Part shown: in pieces, positions 1 to 64,000 of the stretch
Layout of the letters: each line of letters starts with the position of its first letter
Position numbering within the stretch: position 1 is the stretch's first letter
Origin: Alloalcanivorax dieselolei B5
GTDB lineage: Bacteria > Pseudomonadota > Gammaproteobacteria > Pseudomonadales > Alcanivoracaceae
DNA: 64,000 nucleotides
NCBI RefSeq assembly: GCF_000300005.1
Contig: NC_018691.1
Location: 4,235,001 to 4,299,000 of the forward strand
Reading direction: 5' to 3'
Program-made: the position numbers and the translations under genes
The notes under the pieces: generated by a model
The model's input: only the letters and a program-made list of their open reading frames with translations
Told to the model about the DNA's origin: nothing
Database searches by the model: none

Positions 1-560
1 CCCAATTCGACATCGGCCCGCAACGCCACGGAGTCGTATCCCTGCACCAGTGGATAGAGGAACTCGTGGATGGCAATGGGCTGATTGCCTCGATAACGCT
101 TATCGAAATCGTCCCGCTCCAGCATCCGCGCCACCGTATACTGACTGGCCAGGCGAATCAGGTCGGCGGCGTCCAGCTCGCTCATCCAGGAAGAGTTGAA
201 CGCGACCTCGGTCTTTTCCGGATCCAGGATCTTGAACACCTGCTCCTTGTAAGTCTCCGCATTGCGCAGCACGTCCTCACGGCTGAGCGGCGGCCGGGTG
301 ACGCTCTTTCCAGACGGATCCCCGATCATGCCGGTGAAATCACCGATCAGGAAGATCACCTGGTGCCCCAGATCCTGAAAGTGGCGCAGCTTGTTGATCA
401 GAACGGTATGCCCCAGATGCAGATCCGGAGCGGTGGGATCAAATCCGGCTTTGACACGAAGAGGGCGTCCGCTTTCCAGACGAGCCCGCAATTCGTCTTC
501 CTGAATAATCTCATCCGCGCCCCGGCGAATCAGTGCCAGCTGTTGATCCACATCAATCAT
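1..560 (-). CDS. tyrS: Tyrosyl-tRNA synthetase, N-terminal part (runs off the left edge)
   Basis: Charges tRNA-Tyr with tyrosine in the cytoplasm. Translating the minus strand from the ATG at 560 gives about 186 residues of a class I aminoacyl-tRNA synthetase: [19 protein letters not shown], then the HIGH-type signature HLGH around residue 49 and the conserved [14 protein letters not shown] segment. These match the type II (TyrZ-like) TyrRS family, usually about 400 residues, so slightly under half is present and the KMSKS region and S4-like domain lie outside the window. It is divergent from the M23 peptidase gene, the same arrangement as tyrZ in Pseudomonas. Nothing in the visible part looks damaged. 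Confidence 0.95.
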
Positions 561-686
561 CGATTGCCTCTGCCATTCCATATCCGCGCCCCGCTCCCGC
601 CCCGAAAGCCCGGGAACCAGCGCCGCTAGCGGTGCTCCAATAACACCAGCCTGTTTGAACCGCGGCATTGTAGCACCTTGGAATAG

Positions 687-716
687 TTGTAAAAGACATA
701 TAAAGACAGGTATCTT
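687..716 (+). promoter_or_regulatory. Possible sigma70 promoter for the M23 peptidase/anmK pair
   Basis: TTGTAA at 687-692, an 18-base spacer and TATCTT at 711-716 lie in the divergent tyrS/peptidase gap, about 60 bases before the peptidase ATG. The match is moderate and unsupported by other evidence. TATAAA at 699-704 is an alternative -10. Confidence 0.25.
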
Positions 717-774
717 TGCTGCAATATTTTTTTCATCGCCTCAGGCGGCACAAACTCAGAGCGCTACTAACAGC

Positions 775-2157
775 ATGAGAAAACATATATCCGCCCTCGG
801 TCGATCGGTGCGCCACTTTCCCCGCACCCACCTTTTGCTCTCCGGAAGCCTTGTTTTGATCGTCACACTGGTGACCCTGTTACCAGAATCCGGAGAAAGT
901 CGACCCGAACGCCCGCAGACCCTGAATTTGAACCTCAACGCCGCCGGCGATCCCCCCGTCGCCGCCAAACCGGCTCCGACGGCGGACACCGAATCCGCAC
1001 CAGACAGCGATCTCGCCGCCGAACCGGCACCTCCCGAACCAACTCCCCAATGGGAGACCATCACCGTGGCCGCGGGCGACACCCTGGGCCGCCTGCTGCA
1101 GGACCGCGGCGTTACCGCCGCCCAGGTTCATCGGCTGGTGACCGGCGACAAGCGCCTGCAGGATCTCAAGAATATCCGCCCCGGCCAGACCTTCGAGGTT
1201 TTGCTCAACGAGCAGGGCGAACTTCAGGCCCTGAAGTACAAGCCTTCCAGGATCCAGACCATCACCGCCACCCTCACCGGGGACGGCACCTGGCAAGCCA
1301 GCAGCGAGCAGCGCGAGTACCAGCGCCGCGTCCGCTTCGCCGACGCCACCATCAACAGTTCGCTGTTCCTGGCCGGCCAGGCCGCTGGCATGAGCGACAA
1401 TCTGACCATGCAACTGGCCAACATCTTCGGCTGGGATGTGGATTTCGTTCTCGATATCCGGCCCGGAGACCGCTTCCGCGTGCTCTTCGAGGAGCTGTAC
1501 CTGGACGGCGAGAAAGTCGGCGAAGGGGACATCCTGGCCGCCGAGTTCTGGAACCGGGGCCGTCACTTGACCGCCTATCAGTATCAGGATGAAGACGGCG
1601 CCGTGGCGTATCTGGACGCGGAAGGCAACTCCATGCGCAAAGCCTTCATCCGCACCCCGGTGGCGTTTTCCCGCATCAGTTCCGGCTTTAACCCGGGACG
1701 CCGCCATCCGGTGCTGAACACCATCCGCGCGCACAAGGGCACCGACTATGCCGCCCCCTCCGGCACGCCGATCAAGGCCGCCGGCAAAGGCAAGGTGATC
1801 TTCGCCGGTGTCAAAGGCGGCTATGGCAACGTAATCATCGTCCAACACGGCCGCCGCTACACCACGCTGTACGCCCACATGCGCGGCTTCGCCAAGGGCA
1901 TTCGCGTGGGCACGCGGGTCAATCAGGGCCAGACCATCGGCTACGTGGGCTCTTCCGGCCTCGCCACCGGCCCGCACCTGCACTACGAATTCCGCATTGA
2001 TGGCGTGCATCGCAATCCGCAAACCGTCCCACTACCCAAAGCGCAGGGCGTCAGCCCGGGGAACAAGGAGCAGTACCTGGCCCAGGTGCGTCGCGTGAAC
2101 TCGCAGATGACTCTGTTTGCCGGAGCCGCCACCCTGGCACGCAGCGATGTCCGGTGA
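775..2157 (+). CDS. Membrane-anchored M23 family murein endopeptidase (MepM/OapA-like)
   Basis: Predicted periplasmic zinc endopeptidase that cleaves peptide cross-links in peptidoglycan. From the ATG at 775 the protein has 460 residues. A basic N-terminus precedes one membrane segment (about residues 20-36), followed by an Ala/Pro-rich linker and an OapA/LysM-like domain beginning TITVAAGDTLGRLLQDRG. The C-terminal M23 domain shows the metal-binding HKGTDY (H320, D324) and GPHLHYEF (H401, H403) motifs. The reading frame is open 40 codons further upstream, but that part lacks signal-anchor character, so the later ATG was chosen. It overlaps anmK by 11 bases, and the same pair follows tyrZ in Pseudomonas, linking wall opening to anhydro-sugar recycling. 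Confidence 0.9.
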   Translation: MRKHISALGRSVRHFPRTHLLLSGSLVLIVTLVTLLPESGESRPERPQTLNLNLNAAGDPPVAAKPAPTADTESAPDSDLAAEPAPPEPTPQWETITVAAGDTLGRLLQDRGVTAAQVHRLVTGDKRLQDLKNIRPGQTFEVLLNEQGELQALKYKPSRIQTITATLTGDGTWQASSEQREYQRRVRFADATINSSLFLAGQAAGMSDNLTMQLANIFGWDVDFVLDIRPGDRFRVLFEELYLDGEKVGEGDILAAEFWNRGRHLTAYQYQDEDGAVAYLDAEGNSMRKAFIRTPVAFSRISSGFNPGRRHPVLNTIRAHKGTDYAAPSGTPIKAAGKGKVIFAGVKGGYGNVIIVQHGRRYTTLYAHMRGFAKGIRVGTRVNQGQTIGYVGSSGLATGPHLHYEFRIDGVHRNPQTVPLPKAQGVSPGNKEQYLAQVRRVNSQMTLFAGAATLARSDVR

Positions 2158-3238
2158 CGGGCTCTACATTGGTCTGATGACCGGCACCAGCGTCGATGGC
2201 ATCGACGCGGTGCTGGCCTGCATTGGCAAGCGGGATTTCCAACTCCTCGCCCATCAGGGCTTCCCCTTACCCGATACCCTGCGCGATGACATTCTGAAGC
2301 TGTGTCGCAGTGGCCCGGACGAGATCGACCAGGCCGGACACGTTCATCGTCAGCTCGGTGAAGCTTACGCCCGCGCCACACTGGCCTTGCTGGCGCAATC
2401 CGGTCACCGACCGGAGCAGATCCATGCCGTGGGCTGTCATGGCCAGACCGTTCGCCATCGCCCCGGCGAGCTCGGTTTCAGCATTCAACTGGGCTGCCCG
2501 GACACCCTGGCCGTCCGCACCGGCATCCCGGTAGTGAGCAACTTCCGCAATAAAGACATGGTGCTCGGCGGCCAGGGAGCCCCCCTGGTACCCCGCTTCC
2601 ACCAGCGGCTGTTCGGCGCGGCGGCGCAAAGGGTCGCGGTGGTCAACATTGGCGGCATGGCCAACGTCACTCTACTGGATGAGGGCAAACTGATTGGCGG
2701 CTTTGATACCGGCCCCGGCAATGTCCTGATGGACCTCTGGATACAGCGCCATCAGGGCGAGCCCTATGACCGGAACGGCGCCTGGGCCGCTGGCGGCACC
2801 CTCTTGCCGGATCTGCTGAGCAGCCTGCTGGCCGATCCCTATTTTCGGTTGCCGCCCCCGAAAAGCACCGGCCGTGAGCATTTCAACGCGGACTGGCTGC
2901 AACAGCGACTGCCAGCGGACGGCAATGCGCGGCAGGTGCAAAGCACTCTGGCGGAACTGACCGCCCGCACTATCGCCAACGCCCTTAACGATTTCGCGCC
3001 ACAACGGCTGCTGGTTTGTGGCGGAGGTGCCAATAACCGGCATTTACTCGCCCGCCTCCATGCCCTGCTCGACATCCCGGTGTGTTCCACCGAGGATTTT
3101 GGTCTGCATCCGGACTGGGTGGAAGCCGGCGCTTTTGCCTGGCTGGCCTGGGCCAGGATCGAAGGAGAAACCGGGAATGCGCCGGCGGTCACCGGAGCCA
3201 GCCGGGCCGCGGTGCTCGGCCAGCTCACGCTGCCCTGA
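2147..3238 (+). CDS. anmK: Anhydro-N-acetylmuramic acid kinase
   Basis: Hydrolyses and phosphorylates 1,6-anhydro-MurNAc to MurNAc-6-phosphate in cytoplasmic peptidoglycan recycling. The 363-residue product has the usual family length. It carries the phosphate-binding GLMTGTSVDGIDAVL near the N-terminus, the GCHGQTVRHRP segment, NIGGMANVT and the GGFDTGPGNVLMD motif. The ATG at 2147 lies inside the end of the M23 gene and gives the canonical N-terminus; an in-frame start 10 codons upstream adds nothing recognisable. The stop TGA abuts the stop of the convergent PAP2 gene (TGATCA shared junction), leaving no room for a terminator between them. Confidence 0.95.
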   Translation: MSGDGLYIGLMTGTSVDGIDAVLACIGKRDFQLLAHQGFPLPDTLRDDILKLCRSGPDEIDQAGHVHRQLGEAYARATLALLAQSGHRPEQIHAVGCHGQTVRHRPGELGFSIQLGCPDTLAVRTGIPVVSNFRNKDMVLGGQGAPLVPRFHQRLFGAAAQRVAVVNIGGMANVTLLDEGKLIGGFDTGPGNVLMDLWIQRHQGEPYDRNGAWAAGGTLLPDLLSSLLADPYFRLPPPKSTGREHFNADWLQQRLPADGNARQVQSTLAELTARTIANALNDFAPQRLLVCGGGANNRHLLARLHALLDIPVCSTEDFGLHPDWVEAGAFAWLAWARIEGETGNAPAVTGASRAAVLGQLTLP

Positions 3239-3796
3239 TCACACGCTCCCGAGAATCCAAAGCGCGCTCAGCGTGGACGAGATGCCCAGGGTGGCGCCGG
3301 CGAGGATATCCGTGGGGTAGTGAACGCCCAGCAGCACACGCGAGGCGCCCACCATAAGAGCGAACAGCACGGCCATGGGCACCAGTGCCGGGAAGAAAAC
3401 ACAGATCAGGGTGGCCATGACGGAAGCCGCGGCGGTATGCCCCGACGGGAAGCTGAAGCGGTCCGCCGGTTTGATGAAGGCATTGAGCGCCTCCACGCTG
3501 TCCGCCGGACGCGGACGGCGAATCAGATTCTTCAGCAACATGAACGCCGGCACCTCAATGACGTAGGCAATCGCCGCCGCCTGCGCGAACACCGTGCCGA
3601 TGCCATCCAGCAGCGTCCACACCAGAGCCACCAGCACCACGTACAGAGGCCCATCACCAAGGCGGGATACCAGGCGTGCCGCTCGGGCCCAACGGGCTGC
3701 CCGCGGCTGTCTGGACAGCCAGCACATGGCACGCACGTCGGCGGCGGTCATACGTTGGAAACTGGGTCGCTGAATCATCATGCCTCCAGCATCCAT
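3239..3796 (-). CDS. PAP2 superfamily membrane phosphatase
   Basis: Integral membrane acid-phosphatase-like protein, probably acting on a lipid phosphate such as undecaprenyl pyrophosphate or phosphatidylglycerophosphate; the substrate cannot be read from sequence. The 185-residue product carries all three PAP2 motifs in order: KNLIRRPRP, FPSGHTAAA and SRVLLGVHYPTD, with the catalytic histidines in the last two. Several hydrophobic segments flank them. Methionines at codons 6 and 7 are alternative starts. Convergent with anmK and reading away from erpA. Its location next to murein-recycling genes fits a role in wall-lipid turnover, but that is inference. Confidence 0.88.
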   Translation of the reverse strand: MDAGGMMIQRPSFQRMTAADVRAMCWLSRQPRAARWARAARLVSRLGDGPLYVVLVALVWTLLDGIGTVFAQAAAIAYVIEVPAFMLLKNLIRRPRPADSVEALNAFIKPADRFSFPSGHTAAASVMATLICVFFPALVPMAVLFALMVGASRVLLGVHYPTDILAGATLGISSTLSALWILGSV

Positions 3797-3884
3797 GCCC
3801 GTGGAGACAATGATTTGACTGTTTGGTGACGGTTTTATGACGATCCGTCAGGGGTGTCTCGCACGGAGATTGCCCTTGAAAGAT

Positions 3885-4223
3885 TTACACAGAGAAGGAG
3901 GAGCCGCAACCGCAGGTTGTTGCGGCGTTGGGATTGTTGACCACGAAGCGGGAGCCCATCAGCCCCTTCTCATAGTCCACTTCGGAGCCATCCAGGTACT
4001 GAATACTCATGGCATCCACCAGCAAGGTCACGCCTTCCCGGTCCACCGAGGTATCGTCGTCGTTAACCTGCTCATCGAAAGTAAAGCCGTAGGAGAACCC
4101 CGCGCAACCGCCGCCGGTGATGTACACCCGCAGCTTCAGATCGGGATTGCCTTCGTCATCACGCAACTCCTGGACTTTCTGAGCCGCGCGCTCGGTCAGG
4201 GTAATAGGTGCGGATTCGCTCAT
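3885..4223 (-). CDS. erpA: A-type iron-sulfur cluster insertion protein ErpA
   Basis: Carrier that delivers [4Fe-4S]/[2Fe-2S] clusters to apoproteins such as IspG and IspH. From the ATG at 4223 it is 112 residues. The three cluster-ligating cysteines are present: C40 in [10 protein letters not shown] and C104/C106 in TTCGCGSS. The sequence is ErpA-like rather than IscA-like ([23 protein letters not shown]). A second ATG sits one codon upstream. The reading frame opens at 4259, but those extra residues are not family-like. A near-consensus IscR type 1 site lies 36 bases upstream. The tyrS-M23-anmK-erpA neighbourhood matches Pseudomonas. Confidence 0.95.
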
Positions 4224-4258
4224 CATGATCACTTCATATCCAGGGCGAGCATGGTCCA

Positions 4259-4283
4259 ATACCTGAGTGTTTTAGTCAAGAAT
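4259..4283 (-). promoter_or_regulatory. IscR type 1 binding site upstream of erpA
   Basis: Read on the minus strand, these 25 bases match the enterobacterial type 1 IscR consensus ATASYYGACTRWWWYAGTCRRSTAT at 23 of 25 positions by my alignment; the core is TTGACTAAAACACTCAGG. The TTGACT can serve as the -35 of the erpA promoter, so bound [2Fe-2S]-IscR would occlude polymerase. ErpA is an IscR target in E. coli; regulation here is inferred. Confidence 0.7.
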
Positions 4284-4349
4284 AGCCGGCGGCGGCTTGT
4301 GCCACCGCCATAAACCTCACCGGCATCAGCTTGAAACAGGCTCGATAGC

Positions 4350-4787
4350 TCAGACGGTTTCCGCCGGATCCGCCTCGACCTGTTCTCCGGCTTTCTGCCC
4401 GGGGGCCGGCAGATTACGCCGTTCCTCGTCCATGCGCACCAGTTTACCGTTGACCCGGGCGCCCATCACCATTTCCAGCATGATGTAATAGACATTGCCG
4501 TCCACCGACGCCTTGCTGGCCAGTTCCAGATGCTCGGCGGCACTGACGTCGCCCTCGACCCGGCCGTTGATGGTGACCCGCGGCACGTGAATCTCGCCAC
4601 GCACCACCCCTGTTTCACCGATGATCAGCTGTCCGCCTTCATCGCCGGCACGAATGTTCCCTTCCACTTCCCCCTGAATATGCAGGCCGCCGGTGAATTC
4701 CACATCCCCCAAGATGCGGGCACTGGCGGCAATCAGGGTGTGGTCGCGAAAGCCTTGTGCATTGCCTTTCTTATCTCGACCCAACAC
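4350..4787 (-). CDS. Bactofilin (polymer-forming cytoskeletal protein)
   Basis: Bactofilins assemble into non-nucleotide-dependent filaments that scaffold wall synthesis or cell shape. The 145-residue product is a single right-handed beta-helix domain of short repeats (ARILGDVEFTGGLHIQGEVEGNI, then GQLIIGETGVVRGEI, VTINGRVEGDV, LELASKASVDGNV), flanked by charged tails. The start is a GTG at 4787 with AGGAGA six bases upstream. It lies between erpA and a DUF6776-type membrane protein on the same strand, probably cotranscribed with the latter (67-base gap). No transmembrane segment is visible. The specific cellular role is not determinable here. Confidence 0.9.
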   Translation of the reverse strand: MLGRDKKGNAQGFRDHTLIAASARILGDVEFTGGLHIQGEVEGNIRAGDEGGQLIIGETGVVRGEIHVPRVTINGRVEGDVSAAEHLELASKASVDGNVYYIMLEMVMGARVNGKLVRMDEERRNLPAPGQKAGEQVEADPAETV

Positions 4788-4854
4788 CGTTGTCTCCTGA
4801 TGATTATCGTTGTACCGGAGCGCTTCGAAGCACGCCCCGCTCCCCCCCGGAAGC

Positions 4855-5607
4855 TCACCAAGGCAGTCGTTGTTCCGACTGCGCGGTCCTTCGCCCGGAT
4901 GCCGTGGCGGTCACCTCCAGAGATGACACCTGCAGTTCCGCGGGCACCGTTACGATACCCGAAAGCTCCTGAAAATACCGGAACTGAAACCTGTCCTCAC
5001 TGTGCTCTTCCAGGTAATCGGCGGCATCGGCAGTGAACGCCTCGCCACCACGGCTGCCGCGCAAGGTGAAACTGACACGGCCGGACAGGGCGTCCCGGTT
5101 CTCCCCGGTTTGCACCAGCACCAGGCGATAACGCACCCGCCGTTCGCCCTCAGCGGGACTCAATTCCAGCTTTTGCACCACCAGCCCATGATCTTCGTCG
5201 CTGGGGGACATCACACTCTTGTAGAACGAGACCGCTTGCTCCAGTTCCGCCTGCTGATCGCGCAGGGCCCGGATTTCCTGACGCAGCTGCTCGCGCGCCT
5301 GTTCCCCCACCTGGGCTTCGGTGCGGTACACCGCCAAATCCTTGCGGGCCTGATCCAGTTCCTGTTTGACTTGGTGCAAAGAGCGCCGGGCAGGACCGTC
5401 CTCTTCACCTTCGCTACTATCGCCGGCGATCACCGACAGCCCCGGCACACCATACCACCAGACCAGAGCGCCGCCGCCCACCAAACACGCCAGGCACAGC
5501 ACCGACCCCGCCAGGCCCGCCAACAAACGCCGCCGGCGCTGGGTGGAGGGGCTGATCGGCACCAGCACCACATCGTCCAACCGGTTTTTCACGCCCCACT
5601 TCGCCAT
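4855..5607 (-). CDS. DUF6776-type bitopic membrane protein with coiled coil
   Basis: No known function. From the ATG at 5607 it has 250 residues: a short basic cytoplasmic N-terminus, one transmembrane helix (about 30-50, RLLAGLAGSVLCLACLVGGG), an acidic linker, a heptad-rich coiled coil (about 75-125, QVKQELDQARKDLAVYRTEA), and a C-terminal beta-rich domain beginning AVSFYKSVMSPSD. The FYKSVMSP segment and overall layout are those of the DUF6776 family found beside bactofilin genes in pseudomonads. A GTG three codons upstream is an alternative start. Pairing with the bactofilin suggests it may anchor that filament to the membrane; this is inference. Confidence 0.75.
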   Translation of the reverse strand: MAKWGVKNRLDDVVLVPISPSTQRRRRLLAGLAGSVLCLACLVGGGALVWWYGVPGLSVIAGDSSEGEEDGPARRSLHQVKQELDQARKDLAVYRTEAQVGEQAREQLRQEIRALRDQQAELEQAVSFYKSVMSPSDEDHGLVVQKLELSPAEGERRVRYRLVLVQTGENRDALSGRVSFTLRGSRGGEAFTADAADYLEEHSEDRFQFRYFQELSGIVTVPAELQVSSLEVTATASGRRTAQSEQRLPW

Positions 5608-5770
5608 CAGGACCACAACCCGCTATCGCCATCAGCGATGCACGCCCTGAGTTTGTTTGCCGTTTCGGCCAAGGCCATAGAATGCTCCAAACAGGTAACG
5701 CCCCAAGCCCCGGGCCATTCAAGCCACCGGACCGGGGAAAATAATAGGCAGGGCCGTCCGGCCCGGCAAC

Positions 5771-7147
5771 TCAGGCCGTCTTATCCTCACCCGCGGGGCG
5801 CCGCCCCTCGGCCGCCATCCCCGCGCCGTTGGCCATGCGCTCCGCCAGGGAATCATACAATGGACGCGACCATACCAGTTTCGATACCGCGGCGGACAGA
5901 AAAGCGCCCACCATCAGAGACAACAGCAGATCGTGTCGGTTGCCAGTCAATTCCATGACGATCACGAAGGAGGTGATCGGACGCTGAATCACGCCGGCCA
6001 GAAACGCCGCCATCGCCACCACGGTGATGCCGATCACCGAGGACTCCGGAAACCAGCCGCTCAAGGCACTGCCAATGCCGGCACCGGCGGCCAGGCTGGG
6101 CGAAAACAAGCCCCCGGGCAGCCCGGTGAAATAGGACACCAGGGTCGCGCCCATTTTCGCCAGCGGGAAGGACCAGTCACCGACATGCTCCCCATCCAGC
6201 AGGCTGCGCGCCTCCTCGTAACCACTGCCGTAAGTGGCGCCGCCGGTAAGCAACCCCAGTGCCACCAGCACCACGCCGCAGAGAAACACTACCCGATACG
6301 GGTGCCTGACGGCATGTGGCGTCAGCCAGCGGCTACCACTGATCAGCAGACGACTGAACAGACCGCCCAGCAAGCCGCAGATGAGCGCCACCACGCCGAT
6401 GGCCAGCCAGTTGGCGGTCAGCTCCAGATCGCCCTGGGGATGGCCAAAGTAGCTGTAGTGGCCGTTGATCATCAGCACCACCACGCCAGAGAGAATGATC
6501 GCCAGAATCAGGGTGCCGCTGGTGCGTTGCTCGAAGGAGCCGGACAGTTCCTCAATGGCGAACACGATGCCGGCCAGCGGGGCATTGAACGCCGCCGACA
6601 CCCCGGCCGCGCCCCCGGCGACGATCAGGGCGTTATCCACGTATTTCTGCTGCAGGCGTCCGACCTGGCCCACCGAATACATCATCGCCGCGCCAATTTG
6701 TACGCTGGGGCCCTCGCGACCGATACTGGCGCCACACAGCACCCCGAGCACGGTGAGAACGAACTTCAGCGCGATCACCCGCAGCGACAGAAAGGTCGGG
6801 CGCAACCAATGGTAGCGTTGCTTCAGCACCACCAGTACCTGAGGAATCCCACTACCCTGGGCTTCCGGCCCCATGCGGCGCATCAGCCAGATGATCACCA
6901 TCATCCCCAGCGGGGTCATGACAACGGGGATGTAAGGCGAATAGGCGTGAATGCGGTTGAAGGTTTCCGAAGCCAGTTCCACCGCCCAGGCGAACCCCAC
7001 CACCAGCAACCCGACCAGCAAGGCACCGATCCAGAACACGGCACGCAGCTTCCAGTCCTGAATGGTGCCCAGTTGCCTGCGCGTAAGGCGCCGCGTGCGG
7101 AAGAAGTAATAACGTAACAGCCGGCCGGAACGCGGTCCTCTCTTCAC
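5771..7147 (-). CDS. clcA: ClC family chloride/proton antiporter
   Basis: Multi-pass membrane protein exchanging chloride for protons. The selectivity motifs appear in order: GSGIPQV, GREGPSVQIG (gating glutamate), AIEEL (matching the intracellular proton glutamate of E. coli ClC), GGLFSPSLAAGAGIG and a late PLYD tyrosine. Conservation of both glutamates indicates a coupled antiporter rather than a channel. I place the start at a GTG (7147) preceded by GGGGA, giving 458 residues; an ATG at 7210 lacks a ribosome-binding site and would extend toward the hemJ promoter. No C-terminal CBS domains are present. Divergent from hemJ. The symbol is by family, not proven orthology. Confidence 0.85.
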   Translation of the reverse strand: MKRGPRSGRLLRYYFFRTRRLTRRQLGTIQDWKLRAVFWIGALLVGLLVVGFAWAVELASETFNRIHAYSPYIPVVMTPLGMMVIIWLMRRMGPEAQGSGIPQVLVVLKQRYHWLRPTFLSLRVIALKFVLTVLGVLCGASIGREGPSVQIGAAMMYSVGQVGRLQQKYVDNALIVAGGAAGVSAAFNAPLAGIVFAIEELSGSFEQRTSGTLILAIILSGVVVLMINGHYSYFGHPQGDLELTANWLAIGVVALICGLLGGLFSRLLISGSRWLTPHAVRHPYRVVFLCGVVLVALGLLTGGATYGSGYEEARSLLDGEHVGDWSFPLAKMGATLVSYFTGLPGGLFSPSLAAGAGIGSALSGWFPESSVIGITVVAMAAFLAGVIQRPITSFVIVMELTGNRHDLLLSLMVGAFLSAAVSKLVWSRPLYDSLAERMANGAGMAAEGRRPAGEDKTA

Positions 7148-7224
7148 TAGATTCCCCGAGCAGAAAAGCACGCCCTCCAGCCAGCCCTCCGCCAACCCGG
7201 ACGTGATCATTGAAAAAAAGCCGT

Positions 7225-7230
7225 TATAGT
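7225..7230 (+). promoter_or_regulatory. Candidate -10 element for hemJ
   Basis: TATAGT (5 of 6 to consensus) lies 60 bases before the hemJ ATG in the clcA/hemJ divergent gap. The -35 at correct spacing is poor, so the call rests on the -10 and location only. Confidence 0.35.
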
Positions 7231-7289
7231 GTACGCCCGGAAGCCCGGTACAGCCACTGGGCCACTTTCGCTGCAAGGAGCCCCACCCC

Positions 7290-7715
7290 ATGTTTTTGTG
7301 GCTGAAAGCCTTTCATTTGATTGCGGTCATCTGCTGGTTCGCCGGTATTTTTTACCTGCCACGCCTGTTCGTGTATCACGCCATGGCGGAGGATCAGGTC
7401 AGTCGCGAGCGCTTCAAGATCATGGAGCGCAAACTTTACCGGGGCATCATGAATCCGAGCATGATCGTCACCGTGGTGCTGGGCCTGTGGATGCTGATCA
7501 GCCACTGGGACCTGTACAAAACCCAGGGCTGGATGCACGCCAAGCTGGCGCTGGTGGTACTGCTGATCGGCTACCATCATATGTGCCTGGCTCACCTGAA
7601 GAAGTTCGCCGCCGACGCCAACACCAAAAGCCACCGGTTCTTTCGAGTGTTTAACGAAGTGCCGGTGCTGTTGCTGGTCGGCATCGTGATTCTGGTGGTG
7701 GTCAAACCATTCTGA
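7290..7715 (+). CDS. hemJ: Protoporphyrinogen oxidase HemJ (UPF0093 family)
   Basis: Inner-membrane enzyme converting protoporphyrinogen IX to protoporphyrin IX, the penultimate step of heme synthesis. The 141-residue product has four predicted membrane helices. It has the conserved N-terminal HLIAVICWFAGIFYLPRLFVYH with its histidines, and the MHAKLALVVLLIGYHHMC segment. AAGGAG sits upstream of the ATG. The C-terminus VVVKPF is typical of the family. hemL, another tetrapyrrole gene, is 1.7 kb downstream on the same strand, separated by thiD and thiE. No alternative assignment is attractive. Confidence 0.92.
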   Translation: MFLWLKAFHLIAVICWFAGIFYLPRLFVYHAMAEDQVSRERFKIMERKLYRGIMNPSMIVTVVLGLWMLISHWDLYKTQGWMHAKLALVVLLIGYHHMCLAHLKKFAADANTKSHRFFRVFNEVPVLLLVGIVILVVVKPF

Positions 7716-7820
7716 TCGGGGCTCTTGACGCCCTTGGTTGAACAGCTGACGCTAGCGGTATACGTCGGCGCCTCCGCCCGGCGTCCCACTTTCAGCCCTT
7801 CGGCTTTCGACGACGACACC

Positions 7821-8615
7821 ATGAAACCCAATATTCTTGTTATCGCCGGCCACGACCCTTCCGGCGGCGCCGGCATTCACGCTGATATCGAGGCCATCCA
7901 TGATCTGGGTGGACTGGCCAGCACGCTGATCACCGCACTGACGGTGCAGAACAGCCAGCATGTGCTGGGCTTCCAGTTGACCGACATCGACCTGCTGGAG
8001 CGCCAGGCGGACGCCTTGCTCGCCGACTACGATTTCCAGGCGGTGAAGATCGGCATGACCGGATCACTGGCCACGGTCCGCTTCATCGCTCGCCTGCTGG
8101 CGCGTTTACCCGGTGTACCGGTGATTCTGGACCCGGTCCTGGCGGCGGAAAGCGGCGGCAGCCTGACCCGGGAATCCCTCGGTGATGCCATGATCGACGA
8201 ACTGGCGCCGCTGTGCGAACTGCTCACCCCCAATCTGCCCGAGGCCCGGCTGCTGGCCGGAGACGATGAAACCCCGGGCGCGACGAGCACGCAAAGCGTG
8301 GCCCGTTGCGGCCAACGCCTGTGCCAGCGTGGCGCCAGAGCGGTGTTGATCACCGGCACCCATGACGACACCGATCAGGTCAGCAATCACCTGTTTCGCG
8401 GCACCGGTGAGACGCAAAGCTGGCACTGGCAACGTCTGCCCCACGTCTATCACGGCTCCGGTTGCACCCTGGCGTCCTCCATTGCCTGCCTGCGCGGCCT
8501 GGGAATGCCGCTGGAGCAGGCCGTGGCGGAGGGACAGGCCCATGTGGATCACTACCTGCGCGCTGCTTGGCGGCCGGGCCAGGGCCAGCACGTTCCCGAC
8601 AGGAGGACGCCATGA
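7821..8615 (+). CDS. thiD: Hydroxymethylpyrimidine (phosphate) kinase
   Basis: Phosphorylates HMP and HMP-P to HMP-PP for thiamine synthesis. The 264-residue ribokinase-like protein begins MKPNILVIAGHDPSGGAGIHAD, the substrate-binding signature. It retains DPVLAAESGG and the C-terminal HGSGCTLASSIA anion-hole/catalytic region. The ATG at 7821 was chosen because the 32 upstream in-frame codons are not family-like. The stop overlaps the thiE start (ATGA), indicating translational coupling. The 105-base gap after hemJ shows no recognisable TPP riboswitch, so thiamine control, if any, is not evident. Confidence 0.94.
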   Translation: MKPNILVIAGHDPSGGAGIHADIEAIHDLGGLASTLITALTVQNSQHVLGFQLTDIDLLERQADALLADYDFQAVKIGMTGSLATVRFIARLLARLPGVPVILDPVLAAESGGSLTRESLGDAMIDELAPLCELLTPNLPEARLLAGDDETPGATSTQSVARCGQRLCQRGARAVLITGTHDDTDQVSNHLFRGTGETQSWHWQRLPHVYHGSGCTLASSIACLRGLGMPLEQAVAEGQAHVDHYLRAAWRPGQGQHVPDRRTP

Positions 8616-9250
8616 CCTTCCCCCTGCATGGCCTCTATGCCATCACCGACCCCATGCTCATCCCGGATCAGCGCCTGCTGCCCACGGCCGAGGCCGCGCT
8701 GCGTGGCGGCGCCCGGCTATTGCAATACCGCGACAAGCCCGCCAGCGCCATGCAACGGCTGGAACGAGCCGGCCGCCTGGCCGAACTGTGCCGCCAATAC
8801 GGCGCGCTGTTCATCGTCAATGACGACCCGGCCCTGGCCCAGGCGGTCAATGCCGATGGCGTGCACATGGGGCAGAGTGACGGCGCCGTGCCCGCCGCCC
8901 GGGCCTTGCTCGGTGCCAACAAGATTATTGGCGTCTCCTGCCACGGCGATCTGGCGTTGGCCGCCAAAGGCGCCGCCGAGGGTGCGGATTACCTGGCGCT
9001 GGGGCGCTTCTATCCGTCCCACACCAAACCCGAGGCACCGCCGGTAACCCTGGACACCCTGCGGGAAGCCCGTGACCGCTTCGCTCAGCCTCTGGTCGCC
9101 ATCGGCGGCATCACCACGGATAACGCCCAGCCGCTGATTGACGCCGGCGCCAATATGATCGCACTGATTCACGGGCTGTTCGCCACCGCCGACTACGGTG
9201 AGATCGAGGTCCGGGCGCGCCAGCTCTCCCGGTTGTTCCCGGTCCACTGA
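8612..9250 (+). CDS. thiE: Thiamine-phosphate synthase
   Basis: Joins HMP-PP and HET-P to form thiamine monophosphate. The product is a 212-residue TIM barrel with YAITDP, LLQYRDK, FIVNDDPALA, ADGVHMGQSDG and FYPSHTKPEAP, the usual ThiE phosphate- and pyrophosphate-binding segments, followed by AIGGITTDNA and a terminal helix. AGGAGG is located five bases before the ATG, which overlaps the thiD stop. Length is normal and no residue looks missing. thiD-thiE next to hemL is also seen in Pseudomonas. Confidence 0.95.
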   Translation: MTFPLHGLYAITDPMLIPDQRLLPTAEAALRGGARLLQYRDKPASAMQRLERAGRLAELCRQYGALFIVNDDPALAQAVNADGVHMGQSDGAVPAARALLGANKIIGVSCHGDLALAAKGAAEGADYLALGRFYPSHTKPEAPPVTLDTLREARDRFAQPLVAIGGITTDNAQPLIDAGANMIALIHGLFATADYGEIEVRARQLSRLFPVH

Positions 9251-9394
9251 CCCGGAACGGTCCTTACGGAGGTGGCGACCGGTTTCCGGAATACGCATAA
9301 TGCCACTCAATCCCCGGTGGCGGATGCCACCATCATGATCCCCGGCCCGACTCCTCCGTGAGCCGGGTCCGGATCCGTTTCGCGAGGAGTTCCC

Positions 9395-10684
9395 ATGAGT
9401 CGCACGCAATCCGAACAGCTGTTTCGCCGTGCCCAGAAGCACATTCCCGGTGGCGTCAACTCTCCGGTCCGCGCCTTCAACGGTGTCGGCGGCACCCCGG
9501 TGTTCTTCGAGCGGGCGGAGGGCGCATACCTGTTCGACGAGGACGACAACCGCTATATCGACTACGTTGGTTCCTGGGGCCCCATGGTGCTGGGCCACAA
9601 CGCCCCGGCGGTACGTGAAGCGGTGCAACAGGCGGTGGCTCGCGGGCTGAGCTTCGGCGCCCCCACCGAGGTCGAAGTGGAAATGGCTGATCTGGTCTGC
9701 GAGATGGTGCCCTCCATGGACATGGTACGCATGGTCAACTCCGGCACCGAAGCCACCATGTCCGCCATTCGCCTGGCTCGCGGCCACACCGGCCGGGACA
9801 AGATCATAAAATTCGAAGGGTGCTACCACGGCCATGTGGACAGTCTGCTGGTACAAGCCGGCTCCGGCGCCCTGACCCTCGGCACGCCCAGTTCCCCCGG
9901 CGTGCCGGCGGCGGTCACCGCCGACACCCTGGTACTGCCCTACAACGATGCCGCCGCCGTCGCGGAAGTGTTCGCCCAACAGGGCAGCGATATCGCCGCG
10001 GTGATCGTCGAGCCGGTGGCCGGCAATATGAACTGTGTGCCGCCCACCCAGGGCTTCCTGGACACTCTGCGGGCCCAGTGCAGCGAGCATGGCGCACTGT
10101 TGATCTTCGACGAAGTCATGACCGGCTTCCGCGTCGCTTTGGGCGGCGCCCAGGCCCTTTATGGTATTACTCCGGATCTGACCACCCTGGGCAAAATCAT
10201 CGGTGGCGGCATGCCGGTGGGCGCCCTCGGCGGGCGCCGCGAGATCATGGAAAGCCTGGCGCCACTGGGACCGGTCTACCAGGCCGGCACCCTGTCCGGA
10301 AACCCGGTGGCAATGGCCGCCGGCCTGGCCACGTTGCAGGCTCTGCGCGAACCGGGCTTTCATGACGCTCTTGAAGCCAAAGCCCGGCGCCTCACTGAAG
10401 GGTTGTCGATGGCGGCACGGGAATGCGGAATCGGCTTCACCACCAACCAGGTGGGCGGCATGTTCGGTCTGTTCTTTACCGAGCAGACCCGGATCAGCCG
10501 TTTCTCGGAAGTGATGGCCTGCGACAAGGAACGCTTCCAGCGCTTTTTCCATGCCATGCTGGACCGTGGCATCTATCTGGCGCCAAGCGCCTTTGAGGCC
10601 GGCTTCGTGTCGATCGCCCACAGCGACGAAGACATCGACGCCACCATCAAGGCCGCCCGCGAAGCGTTCGCGGCGCTGCTGTAG
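9395..10684 (+). CDS. hemL: Glutamate-1-semialdehyde 2,1-aminomutase
   Basis: PLP enzyme making 5-aminolevulinate from glutamate-1-semialdehyde in the C5 heme pathway. The 429-residue product starts [20 protein letters not shown]. It has the cofactor-contacting [16 protein letters not shown], the [11 protein letters not shown] segment and the Schiff-base lysine K267 in [21 protein letters not shown] precedes the ATG. The 144-base gap from thiE holds a weak CATAAT -10 and a CCCGGC/GCCGGG inverted repeat, so hemL may have its own promoter. A REPIN lies downstream. Confidence 0.97.
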
Positions 10685-10783
10685 CGATCCGTGGACCCGG
10701 TGCCGCACAGTTCTCTGGCACGCTAAACCCCGCGCCAGCTGCCGGCTTCGCGGACATGAATTCAGAGGTCTCCACAGGGCCGC

Positions 10784-10852
10784 TGTAGGAGCTTGCCTTG
10801 CAAGCGAATCTTTTGGCTGAGAGCCCATTCGCCTGCGAGGCAAGCTCCTACA
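10784..10852. repeat. REPIN: two inverted REP-like palindromic units
   Basis: TGTAGGAGCTTGCC at the left and GGCAAGCTCCTACA at the right form 14-base perfect inverted ends. The inner GCGAAT/ATTCGC continue the symmetry, around an 18-base centre. The unit resembles the GTGGGAGC...GCGAA REP sequences that pseudomonad RAYT transposases mobilise. It lies in the hemL/ybaK convergent gap. No RAYT gene is in the window. Confidence 0.8.
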
Positions 10853-10918
10853 GTGGCTTCGTAGTCCGGTCTGCGGGAGGCTGCCGGGCGGTGCTCCGCT
10901 TTAGCAGCGAATGGCGTG

Positions 10919-11383
10919 TTAGCGGGCCAGCGGCGCCAGGCGGCCGCCGGTCAGTGCCAGCAGGTCCTCCGGTGCCATTTCAATTTCCAAGCCTCGGCGA
11001 CCGCCGCTCATATACAAAACGCTTTGGCTTTCGGCACTGTTGTCCAGCCACAGCGGCAGCCGTTTTTTCTGCCCCAAAGGGCTGATGCCACCAAGCACAT
11101 AACCGGTAAGCCGTTGCGCCACGGCGGCATCCGCCATGGCCGCTTTCTTGCCACCGGCGGCTTTGGCCAGGGCTTTCAGATCCAGTTGTCTGTGCACCGG
11201 AACCATGGCCACCTGAGGTCGCTCGTCCACCATCGCCAGCAGCGTCTTGAATACCTGTTCAACGGGCAGGCCCAGAGCGTCCGCGGCTTCCAGCCCATAG
11301 CTGGGAGCCTGTGGATCGGCTTGATAGCTGTGTGTCCGAAAGGCCACGCCGGCTTTTTCGGCGGCCTTGACCGCCGGTGTCAT
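10919..11383 (-). CDS. ybaK: Cys-tRNA(Pro)/aminoacyl-tRNA deacylase YbaK
   Basis: Editing enzyme that hydrolyses Cys mischarged onto tRNA-Pro. The 154-residue product is a single YbaK/ProRS-INS domain with the family-typical N-terminus MTPAVKAAEKAGVAFRTHSY. It also has GLPVEQVFKTLLAM, VPVHRQLDLKALAKAAGGKKA (catalytic lysine region) and LTGYVLGGISPLGQKKRLP. The start overlaps the end of the upstream lipoprotein gene by four bases. It is therefore probably the last gene of an mrcB-lipoprotein-ybaK transcription unit. Length and motifs are normal. Confidence 0.93.
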   Translation of the reverse strand: MTPAVKAAEKAGVAFRTHSYQADPQAPSYGLEAADALGLPVEQVFKTLLAMVDERPQVAMVPVHRQLDLKALAKAAGGKKAAMADAAVAQRLTGYVLGGISPLGQKKRLPLWLDNSAESQSVLYMSGGRRGLEIEMAPEDLLALTGGRLAPLAR

Positions 11384-11889
11384 GCCGTCCCCCGGCGCAG
11401 TTCCTGAGCCCGCTTCCGGGCATCACGGGCCCCTTCCTTGTCCCCCTGCCGCTCGCGGGCGGTGGCCACCAGCTCCCACAATTCCGCCTGATACCCCGGA
11501 TTGTAGGGCGCCAGCCGCAGGGCTCTCAGGGCCAGCCCTTCAGCGGACTGGGCGTCGCCTTCCTCCAGACGCAACCTGGCCAGCTGCCGGTACACCCAGG
11601 AGGAGTCCGGCTCCATGTTCAGTGCCCGCTCCAGATAACGTCCGGCCGCGGACATATTGCCCTGGTTGCGGGCCCCCTCGGCACGATCCAGCAGGGCCAG
11701 CGCCGGCGACCCTTGCAGGTCGGCCCGGGCATCCACCGGTTGCTGTCGCGGCTCGCCGGAAGGCCTTGATGACGAGGACGAAGAGGAGGAGGAAGAGCCG
11801 TGGCTACCCCCCGTTCCCGTCGTTGGTGTCGTCGCGCAGCCGGCCAGCATGGCCGCCAGCAGCATCAGTCGAACCAGCCCTTGAACCAT
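11380..11889 (-). CDS. lpoP: TPR outer-membrane lipoprotein, probable PBP1b activator (LpoP-like)
   Basis: The 169-residue product has a short signal peptide ending in a lipobox (LAGC, Cys about 18). A low-complexity linker follows with a run of ten serines, then a tetratricopeptide region (about 68-150: AARYLERALNMEPDSSWVYRQLA-type helices). The gene overlaps the 3' end of mrcB by 25 bases. In P. aeruginosa a TPR lipoprotein linked to ponB, LpoP, activates PBP1b; the overlap, lipobox and TPR fold make orthology likely, though residue-level proof is lacking. The serine run is encoded by near-identical TCC/TCT codons and could vary by slippage. The linker presumably spans the periplasm to reach PBP1b. 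Confidence 0.72.
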   Translation of the reverse strand: MVQGLVRLMLLAAMLAGCATTPTTGTGGSHGSSSSSSSSSSRPSGEPRQQPVDARADLQGSPALALLDRAEGARNQGNMSAAGRYLERALNMEPDSSWVYRQLARLRLEEGDAQSAEGLALRALRLAPYNPGYQAELWELVATARERQGDKEGARDARKRAQELRRGTA

Positions 11890-14189
11890 TGCAGTACCCC
11901 TTTCTTCTTGTCGCCGTCACGGGATCCGCAACGATCGGCCTCCTCGGGAATCGATGCGGGCAGCATCGGGTAGCGGCGGGCGCCATCACAGCCCTCACCG
12001 CTGACCAGGGTACCGGACGGATCCATCCAAACCCACTCCACTCCGGCCGGCGGTTTCTGCGACAGACTGCGTTGCGGCAGCGAAGCCATCAATTGCGCCC
12101 ACACCGGCACCGCGCCGGAGGAACCGCTGACGCCGGCCGGGCTGTTGTCGTCCCGGCCTACCCACACCACCGCCAGATGATTGGCGGAGAAACCGGCGAA
12201 CCAGGCATCGCGGAAATTATCGCTGGTACCGGTCTTGCCAGCCACCTTCACCGAAGCCGGTAACTTGGCGCGCACCCCACGGCCGGTGCCCTGATCGACC
12301 ACGTCCTGCATCGCCTGCTGCAGCACGAACACCGGCTCCTGCGGCAGCACCTCCTCGGTGGTGATGGGATAACGAGCGATCGGCTGACCATCCTTGTCAA
12401 GCACATCAGTGATCGAACGCAACGGCGTGGAGAAACCGCCGGTGGCCAGCGGCTGATACATCATCGCCACCTCGAACGGCGTCAGCCCCAGACTGCCCAG
12501 CAGAATACTCGGATAGAGTGGAATATCCCGCTGTACGCCCAATGTTTTCAGCGTCTCCGCGACCTTGTTCAAGCCCACATCCATGCCGAGTCGCGCCAGC
12601 GCCTGGTTGCGCGAACGCACCAGGACGTCGTGGATCGGCATGGGGCCCAGGGATTTGTTGTCGAAATTCTTCGGCTGCCAGGGTTCATTATTGCGCAGCG
12701 GCACCGACAACGGCTCATCGTTGACGATGGTTGCCAGGCTGTATTTTTTCGGCTGCTCCAGCGCCGCCAGCACCACCGCCGGCTTCACCAGCGAGCCGAT
12801 CGGTCGCACCGCGTCCAGCGCCCGATTGAAACCGTGCTCCCGGGAGCGGCGATTGCTGACCACCGCCAGCACATCACCCTGAGTCGGCGCCACCACCACC
12901 ACCGCGCCATTGAGATGGTTCTTGCCGCCGGGGTCCTTGCTTTCCAGATGGTCACGCAGCGCCTTTTCCGCCGCCAACTGGGCCAGCACATCCAGCGTGG
13001 AATGGATGCGCAGACCGTCGACACCAAGCACTTCCGGTGGATAGTCACGGGCGAGTTGCCGCCGCACCAGATCAATGAACGCCGGGAACGCGTAAAGCGG
13101 CGACTCGCCTCGCGGCACCACTTCAAGCCCCCGCTTGCTGAAGCGGTGCAATTCCTCCTCGCTCAGCGCGCCTTGCTGACGAGCCACCTGCAGCACCGTG
13201 TTGCGACGCTTCAGCGAACGCTCCGGGCGGCGTCGGGGATCGTACCAGCTGGGCCCCTTGAGCAGACCCACCAGAGTCGCCAGTTGATGAGGTTCCAGTT
13301 CCTCCAGGGGGCGACCGAAATAGAACTGCGCGCCGAGCCCCATGCCGTGGATGGAGCGGGCCCCGTCCTGGCCGAGATAGACTTCGTTGATATAGGCCTC
13401 AAGGATCTGGTCCTTGCTGTAATGCAGTTCCAGCAGCACCGCCATCGGCAGTTCCACCAGTTTGCGCAACAGGGTGCGATCCTGAGTGAGCCAGAAATTC
13501 TTCACCAGCTGCTGGGTCAGCGTACTGCCGCCCTGCACCAGACGACCGGACTTGATATTGGCCAGCATGGCCCGGGCCAGACCGCGCAGGGACACCCCGT
13601 GGTGCTCGTAGAAATCCTGGTCCTCGGTGGCCAGCAGCATCTCGATCATCAGCGGCGGCACCCGGTCCAGCGGCACATAGACCCGATCTTCGCTGTGCCC
13701 CGGATGGATACTGCCGATCTGCATCGGCTCCAGCCGTGCCAGGGAGCCCCCCTGCCCGGCCTGCAATGCTGCAATCTCACCGCCGCCCAGACGCAGATTG
13801 AGGCGCTGGGAAGGTTCGCCGCCATCGCTGTCGCGGAACCCCCGGGTGTGAATGATCAGTTGATTGCCGTTCACCGAATAACTGCCCGCAGTGGGCGCCC
13901 CCGGCGCCTGCCGGTAGCGCATCAGCTCCAGCATTTTGAGCATGTCCGCCCGTGACAGAACCCGCCCGGGATACAGCTCCACCGGCCGGGCATAGACCCG
14001 CGCCGGCAACTGCCAGACATGGCTGTCGAACCGTTCCTGCACCAGCGCGTCCAGATAGATCAGGCCGGCGGCCATCGCCACCAGCCCCACCGCCAGGACC
14101 TTGGCGAGGAAACGCCCGCTGATCCAGCGCCGCGCCGACGCTTTCTTCTTACGGCGGCGCGGAGCCGCTCTCTTCGCTTTTTTTGCCAT
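11865..14189 (-). CDS. mrcB: Penicillin-binding protein 1B, bifunctional transglycosylase/transpeptidase
   Basis: Inner-membrane class A PBP that polymerises and cross-links peptidoglycan. The 774 residues begin with a very basic cytoplasmic tail, then a membrane anchor (about 28-46). A UB2H-like region follows, then the GT51 domain with catalytic ATEDQDFYEHHG (E189) and GGSTLTQQLVKN. The transpeptidase domain has SLVK (S466/K469), SRN (526-528) and KTGT (652-655). All catalytic residues are present. It is divergent from the adenosine-kinase-like gene and overlaps the LpoP-like lipoprotein, its likely activator. Length matches PBP1b of pseudomonads. Confidence 0.96.
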   Translation of the reverse strand: MAKKAKRAAPRRRKKKASARRWISGRFLAKVLAVGLVAMAAGLIYLDALVQERFDSHVWQLPARVYARPVELYPGRVLSRADMLKMLELMRYRQAPGAPTAGSYSVNGNQLIIHTRGFRDSDGGEPSQRLNLRLGGGEIAALQAGQGGSLARLEPMQIGSIHPGHSEDRVYVPLDRVPPLMIEMLLATEDQDFYEHHGVSLRGLARAMLANIKSGRLVQGGSTLTQQLVKNFWLTQDRTLLRKLVELPMAVLLELHYSKDQILEAYINEVYLGQDGARSIHGMGLGAQFYFGRPLEELEPHQLATLVGLLKGPSWYDPRRRPERSLKRRNTVLQVARQQGALSEEELHRFSKRGLEVVPRGESPLYAFPAFIDLVRRQLARDYPPEVLGVDGLRIHSTLDVLAQLAAEKALRDHLESKDPGGKNHLNGAVVVVAPTQGDVLAVVSNRRSREHGFNRALDAVRPIGSLVKPAVVLAALEQPKKYSLATIVNDEPLSVPLRNNEPWQPKNFDNKSLGPMPIHDVLVRSRNQALARLGMDVGLNKVAETLKTLGVQRDIPLYPSILLGSLGLTPFEVAMMYQPLATGGFSTPLRSITDVLDKDGQPIARYPITTEEVLPQEPVFVLQQAMQDVVDQGTGRGVRAKLPASVKVAGKTGTSDNFRDAWFAGFSANHLAVVWVGRDDNSPAGVSGSSGAVPVWAQLMASLPQRSLSQKPPAGVEWVWMDPSGTLVSGEGCDGARRYPMLPASIPEEADRCGSRDGDKKKGVLQWFKGWFD

Positions 14190-14393
14190 GGCCGGGAGTA
14201 TACGGAAAAGTGTGGGGATTTTATGAGGGCCCCGGAAGGATTGATGCGCCGGCCGTCATCTTTGAGGAAATTTTGCAACCGCCCCGGCCATCCCCATAAT
14301 AGGCCCCGCCAGGCCCGTCCCCCACCCGGGCCGCCTTCCGTCCCGCACGGAATCGGGATGATCAGAGGTGGGAACAGCCCCAACGGAGCCACC

Positions 14394-15398
14394 ATGGAAA
14401 AGAAATACGACGTCTACGCCCTCGGCAATGCCCTCGTGGATACGGAAATCGAGGTCAGTGACGCCTTTCTCGAACACATGGAGGTGGGCAAGGGGCTGAT
14501 GACCCTGGTGGACCAGGCACGTCAGGCGGAATTACTGCAGGCACTGGAAGGCGAAGCTGAACCCCACAAGCTGACCAGCGGCGGTTCCGCCTGCAACACC
14601 GTGGTGGCGGCCCGTCAGTTTGGCGGCAGCGGCTATTACGCCTGCAAGGTGGCCGGGGATGACACCGGCGACATCTTCGTGCGCGAGCTGCTGGCCGCCG
14701 GCGTCGACACCAACATGAATGGCAACCGCCCGCGGGGCATTTCCGGTCGCTGCCTGGTGATGATCACGCCGGATGCCGAACGCACCATGAACACGTTCCT
14801 TGGCATTTCCGAGCAGGTCTCCGAAGACGAGGTTGACGAGGAGATCGTGGCGGCCTCCCGCTACGTGTATCTGGAAGGCTATCTGGTCAGTTCCCCCAGT
14901 GCCCGGGCCGCCGCCGTCCGCCTGCGTCAACTGGCTGAAAAAAACGGCGTCGGCACGGCGATGACGTTTTCCGATCCGGCCATGGTGCGTTTCTTCCGTG
15001 ATGGTCTGACGGAAATGCTCGGCGATGGTGTCGATCTGCTGTTCTGCAACGAAGACGAAGCCAGGGGCTTTACCGATACCGATACTCCGGAAGCCGCCCT
15101 GGAAGCTCTGAAACCACTGTGCCGCACCCTGGTGATGACACGGGGCGCGCAAGGGTCCTTGTTGTGGGACGGCCAGCAGGCACACCCTATTCCCTGCGAC
15201 CCGGTGAAGCCAGTTGATACCAACGGGGCCGGGGACATGTTCGCCGGCGCCTATCTTTATGCCATCACTCATGGCCACGACGCGGTCACCGCCGCCCGTC
15301 TGGCCAACGCCGCCGCGGGCCGCCTGATCGTTGAATTTGGCCCGCGCCTGCCCAGCGGCGCTCATCAGGAAATCCGCCAACGCATTCTGGGCGAGTAG
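14394..15398 (+). CDS. PfkB family kinase, adenosine kinase-like
   Basis: Ribokinase-fold sugar/nucleoside kinase; the long lid-bearing sequence beginning MEKKYDVYALGNALVDTEIEV resembles proteobacterial adenosine kinases, but substrate is not certain. The 334-residue protein shows the first PfkB region (HKLTSGGSACNTVVAARQFGG) and the second with the anion hole and catalytic Asp (VDTNGAGDMFAGAYL). CGGAG lies upstream of the ATG at 14394; the longer open frame to 14019 overlaps divergent mrcB and is not used. A Rieske gene follows after 26 bases, then srkA, suggesting a small operon. Confidence 0.85.
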   Translation: MEKKYDVYALGNALVDTEIEVSDAFLEHMEVGKGLMTLVDQARQAELLQALEGEAEPHKLTSGGSACNTVVAARQFGGSGYYACKVAGDDTGDIFVRELLAAGVDTNMNGNRPRGISGRCLVMITPDAERTMNTFLGISEQVSEDEVDEEIVAASRYVYLEGYLVSSPSARAAAVRLRQLAEKNGVGTAMTFSDPAMVRFFRDGLTEMLGDGVDLLFCNEDEARGFTDTDTPEAALEALKPLCRTLVMTRGAQGSLLWDGQQAHPIPCDPVKPVDTNGAGDMFAGAYLYAITHGHDAVTAARLANAAAGRLIVEFGPRLPSGAHQEIRQRILGE

Positions 15399-15424
15399 GC
15401 AAGCAAAAGGAGAGTAAGACCGCG

Positions 15425-15757
15425 ATGCAGGCCGTATGCACTATTCACGATATCGAGGACGACAGCGCCCGGGAATTCCAGGTGGATGACCAGCCGGTGG
15501 TGATCGTCAAACGGGACGGGCAGTTCCATGCCTACCTGAACTGGTGCCCGCACCTGGGAATCGAGCTGAATTTCATGCCGGATCAGTTCCTCGACAGTGA
15601 CAATCAGTTTCTCATTTGCGCCAATCACGGCGCCCTGTTCGAAATCGAATCCGGCGATTGCCTGTCCGGCCCCTGCAGTGGCGATGCCCTGCTGGCGGTC
15701 CCCCTGGAAGTCCGAGAGGAACAAATCTGGCTGGGCGAGGTACCGCAACCGGCATGA
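15425..15757 (+). CDS. Rieske [2Fe-2S] ferredoxin-like protein
   Basis: Small soluble electron-transfer or regulatory protein of 110 residues. The two Rieske motifs are CPHLG (about residue 41) and CANHG (about residue 65), providing two Cys and two His ligands for a [2Fe-2S] cluster. No signal peptide or membrane segment is seen. The inter-motif loop is slightly long. It lies between an adenosine-kinase-like gene and srkA, whose start overlaps its stop (ATGA), so it is translationally coupled. A partner oxygenase is not adjacent, so its physiological electron acceptor is unknown. Confidence 0.88.
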   Translation: MQAVCTIHDIEDDSAREFQVDDQPVVIVKRDGQFHAYLNWCPHLGIELNFMPDQFLDSDNQFLICANHGALFEIESGDCLSGPCSGDALLAVPLEVREEQIWLGEVPQPA

Positions 15758-16719
15758 GCCATCCCTTCGACCATCTGACCCCGGATCTCATGCTGGACGC
15801 CCTGGATGGCGTCGGCTTTCTCACCGACGGCCGCTTGCTGGCGCTCAACAGCTTCGAGAACCGGGTCTATCAGATCGGTCAGGAAGAAGGGCCGCCGGTG
15901 ATCGTCAAGTTCTACCGCCCTCAGCGCTGGAGCGACGAACAGATCCTGGAGGAGCACCGTTTCAGTCTCTTTCTGGTGGAACGGGACTTGCCGGTAGTGG
16001 CGCCCTTGCAACGGGACGGCCGCACTTTGTTCGAGCATGGCGGCTTCCGCTTCGCCATCTTCCCCCGCGCCGGCGGTCATGCGCCGGAATTGGCCAATGA
16101 CGCTCATCTCGAGCAACTGGGGCGGACCCTGGCGCGCTGGCATGCGTGTGGCAACGACCGTCCCTACCGGCAGCGCCCCACCCTGGACGTGATTACCGAC
16201 ATCGAAAAAGCCGCCGCCCAGCTCACCGAAGAGGTGGTGGATCTGAACTACCGGGGCCAATACCGGGACCTGACCGCCACTCTGGTGGCGCGACTGCGAA
16301 CCCATCTGGCGGGTCGTGACTTCCCCCTGCTTAACGTTCATGGCGACTGCCACAGCGGCAACATCCTTTGGCGCGAGTACGGTGAAATCGGAGGCGGCCC
16401 TCACTTCGTCGACCTGGACGACAGCGTGCGGGCGCCGGCCATGCAGGATCTGTGGATGCTGCTTTCCGGTGAACAGGAAGAGCAACGCCATCAACTGCAG
16501 GTCGTGGCCCGTGGCTATGAGCTGTTTCTGCCCTTTCCCTGGGATCAGAGCGTGCTGATCGAACCGCTGCGCATCCGCCGCATGATCTGCCATGACGCCT
16601 GGCTGGCTCAGCGCTGGGACGATCCAGCCTTTCCTCCCGCCTTCCCCTGGTTCGACAGCCCCCGCTATTGGCAGGACCGGGTCACCACCATGACGGAGCA
16701 GGTTCAACGGCTGTCATAA
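15754..16719 (+). CDS. srkA: Stress response serine/threonine kinase SrkA (YihE)
   Basis: Cytoplasmic aminoglycoside-phosphotransferase-fold protein kinase; E. coli SrkA protects against stress-induced death by countering MazEF. The 321-residue product starts MSHPFDHLTPDLMLDALDGVGF. It has NSFENRVYQIG and VIVKFYRPQRW (ATP-binding lysine), LLNVHGDCHSGNILW (catalytic loop) and HFVDLDDSVRAPAMQDLWM (metal-binding Asp). The ATG at 15754 overlaps the Rieske stop. Its stop overlaps the 3' end of convergent sfsA by six bases. Confidence 0.93.
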   Translation: MSHPFDHLTPDLMLDALDGVGFLTDGRLLALNSFENRVYQIGQEEGPPVIVKFYRPQRWSDEQILEEHRFSLFLVERDLPVVAPLQRDGRTLFEHGGFRFAIFPRAGGHAPELANDAHLEQLGRTLARWHACGNDRPYRQRPTLDVITDIEKAAAQLTEEVVDLNYRGQYRDLTATLVARLRTHLAGRDFPLLNVHGDCHSGNILWREYGEIGGGPHFVDLDDSVRAPAMQDLWMLLSGEQEEQRHQLQVVARGYELFLPFPWDQSVLIEPLRIRRMICHDAWLAQRWDDPAFPPAFPWFDSPRYWQDRVTTMTEQVQRLS

Positions 16720-17436
16720 CTTGAGGGGCAAACGGGTCTCCAGCCGATTCTCGACCTCGGTCATCGTGGTTTTCCAGGCCAATACTTCCACGCCTTTGTC
16801 CACCGCCTCTCGCAACAGCTCGCCGTAACGGGCGTCGATTTCATCCGCCGGGCGCACCGCCAACGCGCCGGAATGCTGTACGCAGAAGAACAGCACCGCC
16901 CGCTTGCCCGATGCCACCACCGACATCAGTGTCCGCAAATGCTTCTGACCGCGTTCGGTGATCGAGTCCGGAAAGGCGATGACACCATCGTCGGGATCGT
17001 CGGGGCCAGGCCCCAGAGTGACGTTCTTCACTTCAATGAAAGTATGAGGAGCGGTGCGCTCACCCAGGGCCAGGTCGAAACGGCTGTCACCGAAGGTGAT
17101 CTCGCGCAACACCCCCGCGCCCGGTTCCAGTTCCCGCACCCGACCTGCCGCGATGGCTTCGGCCACCAGGGTATTGGGACGACCGGTATTGACCCCGGCC
17201 CAGTGGCCATGAGCCACCTGCACCGCTTCCAGTGTGTGGCGATACTTGCGTTTGTCGTTGCCGCTGTCGCAAATCAACGCCGCCTGTTCCCGGCCCGGCA
17301 GCACGCAATGCTTCATGGAACCGGTGTTGGGACAATGCACGGTGATCTCGCTGCCGTCAGCCTGACGCACATCAGCCAGGAAACGCTTGTAGCGGCGCAA
17401 CAGGGTCACCGCCTGCATGGGGGGATCGAACTTCAT
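16714..17436 (-). CDS. sfsA: DNA-binding protein SfsA (sugar fermentation stimulation homolog)
   Basis: SfsA binds DNA non-specifically and stimulates maltose genes in E. coli, and structurally resembles a nuclease. The 240-residue product has the full family pattern: LLRRYKRFLADVRQADGSEITVHCPNTGSM, then NTGRPNTLVAEAI, FDLALGE and TFIEVKNVTLG with the conserved acidic/Lys cluster. Its ATG overlaps the stop of the upstream aminotransferase (ATGA), so the two are coupled. sfsA beside dksA is also the E. coli arrangement. The exact biochemical role remains poorly defined in any organism. Confidence 0.94.
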   Translation of the reverse strand: MKFDPPMQAVTLLRRYKRFLADVRQADGSEITVHCPNTGSMKHCVLPGREQAALICDSGNDKRKYRHTLEAVQVAHGHWAGVNTGRPNTLVAEAIAAGRVRELEPGAGVLREITFGDSRFDLALGERTAPHTFIEVKNVTLGPGPDDPDDGVIAFPDSITERGQKHLRTLMSVVASGKRAVLFFCVQHSGALAVRPADEIDARYGELLREAVDKGVEVLAWKTTMTEVENRLETRLPLKL

Positions 17437-18608
17437 TGCCTCTCCAGGAAGCGGGCCAGACGCTCCAGCGCCTGATGCAAGCGCTCCTCGTCGCAGGTGT
17501 AGGCGAGACGAATGTATCGCTCGGGCTGGTGGGTCTCACCAAAATCCAGCCCGGGCGTTACCGCCACGCCCGCTTCTTCCAGCAAGCGCCGGCAAAGTTC
17601 GAAGCTGTCCCGGGTGTGGGCGCTGACATCCACGTAGATATAGAAGGCGCCTTCACTGTCACCGACCACCGGCAGCCCCATTCCCGGTAACGCCTCCAGC
17701 AACAGGGTACGGCGCCGAGCCAACAGCTGCCGGCGCTGCTCCGCGATAGCCAGAGTGTCTTCGCTGAACGCCGCCATGGCCGCATGTTGCGCCACCGTGC
17801 CCGGAGCCAGGAACCAGTTTTGCGCCAGCCGCTCCACCGCCGGCACCGCCGCCTCCGGCGCCACCAACCACCCCAGCCGCCAACCGGTCATGCCGAAGTA
17901 TTTGCTGAAGCTGTTGATGACCCAGGCGGCGTCGCCATGCGCCAATACGGTTTCCGCTTCGGCGCCGTAGCAGAGCCCCTGGTAAATTTCATCGACGATC
18001 AAAGTGCCCTGACGCTCGCGGCACCACCGCGCCCAGTCATTCAATTCCCCGGCCGGGATGCGATTGCCGGTGGGATTGTCCGGGCTGGCCACCACAGCGG
18101 CCCGGGTCGTTTTGTCCCAGGCGCAGCGCAGTATCTCGCCACTGGGACGAAATCCCGTCGACGCCTGTAACGGCATGGGCTGCGGTATACCCCCAAACAT
18201 ACGGACGAACTGGCGGTTACAGGGGTAACCCGGATCACACAGCAACACGCCATCGCCGGGGTCCAGCAACGCCCCCAAAGCCAGCTGCAAGGCACCGGAG
18301 GCCCCCGGTGTGACCACAATTCTGGCCGGATCCACCTGCGCGCCGAAGCGGTCGCGGTAATCCTCGGCGATGATCTCACGCAATGCCGGCAACCCCGCCG
18401 CCGGCGTGTACCGGGTCTGTCCCAGATCCAGGGCGTGGCGGGCCGCCGCCATCACCGGCGACGGGCAAGGAAAGTCGGGTTCCCCCACCTCCAGGTGGAT
18501 AATATCCCGGCCCTGGGCCGCCAGTTGTTGGGCCCGCTCCAGCAACGCCATCACGTGAAAAGGCGGAACGGTGTTGGCAAGGCGGGAAATTCTTTGCAAA
18601 TCGGTCAA
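17433..18608 (-). CDS. Class I/II pyridoxal-phosphate aminotransferase
   Basis: Fold type I aminotransferase of 391 residues, aspartate aminotransferase-like; the amino-acid substrate is not assignable. It shows DIIHLEVGEPDFPCP near the N-terminus, TPGASGALQLAL, SPDNPTGN, the cofactor-contacting IVDEIYQGL and the Schiff-base lysine in VINSFSKYFGMTGWRLGW. A late conserved Arg is in RYIRLAY. The start is a TTG at 18608 with AGGGG six bases upstream. It is divergent from dksA and coupled to sfsA. The same neighbour of dksA is found in Pseudomonas. Confidence 0.9.
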   Translation of the reverse strand: MTDLQRISRLANTVPPFHVMALLERAQQLAAQGRDIIHLEVGEPDFPCPSPVMAAARHALDLGQTRYTPAAGLPALREIIAEDYRDRFGAQVDPARIVVTPGASGALQLALGALLDPGDGVLLCDPGYPCNRQFVRMFGGIPQPMPLQASTGFRPSGEILRCAWDKTTRAAVVASPDNPTGNRIPAGELNDWARWCRERQGTLIVDEIYQGLCYGAEAETVLAHGDAAWVINSFSKYFGMTGWRLGWLVAPEAAVPAVERLAQNWFLAPGTVAQHAAMAAFSEDTLAIAEQRRQLLARRRTLLLEALPGMGLPVVGDSEGAFYIYVDVSAHTRDSFELCRRLLEEAGVAVTPGLDFGETHQPERYIRLAYTCDEERLHQALERLARFLERQ

Positions 18609-18640
18609 GAAAAACCCCTTTTCTGTCGCTATGTTGTGGC

Positions 18641-18646
18641 TATAAT
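18641..18646 (+). promoter_or_regulatory. Perfect TATAAT, candidate -10 of dksA
   Basis: A consensus -10 hexamer lies 215 bases before the dksA ATG in the aminotransferase/dksA divergent gap. The -35 at 16-18 spacing is poor. If used, it leaves a long GC-rich leader containing a direct repeat (CTCAGGGAAC twice, near 18793 and 18805). Confidence 0.4.
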
Positions 18647-18860
18647 CCCGTGGTTTCGTGGCGTCAAGAAACGCCGCCGGGCGAGGGAAAGCCCACCGGG
18701 TTGACTGCCATCGCCAACAGTGGCATGGCAGGCAGTAACGCGGTAAGGTCGAAGATTACACTATTGACGGGCTCCGGTTGGGCGGGGCCATGCTCAGGGA
18801 ACGCTCAGGGAACTGGGCTCCGAATAGCGAGTCGTGACTATGTTAAGGGAGTTGATCAAA

Positions 18861-19937
18861 ATGGCCACCGGGAAAAAAGCTAAAAAGAAAGCCATCGCCA
18901 AACCCAAGGCCGGTGCAGCCCGGACTTCCGCCGCCGCCAGCAAGAAAGCCGCGGTGAAAAAGGCAGCCACCGTCAATAAGAAGGCTGTAGCCAAAAAAGC
19001 CGCCCCCAAGAAAGCAGCGGCCAAGGCCGCGTCGAAGGTGGCGAAAAAAGTCACGACCACGAAAAAAGCCGCCAGCAAGCGACCCGCCAGCGCAAAGACC
19101 ACGGCCAAGGCAGCCCCTTCCCCTGGCAGCAAGAGCAAGGCCGCCAGCAAAAAGGCAACGGTCAGCAAAACCGCCAAGACCACCACCAAAGCAACGGCCA
19201 CGAAAGCCAAACCGAAGACTCAGGCGGCCCGGAAAGCTACCCCGGGCCCCGCTTCCTCCACTCGCAGCAAACAGGTGAAAAGCACGCCCAAAAGCAAATC
19301 GAGCGCCACAACCGCACCCCAATCCAAGGCTTCCGGCACCGCCAAGCGCGGGGCCAAGGCCAAGCCGGCTCCGGCCCAAGCGCCGGCCCGGAATACGACG
19401 ACGTCATCGGGAACCGCCAGGAAGGCTCCCGGCAGCCAGGAGCGCAGGCCGTCCCGTTCCTCTTCTTCAGTTCAGGTGAAATCGACGGTGAAAAAACCCG
19501 CAACAGCCGCCGACAAAGCGGACAATCTTATTCATGGAGTCACTCCCTATGTCGCCAAAGCAGGCGAGGAGTACATGAACGAAGCTCAGCGCGCCCATTT
19601 CCGTCAGGTTCTTCTGGCCTGGCGCCAGGAGTTGATGGAAGAAGCGGATCGCACCATGCACCACCTTCAGGACGAGGTGGCGAATCTGCCCGACCCCGCC
19701 GACCGGGCAACCCAGGAGGAAGAATTCGCATTGGAACTGCGCACCCGCGACCGCGAGCGCAAACTGCTGAAAAAGATCGAGAAAGCCCTCGATCAGATCG
19801 ACAAGGATGACTACGGCTACTGCGAGGCCTGCGGCATCGAGATCGGCATCCGCCGACTGGAGGCCCGTCCCACCGCGGAACTGTGCATCGATTGCAAGGA
19901 ACTCGCCGAGATCAAGGAAAGGCAGCTGGCGGGCTGA
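18861..19937 (+). CDS. dksA: RNA polymerase-binding factor DksA with a long Lys/Ala-rich histone H1-like N-terminal extension
   Basis: DksA enters the RNA polymerase secondary channel and mediates ppGpp responses. Residues from about 222 onward are a complete DksA: a coiled-coil tip with LPDPADRATQEEE (the functional acidic residues), and a four-cysteine zinc finger (CEAC and CIDC). Before it lie about 220 residues of low-complexity Lys/Ala/Ser/Thr/Pro sequence (KKAAVKKAATVNKKAVAKKA-type repeats), as in AlgP or histone H1-like proteins. E. coli DksA has only 151 residues. The frame is continuous and no convincing internal start precedes the core, so the extension appears to be translated. AAGGGAG lies ten bases before the ATG. 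gluQ follows. Confidence 0.93.
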   Translation: MATGKKAKKKAIAKPKAGAARTSAAASKKAAVKKAATVNKKAVAKKAAPKKAAAKAASKVAKKVTTTKKAASKRPASAKTTAKAAPSPGSKSKAASKKATVSKTAKTTTKATATKAKPKTQAARKATPGPASSTRSKQVKSTPKSKSSATTAPQSKASGTAKRGAKAKPAPAQAPARNTTTSSGTARKAPGSQERRPSRSSSSVQVKSTVKKPATAADKADNLIHGVTPYVAKAGEEYMNEAQRAHFRQVLLAWRQELMEEADRTMHHLQDEVANLPDPADRATQEEEFALELRTRDRERKLLKKIEKALDQIDKDDYGYCEACGIEIGIRRLEARPTAELCIDCKELAEIKERQLAG

Positions 19938-19940
19938 GAA

Positions 19941-20067
19941 AACAGTTAACAGTGGACAATTGACAGTGGACAGCTAAAGTCAAAACATGACTTTCTTTCA
20001 CGGCCGGGCCATGCCCGGCCGTGTGCTGTTTCAGCTGTCAACTTTCAACTGTCAACTATCCACTGGT
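19941..20067. repeat. Large nested inverted repeat between dksA and gluQ
   Basis: The left arm (19941-19975) and right arm (20032-20067) are imperfect inverted copies of a GTTGACAG/GTGGACAG-rich sequence ending in GACAGCT. They enclose a shorter perfect hairpin. Inside each arm the motif CAGT(G/T)GACA recurs. The whole gap can fold into one long structure. Confidence 0.65.
19999..20023 (+). terminator. GC-rich stem-loop after dksA
   Basis: CACGGCCGGGC, loop CAT, GCCCGGCCGTG: an 11-base perfect stem 61 bases past the dksA stop. It is followed by TGCTGTTTC rather than a strong U-run, so termination may be partial. It may instead be a processing or stability structure between dksA and gluQ. Confidence 0.5.
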
Positions 20068-20068
20068 T

Positions 20069-20962
20069 ATGTCCTATCGCGGTCGCTTCGCCCCCACCCC
20101 TTCCGGCCCCCTGCATTTCGGCTCTCTGGTCACCGCTCTGGCCAGTTGGCTGGATGCCCGCTATCACCAGGGGGAGTGGCGGGTACGCATGGACGATCTG
20201 GATCCGCCACGGGAACAGCCGGGGGCGGCGGATACTATTTCGCGGCAACTGGAAGCCTTCGGATTGCATTGGGATGGGGCTCTGCTCTATCAGAGCAAGC
20301 GCGGTGACGCCTATCAGGCGGCACTCGACGCTTTGCTGGAACAGGGGCAGGCCTTTTACTGCACGCTATCACGGCAACAATTGAAAGCGCTGGGCGATGT
20401 GCACCCCGGACCTTCGGTGGCGCAGCCGCCTGGACCGGATCGTGCCGTGCGTCTGACCGTACCGGTGGCGGCGCTGTGTTTCGATGACCGTCTGCAGGGC
20501 CGGGTGTGCGCTCAGCTCGCCGAGGAGGAAGGCCCGTTCGTGATCCGCCGCCGCGACGGCCTGTTCAGTTATCAACTGGCCTGCGCGCTGGATGACCGCG
20601 ATCAGGGCATCACCGATGTGGTGCGCGGAGCGGATCTGCTGACCTCCACACTACAGCAAATCCGCGTTCTGGATTGTCTCGGCGCCACCGCGCCCCGCTA
20701 CGCCCATCTGCCCGTGATCCTGCAACCGGATGGTCGCGGGAAGATCAGCAAATCCATGGGTGGCGCCGCGCTGGACCCGGACCTCAAGGGACCACTCACG
20801 CATGCGGCACTGACCTGCCTGGGGCTGTCCCCGCCGACCGGGTTACAACAGGCCACGGTCACCGATCTGTTGCAATGGGCGCGGGAAAACTGGACACCGG
20901 AGCAACTGCCGCGCGGCACCGGGTTACCCGCCCCCGCGCTTTTACAAGGCGGGAAGGTCTGA
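20069..20962 (+). CDS. gluQ: Glutamyl-Q tRNA(Asp) synthetase
   Basis: Truncated GluRS paralog that attaches glutamate to queuosine in the tRNA-Asp anticodon. The 297-residue product begins MSYRGRFAPTPSGPLHFGSL, containing the HIGH-type motif. It has MDDLDPPREQPGA and a KISKSMGG (KMSKS-type) loop, and lacks an anticodon-binding domain as expected. The ATG at 20069 gives the family N-terminus; 16 upstream in-frame codons come from the inverted repeat. It is linked to dksA as in E. coli and Pseudomonas. The short cbrX reading frame starts 90 bases downstream. Confidence 0.95.
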   Translation: MSYRGRFAPTPSGPLHFGSLVTALASWLDARYHQGEWRVRMDDLDPPREQPGAADTISRQLEAFGLHWDGALLYQSKRGDAYQAALDALLEQGQAFYCTLSRQQLKALGDVHPGPSVAQPPGPDRAVRLTVPVAALCFDDRLQGRVCAQLAEEEGPFVIRRRDGLFSYQLACALDDRDQGITDVVRGADLLTSTLQQIRVLDCLGATAPRYAHLPVILQPDGRGKISKSMGGAALDPDLKGPLTHAALTCLGLSPPTGLQQATVTDLLQWARENWTPEQLPRGTGLPAPALLQGGKV

Positions 20963-21052
20963 CGTATGCTCAACTCCAGCCGTATGCTCAATCATACTGG
21001 GCCGACCCGAGCCTGAATCGGTCGAGGCGCCCTCGCCGCCGGATTAGAGTGC

Positions 21053-21229
21053 ATGTATACCGACCGACTACTGATTATTTTCATTTTAGGCACCTATTTG
21101 CTCTCCCCGGCCATCATCGGCTGGTGGAGCGAGGGTGGGCGCGGCTGGTATCGCCCCTACCTGATCTGGCTGGCCCTGATCGCTCTCAGCTACTGGATCG
21201 CCAAGAGCCGGGACGCGAATGACGTATAG
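21053..21229 (+). CDS. cbrX: Small membrane protein CbrX, overlapping cbrA
   Basis: A 58-residue reading frame starting MYTDRLLIIFILGTYLLSP, with two hydrophobic helices (about 5-22 and 36-50) separated by GWWSEGGRGWYRPY. Its last 11 bases overlap the cbrA start, so ribosomes finishing cbrX can re-initiate on cbrA. A short gene in this position, called cbrX, is known upstream of Pseudomonas cbrA and is thought to couple translation. The Trp/Tyr-rich loop looks like selected protein, not chance. Whether the peptide itself has a function is unknown. The start could be later, but no other ATG is available. Confidence 0.75.
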   Translation: MYTDRLLIIFILGTYLLSPAIIGWWSEGGRGWYRPYLIWLALIALSYWIAKSRDANDV

Positions 21230-24140
21230 TGTCAGCGAACTGATTCTGATCGCCTGTGGCTACCTGCTGTTTCTGTTCCTGGTGGCCTGGATCACCGAGC
21301 GAGGCTGGATCCCCTCACGTTGGGTTCGTCATCCGGTCGTTTACGTGCTGTCGCTGGGCGTCTATGCCAGTGCCTGGGCCATCTATGGTTCGGTGGGTTA
21401 CGCCTATCGTTACGGCTACAATTTTCTTGCCTATTTTCTCGGTATCTCCGGGGTGTTTTTGTTGGCGCCGATCCTGCTGGCGCCAATCCTGCGTCTGACC
21501 ACGACCTACCAGTTGGGCTCCCTGGCGGATCTGTTCGCTTTCCGTTATCGCAGCCGCCTGGCCGGGGCGCTGACCACGGTGATGATGGTGATCGGCATGC
21601 TGCCGTTGCTGTCACTGCAGTTAAAGGCCGTGGCGGAGTCGATCCAGATACTGACCGGGGATCCCGATCCCGCTTGGCTGGCATTCTGGTTCTGTCTGCT
21701 GATCACCCTGTTCGCCATTTTGTTCGGTGCACGCCATGCCACCGCCCGGGAACGGCATGAGGGGCTGGTCGTCGCCATCGCCACCGAATCGTTGATCAAA
21801 CTGGTGGCGTTCGTAGGGGTGGCTCTGCTCGGGCTGTTCGGCGTCTTTGGTGGTCTCGGCGGCTTGAACCAGTGGCTGGACGCCAATCCGGAGATGCTCA
21901 CTCGTCTTTACCAGCCTTTGCAGGACGGCACCTGGCACAGCCTGATCATGGCGTTCTTCGTCTCCGCGGTGGTGATGCCTCATATGTTCTACATGGCCTT
22001 CACCGAGAACCTCAATCCTCGAGCTCTGATCACCGCCAGTTGGGGACTGCCGCTGCTGTTTTTGATCATGGCGCTGTGTGTGCCGCTGATCCTGTGGTCC
22101 GCGCTCGCCATCGACGCGCCGACCATTCCGGATTATTTCGCTCTCGGCGTCGGCCGGGAGAACGGCCACGGCGCGGTGCTCGCCTATCTGGCCGGCCTGG
22201 CCGGCGCCAGTGGCATGTTGATCGTCGCCACGCTGGCGCTGTCCGGCATGTGTTTGAATCACCTGGTGCTGCCGGCCAGCCCCCTCAGTTCCGCCCAGGA
22301 TCTGTACCGCAATCTGCTATGGACCCGGCGGGTGCTGATCGCCGCCATTCTGGCGTTGGCCTTTTTATTCTACCGGCTCACCGGCCCCAACCATTCCCTG
22401 GTGGAACTGGGGGTGTTGTCGTTCGTCGCGACACTGCAATTCGTGCCCGGCCTGATCGGGGCGCTGTTCTGGCCATCGGGCAATCGCAGCGGGCTGTTCG
22501 CCGGCATGCTGGCAGGGTTCGTGATCTGGGCGGTAGCCCTGTTGTTCCCATTGATCACGCCGCACTGGCACGCCCAGGAAGTCCTGCAGTGGCTCGGCTG
22601 GCAGTATCCGGAAGGCGCTACCCAATGGCACCGGGTGGCGCTGGCGTCGGTGAGTCTCAATGGCCTGATCTATGCAGTGGTGTCGATCGTCACCCCCATG
22701 TCCCGGGCGGAACGGTCCGCCGCCGAGGCCTGCGCGGTGGACAGCCTGCGACGCCCGTACCGCTGGGAATTGAGCGCCCAGTCCGTGGACGATTTCATCG
22801 CGTCACTGAGCGGCCCGCTGGGGCCGGTAACCGCCGCCCGTGAAGTGGAGATGGCGCTGCGGGACCTGCGCCTGAAGTATACCGAGACCCGCCCCTACGC
22901 TCTGCGGCGGCTGCGCGATCAGTTGGAGACCAACCTGTCCGGCCTGCTCGGTCCCTCCGTCGCCCATCAACTGATGGATGAAAACGTGCCCTATCGGCCG
23001 CGCGAGGGTGAGGAATCCAGCGAGGATATTCGCTTTATCGAAACCCGTCTGGAAAAGTACCGGGATCGCCTTTCCGGTCTGGCGGCGGAACTGGACAGCC
23101 TGCGCCGTTTCCACCGGCAAACCCTGCTTGAATTGCCGATGGGGGTTATTTCCCTGGGCGCCGACGGCGAGATCATCGGCTGGAACCGGGCGGTGGAAAC
23201 CCTGACCGGCATCGAGGCGGAAGACACCATAGGCTCGCGCCTGGATCATCTGCCCTCTCCCTGGGGGGAACTGCTCACCGAGTTCAGCCGCGGCGAGGAC
23301 GCCCACGACCCCAAACGCAGTATCGAGGTCAACGGCCAGGCTCGCTGGCTGAGTCTGCACAAATCGCTGATCCGTGGCGCCGGCCCGTCCGAACAGGCCG
23401 GCGGCCTGGTGCTGGTGCTTGAGGACATTACCGATCTGCGCCATATGGAAGCGCATCTGGCACACAACGAGCGGCTGGCCTCCATCGGCCGCCTGGCCGC
23501 CGGGGTGGCCCATGAGATCGGTAATCCGGTTACCGCCATCGCCTGTCTCGCACAAAATCTGGAAGGCGACAGCATTGATGAGGAGCAGCGCCTCAGCGGA
23601 CGCCAGATCATGGAGCAGACCCGACGCATCACCCGCATCGTCGAATCACTGGTAACGTTCAGCCATTCCGGCGGCATGCGCGACGTGATTCATGGCCCGG
23701 TGCGGGTCTTCGACACCGCCGCCGAAGCCATCGCCCTGCTGCAGTTGGACCCGGACCGCCGCCAGCAACACTTCCGCAATCTCTGCGACCCGACCCATGA
23801 AGTGATGGGTGACCCGCAACGTTTGCTGCAGGTGTTCGTCAACCTGCTCAGTAACGCCTCGGACGCCAGCGAGGACGACGCCCCGATCACGGTCCGCAGC
23901 CGCCCCGAAGGCGAGAAGGTGCGTATCGAAGTCGAGGATCGCGGCCATGGCATACCGACGGAACTGCGCGATGCCCTGTTCGAACCCTTCGTCACCAGCA
24001 AACCGCCGGGCCGCGGTACGGGTCTGGGACTGGCGTTGGTTTACAGTATCATCGAAGACCATCAGGGGACGGTGCGCGTGGAGAGCCCAGTGGAGGGCGA
24101 CCAAGGCACCCGGTTTATCATCGACCTGCCCGCTTATTAG
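21219..24140 (+). CDS. cbrA: SLC5-type transporter/sensor histidine kinase CbrA
   Basis: Membrane sensor of carbon/nitrogen status that phosphorylates CbrB. The 973 residues comprise an SSS/SLC5 transporter-like domain of about 13 helices (1-500), and a STAC-like linker (about 510-600). Then come a PAS domain (about 640-750, LLELPMGVISLGADGEIIGWN) and a HisKA dimerisation helix with VAHEIGNP (phosphoacceptor H765). The HATPase has NLLSNASDAS, VEDRGHGIP and GTGLGLALVYSI. All kinase boxes are intact. The start ATG lies inside cbrX. The TAG stop uses TA from host DNA and G from the first base of an inserted element. Family knowledge links CbrA to histidine uptake and signalling. Confidence 0.93.
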   Translation: MTYSVSELILIACGYLLFLFLVAWITERGWIPSRWVRHPVVYVLSLGVYASAWAIYGSVGYAYRYGYNFLAYFLGISGVFLLAPILLAPILRLTTTYQLGSLADLFAFRYRSRLAGALTTVMMVIGMLPLLSLQLKAVAESIQILTGDPDPAWLAFWFCLLITLFAILFGARHATARERHEGLVVAIATESLIKLVAFVGVALLGLFGVFGGLGGLNQWLDANPEMLTRLYQPLQDGTWHSLIMAFFVSAVVMPHMFYMAFTENLNPRALITASWGLPLLFLIMALCVPLILWSALAIDAPTIPDYFALGVGRENGHGAVLAYLAGLAGASGMLIVATLALSGMCLNHLVLPASPLSSAQDLYRNLLWTRRVLIAAILALAFLFYRLTGPNHSLVELGVLSFVATLQFVPGLIGALFWPSGNRSGLFAGMLAGFVIWAVALLFPLITPHWHAQEVLQWLGWQYPEGATQWHRVALASVSLNGLIYAVVSIVTPMSRAERSAAEACAVDSLRRPYRWELSAQSVDDFIASLSGPLGPVTAAREVEMALRDLRLKYTETRPYALRRLRDQLETNLSGLLGPSVAHQLMDENVPYRPREGEESSEDIRFIETRLEKYRDRLSGLAAELDSLRRFHRQTLLELPMGVISLGADGEIIGWNRAVETLTGIEAEDTIGSRLDHLPSPWGELLTEFSRGEDAHDPKRSIEVNGQARWLSLHKSLIRGAGPSEQAGGLVLVLEDITDLRHMEAHLAHNERLASIGRLAAGVAHEIGNPVTAIACLAQNLEGDSIDEEQRLSGRQIMEQTRRITRIVESLVTFSHSGGMRDVIHGPVRVFDTAAEAIALLQLDPDRRQQHFRNLCDPTHEVMGDPQRLLQVFVNLLSNASDASEDDAPITVRSRPEGEKVRIEVEDRGHGIPTELRDALFEPFVTSKPPGRGTGLGLALVYSIIEDHQGTVRVESPVEGDQGTRFIIDLPAY

Positions 24141-24420
24141 AGCCTGTTTAAGGTCTATTCGCCACCGCGTTGCTGCTGGAAAAGCCGCCAGGCGGCGTCG
24201 CGGACTGCAGGCTTTGGTGGGCCAAAGGCAAAGGCCGGGGCGTCGTCTGGCGGCTTTTCCAGCGCAACCCGGAGGGCCGGGCCCACTTTCCTTAGGTGGA
24301 GAGTGCCGCCAGCCCGCGATTACGCTTGTTTATGTAGAATGACTACACTGCACAATCGGAATCACGACCTGACGACAAAATGAACTCCGGCGCGGCGGTG
24401 AATAGATCTTAAACAGGCTC
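24140..24420. mobile_element. 281-bp MITE-like element between cbrA and cbrB
   Basis: GAGCCTGTTTAAG starts the left end and its complement CTTAAACAGGCTC finishes the right end. Over 30 bases the two ends agree at 27. The element is bounded by TTA on both sides (24137-24139 and 24421-24423), a likely 3-bp target duplication. Inside is a perfect 17-base inverted repeat (24175-24191 with 24247-24263, CTGGCGGCTTTTCCAGC) that can form a long hairpin. No coding capacity. Without it cbrA and cbrB would be about 20 bases apart. It also fills the 302-base gap between the two genes. Confidence 0.8.
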
Positions 24421-24442
24421 TTAGAATTAGAAGGAAGGCAGT

Positions 24443-25777
24443 ATGAGTCACATACTGATCGTGGAAGACGAGCCCGTGATTCGCGGCGCGCTACGCAAAC
24501 TGCTGGAGCGGCATGATCACTCCGTGACGGAGGCGGAATCCGTGGAGCAGGCCCTGGAGAAAAGCCTGCATCAGTACGACCTGATCATCAGCGATCTGCG
24601 ATTACCGGGGGAGCCGGGCACGGCCCTGATCGAACAAGCCAACCCGACGCCGGTGCTGATCATGACCAGTTACGCCAGTCTGCGTTCGGCGGTGGACGCC
24701 ATGCGCCAGGGCGCGGTGGACTACATTCCCAAACCGTTCGATCACGAGGAAATGCTGCTGGCCGTGGAGCGGGTGCTGAAGGAAGGCCGGCTCAATCGCG
24801 GCAACCAGGCACTGCGCCGTGATATGGAACGCAGCTATCCGGTCAACGCCATGGTCGGTGAGTGTCAGGCCATGCGCGAGCTCAAACACCGCATCGCCCG
24901 GGTGGCGCCCACTGATACCCCGGTGCTGATCCTTGGGGAAGCCGGCACCGGCAAGGAACTGACCGCCCGCTCCATTCATGAACACAGTGACCGGGCCGGC
25001 GGCCCCTTGATTACCGTGCACTGCGCCTCCCTGCCGAAAACACTGCAACTGGATGATCTGTTCGGCAACGATGGCCAGCCCGGCCGCATTGAAGAAGCGG
25101 AAGGCGGCACCTTGTTTCTGGACGAAGTGGGCGAACTGTCCGGAGAAGCGCAGAGCCGGCTGCTGACGCTGCTGGAGCAAGGCGAGATCCATCGTCAGGA
25201 CTCCCTGTCCACGCGCCGGGTGGACGTGCGCATCCTGGCCAGCAGTCAGACCGATCTGCCCACCCGGGTCACCGAGGGCGGATTCCGCCGTGACCTTTAT
25301 TACCGGCTTAACGTGATGGAACTGGAAGTGCCGCCATTGCGGGCCCGCGAGCAGGATATCGAGGACCTGGCCAGCGCCCTCCTGGCCCGTGGCAGCGAGA
25401 AACTGCGGCGGCAGAACCTGTTTTTCACTCAGGAAGCGCTGGAGGCGATGCGTGGTTACAGCTGGCCGGGCAATGTGCGGGAGTTGGAAAACGTCATCGA
25501 GCGGGCCGTGATTCTCTCCGAGGAGGAAGCCATAGGCCCCGGTCAACTGGGCCTGAATCCGGATCGCGCGCCGCAACGCACCACCCGTGCCAGCCGCGCC
25601 AGCCTGGATCCCTCCGAGGATCTGTCGCTGGAAGACTACTTCACCCGCTTTGTCCTGGAAAACCAGGACAGCATGACCGAGACCGAGTTGGCCAATAAGC
25701 TCGGCATCAGCCGCAAAAGCCTGTGGGAGCGCCGCCAGCGCCTGGGCATTCCCCGTCGCAAGGGCGGCCGGCGCTGA
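24443..25777 (+). CDS. cbrB: NtrC-family response regulator CbrB, lacking the GAFTGA loop
   Basis: Response regulator of 444 residues controlling carbon/nitrogen utilisation. The receiver has E8/D9, phosphoacceptor D51 (IISDLRLPG), T75 and K97. The AAA+ domain has Walker A GEAGTGKE (165-172), Walker B GGTLFLDE (221-228) and FRRDLYYRL. The C-terminal HTH is TETELANKLGISRKSLWERR, strongly CbrB-like. Between DLFG (205-208) and EAEGG (218-222) the sequence is NDGQPGRIE; the usual HEKGAFTGA sigma54-contact loop is absent with no frameshift. Regulators of this family without GAFTGA generally act on sigma70 promoters, so CbrB here may have changed mode. AAGGAAGG precedes the ATG. Confidence 0.92.
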   Translation: MSHILIVEDEPVIRGALRKLLERHDHSVTEAESVEQALEKSLHQYDLIISDLRLPGEPGTALIEQANPTPVLIMTSYASLRSAVDAMRQGAVDYIPKPFDHEEMLLAVERVLKEGRLNRGNQALRRDMERSYPVNAMVGECQAMRELKHRIARVAPTDTPVLILGEAGTGKELTARSIHEHSDRAGGPLITVHCASLPKTLQLDDLFGNDGQPGRIEEAEGGTLFLDEVGELSGEAQSRLLTLLEQGEIHRQDSLSTRRVDVRILASSQTDLPTRVTEGGFRRDLYYRLNVMELEVPPLRAREQDIEDLASALLARGSEKLRRQNLFFTQEALEAMRGYSWPGNVRELENVIERAVILSEEEAIGPGQLGLNPDRAPQRTTRASRASLDPSEDLSLEDYFTRFVLENQDSMTETELANKLGISRKSLWERRQRLGIPRRKGGRR

Positions 25778-25909
25778 GAGCCTGGTCCATGGAAAGCGGG
25801 TTCACTCGCGAATAGCGTGTCGTGTGTCAGCGATTATCCCATCTTTCTTTGCCAGAAACGGCTTGTGGGACCCTCCTTGTTACTCCCTCAGTCGCATTCA
25901 ACGACCAAG

Positions 25910-25949
25910 TGTTACCTTACTACACAGGGCGGGTAACAAGAACGTTACC
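25910..25949 (+). promoter_or_regulatory. Three TGTTAC-type half-sites, candidate CbrB operator
   Basis: TGTTAC at 25910-25915 and GTAACA at 25933-25938 face each other across 17 bases. A third site, GTTACC at 25944-25949, pairs with GGGTAAC at 25931-25937 as a 7-base perfect inverted repeat. Pseudomonas CbrB recognises TGTTAC-N14-GTAACA-type sites with several subsites upstream of crcZ. The spacing here differs, so the assignment is by resemblance. Confidence 0.6.
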
Positions 25950-26002
25950 CCACACCCCCACCTTTGGAACTGCTTTTTCATGTTTTTTGTAAGTTGCTGA
26001 TT

Positions 26003-26008
26003 TATAAG
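26003..26008 (+). promoter_or_regulatory. Candidate sigma70 -10 of the CrcZ-like RNA
   Basis: TATAAG (5 of 6) lies 54 bases after the last half-site, without a good -35, as expected for an activator-dependent sigma70 promoter. No sequence upstream has both GG at -24 and GC at -12. Confidence 0.35.
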
Positions 26009-26014
26009 GATTTA

Positions 26015-26253
26015 ACATGCTATTGCAAAGGAAAATCCATCCATGCACTATGAATCCCACGCCAGATAAACAAAACAACCAAGGCGGCAAGGCTCAAATA
26101 AGAACAAGAAAAGAAGAACAAAAAGTGGACGAGCCAAACGAGAGAAATGCCGTAACACCATGTGCGTACGGCGCAAGGCAGAAAACAACACAAACAATAA
26201 CAACAACAGAATCAGCGCATAGGGCATCACAACCAAGGTTGTGGTGCCTTTTT
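26015..26253 (+). ncRNA. crcZ: CrcZ-like Hfq/Crc-sequestering small RNA
   Basis: The cbrB-pcnB gap, where Pseudomonas encodes CrcZ, holds a sequence with clusters of A-rich AANAANAA motifs: around 26067-26081, 26094-26124 and 26181-26211 (for example AACAATAACAACAACAG). It ends in a strong intrinsic terminator. CrcZ titrates Hfq/Crc through such motifs and so relieves catabolite repression. The A-rich tracts contrast sharply with the GC-rich surroundings, and reading frames through them give only low-complexity Lys/Asn/Gln peptides. The 5' end is uncertain (about 25990-26020). The terminator fixes the strand and 3' end. At about 240 nt it would be shorter than CrcZ of P. aeruginosa. Confidence 0.78.
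26223..26253 (+). terminator. Intrinsic terminator of the CrcZ-like RNA
   Basis: GGCATCACAACC and GGTTGTGGTGCC pair over 12 positions (one G-U) around a two-base AA centre, directly followed by TTTTT. This is the strongest terminator in the region. Confidence 0.92.
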
Positions 26254-26373
26254 ACTTTTAAACGCCCAGCTTGCCTTCCATCTCTTTCCGTTGCAAGGCG
26301 CCGATCAATAACCTGTGGCGCGAAAAAGGTGCTACCATGCCGCCTTTCATTCAGTTAGGACGATAATCGCTCA

Positions 26374-27759
26374 ATGGCGTCAAAGCTTCTGGAGAAACTG
26401 ACCCGCCTTATTCAGTTTGGTTCCCCACGTACGCCCCGCCTTCCCAAGGCCAAGGTGATTCCCCGCGACGCCCACCCTATTTCCCGTAAACAGGTGTCCC
26501 GGGCCGCGCTCAATGTACTCTACGGACTGCATAAGGCCGGGTTCGAAGCCTATCTGGTCGGGGGATGCCTGCGGGATCTGCTATGCGGGCGGCAACCCAA
26601 GGATTTCGACGTGGTTACCGACGCCACCCCGGAGCAGGTCTACCGGCTGTTCAAGCGCAGCCGCATCATCGGCCGCCGTTTCCAGATCGTGCACGTGCGT
26701 TTCGGTGGCGAGGTCATCGAAGTGTCCACCTTCCGCGCGTTCCAGCGGGATGATGATCTGGATGACGATCAGCACCGGGCCCATGAGGAAACCGGCCTGG
26801 TGCTGCGAGACAACACCTGGGGCAACATTGAGGAAGACGCGCTGCGCCGCGACTTCACCATCAACGCCCTCTATTACAATATCGCCGATTTCGCCCTGTA
26901 TGATTTCGTCAACAGCCGGCAGGACATCGAGCGCGGCATCATCCGGTTGATCGGAGATCCTCAGCAACGCTATCGCGAGGATCCGGTACGCATGCTGCGC
27001 GCCGCCCGCTTCGCCGCCAAACTGGGCTTTCAGCTGGATCGCGCCACCCGGGCGCCCATTCCTGAGATGGCGTCGCTGTTACTGCAGGTTCCGCCCGCCC
27101 GCCTGTTCGACGAAGTGCTCAAGCTGTTCCTCAGCGGTCATGCCCGGGATTCCTTTGAACAGCTGCGGAAGCTGGGTTTGTTTGCCTTTTTGTTCCCCAA
27201 CACCCACGAAGCGTTGGAAAGTGAGCAGGGAGAAGTCTGGGAACGGCTGATCCTGGCCGCCATGGACAACACCGACCGGCGCCTGTCCGAGAACAAGCCG
27301 GTTACCCCGGCCTTCCTTTACGCGGTGTTTCTGTGGCCGGTGCTGGTCACACAATTGAATCGCTATCGCGAGGATGGCATTCCGCCAGCGCCGGCCTTGC
27401 ATAAAGCCGCCACCTGGGCTCTTAACGAGCAAAGCCATCACACCTCGGTGCCTCGCCGCTTCTCCTCGGTGATGCGCGAAATGTGGGACCTGCAGCCGCG
27501 CCTGGACAAACGCAATGGCAAGCGGGCGGATACCCTGATGGAGCACCCCCGCTTCCGTGCCGCTTACGACTTCCTTCTGCTGCGCGAACAGGCCGGTGAA
27601 ATCAAACCCGGACTGGGAGAATGGTGGACCCGCTATCAAGCCGCCGACGAGTCCCAGCAACGCGCCATGGTTCAGGATCTGGGCCAGCCCGACCGCCAAG
27701 GCGGCCGGCGGCGTCGGCGGCGCCGTCGCAGCGGGGGCGGAGGCGACAGCGAAGCATGA
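26374..27759 (+). CDS. pcnB: Poly(A) polymerase I
   Basis: Adds poly(A) tails that promote RNA decay. The 461-residue class II nucleotidyltransferase has the GGCLRDLL and KDFDVVTDATPEQV active-site region, the EDALRRDFTINALYYN segment and the PVRMLRAARFAAKLGF neck. Its basic C-terminal tail is rich in Arg/Gly (RQGGRRRRRRRRSGGGG), as in PcnB rather than CCA-adding enzyme. AGGA lies about a dozen bases before the ATG. Its stop overlaps folK (ATGA). Being immediately downstream of the CrcZ-like RNA matches Pseudomonas. Confidence 0.95.
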   Translation: MASKLLEKLTRLIQFGSPRTPRLPKAKVIPRDAHPISRKQVSRAALNVLYGLHKAGFEAYLVGGCLRDLLCGRQPKDFDVVTDATPEQVYRLFKRSRIIGRRFQIVHVRFGGEVIEVSTFRAFQRDDDLDDDQHRAHEETGLVLRDNTWGNIEEDALRRDFTINALYYNIADFALYDFVNSRQDIERGIIRLIGDPQQRYREDPVRMLRAARFAAKLGFQLDRATRAPIPEMASLLLQVPPARLFDEVLKLFLSGHARDSFEQLRKLGLFAFLFPNTHEALESEQGEVWERLILAAMDNTDRRLSENKPVTPAFLYAVFLWPVLVTQLNRYREDGIPPAPALHKAATWALNEQSHHTSVPRRFSSVMREMWDLQPRLDKRNGKRADTLMEHPRFRAAYDFLLLREQAGEIKPGLGEWWTRYQAADESQQRAMVQDLGQPDRQGGRRRRRRRRSGGGGDSEA

Positions 27760-28277
27760 TCGCCGTCGGTCTGGGTAGCAATCTGGATGGCCCTGTCGAG
27801 CGCGTCAGCCGTGCCCTGGAAGCCATCGCGGTATTGCCGATGACCCGCCTGCTGGCGCATTCCGCTCTCTATGACACCGCGCCGGTGGGCCCGCAGGATC
27901 AGCCCGATTTCGTCAACGCCGTGGCCTTGCTGGAAACCCGCCTGCCACCTCTGTCCCTGCTCAGCGCGTTACAGGACCTGGAAAAGGCAGCCGGGCGAGT
28001 ACGGCACCGGCGCTGGGGTGAACGTACCCTGGATCTGGACCTTCTGCTGTGGCGGGACCAGACCATCCGCCTGCCCCGTCTCACCGTCCCGCATCCGGAA
28101 ATGCACAAACGCGCCTTTGTTTTGCGCCCCTTGTTGGACATTGCCCCCGAAGCGCGCTTGCCCGACGGCCGCCGGCTGTCCGACTATTGGCCTGGAGTGG
28201 CGGACCAGCCACTGCGCCGTCTGCCCAACCTGGAGGAGAACCACTTTGTTGAGCCAGCGCATTCAACAGCGTCGTGA
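27756..28277 (+). CDS. folK: 2-amino-4-hydroxy-6-hydroxymethyldihydropteridine pyrophosphokinase
   Basis: Transfers pyrophosphate to 6-hydroxymethyl-dihydropterin in folate synthesis. The 173-residue product starts MIAVGLGSNLDGP. It carries RRWGERTLDLDLLLW (catalytic Asp pair binding Mg) and VPHPEMHKRAFVLRPLLDIAP, the hallmark segments. The ATG at 27756 overlaps the pcnB stop, and its 3' end overlaps the following kinase by 32 bases, giving a tightly packed pcnB-folK-dNK unit. folP is in another operon at about 51.1 kb. Confidence 0.95.
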   Translation: MIAVGLGSNLDGPVERVSRALEAIAVLPMTRLLAHSALYDTAPVGPQDQPDFVNAVALLETRLPPLSLLSALQDLEKAAGRVRHRRWGERTLDLDLLLWRDQTIRLPRLTVPHPEMHKRAFVLRPLLDIAPEARLPDGRRLSDYWPGVADQPLRRLPNLEENHFVEPAHSTAS

Positions 28278-28929
28278 AGCCGGCAATCTGCCTCGCCTGA
28301 TCGCCGTGGAAGGCCCCATCGGTGTCGGCAAGACCACTCTGACCCGACGCCTGGCGGACACTTTTGGCTTCGATACCCTGCTGGAGCAGGCGGAAGCCAA
28401 TCCTTTTCTGTCCCGCTTCTATCAGGACCCGGCCCGCTACGCCTTGCAAACCGAGCTGTTTTTCCTGTTTCAGCGGGCGGAACAGTTGCGCAACCTGCAC
28501 CAGCAGGAACTGTTCAGCGGCCCCTGGGTGGCGGATTTCCTGGTGGACAAGACCCGGCTGTTCGCCGAGGTGACACTGAGCGACGAAGAGTTCCCGCTCT
28601 ACGACAACGTCTACAAGCACATGCTGATCGACGCCCCGACGCCGGATCTGGTGATCTATCTGCAGGCCCCCACCGCCACCCTGCGGCAGCGCGTGCTCAA
28701 ACGCGGCACCGACTTCGAACAACGCATGGATCCCGGCTACCTGGAACGGCTCAACGACGCCTATACCCGTTTCTTCCATTTCTACGACGGCGCGCCGCTG
28801 TTGATCGTCAACACCGCCGACATCGATCTGGTGGAAGGGGAGCGGGACTACCAGCAACTGGTGGCCGAGTTGCTGGACATCCGCTCGGGCCGCCACTATT
28901 TTAACCCCCGGCCGCTGGGGAACCTCTGA
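28246..28929 (+). CDS. Deoxynucleoside kinase (dNK family)
   Basis: Predicted deoxyadenosine/deoxyguanosine-type salvage kinase. The 227-residue product has a P-loop GPIGVGKTTL at about residue 26, the FLFQRAEQLRN and VADFLVDKTRLFA segments of the bacterial dNK family, and YLQAPTATLRQRVLKRG before the lid. The best start is a TTG at 28246, placed seven bases after GGAGGAG; an adjacent TTG is also possible. The longer frame to 27871 merely overlaps folK. It lies between folK and panB, a position not occupied by a kinase in P. aeruginosa as far as I know. Which nucleoside is used cannot be read. Confidence 0.85.
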   Translation: MLSQRIQQRREAGNLPRLIAVEGPIGVGKTTLTRRLADTFGFDTLLEQAEANPFLSRFYQDPARYALQTELFFLFQRAEQLRNLHQQELFSGPWVADFLVDKTRLFAEVTLSDEEFPLYDNVYKHMLIDAPTPDLVIYLQAPTATLRQRVLKRGTDFEQRMDPGYLERLNDAYTRFFHFYDGAPLLIVNTADIDLVEGERDYQQLVAELLDIRSGRHYFNPRPLGNL

Positions 28930-29017
28930 ACCGCCTTGCCTCCGAGCCCCCAAGCCCGCCCCGGGCGCCTGCCTTTACCTTCCAGGCGCCTCCGTCTATT
29001 TGTCAGGGGAGAGCCCC

Positions 29018-29803
29018 ATGCCCGTAACCATCCGCACCCTGCAGAAGTACAAACAAGAGCACCGCAAGTTTTCGGTACTGACCGCCTATGACGCGACCTT
29101 TTCCCGGCTGATCAGCGATGCCGGCGTGGAAGCCATGCTGATCGGCGATTCCCTTGGTAATGTGGTCCAGGGACAGCAGAGCACCGTGCCGGTCACGCTG
29201 GAACAGATGGTGTATCACACGGAATGCGTGGCCCGCGGCAATCAGAACAGCCTGATCATCGCCGACGTGCCGTTCATGGGGGCCGCCACCCTGGAACGCA
29301 CCCTGGACGCCGCCGCCCAATTGATGCGGGCCGGCGCCAACGTGATCAAACTGGAAGGCGGCGCCTGGCTTGAAGAAGCCGTCACCGTGCTCAAGCGCAA
29401 TGGTATCCCGGTCTGCGTCCATATGGGGCTGACCCCGCAATCGGTGAACGCCTTCGGCGGCTACCGGGTACAGGGCAAGGATGAAGCCGGCGCCAAGGAA
29501 CTGCTGGAAGCCGCCATCACCCTGGACCGGGCCGGAACCGCTCTGTTCGTGCTGGAATGCGTGCCGCGCGGCCTCAGCGCCGAGATCACCGCCAACGTGC
29601 AGGCGCCGGTCATCGGCATTGGTGCCGCGCCGGAGTGCGACGGCCAGGTGCTGGTGCTGCACGACATGCTCGGCCTGAACCCGAGGCCGGCGCGCTTCGT
29701 CAAGGATTTCATGGCCGACGCCGGCGACATCGCCGCCGCGATCCGCGCCTATGATCAGGCCGTCAAGGACGGCAGCTTCCCCGCCGGGGAACACTGTTTC
29801 TAA
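29018..29803 (+). CDS. panB: 3-methyl-2-oxobutanoate hydroxymethyltransferase
   Basis: First committed step to pantothenate: makes ketopantoate from alpha-ketoisovalerate and methylene-THF. The 261-residue TIM barrel begins MPVTIRTLQKYKQEHRKFSVLTAYDATF. It has the metal-binding GDSLGNVVQGQ, VIKLEGG and VHMGLTPQS segments and the ECVP glutamate. CAGGGGAGAG precedes the ATG. panC follows after 55 bases with a small hairpin between them. Confidence 0.96.
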   Translation: MPVTIRTLQKYKQEHRKFSVLTAYDATFSRLISDAGVEAMLIGDSLGNVVQGQQSTVPVTLEQMVYHTECVARGNQNSLIIADVPFMGAATLERTLDAAAQLMRAGANVIKLEGGAWLEEAVTVLKRNGIPVCVHMGLTPQSVNAFGGYRVQGKDEAGAKELLEAAITLDRAGTALFVLECVPRGLSAEITANVQAPVIGIGAAPECDGQVLVLHDMLGLNPRPARFVKDFMADAGDIAAAIRAYDQAVKDGSFPAGEHCF

Positions 29804-29811
29804 ATGCCCCT

Positions 29812-29831
29812 CCCGGCACGAGCGTGCCGGG
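29812..29831. repeat. Perfect hairpin between panB and panC
   Basis: CCCGGCACG, AG, CGTGCCGGG: a 9-base perfect stem with a two-base centre, 8 bases past the panB stop. There is no U-run, so it is more likely a REP-type or mRNA-stability element than a terminator. Confidence 0.6.
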
Positions 29832-29858
29832 GCGTCTATTCATCGTGGAGGCATCCCA

Positions 29859-30713
29859 ATGCATATCGCGGAAACCGTGAGCGCCACCCGCGACGCCATC
29901 ACCGCCTGGAAACAGGCGGGCGAAACCGTGGCCCTGGTCCCCACCATGGGGAATCTGCATAACGGTCACCTCAGTCTGGTTCGTGAGGCGCGCCGGCAGG
30001 CCGACTGCGTGGTGGTCTCGGTCTTCGTCAATCCGACCCAGTTCGGCCCCGGCGAGGACTATGACGCCTACCCGCGCACCCTGGACCAGGACAGCGCACT
30101 GCTGCGGGAAGAAAAGGCTGACCTGCTGTTCATGCCCAGCGTAGACGAGATGTATCCCCTGGGCAGCAACAAGACCTGGGTGTCCGTGGACGACCTGGGG
30201 GACCATTTGTGCGGCGCCAACCGGCCGGGGCACTTCCGCGGCGTCACCACTGTTGTGAGCAAATTATTTAATATCGTGCAGCCGGATATCGCCGTCTTTG
30301 GTGAAAAGGACTTCCAGCAATTGGCGGTGATCCGCCGCATGACGGCGGAATTGATGATGCCGATCCGCATTGTCGGTGCCCCCACCGACCGTGAGGAGGA
30401 CGGCCTGGCGCGCAGTTCCCGCAATGGTTTCCTGACCGCCGCGGAACGGCCCAGGGCGGCGCTGCTGCACCAGCATCTGGAGCAGGCGCGCAATGCCATC
30501 GCCACCGGGGAACGGGATTACCGGGCCCTGGAAACGCGCCTGGCCCGGGCCCTCGGCGAGCAGGGTTTTGAGGTCGATTATTTCACCGTGGCCGATGCCC
30601 ACACACTGGTCCCGGCGGGCCCGCAACACCGGGATCTGGTGGTCGCCGCCGCCGCCCGGCTGGGACAACCGCGGTTGATCGACAACGTGACGATTTCGTT
30701 ACTTAACACATAA
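29859..30713 (+). CDS. panC: Pantothenate synthetase
   Basis: Condenses pantoate with beta-alanine using ATP. The 284-residue product has [18 protein letters not shown] (HIGH-like motif), [38 protein letters not shown] and a KMSKS-like [15 protein letters not shown] is positioned before the ATG at 29859. It is the last gene of the pcnB-folK-dNK-panB-panC run. panD follows but has its own promoter. Confidence 0.96.
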
Positions 30714-30744
30714 AAAAGCACGGATTTGGCGGTTCCGCGGCGCC

Positions 30745-30773
30745 TTGTATGTGACCAGTGATTCATGCATACT
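30745..30773 (+). promoter_or_regulatory. Predicted sigma70 promoter of panD
   Basis: TTGTAT at 30745-30750, a 17-base spacer and CATACT at 30768-30773, 59 bases before the panD ATG. Both hexamers match four of six positions. Confidence 0.5.
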
Positions 30774-30831
30774 GCCGCCCCGCAGACAGCCTGCCCAGGC
30801 CGTCCGTGGCTTGTTCAGAGAGGTACCCGAT

Positions 30832-31212
30832 ATGCAGTGCACCATGCTGAAAGCCAAGCTGCACCAGGCTCGCATTACCCACGCGGAACTGGAGTATGAA
30901 GGCTCCTGCGCCATCGATGGCAATCTGCTGGATATGGCCGGCATTCTCGAGTATGAGCAAATCCAGATCTATAATCTGGATAACGGCGAGCGTTTTGAAA
31001 CTTACGCCATTCGCGCGGAAGAAGGATCCAAGATCATCTCCGTCAATGGTGCCGCCGCCCATAAAGCCCAACCTGGCCATCGCGTGATTATTTGCGCTTA
31101 CGCCAGCTACGGCAGCTCAGAGCTGATTAACTTCAAGCCGCGGCTGATTTACGTCGGCGAAGGCAACGAAGTCAAAGGCTCCAGCAACGCGATCCCGGTA
31201 CAAGTCGCCTGA
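30832..31212 (+). CDS. panD: Aspartate 1-decarboxylase (pyruvoyl enzyme)
   Basis: Makes beta-alanine for pantothenate. The 126-residue proenzyme begins [27 protein letters not shown]24-S25 is the self-cleavage site that yields the pyruvoyl group. The RAEEGSK and [22 protein letters not shown] segments are conserved. The ATG at 30832 puts the cleavage Ser at the expected position 25. It has its own promoter and an intrinsic terminator 40 bases after the stop, so it is probably monocistronic. Confidence 0.96.
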
Positions 31213-31252
31213 TTGTTGCGCGCCACGTACGCGCCCGTACCCTGATTCGCCT

Positions 31253-31278
31253 ACGCCGGCCCCGAGGCCGGCGTTTTT
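31253..31278 (+). terminator. Intrinsic terminator of panD
   Basis: ACGCCGGCC, loop CCGA, GGCCGGCGT, followed by TTTTG: a 9-base perfect stem just past panD. Confidence 0.9.
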
Positions 31279-31550
31279 GTTTGTCATGTTCACGGCCATT
31301 GTGCGGAAACGGCCCGCGAACCGCGATCCCCTCATCGACCTACCCCCAAAGTATCCCCCACCCTTGCGCCAAAGGGAGTTAGACCATAGTTTAATTCCTG
31401 TGCGTTCCTTTGCCGCGCCATAATGCGGCCGCACTTTCACCTCACCCGACCCTTGTCATCACCATCGCCCAAGGGCGTGTCCCGACCCGGGGCGGGTGCG
31501 GACAATGTCTAACAACAAGCCACCGGCGAGCAGTATGGAAGGAGGCCGCA
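31279..31550 (+). other. acs upstream region
   Basis: With the panD terminator, this makes a 338-base gene-free gap. CATAAT at 31420-31425 is a candidate -10 without a clear -35. The last 20 bases hold a strong ribosome-binding site (GGAAGGAGG). I see no repeat or riboswitch. acs genes are usually activator-controlled, so a weak core promoter would not be surprising. Confidence 0.4.
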
Positions 31551-33488
31551 ATGTCCGAGCATAAAATCCACCCGGTTCCGGAGTCATTCAAGCGTCAGAC
31601 CCTCATGGACCGCGACACCTATGAGCGCTGGTACGCACAATCCGTCGACGATCCGGAAACCTTCTGGGCGGCCCGCGCCGAAGAGCTGCTGCACTGGCAT
31701 ACCCGCTGGGATACCGTCAGCGACTGGGATTTCAAGGAAGGTCGCGCGGCCTGGTTCGCCGGTGGCAAACTGAACGCCTGTTACAACTGCGTCGATCGTC
31801 ATCTGCCGCAACGCGCCAACCAGACCGCCATCATCTGGGAAGGCGACGAGCCGGACCAGGACAAGCACATCAGCTACCAGGAATTGTTCGAGCAGGTCAG
31901 CAAGCTGGCCAATGTACTGCGCGGCCGCGGCGTCAAAAAGGGCGACCGGGTGGTGATTTACATGCCCATGATTCCGGAAGCCGCCTACGCCATGCTCGCC
32001 TGCGCCCGTATCGGCGCCATCCACTCGGTGGTTTTCGGCGGCTTCTCACCGGAAGCCCTCAAGGACCGTATCAACGATGCTGACGCCTGTGCCGTCATCA
32101 CCGCCGATGAAGGCGTGCGCGGCGGCCGCACGGTACCGCTGAAACAGAACGCCGACAAAGCGATGAATGGCCAATCCAGCGTCCACAGTTGCGTGGTGGT
32201 ACAACGCACCGGTGGCAACGTGGATTGGAACGACAGCCGTGACCTCTGGTATCACGAAGCCATGGCGCAGGCTGACCCGCGGTGCGAACCGGAATGGATG
32301 GACTCCGAGGATCCGTTGTTCACCCTCTACACCTCCGGCTCCACCGGCAAGCCCAAAGGCGTGGTACACAGCACCGCCGGCTATCTGCTGCAAAGCGCGC
32401 TGACCCACAAATACGTATTCGACTATCACGACGGTGACATCTACTGGTGTACCGCCGACGTGGGCTGGGTTACCGGCCACAGCTATATCGTTTATGGTCC
32501 GCTGGCCAATGGCGCCACCACCCTGATGTTCGAGGGCGTGCCCACCTACCCGGACGCCTCCCGTTGTTGGCAAGTGGTGGACAAGCACAAAGTAAACATC
32601 TTCTACACCGCGCCCACCGCCATTCGCGCGCTGATGGGACTCGGCGACGAGCCCGTCACCAAGACGTCGCGGCAGAGTCTGAAGTTGCTGGGAACGGTGG
32701 GCGAGCCGATCAACCCGGAAGCCTGGGAGTGGTACTACAAAGTGGTGGGCGAGGAGCGCTGCCCGATCGTGGACACCTGGTGGCAGACCGAGACCGGCGC
32801 CATCATGATCGCCCCGCTACCCGGTGCCGTGGATCTGAAACCGGGCTCCGCCACCCTGCCCATGTTCGGCGTACAGCCGGCCCTGATGGACCCGGACGGC
32901 AAGGAGCTGGACGGCGCCACTTCCGGCAACCTGGTGATCAAAGCGAGCTGGCCGAGCCAGATCCGTACCGTTTACGGCGATCATCAGCGCATGATCGACA
33001 CCTACTTCAGCGCCTATCCGGGTTACTACTTCACCGGTGACGGCGCCCGCCGCGACGAAGACGGCTATTACTGGATCACCGGCCGGGTCGACGACGTATT
33101 GAACGTGTCCGGCCACCGCCTCGGCACCGCCGAGATCGAGTCCGCTCTGGTGCTGCACAAGAGCATCGCCGAGGCCGCCGTGGTGGGTTATCAGCACGAC
33201 GTCAAAGGCCAGGGCATCTACGCCTATGTGTCCTTGATGGCCGGCGCCACGGGCAGCGAGGAGTTGATCGAGGAACTGCGCAAGCTGGTCACCGAGGAAA
33301 TCGGCCCGATCGCCAAGCCGGATCTGATCCACTTCGCGCCCGGGCTGCCCAAGACCCGTTCCGGCAAAATCATGCGCCGCATCCTGCGCAAGATCGCCGC
33401 CGATGAGCTCGACAGCCTGGGGGACACCTCCACTCTGGCGGATCCCGGCGTGGTCGACCAGTTGATCGAAACCCGCCGCAACCGCTAA
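31551..33488 (+). CDS. acs: Acetyl-CoA synthetase (AMP-forming)
   Basis: Activates acetate via acetyl-AMP to acetyl-CoA. The 645-residue ANL-family enzyme has [14 protein letters not shown] (P-loop), [33 protein letters not shown] and the C-terminal [11 protein letters not shown], whose lysine is the acetylation switch in this family. GGAAGGAGG precedes the ATG. It is flanked by a weak upstream promoter region and a strong terminator, so it is transcribed alone. Acetate activation is a typical target of carbon catabolite control, but no CrcZ/Crc site was identified in its leader. Confidence 0.96.
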
Positions 33489-33517
33489 GGCGGATCGGCA
33501 TCACCGTTAGCCTGTCT

Positions 33518-33551
33518 CCCGGCCCCGGTACAGTCAGGGGCCGGGCTTTTT
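33518..33551 (+). terminator. Intrinsic terminator of acs
   Basis: CCCGGCCCC and GGGGCCGGG form a 9-base perfect stem with a 10-base loop, followed by CTTTTT, 30 bases past the stop. Confidence 0.92.
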
Positions 33552-33585
33552 AAGCGGCCGGAAGCACCACCTGTCACGAATACTG

Positions 33586-34011
33586 TCACGGATAGTTCAG
33601 ATACAGAATGGTCGGCGTATTGACGGCCTGACTGACGATGGTTTCCGCATTCCCCGTGATGACGCTGCCATCGAGCCGGTGCCAGCTCATGTGGGGGCTG
33701 GGAGTGTTCATCAACACCATCGGATCCGCCACTTCCTGCCTGATCCGCTCGCAACTGGACACCACCGCCTCATTTCCGGTAACGGCACTCACGCCAACCT
33801 CACAGGTCGCCACCGCGATTCTGCCATGGAAGCGTATCTTCCCGTCGCTGGCGTAGCCCTGCGGCATCAGCAGTGCACACAGCACCCCAACACCCCATCG
33901 CCAAGAAAGCCATCGTAGCGGTCGCCCGGCGCCGCCGCCTTTTTCCCTTAAAATCCGTCCGGCTCTCGGCTCATCCTGTCTTTTCCCCTGATCCCACTGC
34001 GTCGCGTCCAT
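33586..34011 (-). CDS. Small secreted fimbrin-like protein (orphan)
   Basis: Not firmly recognised. The 141 residues have a polar basic N-terminus of about 32 residues, a hydrophobic segment (about 35-53, RWGVGVLCALLMPQGYA) that looks like a signal peptide, then GKIRFHGRIAVATCEV. That matches the type 1 fimbrial subunit pattern GxIxFxGxIxxxxCxV. A second Cys (VSSCER) could form the usual disulfide, and the C-terminus ILYLNYP resembles a fimbrial terminal strand. GGGGAG precedes the ATG at 34011. No chaperone or usher gene is nearby, and the mature part is shorter than a normal pilin. The upstream gap is unusually AT-rich, hinting at foreign origin. Confidence 0.5.
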   Translation of the reverse strand: MDATQWDQGKRQDEPRAGRILREKGGGAGRPLRWLSWRWGVGVLCALLMPQGYASDGKIRFHGRIAVATCEVGVSAVTGNEAVVSSCERIRQEVADPMVLMNTPSPHMSWHRLDGSVITGNAETIVSQAVNTPTILYLNYP

Positions 34012-34461
34012 GTCACTCCCCTCGCTCCGTTGGTTATTATTTCGTGATACATGTCACTTTTTTATGGGCGCCGCTCCAATCGACACCCTGACAGGTCGAT
34101 CAACGAAATAATCAGCGTTTCATTAAGCGCACCGGCCAGCCCGAAGCCCGCCCCGACGCGGCTCCGCCTTTATTTTCAGGCATTTTCGCCCGTTTTCATT
34201 TATTCACATTCATGACTCTAATGGAAAAACAAAGGGAGAAAAAACCAATATATGTCCTTTTTTAAACCAAATTGGCATTAAAAAATAAATCCTTTATAGC
34301 CATAAAAAATAATTAAAGGTTTTCCAAAAGCTGCCGATATCTTATTTTCTATGGCGGCAGTAATACCGGCCTTAAAATTGGCAACAACTCTTTCGGTTTT
34401 TTAAAGCAAGGAGCGAGAGGATTGTTCTTTGTTTGAGGGGAGAGGTGACCAGAGGCGGCAG
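34012..34461. other. 450-bp gene-free gap with an AT-rich core
   Basis: From about 34190 to 34430 the DNA is strongly A+T-rich (runs such as AAAAAATAATTAAAGG), unlike the GC-rich neighbours. Only reading frames of under about 20 codons are present. No terminator, tRNA or long inverted repeat was found. It lies between two 3'/5' ends on the minus strand (emrB stop and the fimbrin-like start) and may hold regulatory or acquired DNA. Confidence 0.6.
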
Positions 34462-35946
34462 CTAAACTGTCGCCGGCTGCTGACGCCGCAGTAACAATAC
34501 CAGCGGAATGGCCGCCATATTAATCCACATAAGCAAGCGGAAATCGTTCATGTAACTGATCTCCGCGGCCTGACTCAACAGGGTGTGATACACCTGGGCG
34601 GGCACCCCGGACACCAGATCCTTCATCGGCAATCCCTGGGCAATCCAGGCCTTCAGTTGCAGCTGCTCGCCCAGCTGTTGCTCGTTGATCCACAGATTGC
34701 GGGTCAACATGGCGGTCATGATCGAGATACCAACGCTGGAACCGAGGTTGCGGGAAAGGGAGAACAATGACGTACCCTCGGTCCGCAACGAAGGCGCCAG
34801 GGTGGCATAGGTCAACGCGGAGGCCGGCACGAACACCAGGCCAAGCCCCAGTCCTTGCAGCACCCCGGTCCAGATCAGATCGCTCTGCGAAACCTGCAAG
34901 GTGAAGCCCGCCATCTGATATAACGACAGGCTGGTCAGACATAACCCGGTGATCACCAGGGCCCGGGGATCCAGGCGGGTACGCATCAAACGCCCCACCA
35001 GCATCATCGACACCATCGACCCGAGCCCTCTGGGGGCCAGTACGATGCCGGTGGTGGCGGCGGGGTAATCCTTCCACTGCTGCAGAAACGGCGGCAGCAG
35101 TGCCATGGTGGCGAGCAGGATGATCCCCACCACGAAAATGAACACCACACCGGTGACGAAATTGCGGTCCCGAAACAACGCCATATTGATAAAAGGCGCT
35201 TTATGGGTCAGCGAGTGCACCACGAACAGATACAGGCCCGCCAGCGCCAGCACCGCCTCGATCTGGATCTCAAGACTGCCAAACCATTTCAGGTGTTCGC
35301 CCCGGTCCAGCATCAACTGGAAGGCACCGATGGCCAGAGCGAGCAAGGCAAAACCGGTAAGGTCAAATCGGGTTTTCCGGATTTCCGTGTCCGGCACACT
35401 GAGCCAGATCCCCAGATAGGCCAGCAAGCCAAACGGCAAGTTGATGTAGAACACCCAGCGCCAGCTGTACCATTCGGTCAGCCAGCCTCCCAGTGTCGGG
35501 CCGAGGATTGGCCCGACCATCACCCCAACCCCCCAGACCGCCATGGCCTGCCCGTGCTTTTCCACCGGATAGGAGTCCAGTAGCACCGCCTGGGACAGCG
35601 GCACCAGGGCCGCGCCGAAGATACCCTGCAAAATACGGAACGCCACCATCTGTTCCAGCGAGGTGGACAGGCCGCACAGACCGGACGCCACGGTAAACCC
35701 GGCCACCGACCACAGGAACACCTGGCGCCGGCCGATACGCGACGTCACGAAGCCCACCGCCGGGGTCATGATGGCGCAAGCCACGATGTAGGAGGTCAGG
35801 ACCCAGGTAATCTGGTCGGTGCTGGCGGAGAGGCTGCCCTGCATATGTGGCAGGGCCACATTGGCAATGGTGGTATCGAGCACCTGCATCACCGTCGCCA
35901 GCATGATACTGGCGGTGACCAGACGCTGGTCCTCGATACGCGTCAT
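34462..35946 (-). CDS. emrB: DHA2 family MFS multidrug exporter (EmrB-like)
   Basis: Inner-membrane proton-driven exporter with 14 predicted helices. The 494-residue product has the motif QVLDTTIANVALPHMQGSL in the first helix and WVLTSYIVACAIMTP, SRIGRRQVFLW (motif A), and the motif C-like GVGVMVGPILGPTLGGWL. All are typical of EmrB/FarB drug pumps that work with a membrane-fusion protein and an outer-membrane channel. The ATG at 35946 starts one base after the EmrA stop codon, so the two are coupled. Substrate is unknown. The operon is marR-emrA-emrB. Confidence 0.9.
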   Translation of the reverse strand: MTRIEDQRLVTASIMLATVMQVLDTTIANVALPHMQGSLSASTDQITWVLTSYIVACAIMTPAVGFVTSRIGRRQVFLWSVAGFTVASGLCGLSTSLEQMVAFRILQGIFGAALVPLSQAVLLDSYPVEKHGQAMAVWGVGVMVGPILGPTLGGWLTEWYSWRWVFYINLPFGLLAYLGIWLSVPDTEIRKTRFDLTGFALLALAIGAFQLMLDRGEHLKWFGSLEIQIEAVLALAGLYLFVVHSLTHKAPFINMALFRDRNFVTGVVFIFVVGIILLATMALLPPFLQQWKDYPAATTGIVLAPRGLGSMVSMMLVGRLMRTRLDPRALVITGLCLTSLSLYQMAGFTLQVSQSDLIWTGVLQGLGLGLVFVPASALTYATLAPSLRTEGTSLFSLSRNLGSSVGISIMTAMLTRNLWINEQQLGEQLQLKAWIAQGLPMKDLVSGVPAQVYHTLLSQAAEISYMNDFRLLMWINMAAIPLVLLLRRQQPATV

Positions 35947-35947
35947 A

Positions 35948-36979
35948 TTACTGCGCCTGTGCGGTTTGTTGCTCCGGCTCGTCACCGGTGTCGATGCTCA
36001 CCTCGGCGCTCATTCCGGCGCGCAGGATCGGCTGGCCATCCTTGGGTAACAAACGCAGCCGCACGGGGAGCCGCTGAACCACTTTCACCCAGTTGCCGCT
36101 GGCATTCTGCGGAGGAATCAGCGCAAACTCGGAACCGGTGGCCGGACTCAGACTGATGACTTCCGCTTCCCACTTCACCCCCGGGAAGGTGTCCACTTCC
36201 ACTTCCGCTGTCTGCCCCGGCACGATTCGGGTCAGTTGGGTTTCCTTGAGGTTCGCTTCCACCCACAACGTATCGGTCTTCGACAAGGAAATGATCGGCA
36301 CCGCGGCGTTCACCCGTTCCCCCACCATCGGCACTTCGCCACCGACGATGCCGGAGGCCGGGGCGATGACCTGGCACTGGGACAGATCGTATTCCGCCTG
36401 CTCCAGCTTGGCGGTGGCGGCCTGATAATCCGGGTGGTCCTCCACCGCCATATCAGGGCCGCCCGCCAGTTGCGCCCGCAAGCTGACCAGACGCTGTTCC
36501 GCCACGGAGCCGTTGGCGCGGGCCTGGTCCAGTTTCTGCCGCGCGCTGTCCAACTGTGCCTCGGACACCGAACTGCGCCTCATGCGCTGCAAACGTTGCA
36601 GCTCACGCCGGTAATAGGACACATCACGGTTGGCCTGATCCCGCTCCGCCGTGGCCTGGGCATAATCGCCCCGCAACGACAGGATGCGGTTGCGCACCGC
36701 TTGCTGATCCGCTCGTGCTTCGGCAACGGCGATGCGAAACGGCCGGGGGTCCACTTCCGCCAGCACCTGCCCCTTCTCCACCACCTGATTGCGTTCCACG
36801 TTCACCGCCACCAACTGTCCGCTGACGTTGGCGGCCAGGGACAACATGTCGATCTTGATGTAGGCGTTATCCGTGCTGACGTAGCGCTGGCCGCCAAAAA
36901 TCAGCCACAGGATCAGCACCACCGCCACCAGCAAGCCCAAGCCCATGCCCAGACGGCGGGTTCGTTGTATCGAGGTCAC
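35948..36979 (-). CDS. emrA: Membrane-fusion (periplasmic adaptor) protein, EmrA-like
   Basis: Links the EmrB-like pump to an outer-membrane channel. With a GTG start at 36979 (GGGAG six bases upstream) it has 343 residues: a short cytoplasmic tail, one membrane helix (about 10-30, GLGLLVAVVLILWLIFG) and YVSTDNAYIKIDMLSLAANVSGQLVAVNVERNQVVEKGQVLAEVDP (biotinyl-lipoyl half). An alpha-helical hairpin and the second lipoyl half with APASGIVGGEV follow. The gene begins right after the marR stop and ends one base before emrB, so all three are one operon. No TolC homolog is present here. Confidence 0.92.
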   Translation of the reverse strand: MTSIQRTRRLGMGLGLLVAVVLILWLIFGGQRYVSTDNAYIKIDMLSLAANVSGQLVAVNVERNQVVEKGQVLAEVDPRPFRIAVAEARADQQAVRNRILSLRGDYAQATAERDQANRDVSYYRRELQRLQRMRRSSVSEAQLDSARQKLDQARANGSVAEQRLVSLRAQLAGGPDMAVEDHPDYQAATAKLEQAEYDLSQCQVIAPASGIVGGEVPMVGERVNAAVPIISLSKTDTLWVEANLKETQLTRIVPGQTAEVEVDTFPGVKWEAEVISLSPATGSEFALIPPQNASGNWVKVVQRLPVRLRLLPKDGQPILRAGMSAEVSIDTGDEPEQQTAQAQ

Positions 36980-36980
36980 T

Positions 36981-37424
36981 CTAGTCTCCCTGGTCCGGGC
37001 GATCACACAAGTTGGCACGCATGGCGGCCAGAATCCGGATGAGCGTGTCGATATCCGCAGGCGCCAATCCCGCAAAAGCCCGCGCACGGGTTTGTTCGGC
37101 CAGTTCCTTCAATCGTTCCAGCGCTGGCCGGGCCTGGTCGGTCAGAAACAACAACCGGCGCCGTCGATCGGACGGATCCGGGCGCCGCTCCACCAGGCCT
37201 TCCGCTTCCAACTGGTCCACTTGGCGGGTCAGCGAGATGGGCGCCAGATCCATCACTTCGGCAAGGGCGGCCTGATGCAGGCCCTGCCGCCGGGAAAGCT
37301 GCCAGAGCACCTGCCAGCGCGCCCGGCTCAGGCCCTGCTCCCGGGCCCGACGATCGAAGTCCCGCCGCATCATGCGCGCCACATCGTTCAGACTCATCCC
37401 AACCGTGGTGTCCGTTCCGCCCAT
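36981..37424 (-). CDS. MarR family transcriptional regulator
   Basis: Winged-helix repressor of 147 residues, probably controlling the emrAB-like pump that it precedes. The core reads MRRDFDRRAREQGLSRARWQVLWQLSRRQGLHQAALAEVMDLAPISLTRQVDQLEAEGLVERRPDPSDRRRRLLFLT, with recognition helix and DxRxRRLxLT wing intact. The start is uncertain: ATG at 37424, a GTG two codons earlier, or an ATG nine codons later. Upstream lie two perfect palindromes, one overlapping its own -10, fitting autoregulation. The ligand is unknown. emrA starts immediately after its stop. Confidence 0.9.
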   Translation of the reverse strand: MGGTDTTVGMSLNDVARMMRRDFDRRAREQGLSRARWQVLWQLSRRQGLHQAALAEVMDLAPISLTRQVDQLEAEGLVERRPDPSDRRRRLLFLTDQARPALERLKELAEQTRARAFAGLAPADIDTLIRILAAMRANLCDRPDQGD

Positions 37425-37460
37425 GCTCACTACTCGGATAACAACCTTAAACAGGCTCTC

Positions 37461-37488
37461 ATTGTAAGCATGCTTATGAATTTGGCAA
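37461..37488 (-). promoter_or_regulatory. Predicted promoter of marR-emrAB
   Basis: On the minus strand TTGCCA (37488-37483), a 16-base spacer and TACAAT (37466-37461), 37 bases before the marR ATG. Both hexamers match five of six. Confidence 0.65.
37465..37476. promoter_or_regulatory. Perfect palindrome TAAGCATGCTTA, candidate MarR operator
   Basis: The 12-base perfect palindrome occupies the spacer of the marR promoter and overlaps its -10, the ideal place for a repressor dimer. MarR-family proteins bind short palindromes of this kind. Confidence 0.6.
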
Positions 37489-37490
37489 TA

Positions 37491-37509
37491 GGGTCAAATA
37501 GTTTGACCC
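37491..37509. promoter_or_regulatory. Second palindrome GGGTCAAATAGTTTGACCC in the marR/antiporter gap
   Basis: Perfect 8-base arms around TAG, just upstream of the marR -35 and 19 bases before the antiporter -35. It could serve as a second operator for MarR or a site for another regulator of the divergent gene. Confidence 0.55.
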
Positions 37510-37527
37510 ATATCCACGCCCGCACCG

Positions 37528-37556
37528 GAGACAGCCACAGCCAACCCCGGTAGACT
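37528..37556 (+). promoter_or_regulatory. Predicted promoter of the Na+/H+ antiporter-family gene
   Basis: GAGACA at 37528-37533, a 17-base spacer and TAGACT at 37551-37556, 36 bases before the ATG. Each hexamer matches four of six. Confidence 0.45.
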
Positions 37557-37592
37557 GCGCACCTCGCGAGCACCGGCGTCGAGGACAATGCA

Positions 37593-38912
37593 ATGCTGAC
37601 CAATGCGGTGGTGATATCGGTTCTGGTTCTGATGGGCCTGAGCCTGGCACGCCTGAATGTGGTTCTGGCGCTGGTATGCGCCGCCCTCACCGCCGGCCTG
37701 TTCAGCGGCCTGCCCCTGAATGACACCCTGAACCTGTTCACCGAAGGGCTGGGCGGCGGCGCTCCGATTGCTCTCAGCTACGCTTTACTGGGCGCCTTCG
37801 CGGTGGGCATCGCCCGATCCGGCGTCACCGAATGGCTGGCGGCACGGCTGATCCGCCGTCTCGGCAGCACCCCCGATCCCGGGCAACTGCGGCGGCTGCG
37901 CAACCTGATTATTCTGGTCCTGCTGGGCGCCGCGGTCATCAGCCAGAATCTGATCCCCGTGCACATCGCCTTCATCCCCATCCTGGTGCCGCCCCTGCTC
38001 GGCGTCATGGCCCGGCTCAGGTTGGACCGGCGGCTGGCCGCCTGTGTGCTGACGTTCGGCCTGATCACACCCTACATGGTGCTGCCGGTGGGTTTTGGCA
38101 GTCTGTTTCTCTACAAACAGCTGGAACCCAGCCTGGCCCAGGCCGGTCTCGATCTGGCAAAGGAGCAAATCCCCCAGGCCATGCTGCTGCCGGCCGGCGG
38201 CATGGTGGCGGGCCTGCTCCTGGCGCTGTGGAGGTTTCGCAAACCCCGGGATTATCGGCCGGTAACCTTGCCCGGCGAAGACCATCAGGCACGGTTATCC
38301 CCGCGTACGCTTGTGGTGGCGGCGCTCGCGCTGGGCAGCGCGGTGAGCCTGCAACTGCTCACCGACTCCATTGTGCTGGGCGCACTGGCCGGCTTTCTGC
38401 TGTTCACCGCGGGGGGCGTGGTGCCCTGGCGGGAATCCCAGGACGCCTTCACTCAAGGCGTGAAGATGATGTCCTTGATCGGCTTCATCATGATCGCCGC
38501 CAACGGCTACGCGGCGGTGGTGAAAGGGAGCGGGCAGGTACCGTTGCTGGTGGAGGCCGTCACCGGCCAATTGAACAGTCCCGGCGTGGCGGCGGCGGGC
38601 CTGTTGCTGCTGGGGTTATTCATCACCCTCGGCATCGGCTCCTCGTTCTCCACCATCCCGATTATCGCCACCTTGTATGTGCCACTGTGTCTGGCGCTGG
38701 GATTTTCCCCTCTGGCCACCGCGGCCCTGGTAGGCAGCGCGGCGGCACTCGGAGACGCCGGCTCACCGGCCTCGGATTCAACGCTGGGCCCCACAGCGGG
38801 GCTCAACGCCGACGGCCAGCATGACCATATCCGGGACACCGTGATGCCAACCTTTGTGTTCTATAACCTGCCATTACTGGTGGCGGGCTGGACCGCCGCC
38901 ATGGTGTTGTAG
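37593..38912 (+). CDS. Na+/H+ antiporter family (YuiF/NhaC-like) membrane protein
   Basis: A 439-residue transporter with about 11-12 hydrophobic helices. The N-terminal LVLMGLSLARLNVVLALVCAALTAGL and the internal NLIPVHIAFIPILVPPLL, FGLITPYMVLPVGFG and AALGDAGSPASDSTLGPTAGLNADGQHDH segments are those of the Na_H_antiport_2 family. Substrate could be sodium or an amino acid (some relatives are amino-acid carriers). It is divergent from marR and shares the palindrome-rich gap, so it might be coregulated. A small inverted-repeat element follows it. Confidence 0.85.
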   Translation: MLTNAVVISVLVLMGLSLARLNVVLALVCAALTAGLFSGLPLNDTLNLFTEGLGGGAPIALSYALLGAFAVGIARSGVTEWLAARLIRRLGSTPDPGQLRRLRNLIILVLLGAAVISQNLIPVHIAFIPILVPPLLGVMARLRLDRRLAACVLTFGLITPYMVLPVGFGSLFLYKQLEPSLAQAGLDLAKEQIPQAMLLPAGGMVAGLLLALWRFRKPRDYRPVTLPGEDHQARLSPRTLVVAALALGSAVSLQLLTDSIVLGALAGFLLFTAGGVVPWRESQDAFTQGVKMMSLIGFIMIAANGYAAVVKGSGQVPLLVEAVTGQLNSPGVAAAGLLLLGLFITLGIGSSFSTIPIIATLYVPLCLALGFSPLATAALVGSAAALGDAGSPASDSTLGPTAGLNADGQHDHIRDTVMPTFVFYNLPLLVAGWTAAMVL

Positions 38913-38953
38913 CCGGCGGATCAGCCCTGCACCATTTGGTCAGGCATTAAAAA

Positions 38954-39147
38954 AGTTCATCGCGGTTTGACGGGATTTGGCATTGCCCTCCATCAGGGAC
39001 AGCGGGATGGAGAGGGCATCCTCTCCCCTCTCCGGAAAGGTCCGTCGTCGTTGGAGTCCGGAACGCGGCGGTTCACTCGAAGCGGGTCTGCACGGAGGCC
39101 TTCCGGGCCCCGATGGAGACTCTCATTCCCGTCATTCCGCGATGAAC
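38954..39147. mobile_element. About 194-bp inverted-repeat element (MITE-like)
   Basis: GTTCATCGCGG..TGACGGGA at 38955-38975 is repeated inverted at 39127-39147 (19 of 21 identical). Directly outside both ends is CATTAAAAA (38945-38953 and 39148-39156), a possible 9-bp target duplication. The interior has no coding capacity. It occupies most of the 307-base gap between the antiporter gene and pnp. The CATTCCCGTCATTCCGCG sequence resembles dispersed proteobacterial repeats. Confidence 0.6.
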
Positions 39148-39149
39148 CA

Positions 39150-39181
39150 TTAAAAAGGCCCGCATCCGCGGGCCTTTTTAA
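39150..39181. terminator. Bidirectional terminator between pnp and the antiporter gene
   Basis: TTAAAAAGGCCCGC, loop ATCC, GCGGGCCTTTTTAA: a fully symmetric 14-base stem. It gives a U-run on either strand and so ends both converging transcripts. Confidence 0.95.
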
Positions 39182-39219
39182 TTTCGACTGAACTCCCGAA
39201 AGAGTGCGATTAAGCGCAA

Positions 39220-41313
39220 TCAGCCTTCTTTCGCTTCCTTCATGGACAGCTTGATGCGGCCACGCTGGTCCACATCCAGCACTTTCACCCGGATCACATC
39301 CCCTTCCTTCACGTAATCGGAGACCTTCTCCACACGTTCTTCGGCGATCTGGGAAATGTGCAGAAGCCCTTCGGTACCGGGCATGATGCGCACGAAAGCA
39401 CCGAAATCCACCACACGGGTCACTTCGCCTTCGTAGATTTTGTCCACTTCGGCCTCGGCGGTGATTTCCTCGATGCGGCGCTGCGCTTCCAGGGCCGCTT
39501 CGCGGGTCTCGCCGTAGATCTTGATGCTGCCGTCGTCCTCGATGTCGATGGTACAGCTGGTTTCCTCGGTCAGAGCCCGGATCACCGCGCCACCTTTACC
39601 GATCACATCGCGGATTTTCTCCGAATTGATCTTCATGGTGAGCAGGGTCGGCGCATTGTCGGAAACCTCGTCACGGGACACGGAGATCGCCTTGGCCATT
39701 TCGCCGAGGATATGCAGTCGGCCGCGCTGAGCTTGCTCCAGCGCTTTCTCCATGATCTCTTCGGTGATGCCCTCGATCTTGATATCCATCTGCAGCGCGG
39801 TCACGCCGCGCTCGGTCCCGGCCACTTTGAAGTCCATGTCACCCAGGTGGTCCTCGTCACCGAGGATGTCGGACAACACCGCGAAACGGCCGTCCTCTTC
39901 CTTCACCAGGCCCATGGCGATACCGGCCACCGGGGCGCTCAGAGGCACACCAGCGTCCATCAGCGCCATGGAGGTGCCACACACACTGGCCATGGAGGAG
40001 GAGCCGTTGGACTCGGTGATCTCGGAGACCACCCGGATGGTGTAAGGGAAATCCTTCTCGTTCGGCACCACCGCTTCCACACCGCGACGGGCGAGACGGC
40101 CGTGACCGATCTCACGGCGCTTGGGAGAGCCGATCATGCCGGTTTCGCCCACGCAGTACGGGGGGAAGTTGTACTGCAGCATGAAGTGGTCCTGACGGGA
40201 ACCTTCCAGAGCGTCGATGAACTGGGCATCACGCATACCACCCAGGGTGGCGGTAACGATGGCCTGGGTCTCACCACGGGTAAACAGGGCGGAACCATGG
40301 GTTTTGTTGAGAAAACCGACTTTACAGTCAATCGCGCGAACCTGATCCAGGGCGCGACCGTCGATACGTGATTTACCGGACAATACCCCTTCACGCACCA
40401 CGTTCTTCTCGATCTTGCCGAACAGGCTTTTCACTTCGCCGGCTTCCGGGCTGTTCTCGTCGTCAGTGACGAACTCGGCCACGCAAGCGTCACGCAGCTC
40501 ACCCACCTTGGTGTAGCGCGCCTGCTTTTCGGTGATGGTGTACGCCTCGGCCAGGGCGCCTTCGTACTTGGCTTTGATCGCGGCTTTCAGCTCGGCGTTT
40601 TCCGCCGGCGCCTGCCACTCCCAAGCCGGGGCGCCCACTTCCTGGGCAAATGCCTTGATGCCCTGGATAACGGTTTGCATTTCCTGGTGGCCGTAAAGCA
40701 CGGCGCCCAGCATCTGGTCCTCGCTCAGCTCCTGGGCTTCGGACTCCACCATCAGCACGGCCGGCTCGGTACCCGCCACCACCAAGTTGAGCAGGGAATC
40801 TTCCAGCTCGGAGTAGCTGGGGTTGAGCAGGTACATACCGTCCTTGAAGCCCACCCGGGCGGCGCCGATCGGGCCGTTGAACGGAATACCGGAAATGGCC
40901 AGAGCGGCGGAAGTGCCGATCATGGCGGCGATGTCCGGATCCTGGTTCTTGTTGGAGGACATGACGGTGGCAACGATCTGCACTTCGTTCATGAAACCGT
41001 TGGGGAACAGCGGCCGGATCGGGCGATCGATCAGGCGGCAGGTGAGGGTCTCCTTCTCGCTGGGACGACCTTCACGCTTGAGAAATCCACCGGGAATACG
41101 GCCGGTGGAATAGGTTTTTTCCTGGTAGTTCACGGTCAACGGGAAAAAGCCCTTACCGGGATCCGCTTCTTTCTTGCCTACCACGGTCACCAGGACCTGG
41201 GTGTCACCGATGGTGACCATAACGGCGGCGGTGGCCTGACGGGCGATTTGCCCGGTTTCCAGCACCACGGTATCCGCGCCGTATTGAATCTCTTTGCGCA
41301 CTATATTGAACAT
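39220..41313 (-). CDS. pnp: Polynucleotide phosphorylase
   Basis: 3'-5' phosphorolytic exoribonuclease of the RNA degradosome. The 697-residue product has two RNase PH domains ([12 protein letters not shown] at the start; [21 protein letters not shown] in the second). A KH domain ([26 protein letters not shown]) and a C-terminal S1 domain ([30 protein letters not shown]) follow. Length is standard. rpsO lies just upstream with an intrinsic terminator between them, as in E. coli, so pnp is probably read by partial read-through. It ends at a strong bidirectional terminator. Confidence 0.97.
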
Positions 41314-41441
41314 ATCTCTCGTCTCTTCTCTTCACTCTTCCATCAGTCTTTGCCAGGGCATCATAACCCTGGCTCCGTGGGCGCCATAGCCTTCATTCAC
41401 CATGGATCGTCCCGGCATTCATCACTGCTTTTTCGGTACGC

Positions 41442-41475
41442 CAAAAACAACAGAAGCCCGGCATGGCCGAGCTTC
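41442..41475 (-). terminator. rpsO-pnp intergenic terminator
   Basis: On the minus strand GAAGCTCGGC, loop CAT, GCCGGGCTTC (one G-U pair), then TGTTGTTTTT. It lies 27 bases past the rpsO stop, in the position of the E. coli rpsO attenuating terminator. Confidence 0.85.
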
Positions 41476-41501
41476 CGTCGTGAATCGAACATGACCAGGG
41501 C

Positions 41502-41771
41502 TTAGCGACGCAGCCCCAGACGCTCGATCAACTGCAGGTAGCGGCTACGATCCTTGCCAGCCAGGTAATCCAGCAGCTTACGGCGCTGGTTAACCATGCG
41601 GATCAGACCACGACGGCTGTGGTGGTCCTTGTTGTGGGCCTTGAAGTGACCCTGCAGCTGGTTGATGTTCTCGGTCAGCAGGGCAACCTGCACTTCCGGG
41701 GAACCAGAGTCCCCTTCCTTACGACCGAATTCCTTCAGGATTTCCGCTTTCTTTTCGACGCTCAAAGCCAT
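41502..41771 (-). CDS. rpsO: 30S ribosomal protein S15
   Basis: Primary-binding 16S rRNA protein of 89 residues, beginning [32 protein letters not shown] and ending [12 protein letters not shown]. The ATG at 41771 gives the standard length; seven extra in-frame codons upstream are ignored. A palindrome in the leader overlaps the ribosome-binding site and may mediate S15 autoregulation. truB lies upstream and pnp downstream, the canonical order. Confidence 0.98.
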
Positions 41772-41781
41772 TTCATACACT

Positions 41782-41798
41782 CCAATATGCAATATTGG
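41782..41798 (-). promoter_or_regulatory. Hairpin partly masking the rpsO ribosome-binding site
   Basis: CCAATAT, TGC, ATATTGG: 7-base perfect arms. The 3' arm supplies TTGG of the TTGGAG Shine-Dalgarno, eight bases before the ATG region. E. coli S15 represses its own translation through leader structure; a similar role is inferred. Confidence 0.45.
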
Positions 41799-41854
41799 TC
41801 ACGGTCAGCCATGCATATTTATAGCTGCCGTCCTGCTTGCGCGACCCGCTCGGG

Positions 41855-42793
41855 TCACTCCGATACCAGACGACGAGGCGCTATTCGCCCATCCTCCAGT
41901 ACTTCTCCGACCCCCAGGAACTGCTCCGTGGAAGCCTGATAAAGACTGACCCAGCCCTCGGCCGGGCGGTCACTGGCCATCACCGGCTGGCCCTGGCGCA
42001 GATAATACGCCGCGTTGTCACCCAGATTGACGCGCGGCCAGTCTGCCACGCTGGTGGATAAAGGCAAGAGCAAATCATCAATTGCCTCGAATCCACCCTG
42101 CTCCTTGAGCAGCCCCAACTGCTCCAGGGTAATCATCCGTTCCTCCGGATAGGGGCCAGCGGACAGGCGCCGCAGGGCGATCACGTGGCCACCGCAGCCA
42201 AGCACCGCACCCAGGTCTTCCACCAGGGAGCGCACATAAGTGCCCTTGGAACAGGCCACCTCGAACGTCAGGTCCTCGCCATCCAGGCGCGCCTCGCGAA
42301 TTTCGTGAATGGTCACCCGGCGCGGCGCGCGCTCAACGGTAATACCTTCCCGCGCCAGCTTATACAGCGGTGTGCCATTGTGCTTGATCGCCGAGTACAT
42401 ACTCGGCACCTGCTCGATTTCTCCCAGGAAGCGGTCCAGCGCGGTCAGAACCTGAGCTTCGGTGACCGATACCGGGCGGGTTTCCACCACCTCACCGTCG
42501 GCGTCGCCGGTTTCCGTGGTCACGCCAAGACGGGCGGTGACCCGGTAGCGTTTATCCGCGTCGAGCAGAAACTGACTGAATTTGGTTGCCTCACCGAAGC
42601 ACACCGGCAACATGCCGGTGGCGAGCGGATCCAGGCTACCGGTGTGCCCGGCCTTGGCCGCGGCAAACATGCGCTTGGCCATTTGCAAAGCACCGTTGCT
42701 GGTCACGCCATCGGCTTTGTCCAACAACAAGATACCATTCAGAGGACGGCCTCCGCGGCGTCGTTTTCCCACCGTCTTATGCTCCGAGATCAA
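41855..42793 (-). CDS. truB: tRNA pseudouridine-55 synthase
   Basis: Makes pseudouridine 55 in the T-loop of all tRNAs. The 312-residue product shows GRPLNGILLLDKADGVTSN and the catalytic aspartate in GHTGSLDPLATGMLP. The KRYRVTARLGVTTETGDADGEVV and SAIKHNGTPLYKLAREGI segments and a C-terminal PUA-like domain follow. The listed start is a TTG whose bases overlap the rbfA stop (TTGA) but which lacks a ribosome-binding site. A GTG at 42772 with CGGAG upstream is an equally good or better start, giving 305 residues. Confidence 0.95.
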   Translation of the reverse strand: MISEHKTVGKRRRGGRPLNGILLLDKADGVTSNGALQMAKRMFAAAKAGHTGSLDPLATGMLPVCFGEATKFSQFLLDADKRYRVTARLGVTTETGDADGEVVETRPVSVTEAQVLTALDRFLGEIEQVPSMYSAIKHNGTPLYKLAREGITVERAPRRVTIHEIREARLDGEDLTFEVACSKGTYVRSLVEDLGAVLGCGGHVIALRRLSAGPYPEERMITLEQLGLLKEQGGFEAIDDLLLPLSTSVADWPRVNLGDNAAYYLRQGQPVMASDRPAEGWVSLYQASTEQFLGVGEVLEDGRIAPRRLVSE

Positions 42794-43200
42794 TCGTGGT
42801 CTTGGTCGTCCTGATCCGGGCTTTGTGCCCGGTCCTCCGCCCGTGCCTCGTCAATCAGCTGTGACAGCCGCGATGCATTTTCGGGGGTCAGGTCGTAATG
42901 GAAACGCAACCGGGGCGTGGTGCGGGTATTCAGGGTCTGGGCCAGGGCACTGCGCAGGAAACCGGCGGCACCGCCCAATACGGCTTCGGCCTCGGTTCCG
43001 GCGTCCGCGTCCTGCCCCAGCAATGTGAAGTACACATCGGCGAAGGACAGATCGCGGGAAACCCGGACATCCTGAATCGTCACCATGTCCACGCGCGGGT
43101 CCTTCATCTCAAAGCGCAGGACCCGTGCCAGTTCGCGTTGAATCTGGTCAGCGATACGGTCAGTACGCTGAAAACCTTGGGGACGGCGATGACGACTCAT
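42790..43200 (-). CDS. rbfA: Ribosome-binding factor A
   Basis: 30S maturation factor acting on 16S rRNA and needed in the cold. The 136-residue KH-like protein reads MSRHRRPQGFQRTDRIADQIQRELARVLRFEMKDPRVDMVTIQDVRVSRDLSFADVYFTLLG, the diagnostic family sequence, with an acidic C-terminal tail (DQDDQDHD). It is 12 bases from infB upstream and overlaps truB downstream, as part of the rimP-nusA-infB-rbfA-truB operon. Confidence 0.97.
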   Translation of the reverse strand: MSRHRRPQGFQRTDRIADQIQRELARVLRFEMKDPRVDMVTIQDVRVSRDLSFADVYFTLLGQDADAGTEAEAVLGGAAGFLRSALAQTLNTRTTPRLRFHYDLTPENASRLSQLIDEARAEDRAQSPDQDDQDHD

Positions 43201-43212
43201 ATGCGGGCGCGC

Positions 43213-45933
43213 TTACAGGAAGCGCGCCACCTCCTTCACTTCGAAGACTTCGATCTTGTCGCCTTCCTTGACGTCGTTGTAGCTCTTCACGGCGATACCA
43301 CACTCCATGCCGTTACGAACCTCCTGGACGTCATCCTTGAAGCGGCGCAGGGATTCCAGCTCACCCTCGAACACCACCACATCGTCACGCAGTACACGGA
43401 TCGGACGGTTTCGATGGAGGGTACCTTCCACCACCATACAGCCGGCCACGGCACCAAACTTGGAGGAGCGGAAGACATCCCGCACCTGGGCCACGCCAAG
43501 GATTTCCTCGCGTTTCTCCGGTGCCAGCAGACCGCTCATGGCCTGTTTCACGTCGTCGATCAGTTCATAGATCACGCTGTAATAACGCAGGTCTATGCCT
43601 TCCGCCTCGCACAGGCGTTTGGCCTTGGCGTCCGCCCGCACGTTGAAGCCGAGCAGTACCGCCTCACTGGTCATCGCCAGATTGACGTCGGACTCGTTGA
43701 TCGCGCCAACACCAGTGGAGACCAGCCCCACTTTCACCTCATCGGTGGACAGGTCGGTCAACGCGCCGATCAACGCTTCCAGGGAACCGCGAACATCGGC
43801 CTTGAGCACGATATTGACGTGCTTGGTTTCCTCGGAGCCCATGTTCTGGAACAGGTTTTCCAGTTTGGACGCCTGCTGGCGCTTGAGTTTGACGTCACGG
43901 TCACGGTCCTGACGGAATTCAGCCACTTCACGGGCTTTCTTCTCGTCCGGCACCACCTGAACCTGCTCACCGGCCTCCGGCGCACCGTTCAGACCGAGCA
44001 CTTCCACCGGAATCGACGGACCCACTTTGTTCACTTGCTGGCCATTCTCATCCACCAGGGCGCGAACACGGCCGAAGCAGGCGCCGGCCAGCAGCATATC
44101 GCCCACTTCCAGCTCACCGGCCTGGACCAGGATGGAGGCCACGTTACCCCGGCCTTTTTCCACCCGGGATTCAATTACCACGCCACTGGCGGGGCCCACG
44201 GCGGCGGCTTTCAGTTCCAGCAGTTCGGACTGCAGCAACACTGATTCCAGCAGGGCGTCAACGCCCTCGCCACTGTGCGCGGAGACGTTGACGAACTGAA
44301 TGTCGCCCCCCCACTCCTCGGGGATCACGTCCTTGGCGGCCAGTTCGTTCTTGACCCGGTCAGGGTCGGCCTGTTCCTTGTCGATCTTGTTCACCGCGAT
44401 GATGATCGGCACGCCGGCGGCCTTGGCGTGGTTGATCGCCTCTTCCGTCTGCGGCATCACGCCGTCATCCGCGGCAACCACGATGATCACGATATCGGTG
44501 GCCTTGGCACCGCGGGCACGCATGGCGGTGAAGGCGGCGTGGCCCGGGGTATCCAGGAAGGTGATCATGCCGTGCTCGGTGTTCACATGGTAGGCACCGA
44601 TGTGCTGGGTAATCCCCCCGGCTTCACCGGCGGCCACTTTGGCGCGGCGGATATAGTCCAGCAGGGAGGTTTTACCATGGTCGACGTGCCCCATGATGGT
44701 CACTACCGGTGCACGGGAGACTTCCTGCTCTCCGGAACGGTCCACCAGAGACGCCAGATCGTCCTCCAGAGCCTCTTCCTCGCCTTTCACCAGTTTTGGG
44801 GTGTGGCCCATTTCCTCGGTGAGAAGGACAGCGGTTTCCTGGTCGATAAACTGATTGACGGTGGCCATCTCGCCCATTTTCATCATGGCCTTGATCAGTT
44901 CCTTGGCCTTGATGTTCATGCGCTGAGCCAGTTCCGCCACGGTGATGGTTTCCGGAATTTCTACGTCGTACACCATTTTCTCCGTGGGGCTTTTAAACCC
45001 GTGCTCCCGGTTCATGGAGCTCTTCATCTGGCCGTGGACCACGCCGCCACTCTTGGGTTTGCGACGACGCCGGCGCGATTGCCGTTCCTCGGTACGATAC
45101 CCGGCTTCCACGGCATCCCGGACGATGGATGAGGCCTTGTCGTCTTCCTCTTCCTTCTTCTCCTGGGACTGTTCACCGCCGCGCTTCTCCAGCTCCTCGG
45201 CGATACGTTGGGCTTCCTCGGCGGTCCGGCGGGCAGCTTCTTCCTCCGCCTTACGGCGGGCTTCGGCTTCCTGCTTGCGCCGTGCTTCCTCGGCCTCGCG
45301 CTGCTTACGTTCTTCCTCTTCGCGCTTGGCACGCTCTTCCGCCGTCTCCACCTTGTCGGCTTTTTTGGCGGTCTTCGGCACGGAAACGCGCTTGCTCTTG
45401 TCCTCGGCCTCCTTCTCCGCGCCACCCTGAGCCGCACTATCGGCTTCCAGAGCTTTACGGCGCGCATCTTCCTCAGCGTGGCGAGCGGCCTCTTCTTCCT
45501 GCTTGCGACGAGCCTCTTCCTCCGCCTTGCGGCGGGCTTCTTCCTCGGCGCGGCGGGCCTCTTCCTCGGCCTTCAGACGGGCTTCTTCTTCCGCCTGACG
45601 CTCCGCTTCCAAACGCTCTTGCTCTTCGATGGACTCACGCTTCACGTAGGTGCGTTTCTTGCGCACTTCCACGTTCACGGTTTTCGCTTTACCGGCGGTA
45701 CCCGTCGTCTTGATGGTGCTGGTGGAGCGACGTTTGAGGGTGATCTTCTTGGGCTCCGCGTCCTGGGCGCCATGGGACTTACGCAGATGCGCGAGCAGCT
45801 GCTGCTTCTGTTCATCGGAGACCACATCACCTGCGTCGGTGTGAGGAAGTCCGGCGTCTTTCATCTGCGAAAGCAGCGTATCCACCGGAATCTTCACAAC
45901 CTCTGCCAGACTTTTTACGGTCGTTTCTGCCAT
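43213..45933 (-). CDS. infB: Translation initiation factor IF-2
   Basis: GTPase that recruits fMet-tRNA to the 30S subunit. The 906 residues include an N-terminal IF2N domain ([24 protein letters not shown]). A long Lys/Glu/Ala/Arg-rich helical linker (about 100-290) and a second IF2N domain follow. The G domain has [18 protein letters not shown] and NKIDK. Domains II-IV complete the protein, ending [23 protein letters not shown]. The ATG at 45933 gives the conserved N-terminus; the frame is open 15 codons earlier. The charged linker is long and repetitive but normal for gammaproteobacteria. Confidence 0.97.
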
Positions 45934-45986
45934 GTCAGCAACACTCTCCTGTCCGCTTATGGTGGCGCCCTGCCCCACCGCTCTAC

Positions 45987-47492
45987 TTACTCACCGGCGT
46001 TCTCATCTTCAAACCAGGGAGCGCGGGCGGTCATGATCAACTGAGCCGCTTGCTCTTCGTTGATCCCTTCAATATCCAGCAAGTCATCCACCGCTTGTTC
46101 GGCAAGGTCTTCCATGGTGACAATGCCACGGGAGGCCAATTCCACCGCCAGATCGCGGGTCATGCCGTCCATACCCAGCAAGTCGTCGGCGGGTTCGGCC
46201 GATTCAAATTTCTCTTCGGACACCAGCGCGCGGGTCAACAAAGCGTCCTTGGCGCGCTGGCGCAATGCTTCAACGACATCTTCGTCGAAACCTTCAATGG
46301 CGAGCATTTCCTCGGTGGGCACATAAGCCACTTCCTCCAGGGAGGTGAAGCCTTCTTCCACCAATATCGCCGCCACATCTTCATCCACATCCAGCAGGCT
46401 CATGAAGGTTTCCATGGCCATCTGGGCTTCTTCCTGCTGTTTGTTCTGCGCTTCGTCCAGCGTCATCACATTCAGCTCCCAGCCGGTCAGCTCGGAGGCG
46501 AGGCGGATGTTCTGACCGCTGCGTCCGATGGCCTGGGCCAGGGCGGATTCGTCTTCCACGGCGATATCCATGGAATGACTTTCTTCGTCCATCACGATGG
46601 ACGCCACTTCCGCCGGCTGCATCGCATTGATCACCAACTGCGCCGGGTTGTCGTCCCACAGCACGATGTCGATACGCTCGCCGGCGAGTTCGTTGGACAC
46701 CGCCTGCACGCGAGCACCGCGCATACCGACGCAAGCCCCCACCGGATCGATGCGCTGATCGTTGGTCTTCACCGCGATCTTGGCGCGGGAGCCCGGATCG
46801 CGGGCGGCGCCTTTGATCTCGATCAGTTCCTCGCCGATCTCCGGCACTTCGATCTTGAACAATTCGATCAGCATCTCCGGGCAAGCCCGGCTGGCGAACA
46901 ACTGCGGACCACGGTTTTCTTCGTTCACGCCCAGCAGATAAGCGCGTACGCGGTCATTCTGGCGCACGCTCTCACGCGAGATCATGTGCTCACGGGTGAT
47001 CAGCGCTTCGGCATTGCCACCCAGGTCCAGAATGATGGCGTCACGCGTGGCTTTCTTCACCGTGCCGCTGATCAGTTCACCGATGCGGTCGCGATATTCC
47101 TCGATCACCTGATGACGTTCGGCCTCACGCACCTTCTGCACGATCACCTGCTTGGCGGTTTGGGCACCGATACGGCCAAAGGCCTCGGACTCCACTTCTT
47201 CTTCGTAAACGTCGCCAATCCGCAGGTTCTCGTCGTGCTCGTGGGCCTCATCCAGAGTCAGCTGTCTGCCGAACTCATAGAGGTCTTCGTCGGGCACCAC
47301 ATGCCAGACGCGGAAGGTGCGGGAATCACCGGTAACCCGGTCGATTTGCACACGGATTTCCACGTCTTCTTCCTTGAAACGTTTTTTGGTTGCCGCCGCC
47401 AGGGCCAGTTCGATGGCCTCGAAAATGACGTCACGGCTGACGCCTTTCTCGTTGGAAACGGTTTCCGCTACCAGCAGGATCTCTTTGTTCAT
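45987..47492 (-). CDS. nusA: Transcription termination/antitermination factor NusA
   Basis: Binds RNA polymerase and modulates pausing, termination and rRNA antitermination. The 501-residue product has the N-terminal polymerase-binding domain ([31 protein letters not shown]) and an S1 domain. Two KH domains ([29 protein letters not shown]) and two C-terminal acidic helix-hairpin-helix repeats of the gammaproteobacterial type follow. It lies 35 bases downstream of rimP and 53 bases upstream of infB. Confidence 0.97.
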
Positions 47493-47527
47493 GGCCAGGC
47501 CTTTACAAAGGTTTTTTCAGGTCACGC

Positions 47528-47983
47528 TCAGTCGAAGCGTGGCTCCAGACGAGCGCGGTCCACCTGACTGTAAGGAATACGCAGGGTATCGCCGTTGAGC
47601 ATCAACACCAGCGTATCACCATCGACAGCCACCAGAGTCGCCATCATCTTGCGCTTGCCCGCTACCGGGGCCAACAGTTTCAGTTGCACCTGCTCGCCGA
47701 GGTAACGTTCAAACTGGGAAAGTTCAAACAGCGGCCGATCCATGCCCGGAGAGGACACTTCAAGGTTGAACTCGCCGGGGATCGGGTCTTCCACGTCGAG
47801 CACGCCACTGACTTCATGGCTCACCGCAACGCAATCGTCCACGGTGATACCGGCTTCATGATCAATGTACAGACGCAATACCGCGCCACGCCCCTGCAGG
47901 TATTCGATACCCCAGAGCTCGTAGCCCATGTCGTTGACTACCGGAGCCAGCAGCTCCCTGATTTGTTCCGTGCGTTTTGACAT
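47528..47983 (-). CDS. rimP: Ribosome maturation factor RimP
   Basis: Assists 30S subunit assembly. The 151-residue product shows RELLAPVVNDMGYELWGIEYLQGRGAVLRLYIDHEAGITVDDCVAVSHEVSGVLDVEDPI, EFNLEVSSPGMDRPLF and the C-terminal SH3-like half. It is the first protein gene after tRNA-fMet, the same layout as E. coli metY-rimP-nusA-infB. An intrinsic terminator between the tRNA and rimP suggests that only part of the tRNA transcripts continue. Confidence 0.96.
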   Translation of the reverse strand: MSKRTEQIRELLAPVVNDMGYELWGIEYLQGRGAVLRLYIDHEAGITVDDCVAVSHEVSGVLDVEDPIPGEFNLEVSSPGMDRPLFELSQFERYLGEQVQLKLLAPVAGKRKMMATLVAVDGDTLVLMLNGDTLRIPYSQVDRARLEPRFD

Positions 47984-48060
47984 TGCCTTGATTCCGGCGC
48001 CAGAAACAAAAAATGGGCATAACGCCCATTCCCACTCGCCATCCCGGCTCTGAATAACAA

Positions 48061-48084
48061 AAAGCCCCTACGATGAGGGGCTTT
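48061..48084 (-). terminator. Intrinsic terminator after tRNA-fMet
   Basis: On the minus strand AAAGCCCCT, six-base loop, AGGGGCTTT, continuing into TTGTT: a 9-base perfect stem 34 bases past the tRNA. A second smaller hairpin (AATGGGC/GCCCATT near 48010-48030) lies further downstream before rimP. Confidence 0.85.
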
Positions 48085-48117
48085 CTTACCACAGAACCGG
48101 GATGCGGTTCCGTTAAG

Positions 48118-48194
<77 letters not shown>

Positions 48195-48210
48195 CTAAAT
48201 CGCGGCGCAC

Positions 48211-48239
48211 ATAGTATGTATTCGTGCCGCCGTTGTCAA
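48211..48239 (-). promoter_or_regulatory. Strong sigma70 promoter of tRNA-fMet/rimP operon
   Basis: On the minus strand a perfect TTGACA (48239-48234), 17-base spacer and TACTAT (48216-48211), followed by a GC-rich discriminator (GTGCGCCGCG). That is the pattern of stringently controlled tRNA and rRNA promoters. Initiation would fall about 10 bases before the tRNA. Confidence 0.9.
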
Positions 48240-48360
48240 TGCAAACTCAAAAAAAGTATTTATTTTTCCGAGTCTTAACCGCGGCATCATCGCGGAGCCA
48301 TTAATCCTGGCCAGGGAATTCAAAGGGCCCCGAAAAGCACCTTCGAAGTTACTACCAATA

Positions 48361-48387
48361 CACCCCTTTCCTGACCCGGAAAGGGTG
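48361..48387 (-). terminator. Hairpin downstream of tRNA-Leu
   Basis: CACCCTTTCC and GGAAAGGGGTG pair over ten bases around a six-base loop, 42 bases past the tRNA-Leu 3' end. There is no U-run, so it may be a Rho-type or processing structure. Confidence 0.35.
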
Positions 48388-48428
48388 ACCAACCGTGAAT
48401 GGCGGTTACATAAAAGCCCATTCCAAAT

Positions 48429-48515
48429 TGGTGCCGAAGGCCGGACTTGAACCGGCACGAGCGTAAGCCCACTACCCCCTCAAGATAGCGTGTCTACCAA
48501 TTCCACCACTTCGGC
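48429..48515 (-). tRNA. tRNA-Leu (anticodon GAG)
   Basis: An 87-nt class II tRNA with encoded CCA: acceptor GCCGAAG/CTTCGGC, anticodon loop TTGAGGG, and a variable arm GGGC/GCTC. It lies 13 bases after secG, matching the secG-leuU order of E. coli, and is probably cotranscribed with it. Confidence 0.96.
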
Positions 48516-48528
48516 AAAGAACCTGGTA

Positions 48529-49029
48529 TCACTCGGATTGAGAACCAGCCTGACTCTCATCCAGGGCCGGGGATTCTACATCACTCGCCGGCACATCTGA
48601 AGTGCCTTTTTCAGAACTTTCCATGGCCGGAGCATCGCCCTGACCGCTGGCAGGCACATCGGCGCCCGCGGCCGGAACATCGCTTTGGCTATTGGAAGGC
48701 ACATCGGAGGATTGTGGCACCGCCGGCGCATCGCTTTCCGGCACGTCCACTTCATCAACGGTTTCCACCATCGGCAAAATACTGGAGCTCTGAGCGACCT
48801 CGTTACGGGCCATCCAGGCCAGGGCCAGACTGGTGACGAAGAACACCGCAGCCAGCACCGCCGTGGAGCGGGTCAGGAAGTTCGCGGAGCCCGCGCTGCC
48901 AAACACTGTCTGCGAACCGCCGCCGCCAAAGGAGGCGCCGGCATCGGCACCTTTGCCGTGTTGAATCAGGACCAAGCCGATCAGGGCCAGAGCCGCCAAC
49001 ACGTGGACCACATGAAGCACAATATCCAT
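48529..49029 (-). CDS. secG: Preprotein translocase subunit SecG with a long acidic C-terminal tail
   Basis: Small membrane subunit of SecYEG. Residues 1-80 are a normal SecG: MDIVLHVVHVLAALALIGLVLIQHGKGADAGASFGGGGSQTVFGSAGS, two helices, ending LALAWMARNE. The remaining 86 residues are acidic and rich in Ser, Pro and Ala, with repeated DVPA/DAPA units. E. coli SecG has only 110 residues. The ATG at 49029 was chosen; the frame is open 15 codons further into tpiA. tpiA ends 10 bases upstream. tRNA-Leu follows. Confidence 0.93.
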   Translation of the reverse strand: MDIVLHVVHVLAALALIGLVLIQHGKGADAGASFGGGGSQTVFGSAGSANFLTRSTAVLAAVFFVTSLALAWMARNEVAQSSSILPMVETVDEVDVPESDAPAVPQSSDVPSNSQSDVPAAGADVPASGQGDAPAMESSEKGTSDVPASDVESPALDESQAGSQSE

Positions 49030-49039
49030 AAGTAACCGT

Positions 49040-49789
49040 TTATTCCGCCGCGAGACAAATTGCGCTGAATTCATCCGCGCTCAGTGAGGCCCCGCCGATA
49101 AGACCACCGTCTATATCCGGCTGGGCGAACAGAAGGGCGGCATTATCCGACTTTACACTGCCGCCGTAAAGCAGCCGGATGCGGGAAGCCACACTTGCGT
49201 CCTCCGCGGCCAGCGCCGCGCGTAAACGGGCGTGTACTTCCTGGGCCTGTTCGGGGGTGGCGGTTTCACCGGTACCGATCGCCCAAACCGGCTCGTAAGC
49301 CACCACCGCCTGGTCGAAAGCGCCGATGCCAGCCACGTCCAGCACCGATGAGACCTGCCGTACCACTACCTGCTCGGTCTCGCCCGCCTCCCTTTCACGC
49401 AGCGTTTCACCGACGCACAGGATCGGTATCAACCCTCCCTGCTGGGCACGAAGAAACTTCTCACCCACCAGTTCATCATCTTCACCGTACAGGGCGCGGC
49501 GCTCGGAATGCCCTACTATTACGTAGCGGCAGCCCAGATCGGCGAGCATCTCCGCGGAGACTTCGCCAGTGAAGGCACCATCCTGGTGGCGGCTCACGTT
49601 TTGCGCGCCAATTTGCACCCCGCTGTCGCCCAGAGCGCGGACCAGAGGCGCCAGATAGGGAAACGGCGGACACACGGCCACTTCTGCCCGGCTGTTCCGC
49701 AATCCACTCAGGGAAGCCCCCAGAGCCCCCACCATGTCCAGCCGGCCATTCATCTTCCAGTTACCGGCTACCAGCGGCGTTCTTGTCAT
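49040..49789 (-). CDS. tpiA: Triosephosphate isomerase
   Basis: Interconverts dihydroxyacetone phosphate and glyceraldehyde 3-phosphate. The 249-residue TIM barrel begins MTRTPLVAGNWKMNG with the catalytic lysine. It has YVIVGHSERR (catalytic His), AYEPVWAIGTG (catalytic Glu and flexible loop) and LLYGGSVKSDNA (phosphate binding). All active-site residues are present. It is 23 bases downstream of glmM and 10 bases upstream of secG. Confidence 0.98.
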   Translation of the reverse strand: MTRTPLVAGNWKMNGRLDMVGALGASLSGLRNSRAEVAVCPPFPYLAPLVRALGDSGVQIGAQNVSRHQDGAFTGEVSAEMLADLGCRYVIVGHSERRALYGEDDELVGEKFLRAQQGGLIPILCVGETLREREAGETEQVVVRQVSSVLDVAGIGAFDQAVVAYEPVWAIGTGETATPEQAQEVHARLRAALAAEDASVASRIRLLYGGSVKSDNAALLFAQPDIDGGLIGGASLSADEFSAICLAAE

Positions 49790-49812
49790 TCACTTGTTCC
49801 CGTATTCAGCGG

Positions 49813-51147
49813 TCAGGCGATAATCGCCTGCACCTGTTCCGCCAGACGCTGGCAGAGGCGTTCCACCTGCGCGCCATCCAACCCTTCCACCATGACCCGC
49901 ACCAACGGCTCGGTACCGGACGGACGCAACAGCACCCGGCCCTTGCCGGCCAGCTCCGCTTCCACGTCACTGACCGCCTGCCGCAGCTCGGGGCGCTCCA
50001 TGAAACCATCGCGATTATCGCCGCGCACGTTGATCAGGGTCTGCGGCACCAGGGGCGCTTCCGCCACCGCATCGCGCAGCCCCCGGTTTTCCCGGCGTAG
50101 CGCCGCCAGCACCTGCAGCGCCGCCACCATGCCATCGCCGGTGGAGGTGCGATCCAGACACACCAGGTGCCCGGAAGACTCACCGCCAAGCAGCCAGCCG
50201 CGACTGTCCAACTGCTCCATGACATAGCGATCGCCAACGTTGGCCCGGACGAACGGGATACCCTGCTGCTCCAGCGCCAGCTCGAGGCCATAGTTGGACA
50301 TCAAGGTACCCACCACACCACCGTGCAGGGCGCCATTGCGCTGGCGATCACGGGCGATCACGTACAACAGTTGATCGCCATCCACCACCTCACCCTGATC
50401 GTCCACCATGATCAGGCGGTCGGCATCGCCATCCAGGGCAAGACCGAGATCGGCGCCACTCTCCAGCACCTTGCGCCGCAGGGCCTCGGGGCTGGTGGAG
50501 CCGCAATCCCGGTTGATATTGAAGCCGTCCGGCGTGTTGGCCATCGGCAACACATTGGCGCCCAGCTCCTCCAGAACATCCGGAGCGATGTGGTAAGCGG
50601 CGCCGTTGGCGGTATCGACGACGATGGTCAACCCGGCCAGACTCAGCCCCGGCGCCGTGCTTTTGACGAACTCGATATAACGGCCACGGGCGTCATCGAT
50701 ACGGCGCACTTTGCCGATACGATCCGAGCCGACCACGGAGATCGGCTCGTCCAGCATACGCTCGATGTCCTGCTCGATCTGATCGTTCAGCTTACGACCA
50801 TCCGCGCCAAAGAACTTGATACCGTTGTCGGTGTAAGGGTTGTGGGACGCGGAAATGACAATCCCGGCCTGGGCATGCAAAGTGCGGGTCAGATAAGCGA
50901 TCCCCGGCGTCGGTATCGGCCCCAGCAGCCGCACGTCCACCCCGGCGGCGGAAATACCCGCCTCCAGCGCCGACTCAAACATATAGCCGGAAATCCGGGT
51001 GTCCTTGCCGATCAGGATCTTGCTGCCACCACGCGCGGCCAGCACACGGCCAGCGGCCCAACCCAGTTTGAGTACGAAATCCGGGGTAATCGGCGCCTCG
51101 CCCACGGTGCCCCGGATCCCGTCCGTACCGAAATATTTACGACTCAT
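49813..51147 (-). CDS. glmM: Phosphoglucosamine mutase
   Basis: Converts glucosamine-6-phosphate to glucosamine-1-phosphate for UDP-GlcNAc. The 444-residue phosphohexomutase starts [20 protein letters not shown]. It has the phosphoserine loop [19 protein letters not shown] (S101), the Mg-binding DGDADRLIM, the sugar-binding GGESSGHL and the terminal [15 protein letters not shown]. It overlaps the folP 3' end by 11 bases, as part of ftsH-folP-glmM. Confidence 0.98.
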
Positions 51148-51987
51148 CCACTGTCTCCATTACAGCGCGGGCAAAACGCACGCTGTCCACGGTCTCTTTG
51201 ACATCATGGGCACGCACGATCAGCGCGCCCCGTTCAATACACATCACCGCCGCCGCCAGCGAACCGGGCAGGCGCTCCTCCACCGGCCGGTCCAGCACTT
51301 TCCCGACCATGGATTTGCGCGACAACCCCACCAGTATCGGCAGCCGCAAACGCTTGAGCTGGTCCATTTCCGCCAGCAGCTTCAGATTGTGGTACACGGT
51401 TTTGGCGAAACCAAAGCCCGGGTCCACCAGCAGCCTGTCACGGGCAATCCCCGCGGACACACACACTTCCACCCGCTCCTCCAGGAACCGGATCACCTCG
51501 GCGGTGACGTCCTGGTATTGGGGATCATCCTGCATGTCCCCGGGCTCGCCGCGCATATGCATCAGACATACGGGCAAGCCGGCGTCCGCCGCCGCCTGAC
51601 AGGCGCCGGCCCGGCGCAATGAGCGCACATCATTGATCAGACCCGCGCCGGCGCGAGCAGTTTCACGGATCACACTCGCGATACTGGTATCCACCGACAC
51701 CAGGGCATCCAGTTCGCGAGTCAGCGCTTCCACCACTGGTACCACGCGGTCCAGCTCTTGCTGTTCGGATACCGGATCGGCGCCGGGGCGGGTGGACTCT
51801 CCACCGACATCGATGATGGCGGCGCCGTCGGCGAGCATCTGCTCCGCCCGACGCAGGGCCGAGTCCAGGGAAGTGAATTGGCCACCGTCCGAGAACGAAT
51901 CCGGGGTGACATTAAGGATACCCATAACGACGGGCGCGGACAGGTCCAGTGTCCGCGCCCCACAGGTCAGTTTAGTGATCTGGCGCA

Positions 51988-51988
<1 letters not shown>
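51137..51988 (-). CDS. folP: Dihydropteroate synthase
   Basis: Joins 6-hydroxymethyl-dihydropterin pyrophosphate to p-aminobenzoate; the sulfonamide target. The 283-residue TIM barrel shows [46 protein letters not shown] and [14 protein letters not shown]. The ATG shares one base with the ftsH stop, so it is coupled to ftsH, a conserved arrangement. The substrate made by FolK is produced from the separate cluster at about 27.8 kb. Confidence 0.97.
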
Positions 51989-53910
<1,922 letters not shown>

Positions 53911-53974
53911 GTCGTTCAAGGGAGACCTCGATTCGTTCGGGCGCAAGTGCGCATACTGACTTCTAAACCTTACA

Positions 53975-54592
53975 CTATTTCAGGTGCCACCCCAATTGAT
54001 ACACTTCATTGGAGCGAGGGCGGCTGGCCGCCGGCTTGCGGCTCACCACCCGCCGAAACCGGTCCTGAAGACTCCGCCGATACTCATCGAAGCCCTCTCC
54101 CTGAAACACCTTGACCAGGAAAACGCCGTCCGGTTCAAGGACGCTCTCCGCCATATCCAGAGCCAACTCGGCCAAATACATGGCCCGCGGCAGGTCCACG
54201 GCACGGTTACCACTCATATTGGGGGCCATATCGGACATTACAAGGTCCACTTTGTGCCCACCCAGGCTGTCCAGGATTTGCTGGTAGACCGCCTCCTCAC
54301 GGAAATCCCCCTGAATGAAGGCGACATCGGGGATCGGATCCATGGCCAGAATATCGCTGGCCACCACCGTTCCCCGGGAACCGACCAGCCGGCCAGCCAC
54401 CTGGGCCCAGCCACCGGGGGCGGCCCCCAGATCCAGCACACGCATGCCGGACCGGAACAACTTGTCTTTTTCGTGGATCTCCAGCAGCTTGAAACTGGCC
54501 CGGGAGCGGTAGCCCTCAGCCTGGGCGCGGGCCACCCAGTGATCGTCGAAATGTTCCCGCAACCAGCGCTGGCTGCTTTTTGATCTGGCCAT
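53975..54592 (-). CDS. rlmE: 23S rRNA 2'-O-methyltransferase RlmE
   Basis: Methylates U2552 of 23S rRNA. The 205-residue product begins [36 protein letters not shown]. It carries the SAM-binding [15 protein letters not shown], the [14 protein letters not shown] motif and the [11 protein letters not shown] segment, comprising the K-D-K-E tetrad. It is followed by ftsH and divergent from yhbY, the same order as E. coli. Confidence 0.97.
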
Positions 54593-54711
54593 AAAGGTTC
54601 ATCCTGTTACCCGGTCCTGGTGCCCCCCGAGGGGATAGCGCTGGGGACCCCGGGATGATTGCAGGGCAGCGGCCGCGTACCTAGAATAGCGCCCCCAATT
54701 TGGAGAACATC

Positions 54712-55023
54712 ATGCCTTTGAGCCCACAGGACAGAAAGCGCTTGCGCACCATCGGCCACCACCTGAAAGCGGTGCTGCAGACCGGCGACAAGGGCTTGAC
54801 CGAATCCTTCACCGAGGAATTGAACCTGCGCCTGGAAGACCACGAGCTGGTCAAGGTGCGCGTCAACGCCCCCACCCGCGACCAGCGCACCGATCTGGTG
54901 AACGCGCTGTGCGAGGCCAGCGGTGCCGAGCTGATCCAGCGTATCGGCAACATCGCCCTGCTTTACCGGGCGGCCGCCAAGCCCAACCCCAAACTGTCCA
55001 ATGTCCTGAGAGCCCGGAACTGA
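54712..55023 (+). CDS. yhbY: Ribosome-associated CRM-domain protein YhbY
   Basis: Small RNA-binding protein that associates with pre-50S subunits. The 103-residue CRM domain reads MPLSPQDRKRLRTIGHHLKAVLQTGDKGLTESFTEEL, LEDHELVKVRV (basic strand) and LIQRIGNIALLYR. The ATG at 54712 is preceded by TTGGAG; a TTG four codons upstream is less likely. It is the only plus-strand gene in the right-hand third of the window, flanked by divergent rlmE and convergent greA. The 37-base gap to greA holds no clear terminator. Confidence 0.95.
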   Translation: MPLSPQDRKRLRTIGHHLKAVLQTGDKGLTESFTEELNLRLEDHELVKVRVNAPTRDQRTDLVNALCEASGAELIQRIGNIALLYRAAAKPNPKLSNVLRARN

Positions 55024-55060
55024 AGCGAGGGCTCCCGGCCCGAAGCCCCGCGCAAGCCCC

Positions 55061-55537
55061 TTACAGGTGCTCGACCTTGTCCACCTCGTACTCCCGGGTG
55101 CCTCCCGGGGTGTCGATTTGCACCACATCGCCTTCCGCCCGGCCGATCAGGCCACGGGCGATGGGGGAATTGACACTGATCTTGCCTTGCTTGATGTCGG
55201 CTTCGTCGTCACCCACGATCTGGTAGACCTTCTCTTCATCGGTGTCCACGTCGATGATGGTCACGGTCGCGCCGAAAATGACCTTACCGGTGTTGTCCAG
55301 CTGGGTAATATCAATGATCTGAGCGGCGGACAGCTTGCCTTCGATCTCGTTGATACGCCCTTCGCAGAAGCTCTGCTGCTCACGGGCAGCGTGATATTCC
55401 GCGTTTTCCTTCAGATCACCGTGTTCACGAGCGTCGGCGATGGCCGCGCTGATACGGGGCCGTTCCACCTTTTTCAGATGGTCCAGCTCTTTGCGCAATG
55501 CTTCGGCACCACTGACCGTCATCGGAATGCGTTGCAT
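55061..55537 (-). CDS. greA: Transcript cleavage factor GreA
   Basis: Stimulates RNA cleavage in backtracked RNA polymerase. The 158-residue product has the N-terminal coiled coil ([42 protein letters not shown]) with the two tip acidic residues in the DLKENAEY motif. The FKBP-like C-terminal domain ends [11 protein letters not shown]. It lies 65 bases downstream of carB with a hairpin in between. Confidence 0.97.
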
Positions 55538-55572
55538 AGGTTCAACCTCAAATAATCATCCGTGGGTAGCGC

Positions 55573-55596
55573 GGGGCACCCGGCCCCGGGTACCCC
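55573..55596 (-). repeat. Near-perfect hairpin between carB and greA
   Basis: GGGGCACCCGG and CCGGGTACCCC are inverted with one mismatch around a two-base centre. There is no U-run; it lies just past the carB stop. Confidence 0.5.
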
Positions 55597-55602
55597 GTAC
55601 AA

Positions 55603-58818
<3,216 letters not shown>

Positions 58819-58839
58819 TTTTGCTGACCGTCGGACTCT

Positions 58840-58871
58840 GGTTAATTCGTTACCGGGTTAATTCATTGCCG
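58840..58871. repeat. Tandem 16-bp repeat in the carA-carB gap
   Basis: GGTTAATTCGTTACCG is followed directly by GGTTAATTCATTGCCG (14 of 16 identical). Next to it GCCGGACG (58873-58880) and CGTCCGGC (58894-58901) form an 8-base perfect inverted repeat. Confidence 0.75.
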
Positions 58872-58906
58872 GGCCGGACGTCGGGGTGCGTGGCGTCCGG
58901 CGCGTC

Positions 58907-60037
58907 TCAGGCGCGGTGCGCCTCCATCAACTCGATGAAGTGATCAAACAGGGGCGCACAGTCATGGGGGCCGGGACTGGCCTCCGGGTGCCCCTGGAAA
59001 CTGAACGCCGGCACATCAGTGCGATGCACGCCCTGCAGCGTACCGTCGAACAGCGACACATGAGTCACTTTGAGATTGTCCGGCAGGGTCTCCGCGTCCA
59101 CCGCGAAACCGTGGTTCTGGCTGGTGATCATCACCGTGCCGTCTTCCACGTTTTTCACCGGGTGGTTGGCGCCGTGGTGGCCGTTCTTCATCTTCATGGT
59201 GCGGGCGCCGCTGGCCAGACCGAGCAGTTGATGCCCCAGACAGATGCCGAACAGCGGCAGCTTGCGTTCCAGAATCTCGCGGATCGCCTCGATAGCGTAA
59301 TCACAAGGCTCCGGATCACCGGGGCCGTTGGCCAGGAAGACGCCGTCCGGGTTCATCGCCAGCACCTCGGACGCCGGGGTCTGGGCCGGCACCACGGTCA
59401 GCTTGCAGCCGCGGTCCGCCAGCATCCGGAAGATATTGCGCTTGCAGCCGAAATCGTAGGCGACCACGTTAAACAGGGCCTCCGCCTGAGCCCGGTGGCC
59501 TTCGCCGCGAACCCAGGTGCCCTCGGTCCAGGTATAGGACTCGCTGACGCTGACCTCCTTGGCCAGATCCATCCCCTTGAGACCGGGGAAGGCGCGCGCG
59601 GCGGCCAGGGCTTTTTCCTCATCGATATCGTCACCGGCGACGATACAGCCGTTCTGAGCCCCTTTTTCCCGCAGGATGCGGGTCAGGCGGCGGGTGTCGA
59701 TATCGGCGATGGCCACGATGTTTCGCTGTTGCAGGTACTCCGGCAGGGACTGCTCGGCACGCCAGCTGCTTACCGTCAGGGTCAGATCCCGGATTATCAG
59801 GCCGGCGGCCCACACCCGGGAGGACTCTTCGTCCTCCTCATTGACCCCGGTGTTGCCAATGTGCGGATACGTCAGCGTGACGATCTGCTTGGCATAGGAC
59901 GGGTCCGTGAGGATTTCCTGATATCCGGTCATCGCGGTGTTGAACACCACCTCACCCACGGTCTCACCCGTGGCGCCAATGGCAACACCCCGAAAGAGAC
60001 TGCCGTCTTCTAATGCGAGTATGGCGGGTACCGTCAA
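58907..60037 (-). CDS. carA: Carbamoyl-phosphate synthase small subunit (glutaminase)
   Basis: Supplies ammonia from glutamine to CarB. The 376-residue product starts [17 protein letters not shown]. It has the class I amidotransferase triad: Cys in [15 protein letters not shown], His and Glu in [13 protein letters not shown]. The best start is a TTG at 60037, five bases after GGAGG; a TTG four codons earlier overlaps that ribosome-binding site and is rejected. An upstream leader frame ends on bases shared with this start. The promoter is about 200 bases upstream, leaving a structured leader with a terminator-like hairpin. Confidence 0.96.
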
Positions 60038-60192
60038 CGCAACCTCCAAGGCTGATAGGGTTCCGGGTTGTCCGCGTGGACGCCGTGGCGGGCGGGCGAG
60101 ACACCGTTTACAGCGGACAAACCCTTGGAAGATTCGGGGACGGGGGCCGGTCGCAAAAAAGCGAGGTGGATTCCTCCACCTCGCTTTTTCAT
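60034..60192 (-). CDS. Possible 52-codon leader reading frame of carA
   Basis: An ATG at 60192 opens a frame ([20 protein letters not shown]...) that runs through the terminator-like hairpin. It ends in a TGA overlapping the carA TTG start (TTGA). There is no obvious ribosome-binding site and the sequence resembles nothing I know. Its start codon directly abuts the hairpin, so a ribosome initiating there would block the stem. It may be chance; it is listed because of the overlap and position. A three-codon frame (ATG AAT CGC TGA) lies 20 bases earlier. Confidence 0.3.
60156..60189 (-). terminator. Terminator/attenuator hairpin in the carA leader
   Basis: AAAAAGCGAGGTGGA and TCCACCTCGCTTTTT pair perfectly over 15 bases around a four-base loop and give a U-run on either strand. 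It lies downstream of the predicted carA promoter and of dapB, so it can both end dapB transcription and attenuate carAB. Confidence 0.92.
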
Positions 60193-60237
60193 GTTATTCA
60201 GCGATTCATGCGCCCCACGCGCCCTCAGGCTTGGCCT

Positions 60238-60266
60238 ATTCTAGTGCTTTCGGCCGCCAGTGTCAC
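60238..60266 (-). promoter_or_regulatory. Predicted carA promoter
   Basis: On the minus strand GTGACA (60266-60261), 17-base spacer and TAGAAT (60243-60238), both five of six, beginning 37 bases past the dapB stop. Transcription would start near 60231, upstream of the attenuator-like hairpin. Confidence 0.7.
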
Positions 60267-60303
60267 GGGCGGAAGCCCGCCCTCGGCACCGTGGCGACCA
60301 ATC

Positions 60304-62296
<1,993 letters not shown>

Positions 62297-62315
62297 AAGA
62301 GTTCCTGCTTATAAA

Positions 62316-62429
62316 ACGCAAACACGCTTCACGCTTGCACGCCTACACGCAAAATATAGGCCATGCCCGCGAGAAGCGCGGTTGACGTTCCGGCACGCAC
62401 CACGTCAGCGTGTAAGCGTGGTGCGTGCC
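62316..62429. repeat. CACGC/GCGTG repeats and a long hairpin between dnaK and dnaJ
   Basis: Four CACGC pentamers at 7-8 base intervals (62323-62350) precede a perfect 13-base stem, GGCACGCACCACG (62392-62404) with CGTGGTGCGTGCC (62417-62429), whose loop also carries GCGTG. There is no U-run on the minus strand. The structure could process or stabilise the dnaK-dnaJ message. Confidence 0.65.
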
Positions 62430-62441
62430 AGCGTGCCGGCT

Positions 62442-64000
<1,559 letters not shown>

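Follow-up and report, generated by a model that had tools for sequence, protein, structure and literature searches.

Organization of the cbrB-pcnB Region

The window analysed here, a DNA stretch of 64,000 nucleotides, is part of a genome of 4,928,223 bases in a single contig (G000). Three of its forward-strand genes are of concern. The first, cbrA (21219-24140), named by its position beside cbrB, encodes a sensor kinase of 973 amino acids with PAS, HisKA and HATPase_c domains. It is followed by cbrB (24443-25777), the product of which is an NtrC-type response regulator with a receiver and an AAA+ sigma-54 activation domain, the Walker A motif being GEAGTGKE. The GAFTGA loop of sigma-54 enhancer-binding proteins is missing from this CbrB, in which the loop is shortened near residues 207-220 (about 25061-25102). 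The third gene, pcnB (26374-27759), was assigned to poly(A) polymerase by gene family match. At 18834-19937 the window also encodes a DksA protein that is extended at its N-terminus by more than 200 residues rich in Ala and Lys, so that its match to DksA begins at residue 233.

The intergenic gap between cbrB and pcnB, estimated at roughly 600 bases in the first-pass annotation of this DNA, measures 596 nt and is the position of the CrcZ gene in Pseudomonas. Most likely, judging from its sequence, it encodes an RNA of about 200 nt starting near 26059, since a conserved predicted promoter (TTGCAA at 26023-26028 and CACTAT at 26046-26051) would direct the start there. The covariance model of the RNA matches 26059-26259 of the forward strand (175 bits), with a predicted start at about A26059. 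The first-pass annotation had a longer RNA, about 240 nt, starting at 25990; that base is instead the first of a conserved IHF-like site (25990-26002) upstream of the promoter.

The clustering of motifs described at first pass is well above chance. Overlapping starts of AANAANAA number 10 in the gap, whereas dinucleotide shuffles average 1.0 and reach 10 in 0 of 2000 cases, and this part of the gap is the densest 200-nt stretch for the motif in the whole window on both strands. Nine of the ten starts fall in two forward-strand blocks, 26097-26124 with AANAANAA motifs and 26193-26206 with AACAATAACAACAA, which are predicted to be unpaired (0.97 and 0.99, respectively); several AANAANAA (CA) motifs would thus be single-stranded in the RNA, as is characteristic of CrcZ. 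An A-rich loop separates the arms of helix 2 (GGCTC at 26091-26095 and GAGCC at 26131-26135), which is 99.5% paired across the alignment with little variation. For helix 1 the paired fraction is 86.6%; it hardly covaries and is missing from the minimum-energy fold.

Toward the 3' end lies the near-invariant block AGAATCAGCGCA (26208-26219). In the family alignment ATCAGCGCA is identical in all 42 sequences and AATCAGCGCA in 41 of the 42, and the A-rich stretch adjoining AGAATCAGCGCA on the 3' side of the RNA is also strongly kept. The intrinsic terminator (26221-26250), a 13-pair stem-loop followed by a T-run, corresponds to the stem with a U-run seen at first pass; it is conserved and covarying in the family, 7 of 12 pairs having changed at both positions. 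The evidence for it is this conservation, because a terminator scan by itself found one against 2.2 expected in shuffles. An open frame of eight codons (MHYESHAR) spans the -10 region; its ATG overlaps the spacer predicted there, and the locus alignment shows no conserved ribosome site for it.

Conservation of the RNA and Its Relation to CrcZ

The family of the window was taken, by inference, to be Alcanivoracaceae, and 46 family genomes were among those compared. The DNA core 25907-26258 is present in all 13 genomes of the genus, and in the more distant of them no longer stretch was recovered; in one (G007) the contig ends inside the core, before the terminator. A pattern scan of named genomes gave 42 stretches, some of which are unrelated chance matches, and the matches include Alloalcanivorax xenomutans, balearicus, venustensis and others of the genus as well as Alcanivorax jadensis, nanhaiticus and others of a sister genus. 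The RNA was aligned from ACGCC to the T-run in 42 sequences of eight genera, two truncated loci and one duplicate being omitted from the 45. The covariance model matches 45 of the 46 family genomes, the only miss being a genome that is 64% complete. In 44 of these it matches a single place, and in the remaining one (G045) two pieces on two contigs. Outside the family nothing convincing was matched by the model (best match 36 bits). A conserved RNA does, then, occupy the CrcZ slot outside Pseudomonas, as proposed at first pass, and its motifs and terminator persist in related genomes.

The first-pass annotation had also warned that covariance searches may miss the RNA. Indeed, the Rfam CrcZ model RF01675 (gathering cut-off 95 bits) has no match in the window or anywhere in the genome, and in a sister genus (g8) it scores about 19-21 bits (best 20.8). 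Among 114 relatives it exceeds the cut-off in four; when E values up to 1 are admitted, it weakly matches 31 of them, and 4 of 14 unrelated controls as well. All of Rfam at gathering thresholds gives zero matches in the gap, and the matches at E up to 10 (CyaR at 18.7 bits and others) were dismissed as chance level. With such RF01675 scores, the case for homology to CrcZ is made by synteny and the control sites. The RNA is a distant relative of CrcZ to judge from its position, its CbrB-type and IHF-like sites, its A-rich motifs and its terminator.

Promoter and Upstream Control Sites

Upstream of the RNA the forward strand carries CbrB-type subsites TGTTAC and GTAACA, as at CrcZ, the TGTTAC subsite being that described in PMC6296734. 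The forward subsite is part of TGTTACCTTACTACACA (25910-25926), a motif with one exact occurrence in the genome; a reverse subsite, GTAACA, matching that of PMC6296734, is located at 25933-25938, and a third subsite-like sequence, GTTACC, at 25944-25949. The extended upstream motif was found once each in 30 of the 57 genomes searched, every one a family member, and the reversed motif, used as a control, turned up a single time in a single genome. Expression of P. putida crcZ is described as being under IHF and sigma-54 control (PMC6296734). Here, between the CbrB-type sites and the promoter, there is an IHF-like site by sequence match, AATCAGCAACTTA, on the reverse strand (25990-26002), which agrees with the consensus at 8 of 9 bases and precedes the -35 box by 33 nt. 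It begins 32-33 nt upstream of -35 in 43 of the 45 family loci.

The predicted -35 and -10 boxes, separated by a spacer of 17, were recognized by conservation. The pattern TTGCNN-N17-CANNAT (TTGC-N19-CA-N2-AT) occurs at one place upstream of the RNA in each of the 45 family gaps, as compared to 36 of 9000 shuffled segments. In the eight genera compared, the spacer averages 53%, while no variation is seen at the four fixed positions of the -10 box or at five of the six positions of the -35 box. Both boxes are weak relative to consensus, and a generic promoter scan found no promoter here. From TGTTACC to -35 the distance is 112-114 nt in 40 of the 45 loci and 101-102 nt in the other five, a difference of one helical turn.

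The sigma-54 promoter (GG-N10-GC) that characterizes CrcZ is absent from the window locus, and the site TGGCAC-N5-TGC was found in 0 of 45 family loci (43 complete gaps and two cut by contig ends). One looser match, 13.0 of 15.5, lies 270 nt upstream of -35 in G001. The sigma-54-like TTGGAACTGCTTTTTC near 25963-25979 of the window was rejected, as it is not conserved in the genus; it scores 11.5 of 15.5 and the shuffle mean is 10.8.

CbrB and the Sigma-54 Site across the Order

The loss of GAFTGA extends to CbrB of all 45 family loci, by deletion in some genera and by GAFEGA, GAFAGA or DALPGA in others. The first-pass annotation had noticed changes in CbrB and read them as the sign of a different genus. 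The changes are real; they turn out to be a loss of the loop that contacts sigma-54, and this alters the means by which the RNA can be turned on. Loss of sigma-54 itself was rejected as a cause, rpoN being still present in all 13 genus genomes and in 110 of the 114 relatives. In a midpoint-rooted FastTree tree of 105 CbrB proteins, built with the loop columns included, all 45 sequences of the family group together in a single clade (support 1.0), and the next branch is G070 (0.91), which has GAFTGA, the sigma-54 site and Crc. The simplest reading of the sequences is that the loop was lost by one change in the family ancestor, and therefore the 45 loci would count as one event, not 45.

For comparison across the order, 107 cbrB loci from 114 genomes were examined. 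Left out were G026 (64% complete), which lacks an ortholog-grade CbrB locus, and six outgroups with weaker CbrB matches only (G063, G069, G081, G086, G097 and G108). The 17 loci lacking a complete gap above 100 nt stand outside the two-by-two comparison of GAFTGA and sigma-54 site. Among the 47 complete gaps outside the family both features are kept in 43 and both are missing in two (G095, G103); the remaining two have GAFTGA only, G051 with a promoter one base off and G062 with a gap of 186 nt. Most non-family gaps carry TGGCA[CT]-N5-N[TC]GC followed by A-rich motifs, and most of the families sampled in the order have sigma-54-type CrcZ-like loci in the slot, so the RNA of the window is no isolated case.

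An IHF-like site is located 32 nt upstream of TGGCA in 20 of 50 sigma-54-type loci. As this spacing matches the 32-33 nt of the family, the family -35 box sits where -24 sits elsewhere. In the sigma-54 types the distance from TGTTACC clusters near 91-94, 102-103, 112-113, 121-125, 131-134 and 143-145, which looks like helical phasing, in a descriptive sense only as the loci share ancestry. In three outgroup loci (L096 of G095, L148 of G103 and L145 of G084) GAFTGA is lost and no sigma-54-type CrcZ was seen downstream; these seem to be further losses in which the RNA is gone too.

Hfq, Crc and the rpoH 3' UTR

The first-pass annotation expected the RNA to sequester Hfq/Crc as in Pseudomonas. 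An hfq gene was found in 28 of the 29 family genomes searched. No Crc gene was found in any of the 46 family genomes (best matches at most 48 bits), which leaves Crc sequestration unsupported. The query was the pyrE-adjacent protein of G105 (its neighbour named pyrE by eye), and by counts made by eye 31 of the 46 show a match with E of 1e-5 or below, these being weak and, where compared, belonging to the ExoIII gene. Outside the family, 56 of 68 genomes have matches of at least 149 bits, three fall in between and nine are without such a match. The absence of a Crc homologue from Alcanivorax is already in print, being stated in the text of PMC9788540.

Two outgroups (G110 and G078) have a sigma-54-type CrcZ-like locus and no Crc match. 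Loss of Crc is thus not confined to the family, a strict tie of Crc loss to the promoter change is ruled out, and CrcZ may occur without Crc beyond Alcanivoracaceae as well.

In the three of 46 family genomes in which Hfq residues were compared (L256, L259 and L260, the hfq loci of G000, G018 and G016) the protein reads VSIFLVNG. We take its Phe to correspond to Tyr25 of E. coli Hfq, a residue of the distal site, to which A-rich RNA binds.

Just downstream of rpoH, in L026 (G000:C1:239748-242798), there is a U-rich near-complement of the 3' block of the RNA, with the ends TGCGCTGATT and TTTTCTGCC. The predicted duplex between the RNA and the rpoH 3' UTR has -53.4 kcal/mol, as compared to -29.1 (sd 4.0) in shuffles. 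Of the 30 rpoH loci examined, the 4 that carry the complement belong to a single species group, and from its sequence the complement is a possible sponge for the RNA. A second gene copy of the CrcY kind at G000:C1:241248-241298 was considered and rejected, as the A-rich match there is antisense to the rpoH 3' UTR.

A Candidate Decoy RNA under an Apparently Rebuilt Promoter

We consider it probable that the gap encodes a CrcZ-type decoy RNA which is activated by CbrB through sigma-70 and titrates Hfq without Crc. CbrB would bind at TGTTAC/GTAACA, some 113 nt ahead of -35, IHF would bend the DNA between these sites and the promoter, and sigma-70 RNA polymerase would start near 26059 from TTGCAA-N17-CACTAT. 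On this reading CbrB lost its sigma-54 contact loop in the family ancestor, and a former -24 box (TGGCAC) seems to have turned into the -35 box (TTGCAA) without changing place. The single-stranded A-rich stretches would be offered to the distal face of Hfq and, by occupying it, would free A-rich mRNAs once the preferred carbon source runs out. Since Crc is absent, the decoy would act on Hfq alone. We infer in this way that the RNA is transcribed, that sigma-70 serves it, that CbrB activates rather than represses it, and that it binds Hfq and is under carbon control.

A broader history can be put forward tentatively, and we hold it to be nearly as likely as its opposite. The circuit as a whole may have been rewired in place in the Alcanivoracaceae ancestor: CbrB gave up contact with sigma-54, TGGCAC at -24 was converted into the sigma-70 -35 box TTGCAA with its distance from the IHF-like site preserved, and, Crc having gone, the RNA became a Crc-independent Hfq decoy. 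The xenomutans-dieselolei group would then have gained the rpoH 3' UTR complement able to sponge the RNA.

Several observations count against the main reading: the weak -35 and -10 boxes, missed by the generic promoter scan; helix 1, which is missing from the minimum-energy fold and hardly covaries; the silence of RF01675 in this genome; the Phe in the distal site of Hfq in the three genomes compared; and the near-invariance of AGAATCAGCGCA, which is superfluous for a pure Hfq decoy. The last of these suits an RNA that acts mainly by base pairing through AGAATCAGCGCA and its flanks, the A-rich stretches only recruiting Hfq as a chaperone. The identity of ATCAGCGCA and AATCAGCGCA across the alignment and the rpoH near-complement of four close species, with its strong predicted duplex, speak for such pairing; however, the 3' A-rich stretch beside the block is strongly kept too, the rpoH complement is found in few of the rpoH loci, and we regard this mode of action as unlikely. 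It is somewhat less likely still that CbrB without GAFTGA represses the RNA, or does not control it, and that the promoter is a plain sigma-70 one. TyrR is also a repressor. HupR, TyrR and DhaR, all lacking GAFTGA, act at sigma-70 promoters (PMC3162934), yet sites more than 100 nt upstream, an IHF-like site in between and a fixed helical phase make up the layout of an activator, and weak -35 and -10 boxes are as found at activated promoters.

The reading of the first-pass annotation, an ordinary CrcZ with a sigma-54 promoter and Hfq/Crc sequestration, draws on the same slot, A-rich motifs and terminator and could point to TTGGAACTGCTTTTTC. It has become very improbable, as TTGGAACTGCTTTTTC is unconserved in the genus and scores close to shuffles, CbrB is without GAFTGA and there is no Crc. 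That no separate RNA exists, the locus between two same-strand genes being a pcnB leader or cbrB tail with chance A-rich sequence, is hardly credible, given a conserved promoter of its own, a terminator before pcnB and a covariance model that holds in nearly all family genomes while the gap flanks diverge.

Comparison with Known Systems

The literature searched on Alcanivorax together with CbrB, Crc or Hfq yielded only PMC9788540 of weight, and that searched on CrcZ in Marinobacter or other genera nothing useful. The dRNA-seq study of A. dieselolei B-5 in PMC9788540 reports 549 candidates; its main text names no RNA here, and the transcript may stand unnamed in its supplementary tables. A 2022 review (PMC8871633) describes CbrAB, in the relevant passage, as unique to Pseudomonadaceae. 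This is contradicted by the loci found across the order, as CbrB and the CrcZ-like RNA extend to most of its sampled families.

With CrcZ of Pseudomonas (RF01675) the RNA shares the cbrB-pcnB slot, TGTTAC/GTAACA sites, IHF-like site, clustered A-rich motifs and terminator before pcnB. It differs in being about 200 nt long, as compared to about 400 for CrcZ, with a conserved body of its own, and in lacking a -24/-12 promoter, GAFTGA in CbrB and Crc; RF01675 is blind to it in this genome. CrcY is encoded elsewhere in the genome from CrcZ, and A-rich motifs have a role in its decoy function. CrcY of P. putida and A. vinelandii is likewise an A-rich decoy RNA under CbrB (PMC6296734), but it is a second RNA beside CrcZ, whereas one place per genome is the rule in the matched family genomes.

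The carbon-preference RNA of Pseudomonas is thus also encoded in oil-eating marine bacteria, where its on-switch appears rebuilt and one protein partner is missing. The family offers a genome-wide test of CrcZ function once Crc is gone, in model oil-degrading bacteria, and a natural case of an activator and a promoter changing sigma class together. TyrR, DhaR and HupR are the closest parallels to the latter: they too are NtrC-type AAA+ proteins that have lost sigma-54 contact, and their GAFTGA changes go with sigma-70 dependence (PMC3162934). In Alcanivoracaceae, unlike in these, the loss is family-wide (45 of 45 loci) and is paired with the loss of the -24/-12 promoter at a linked target.
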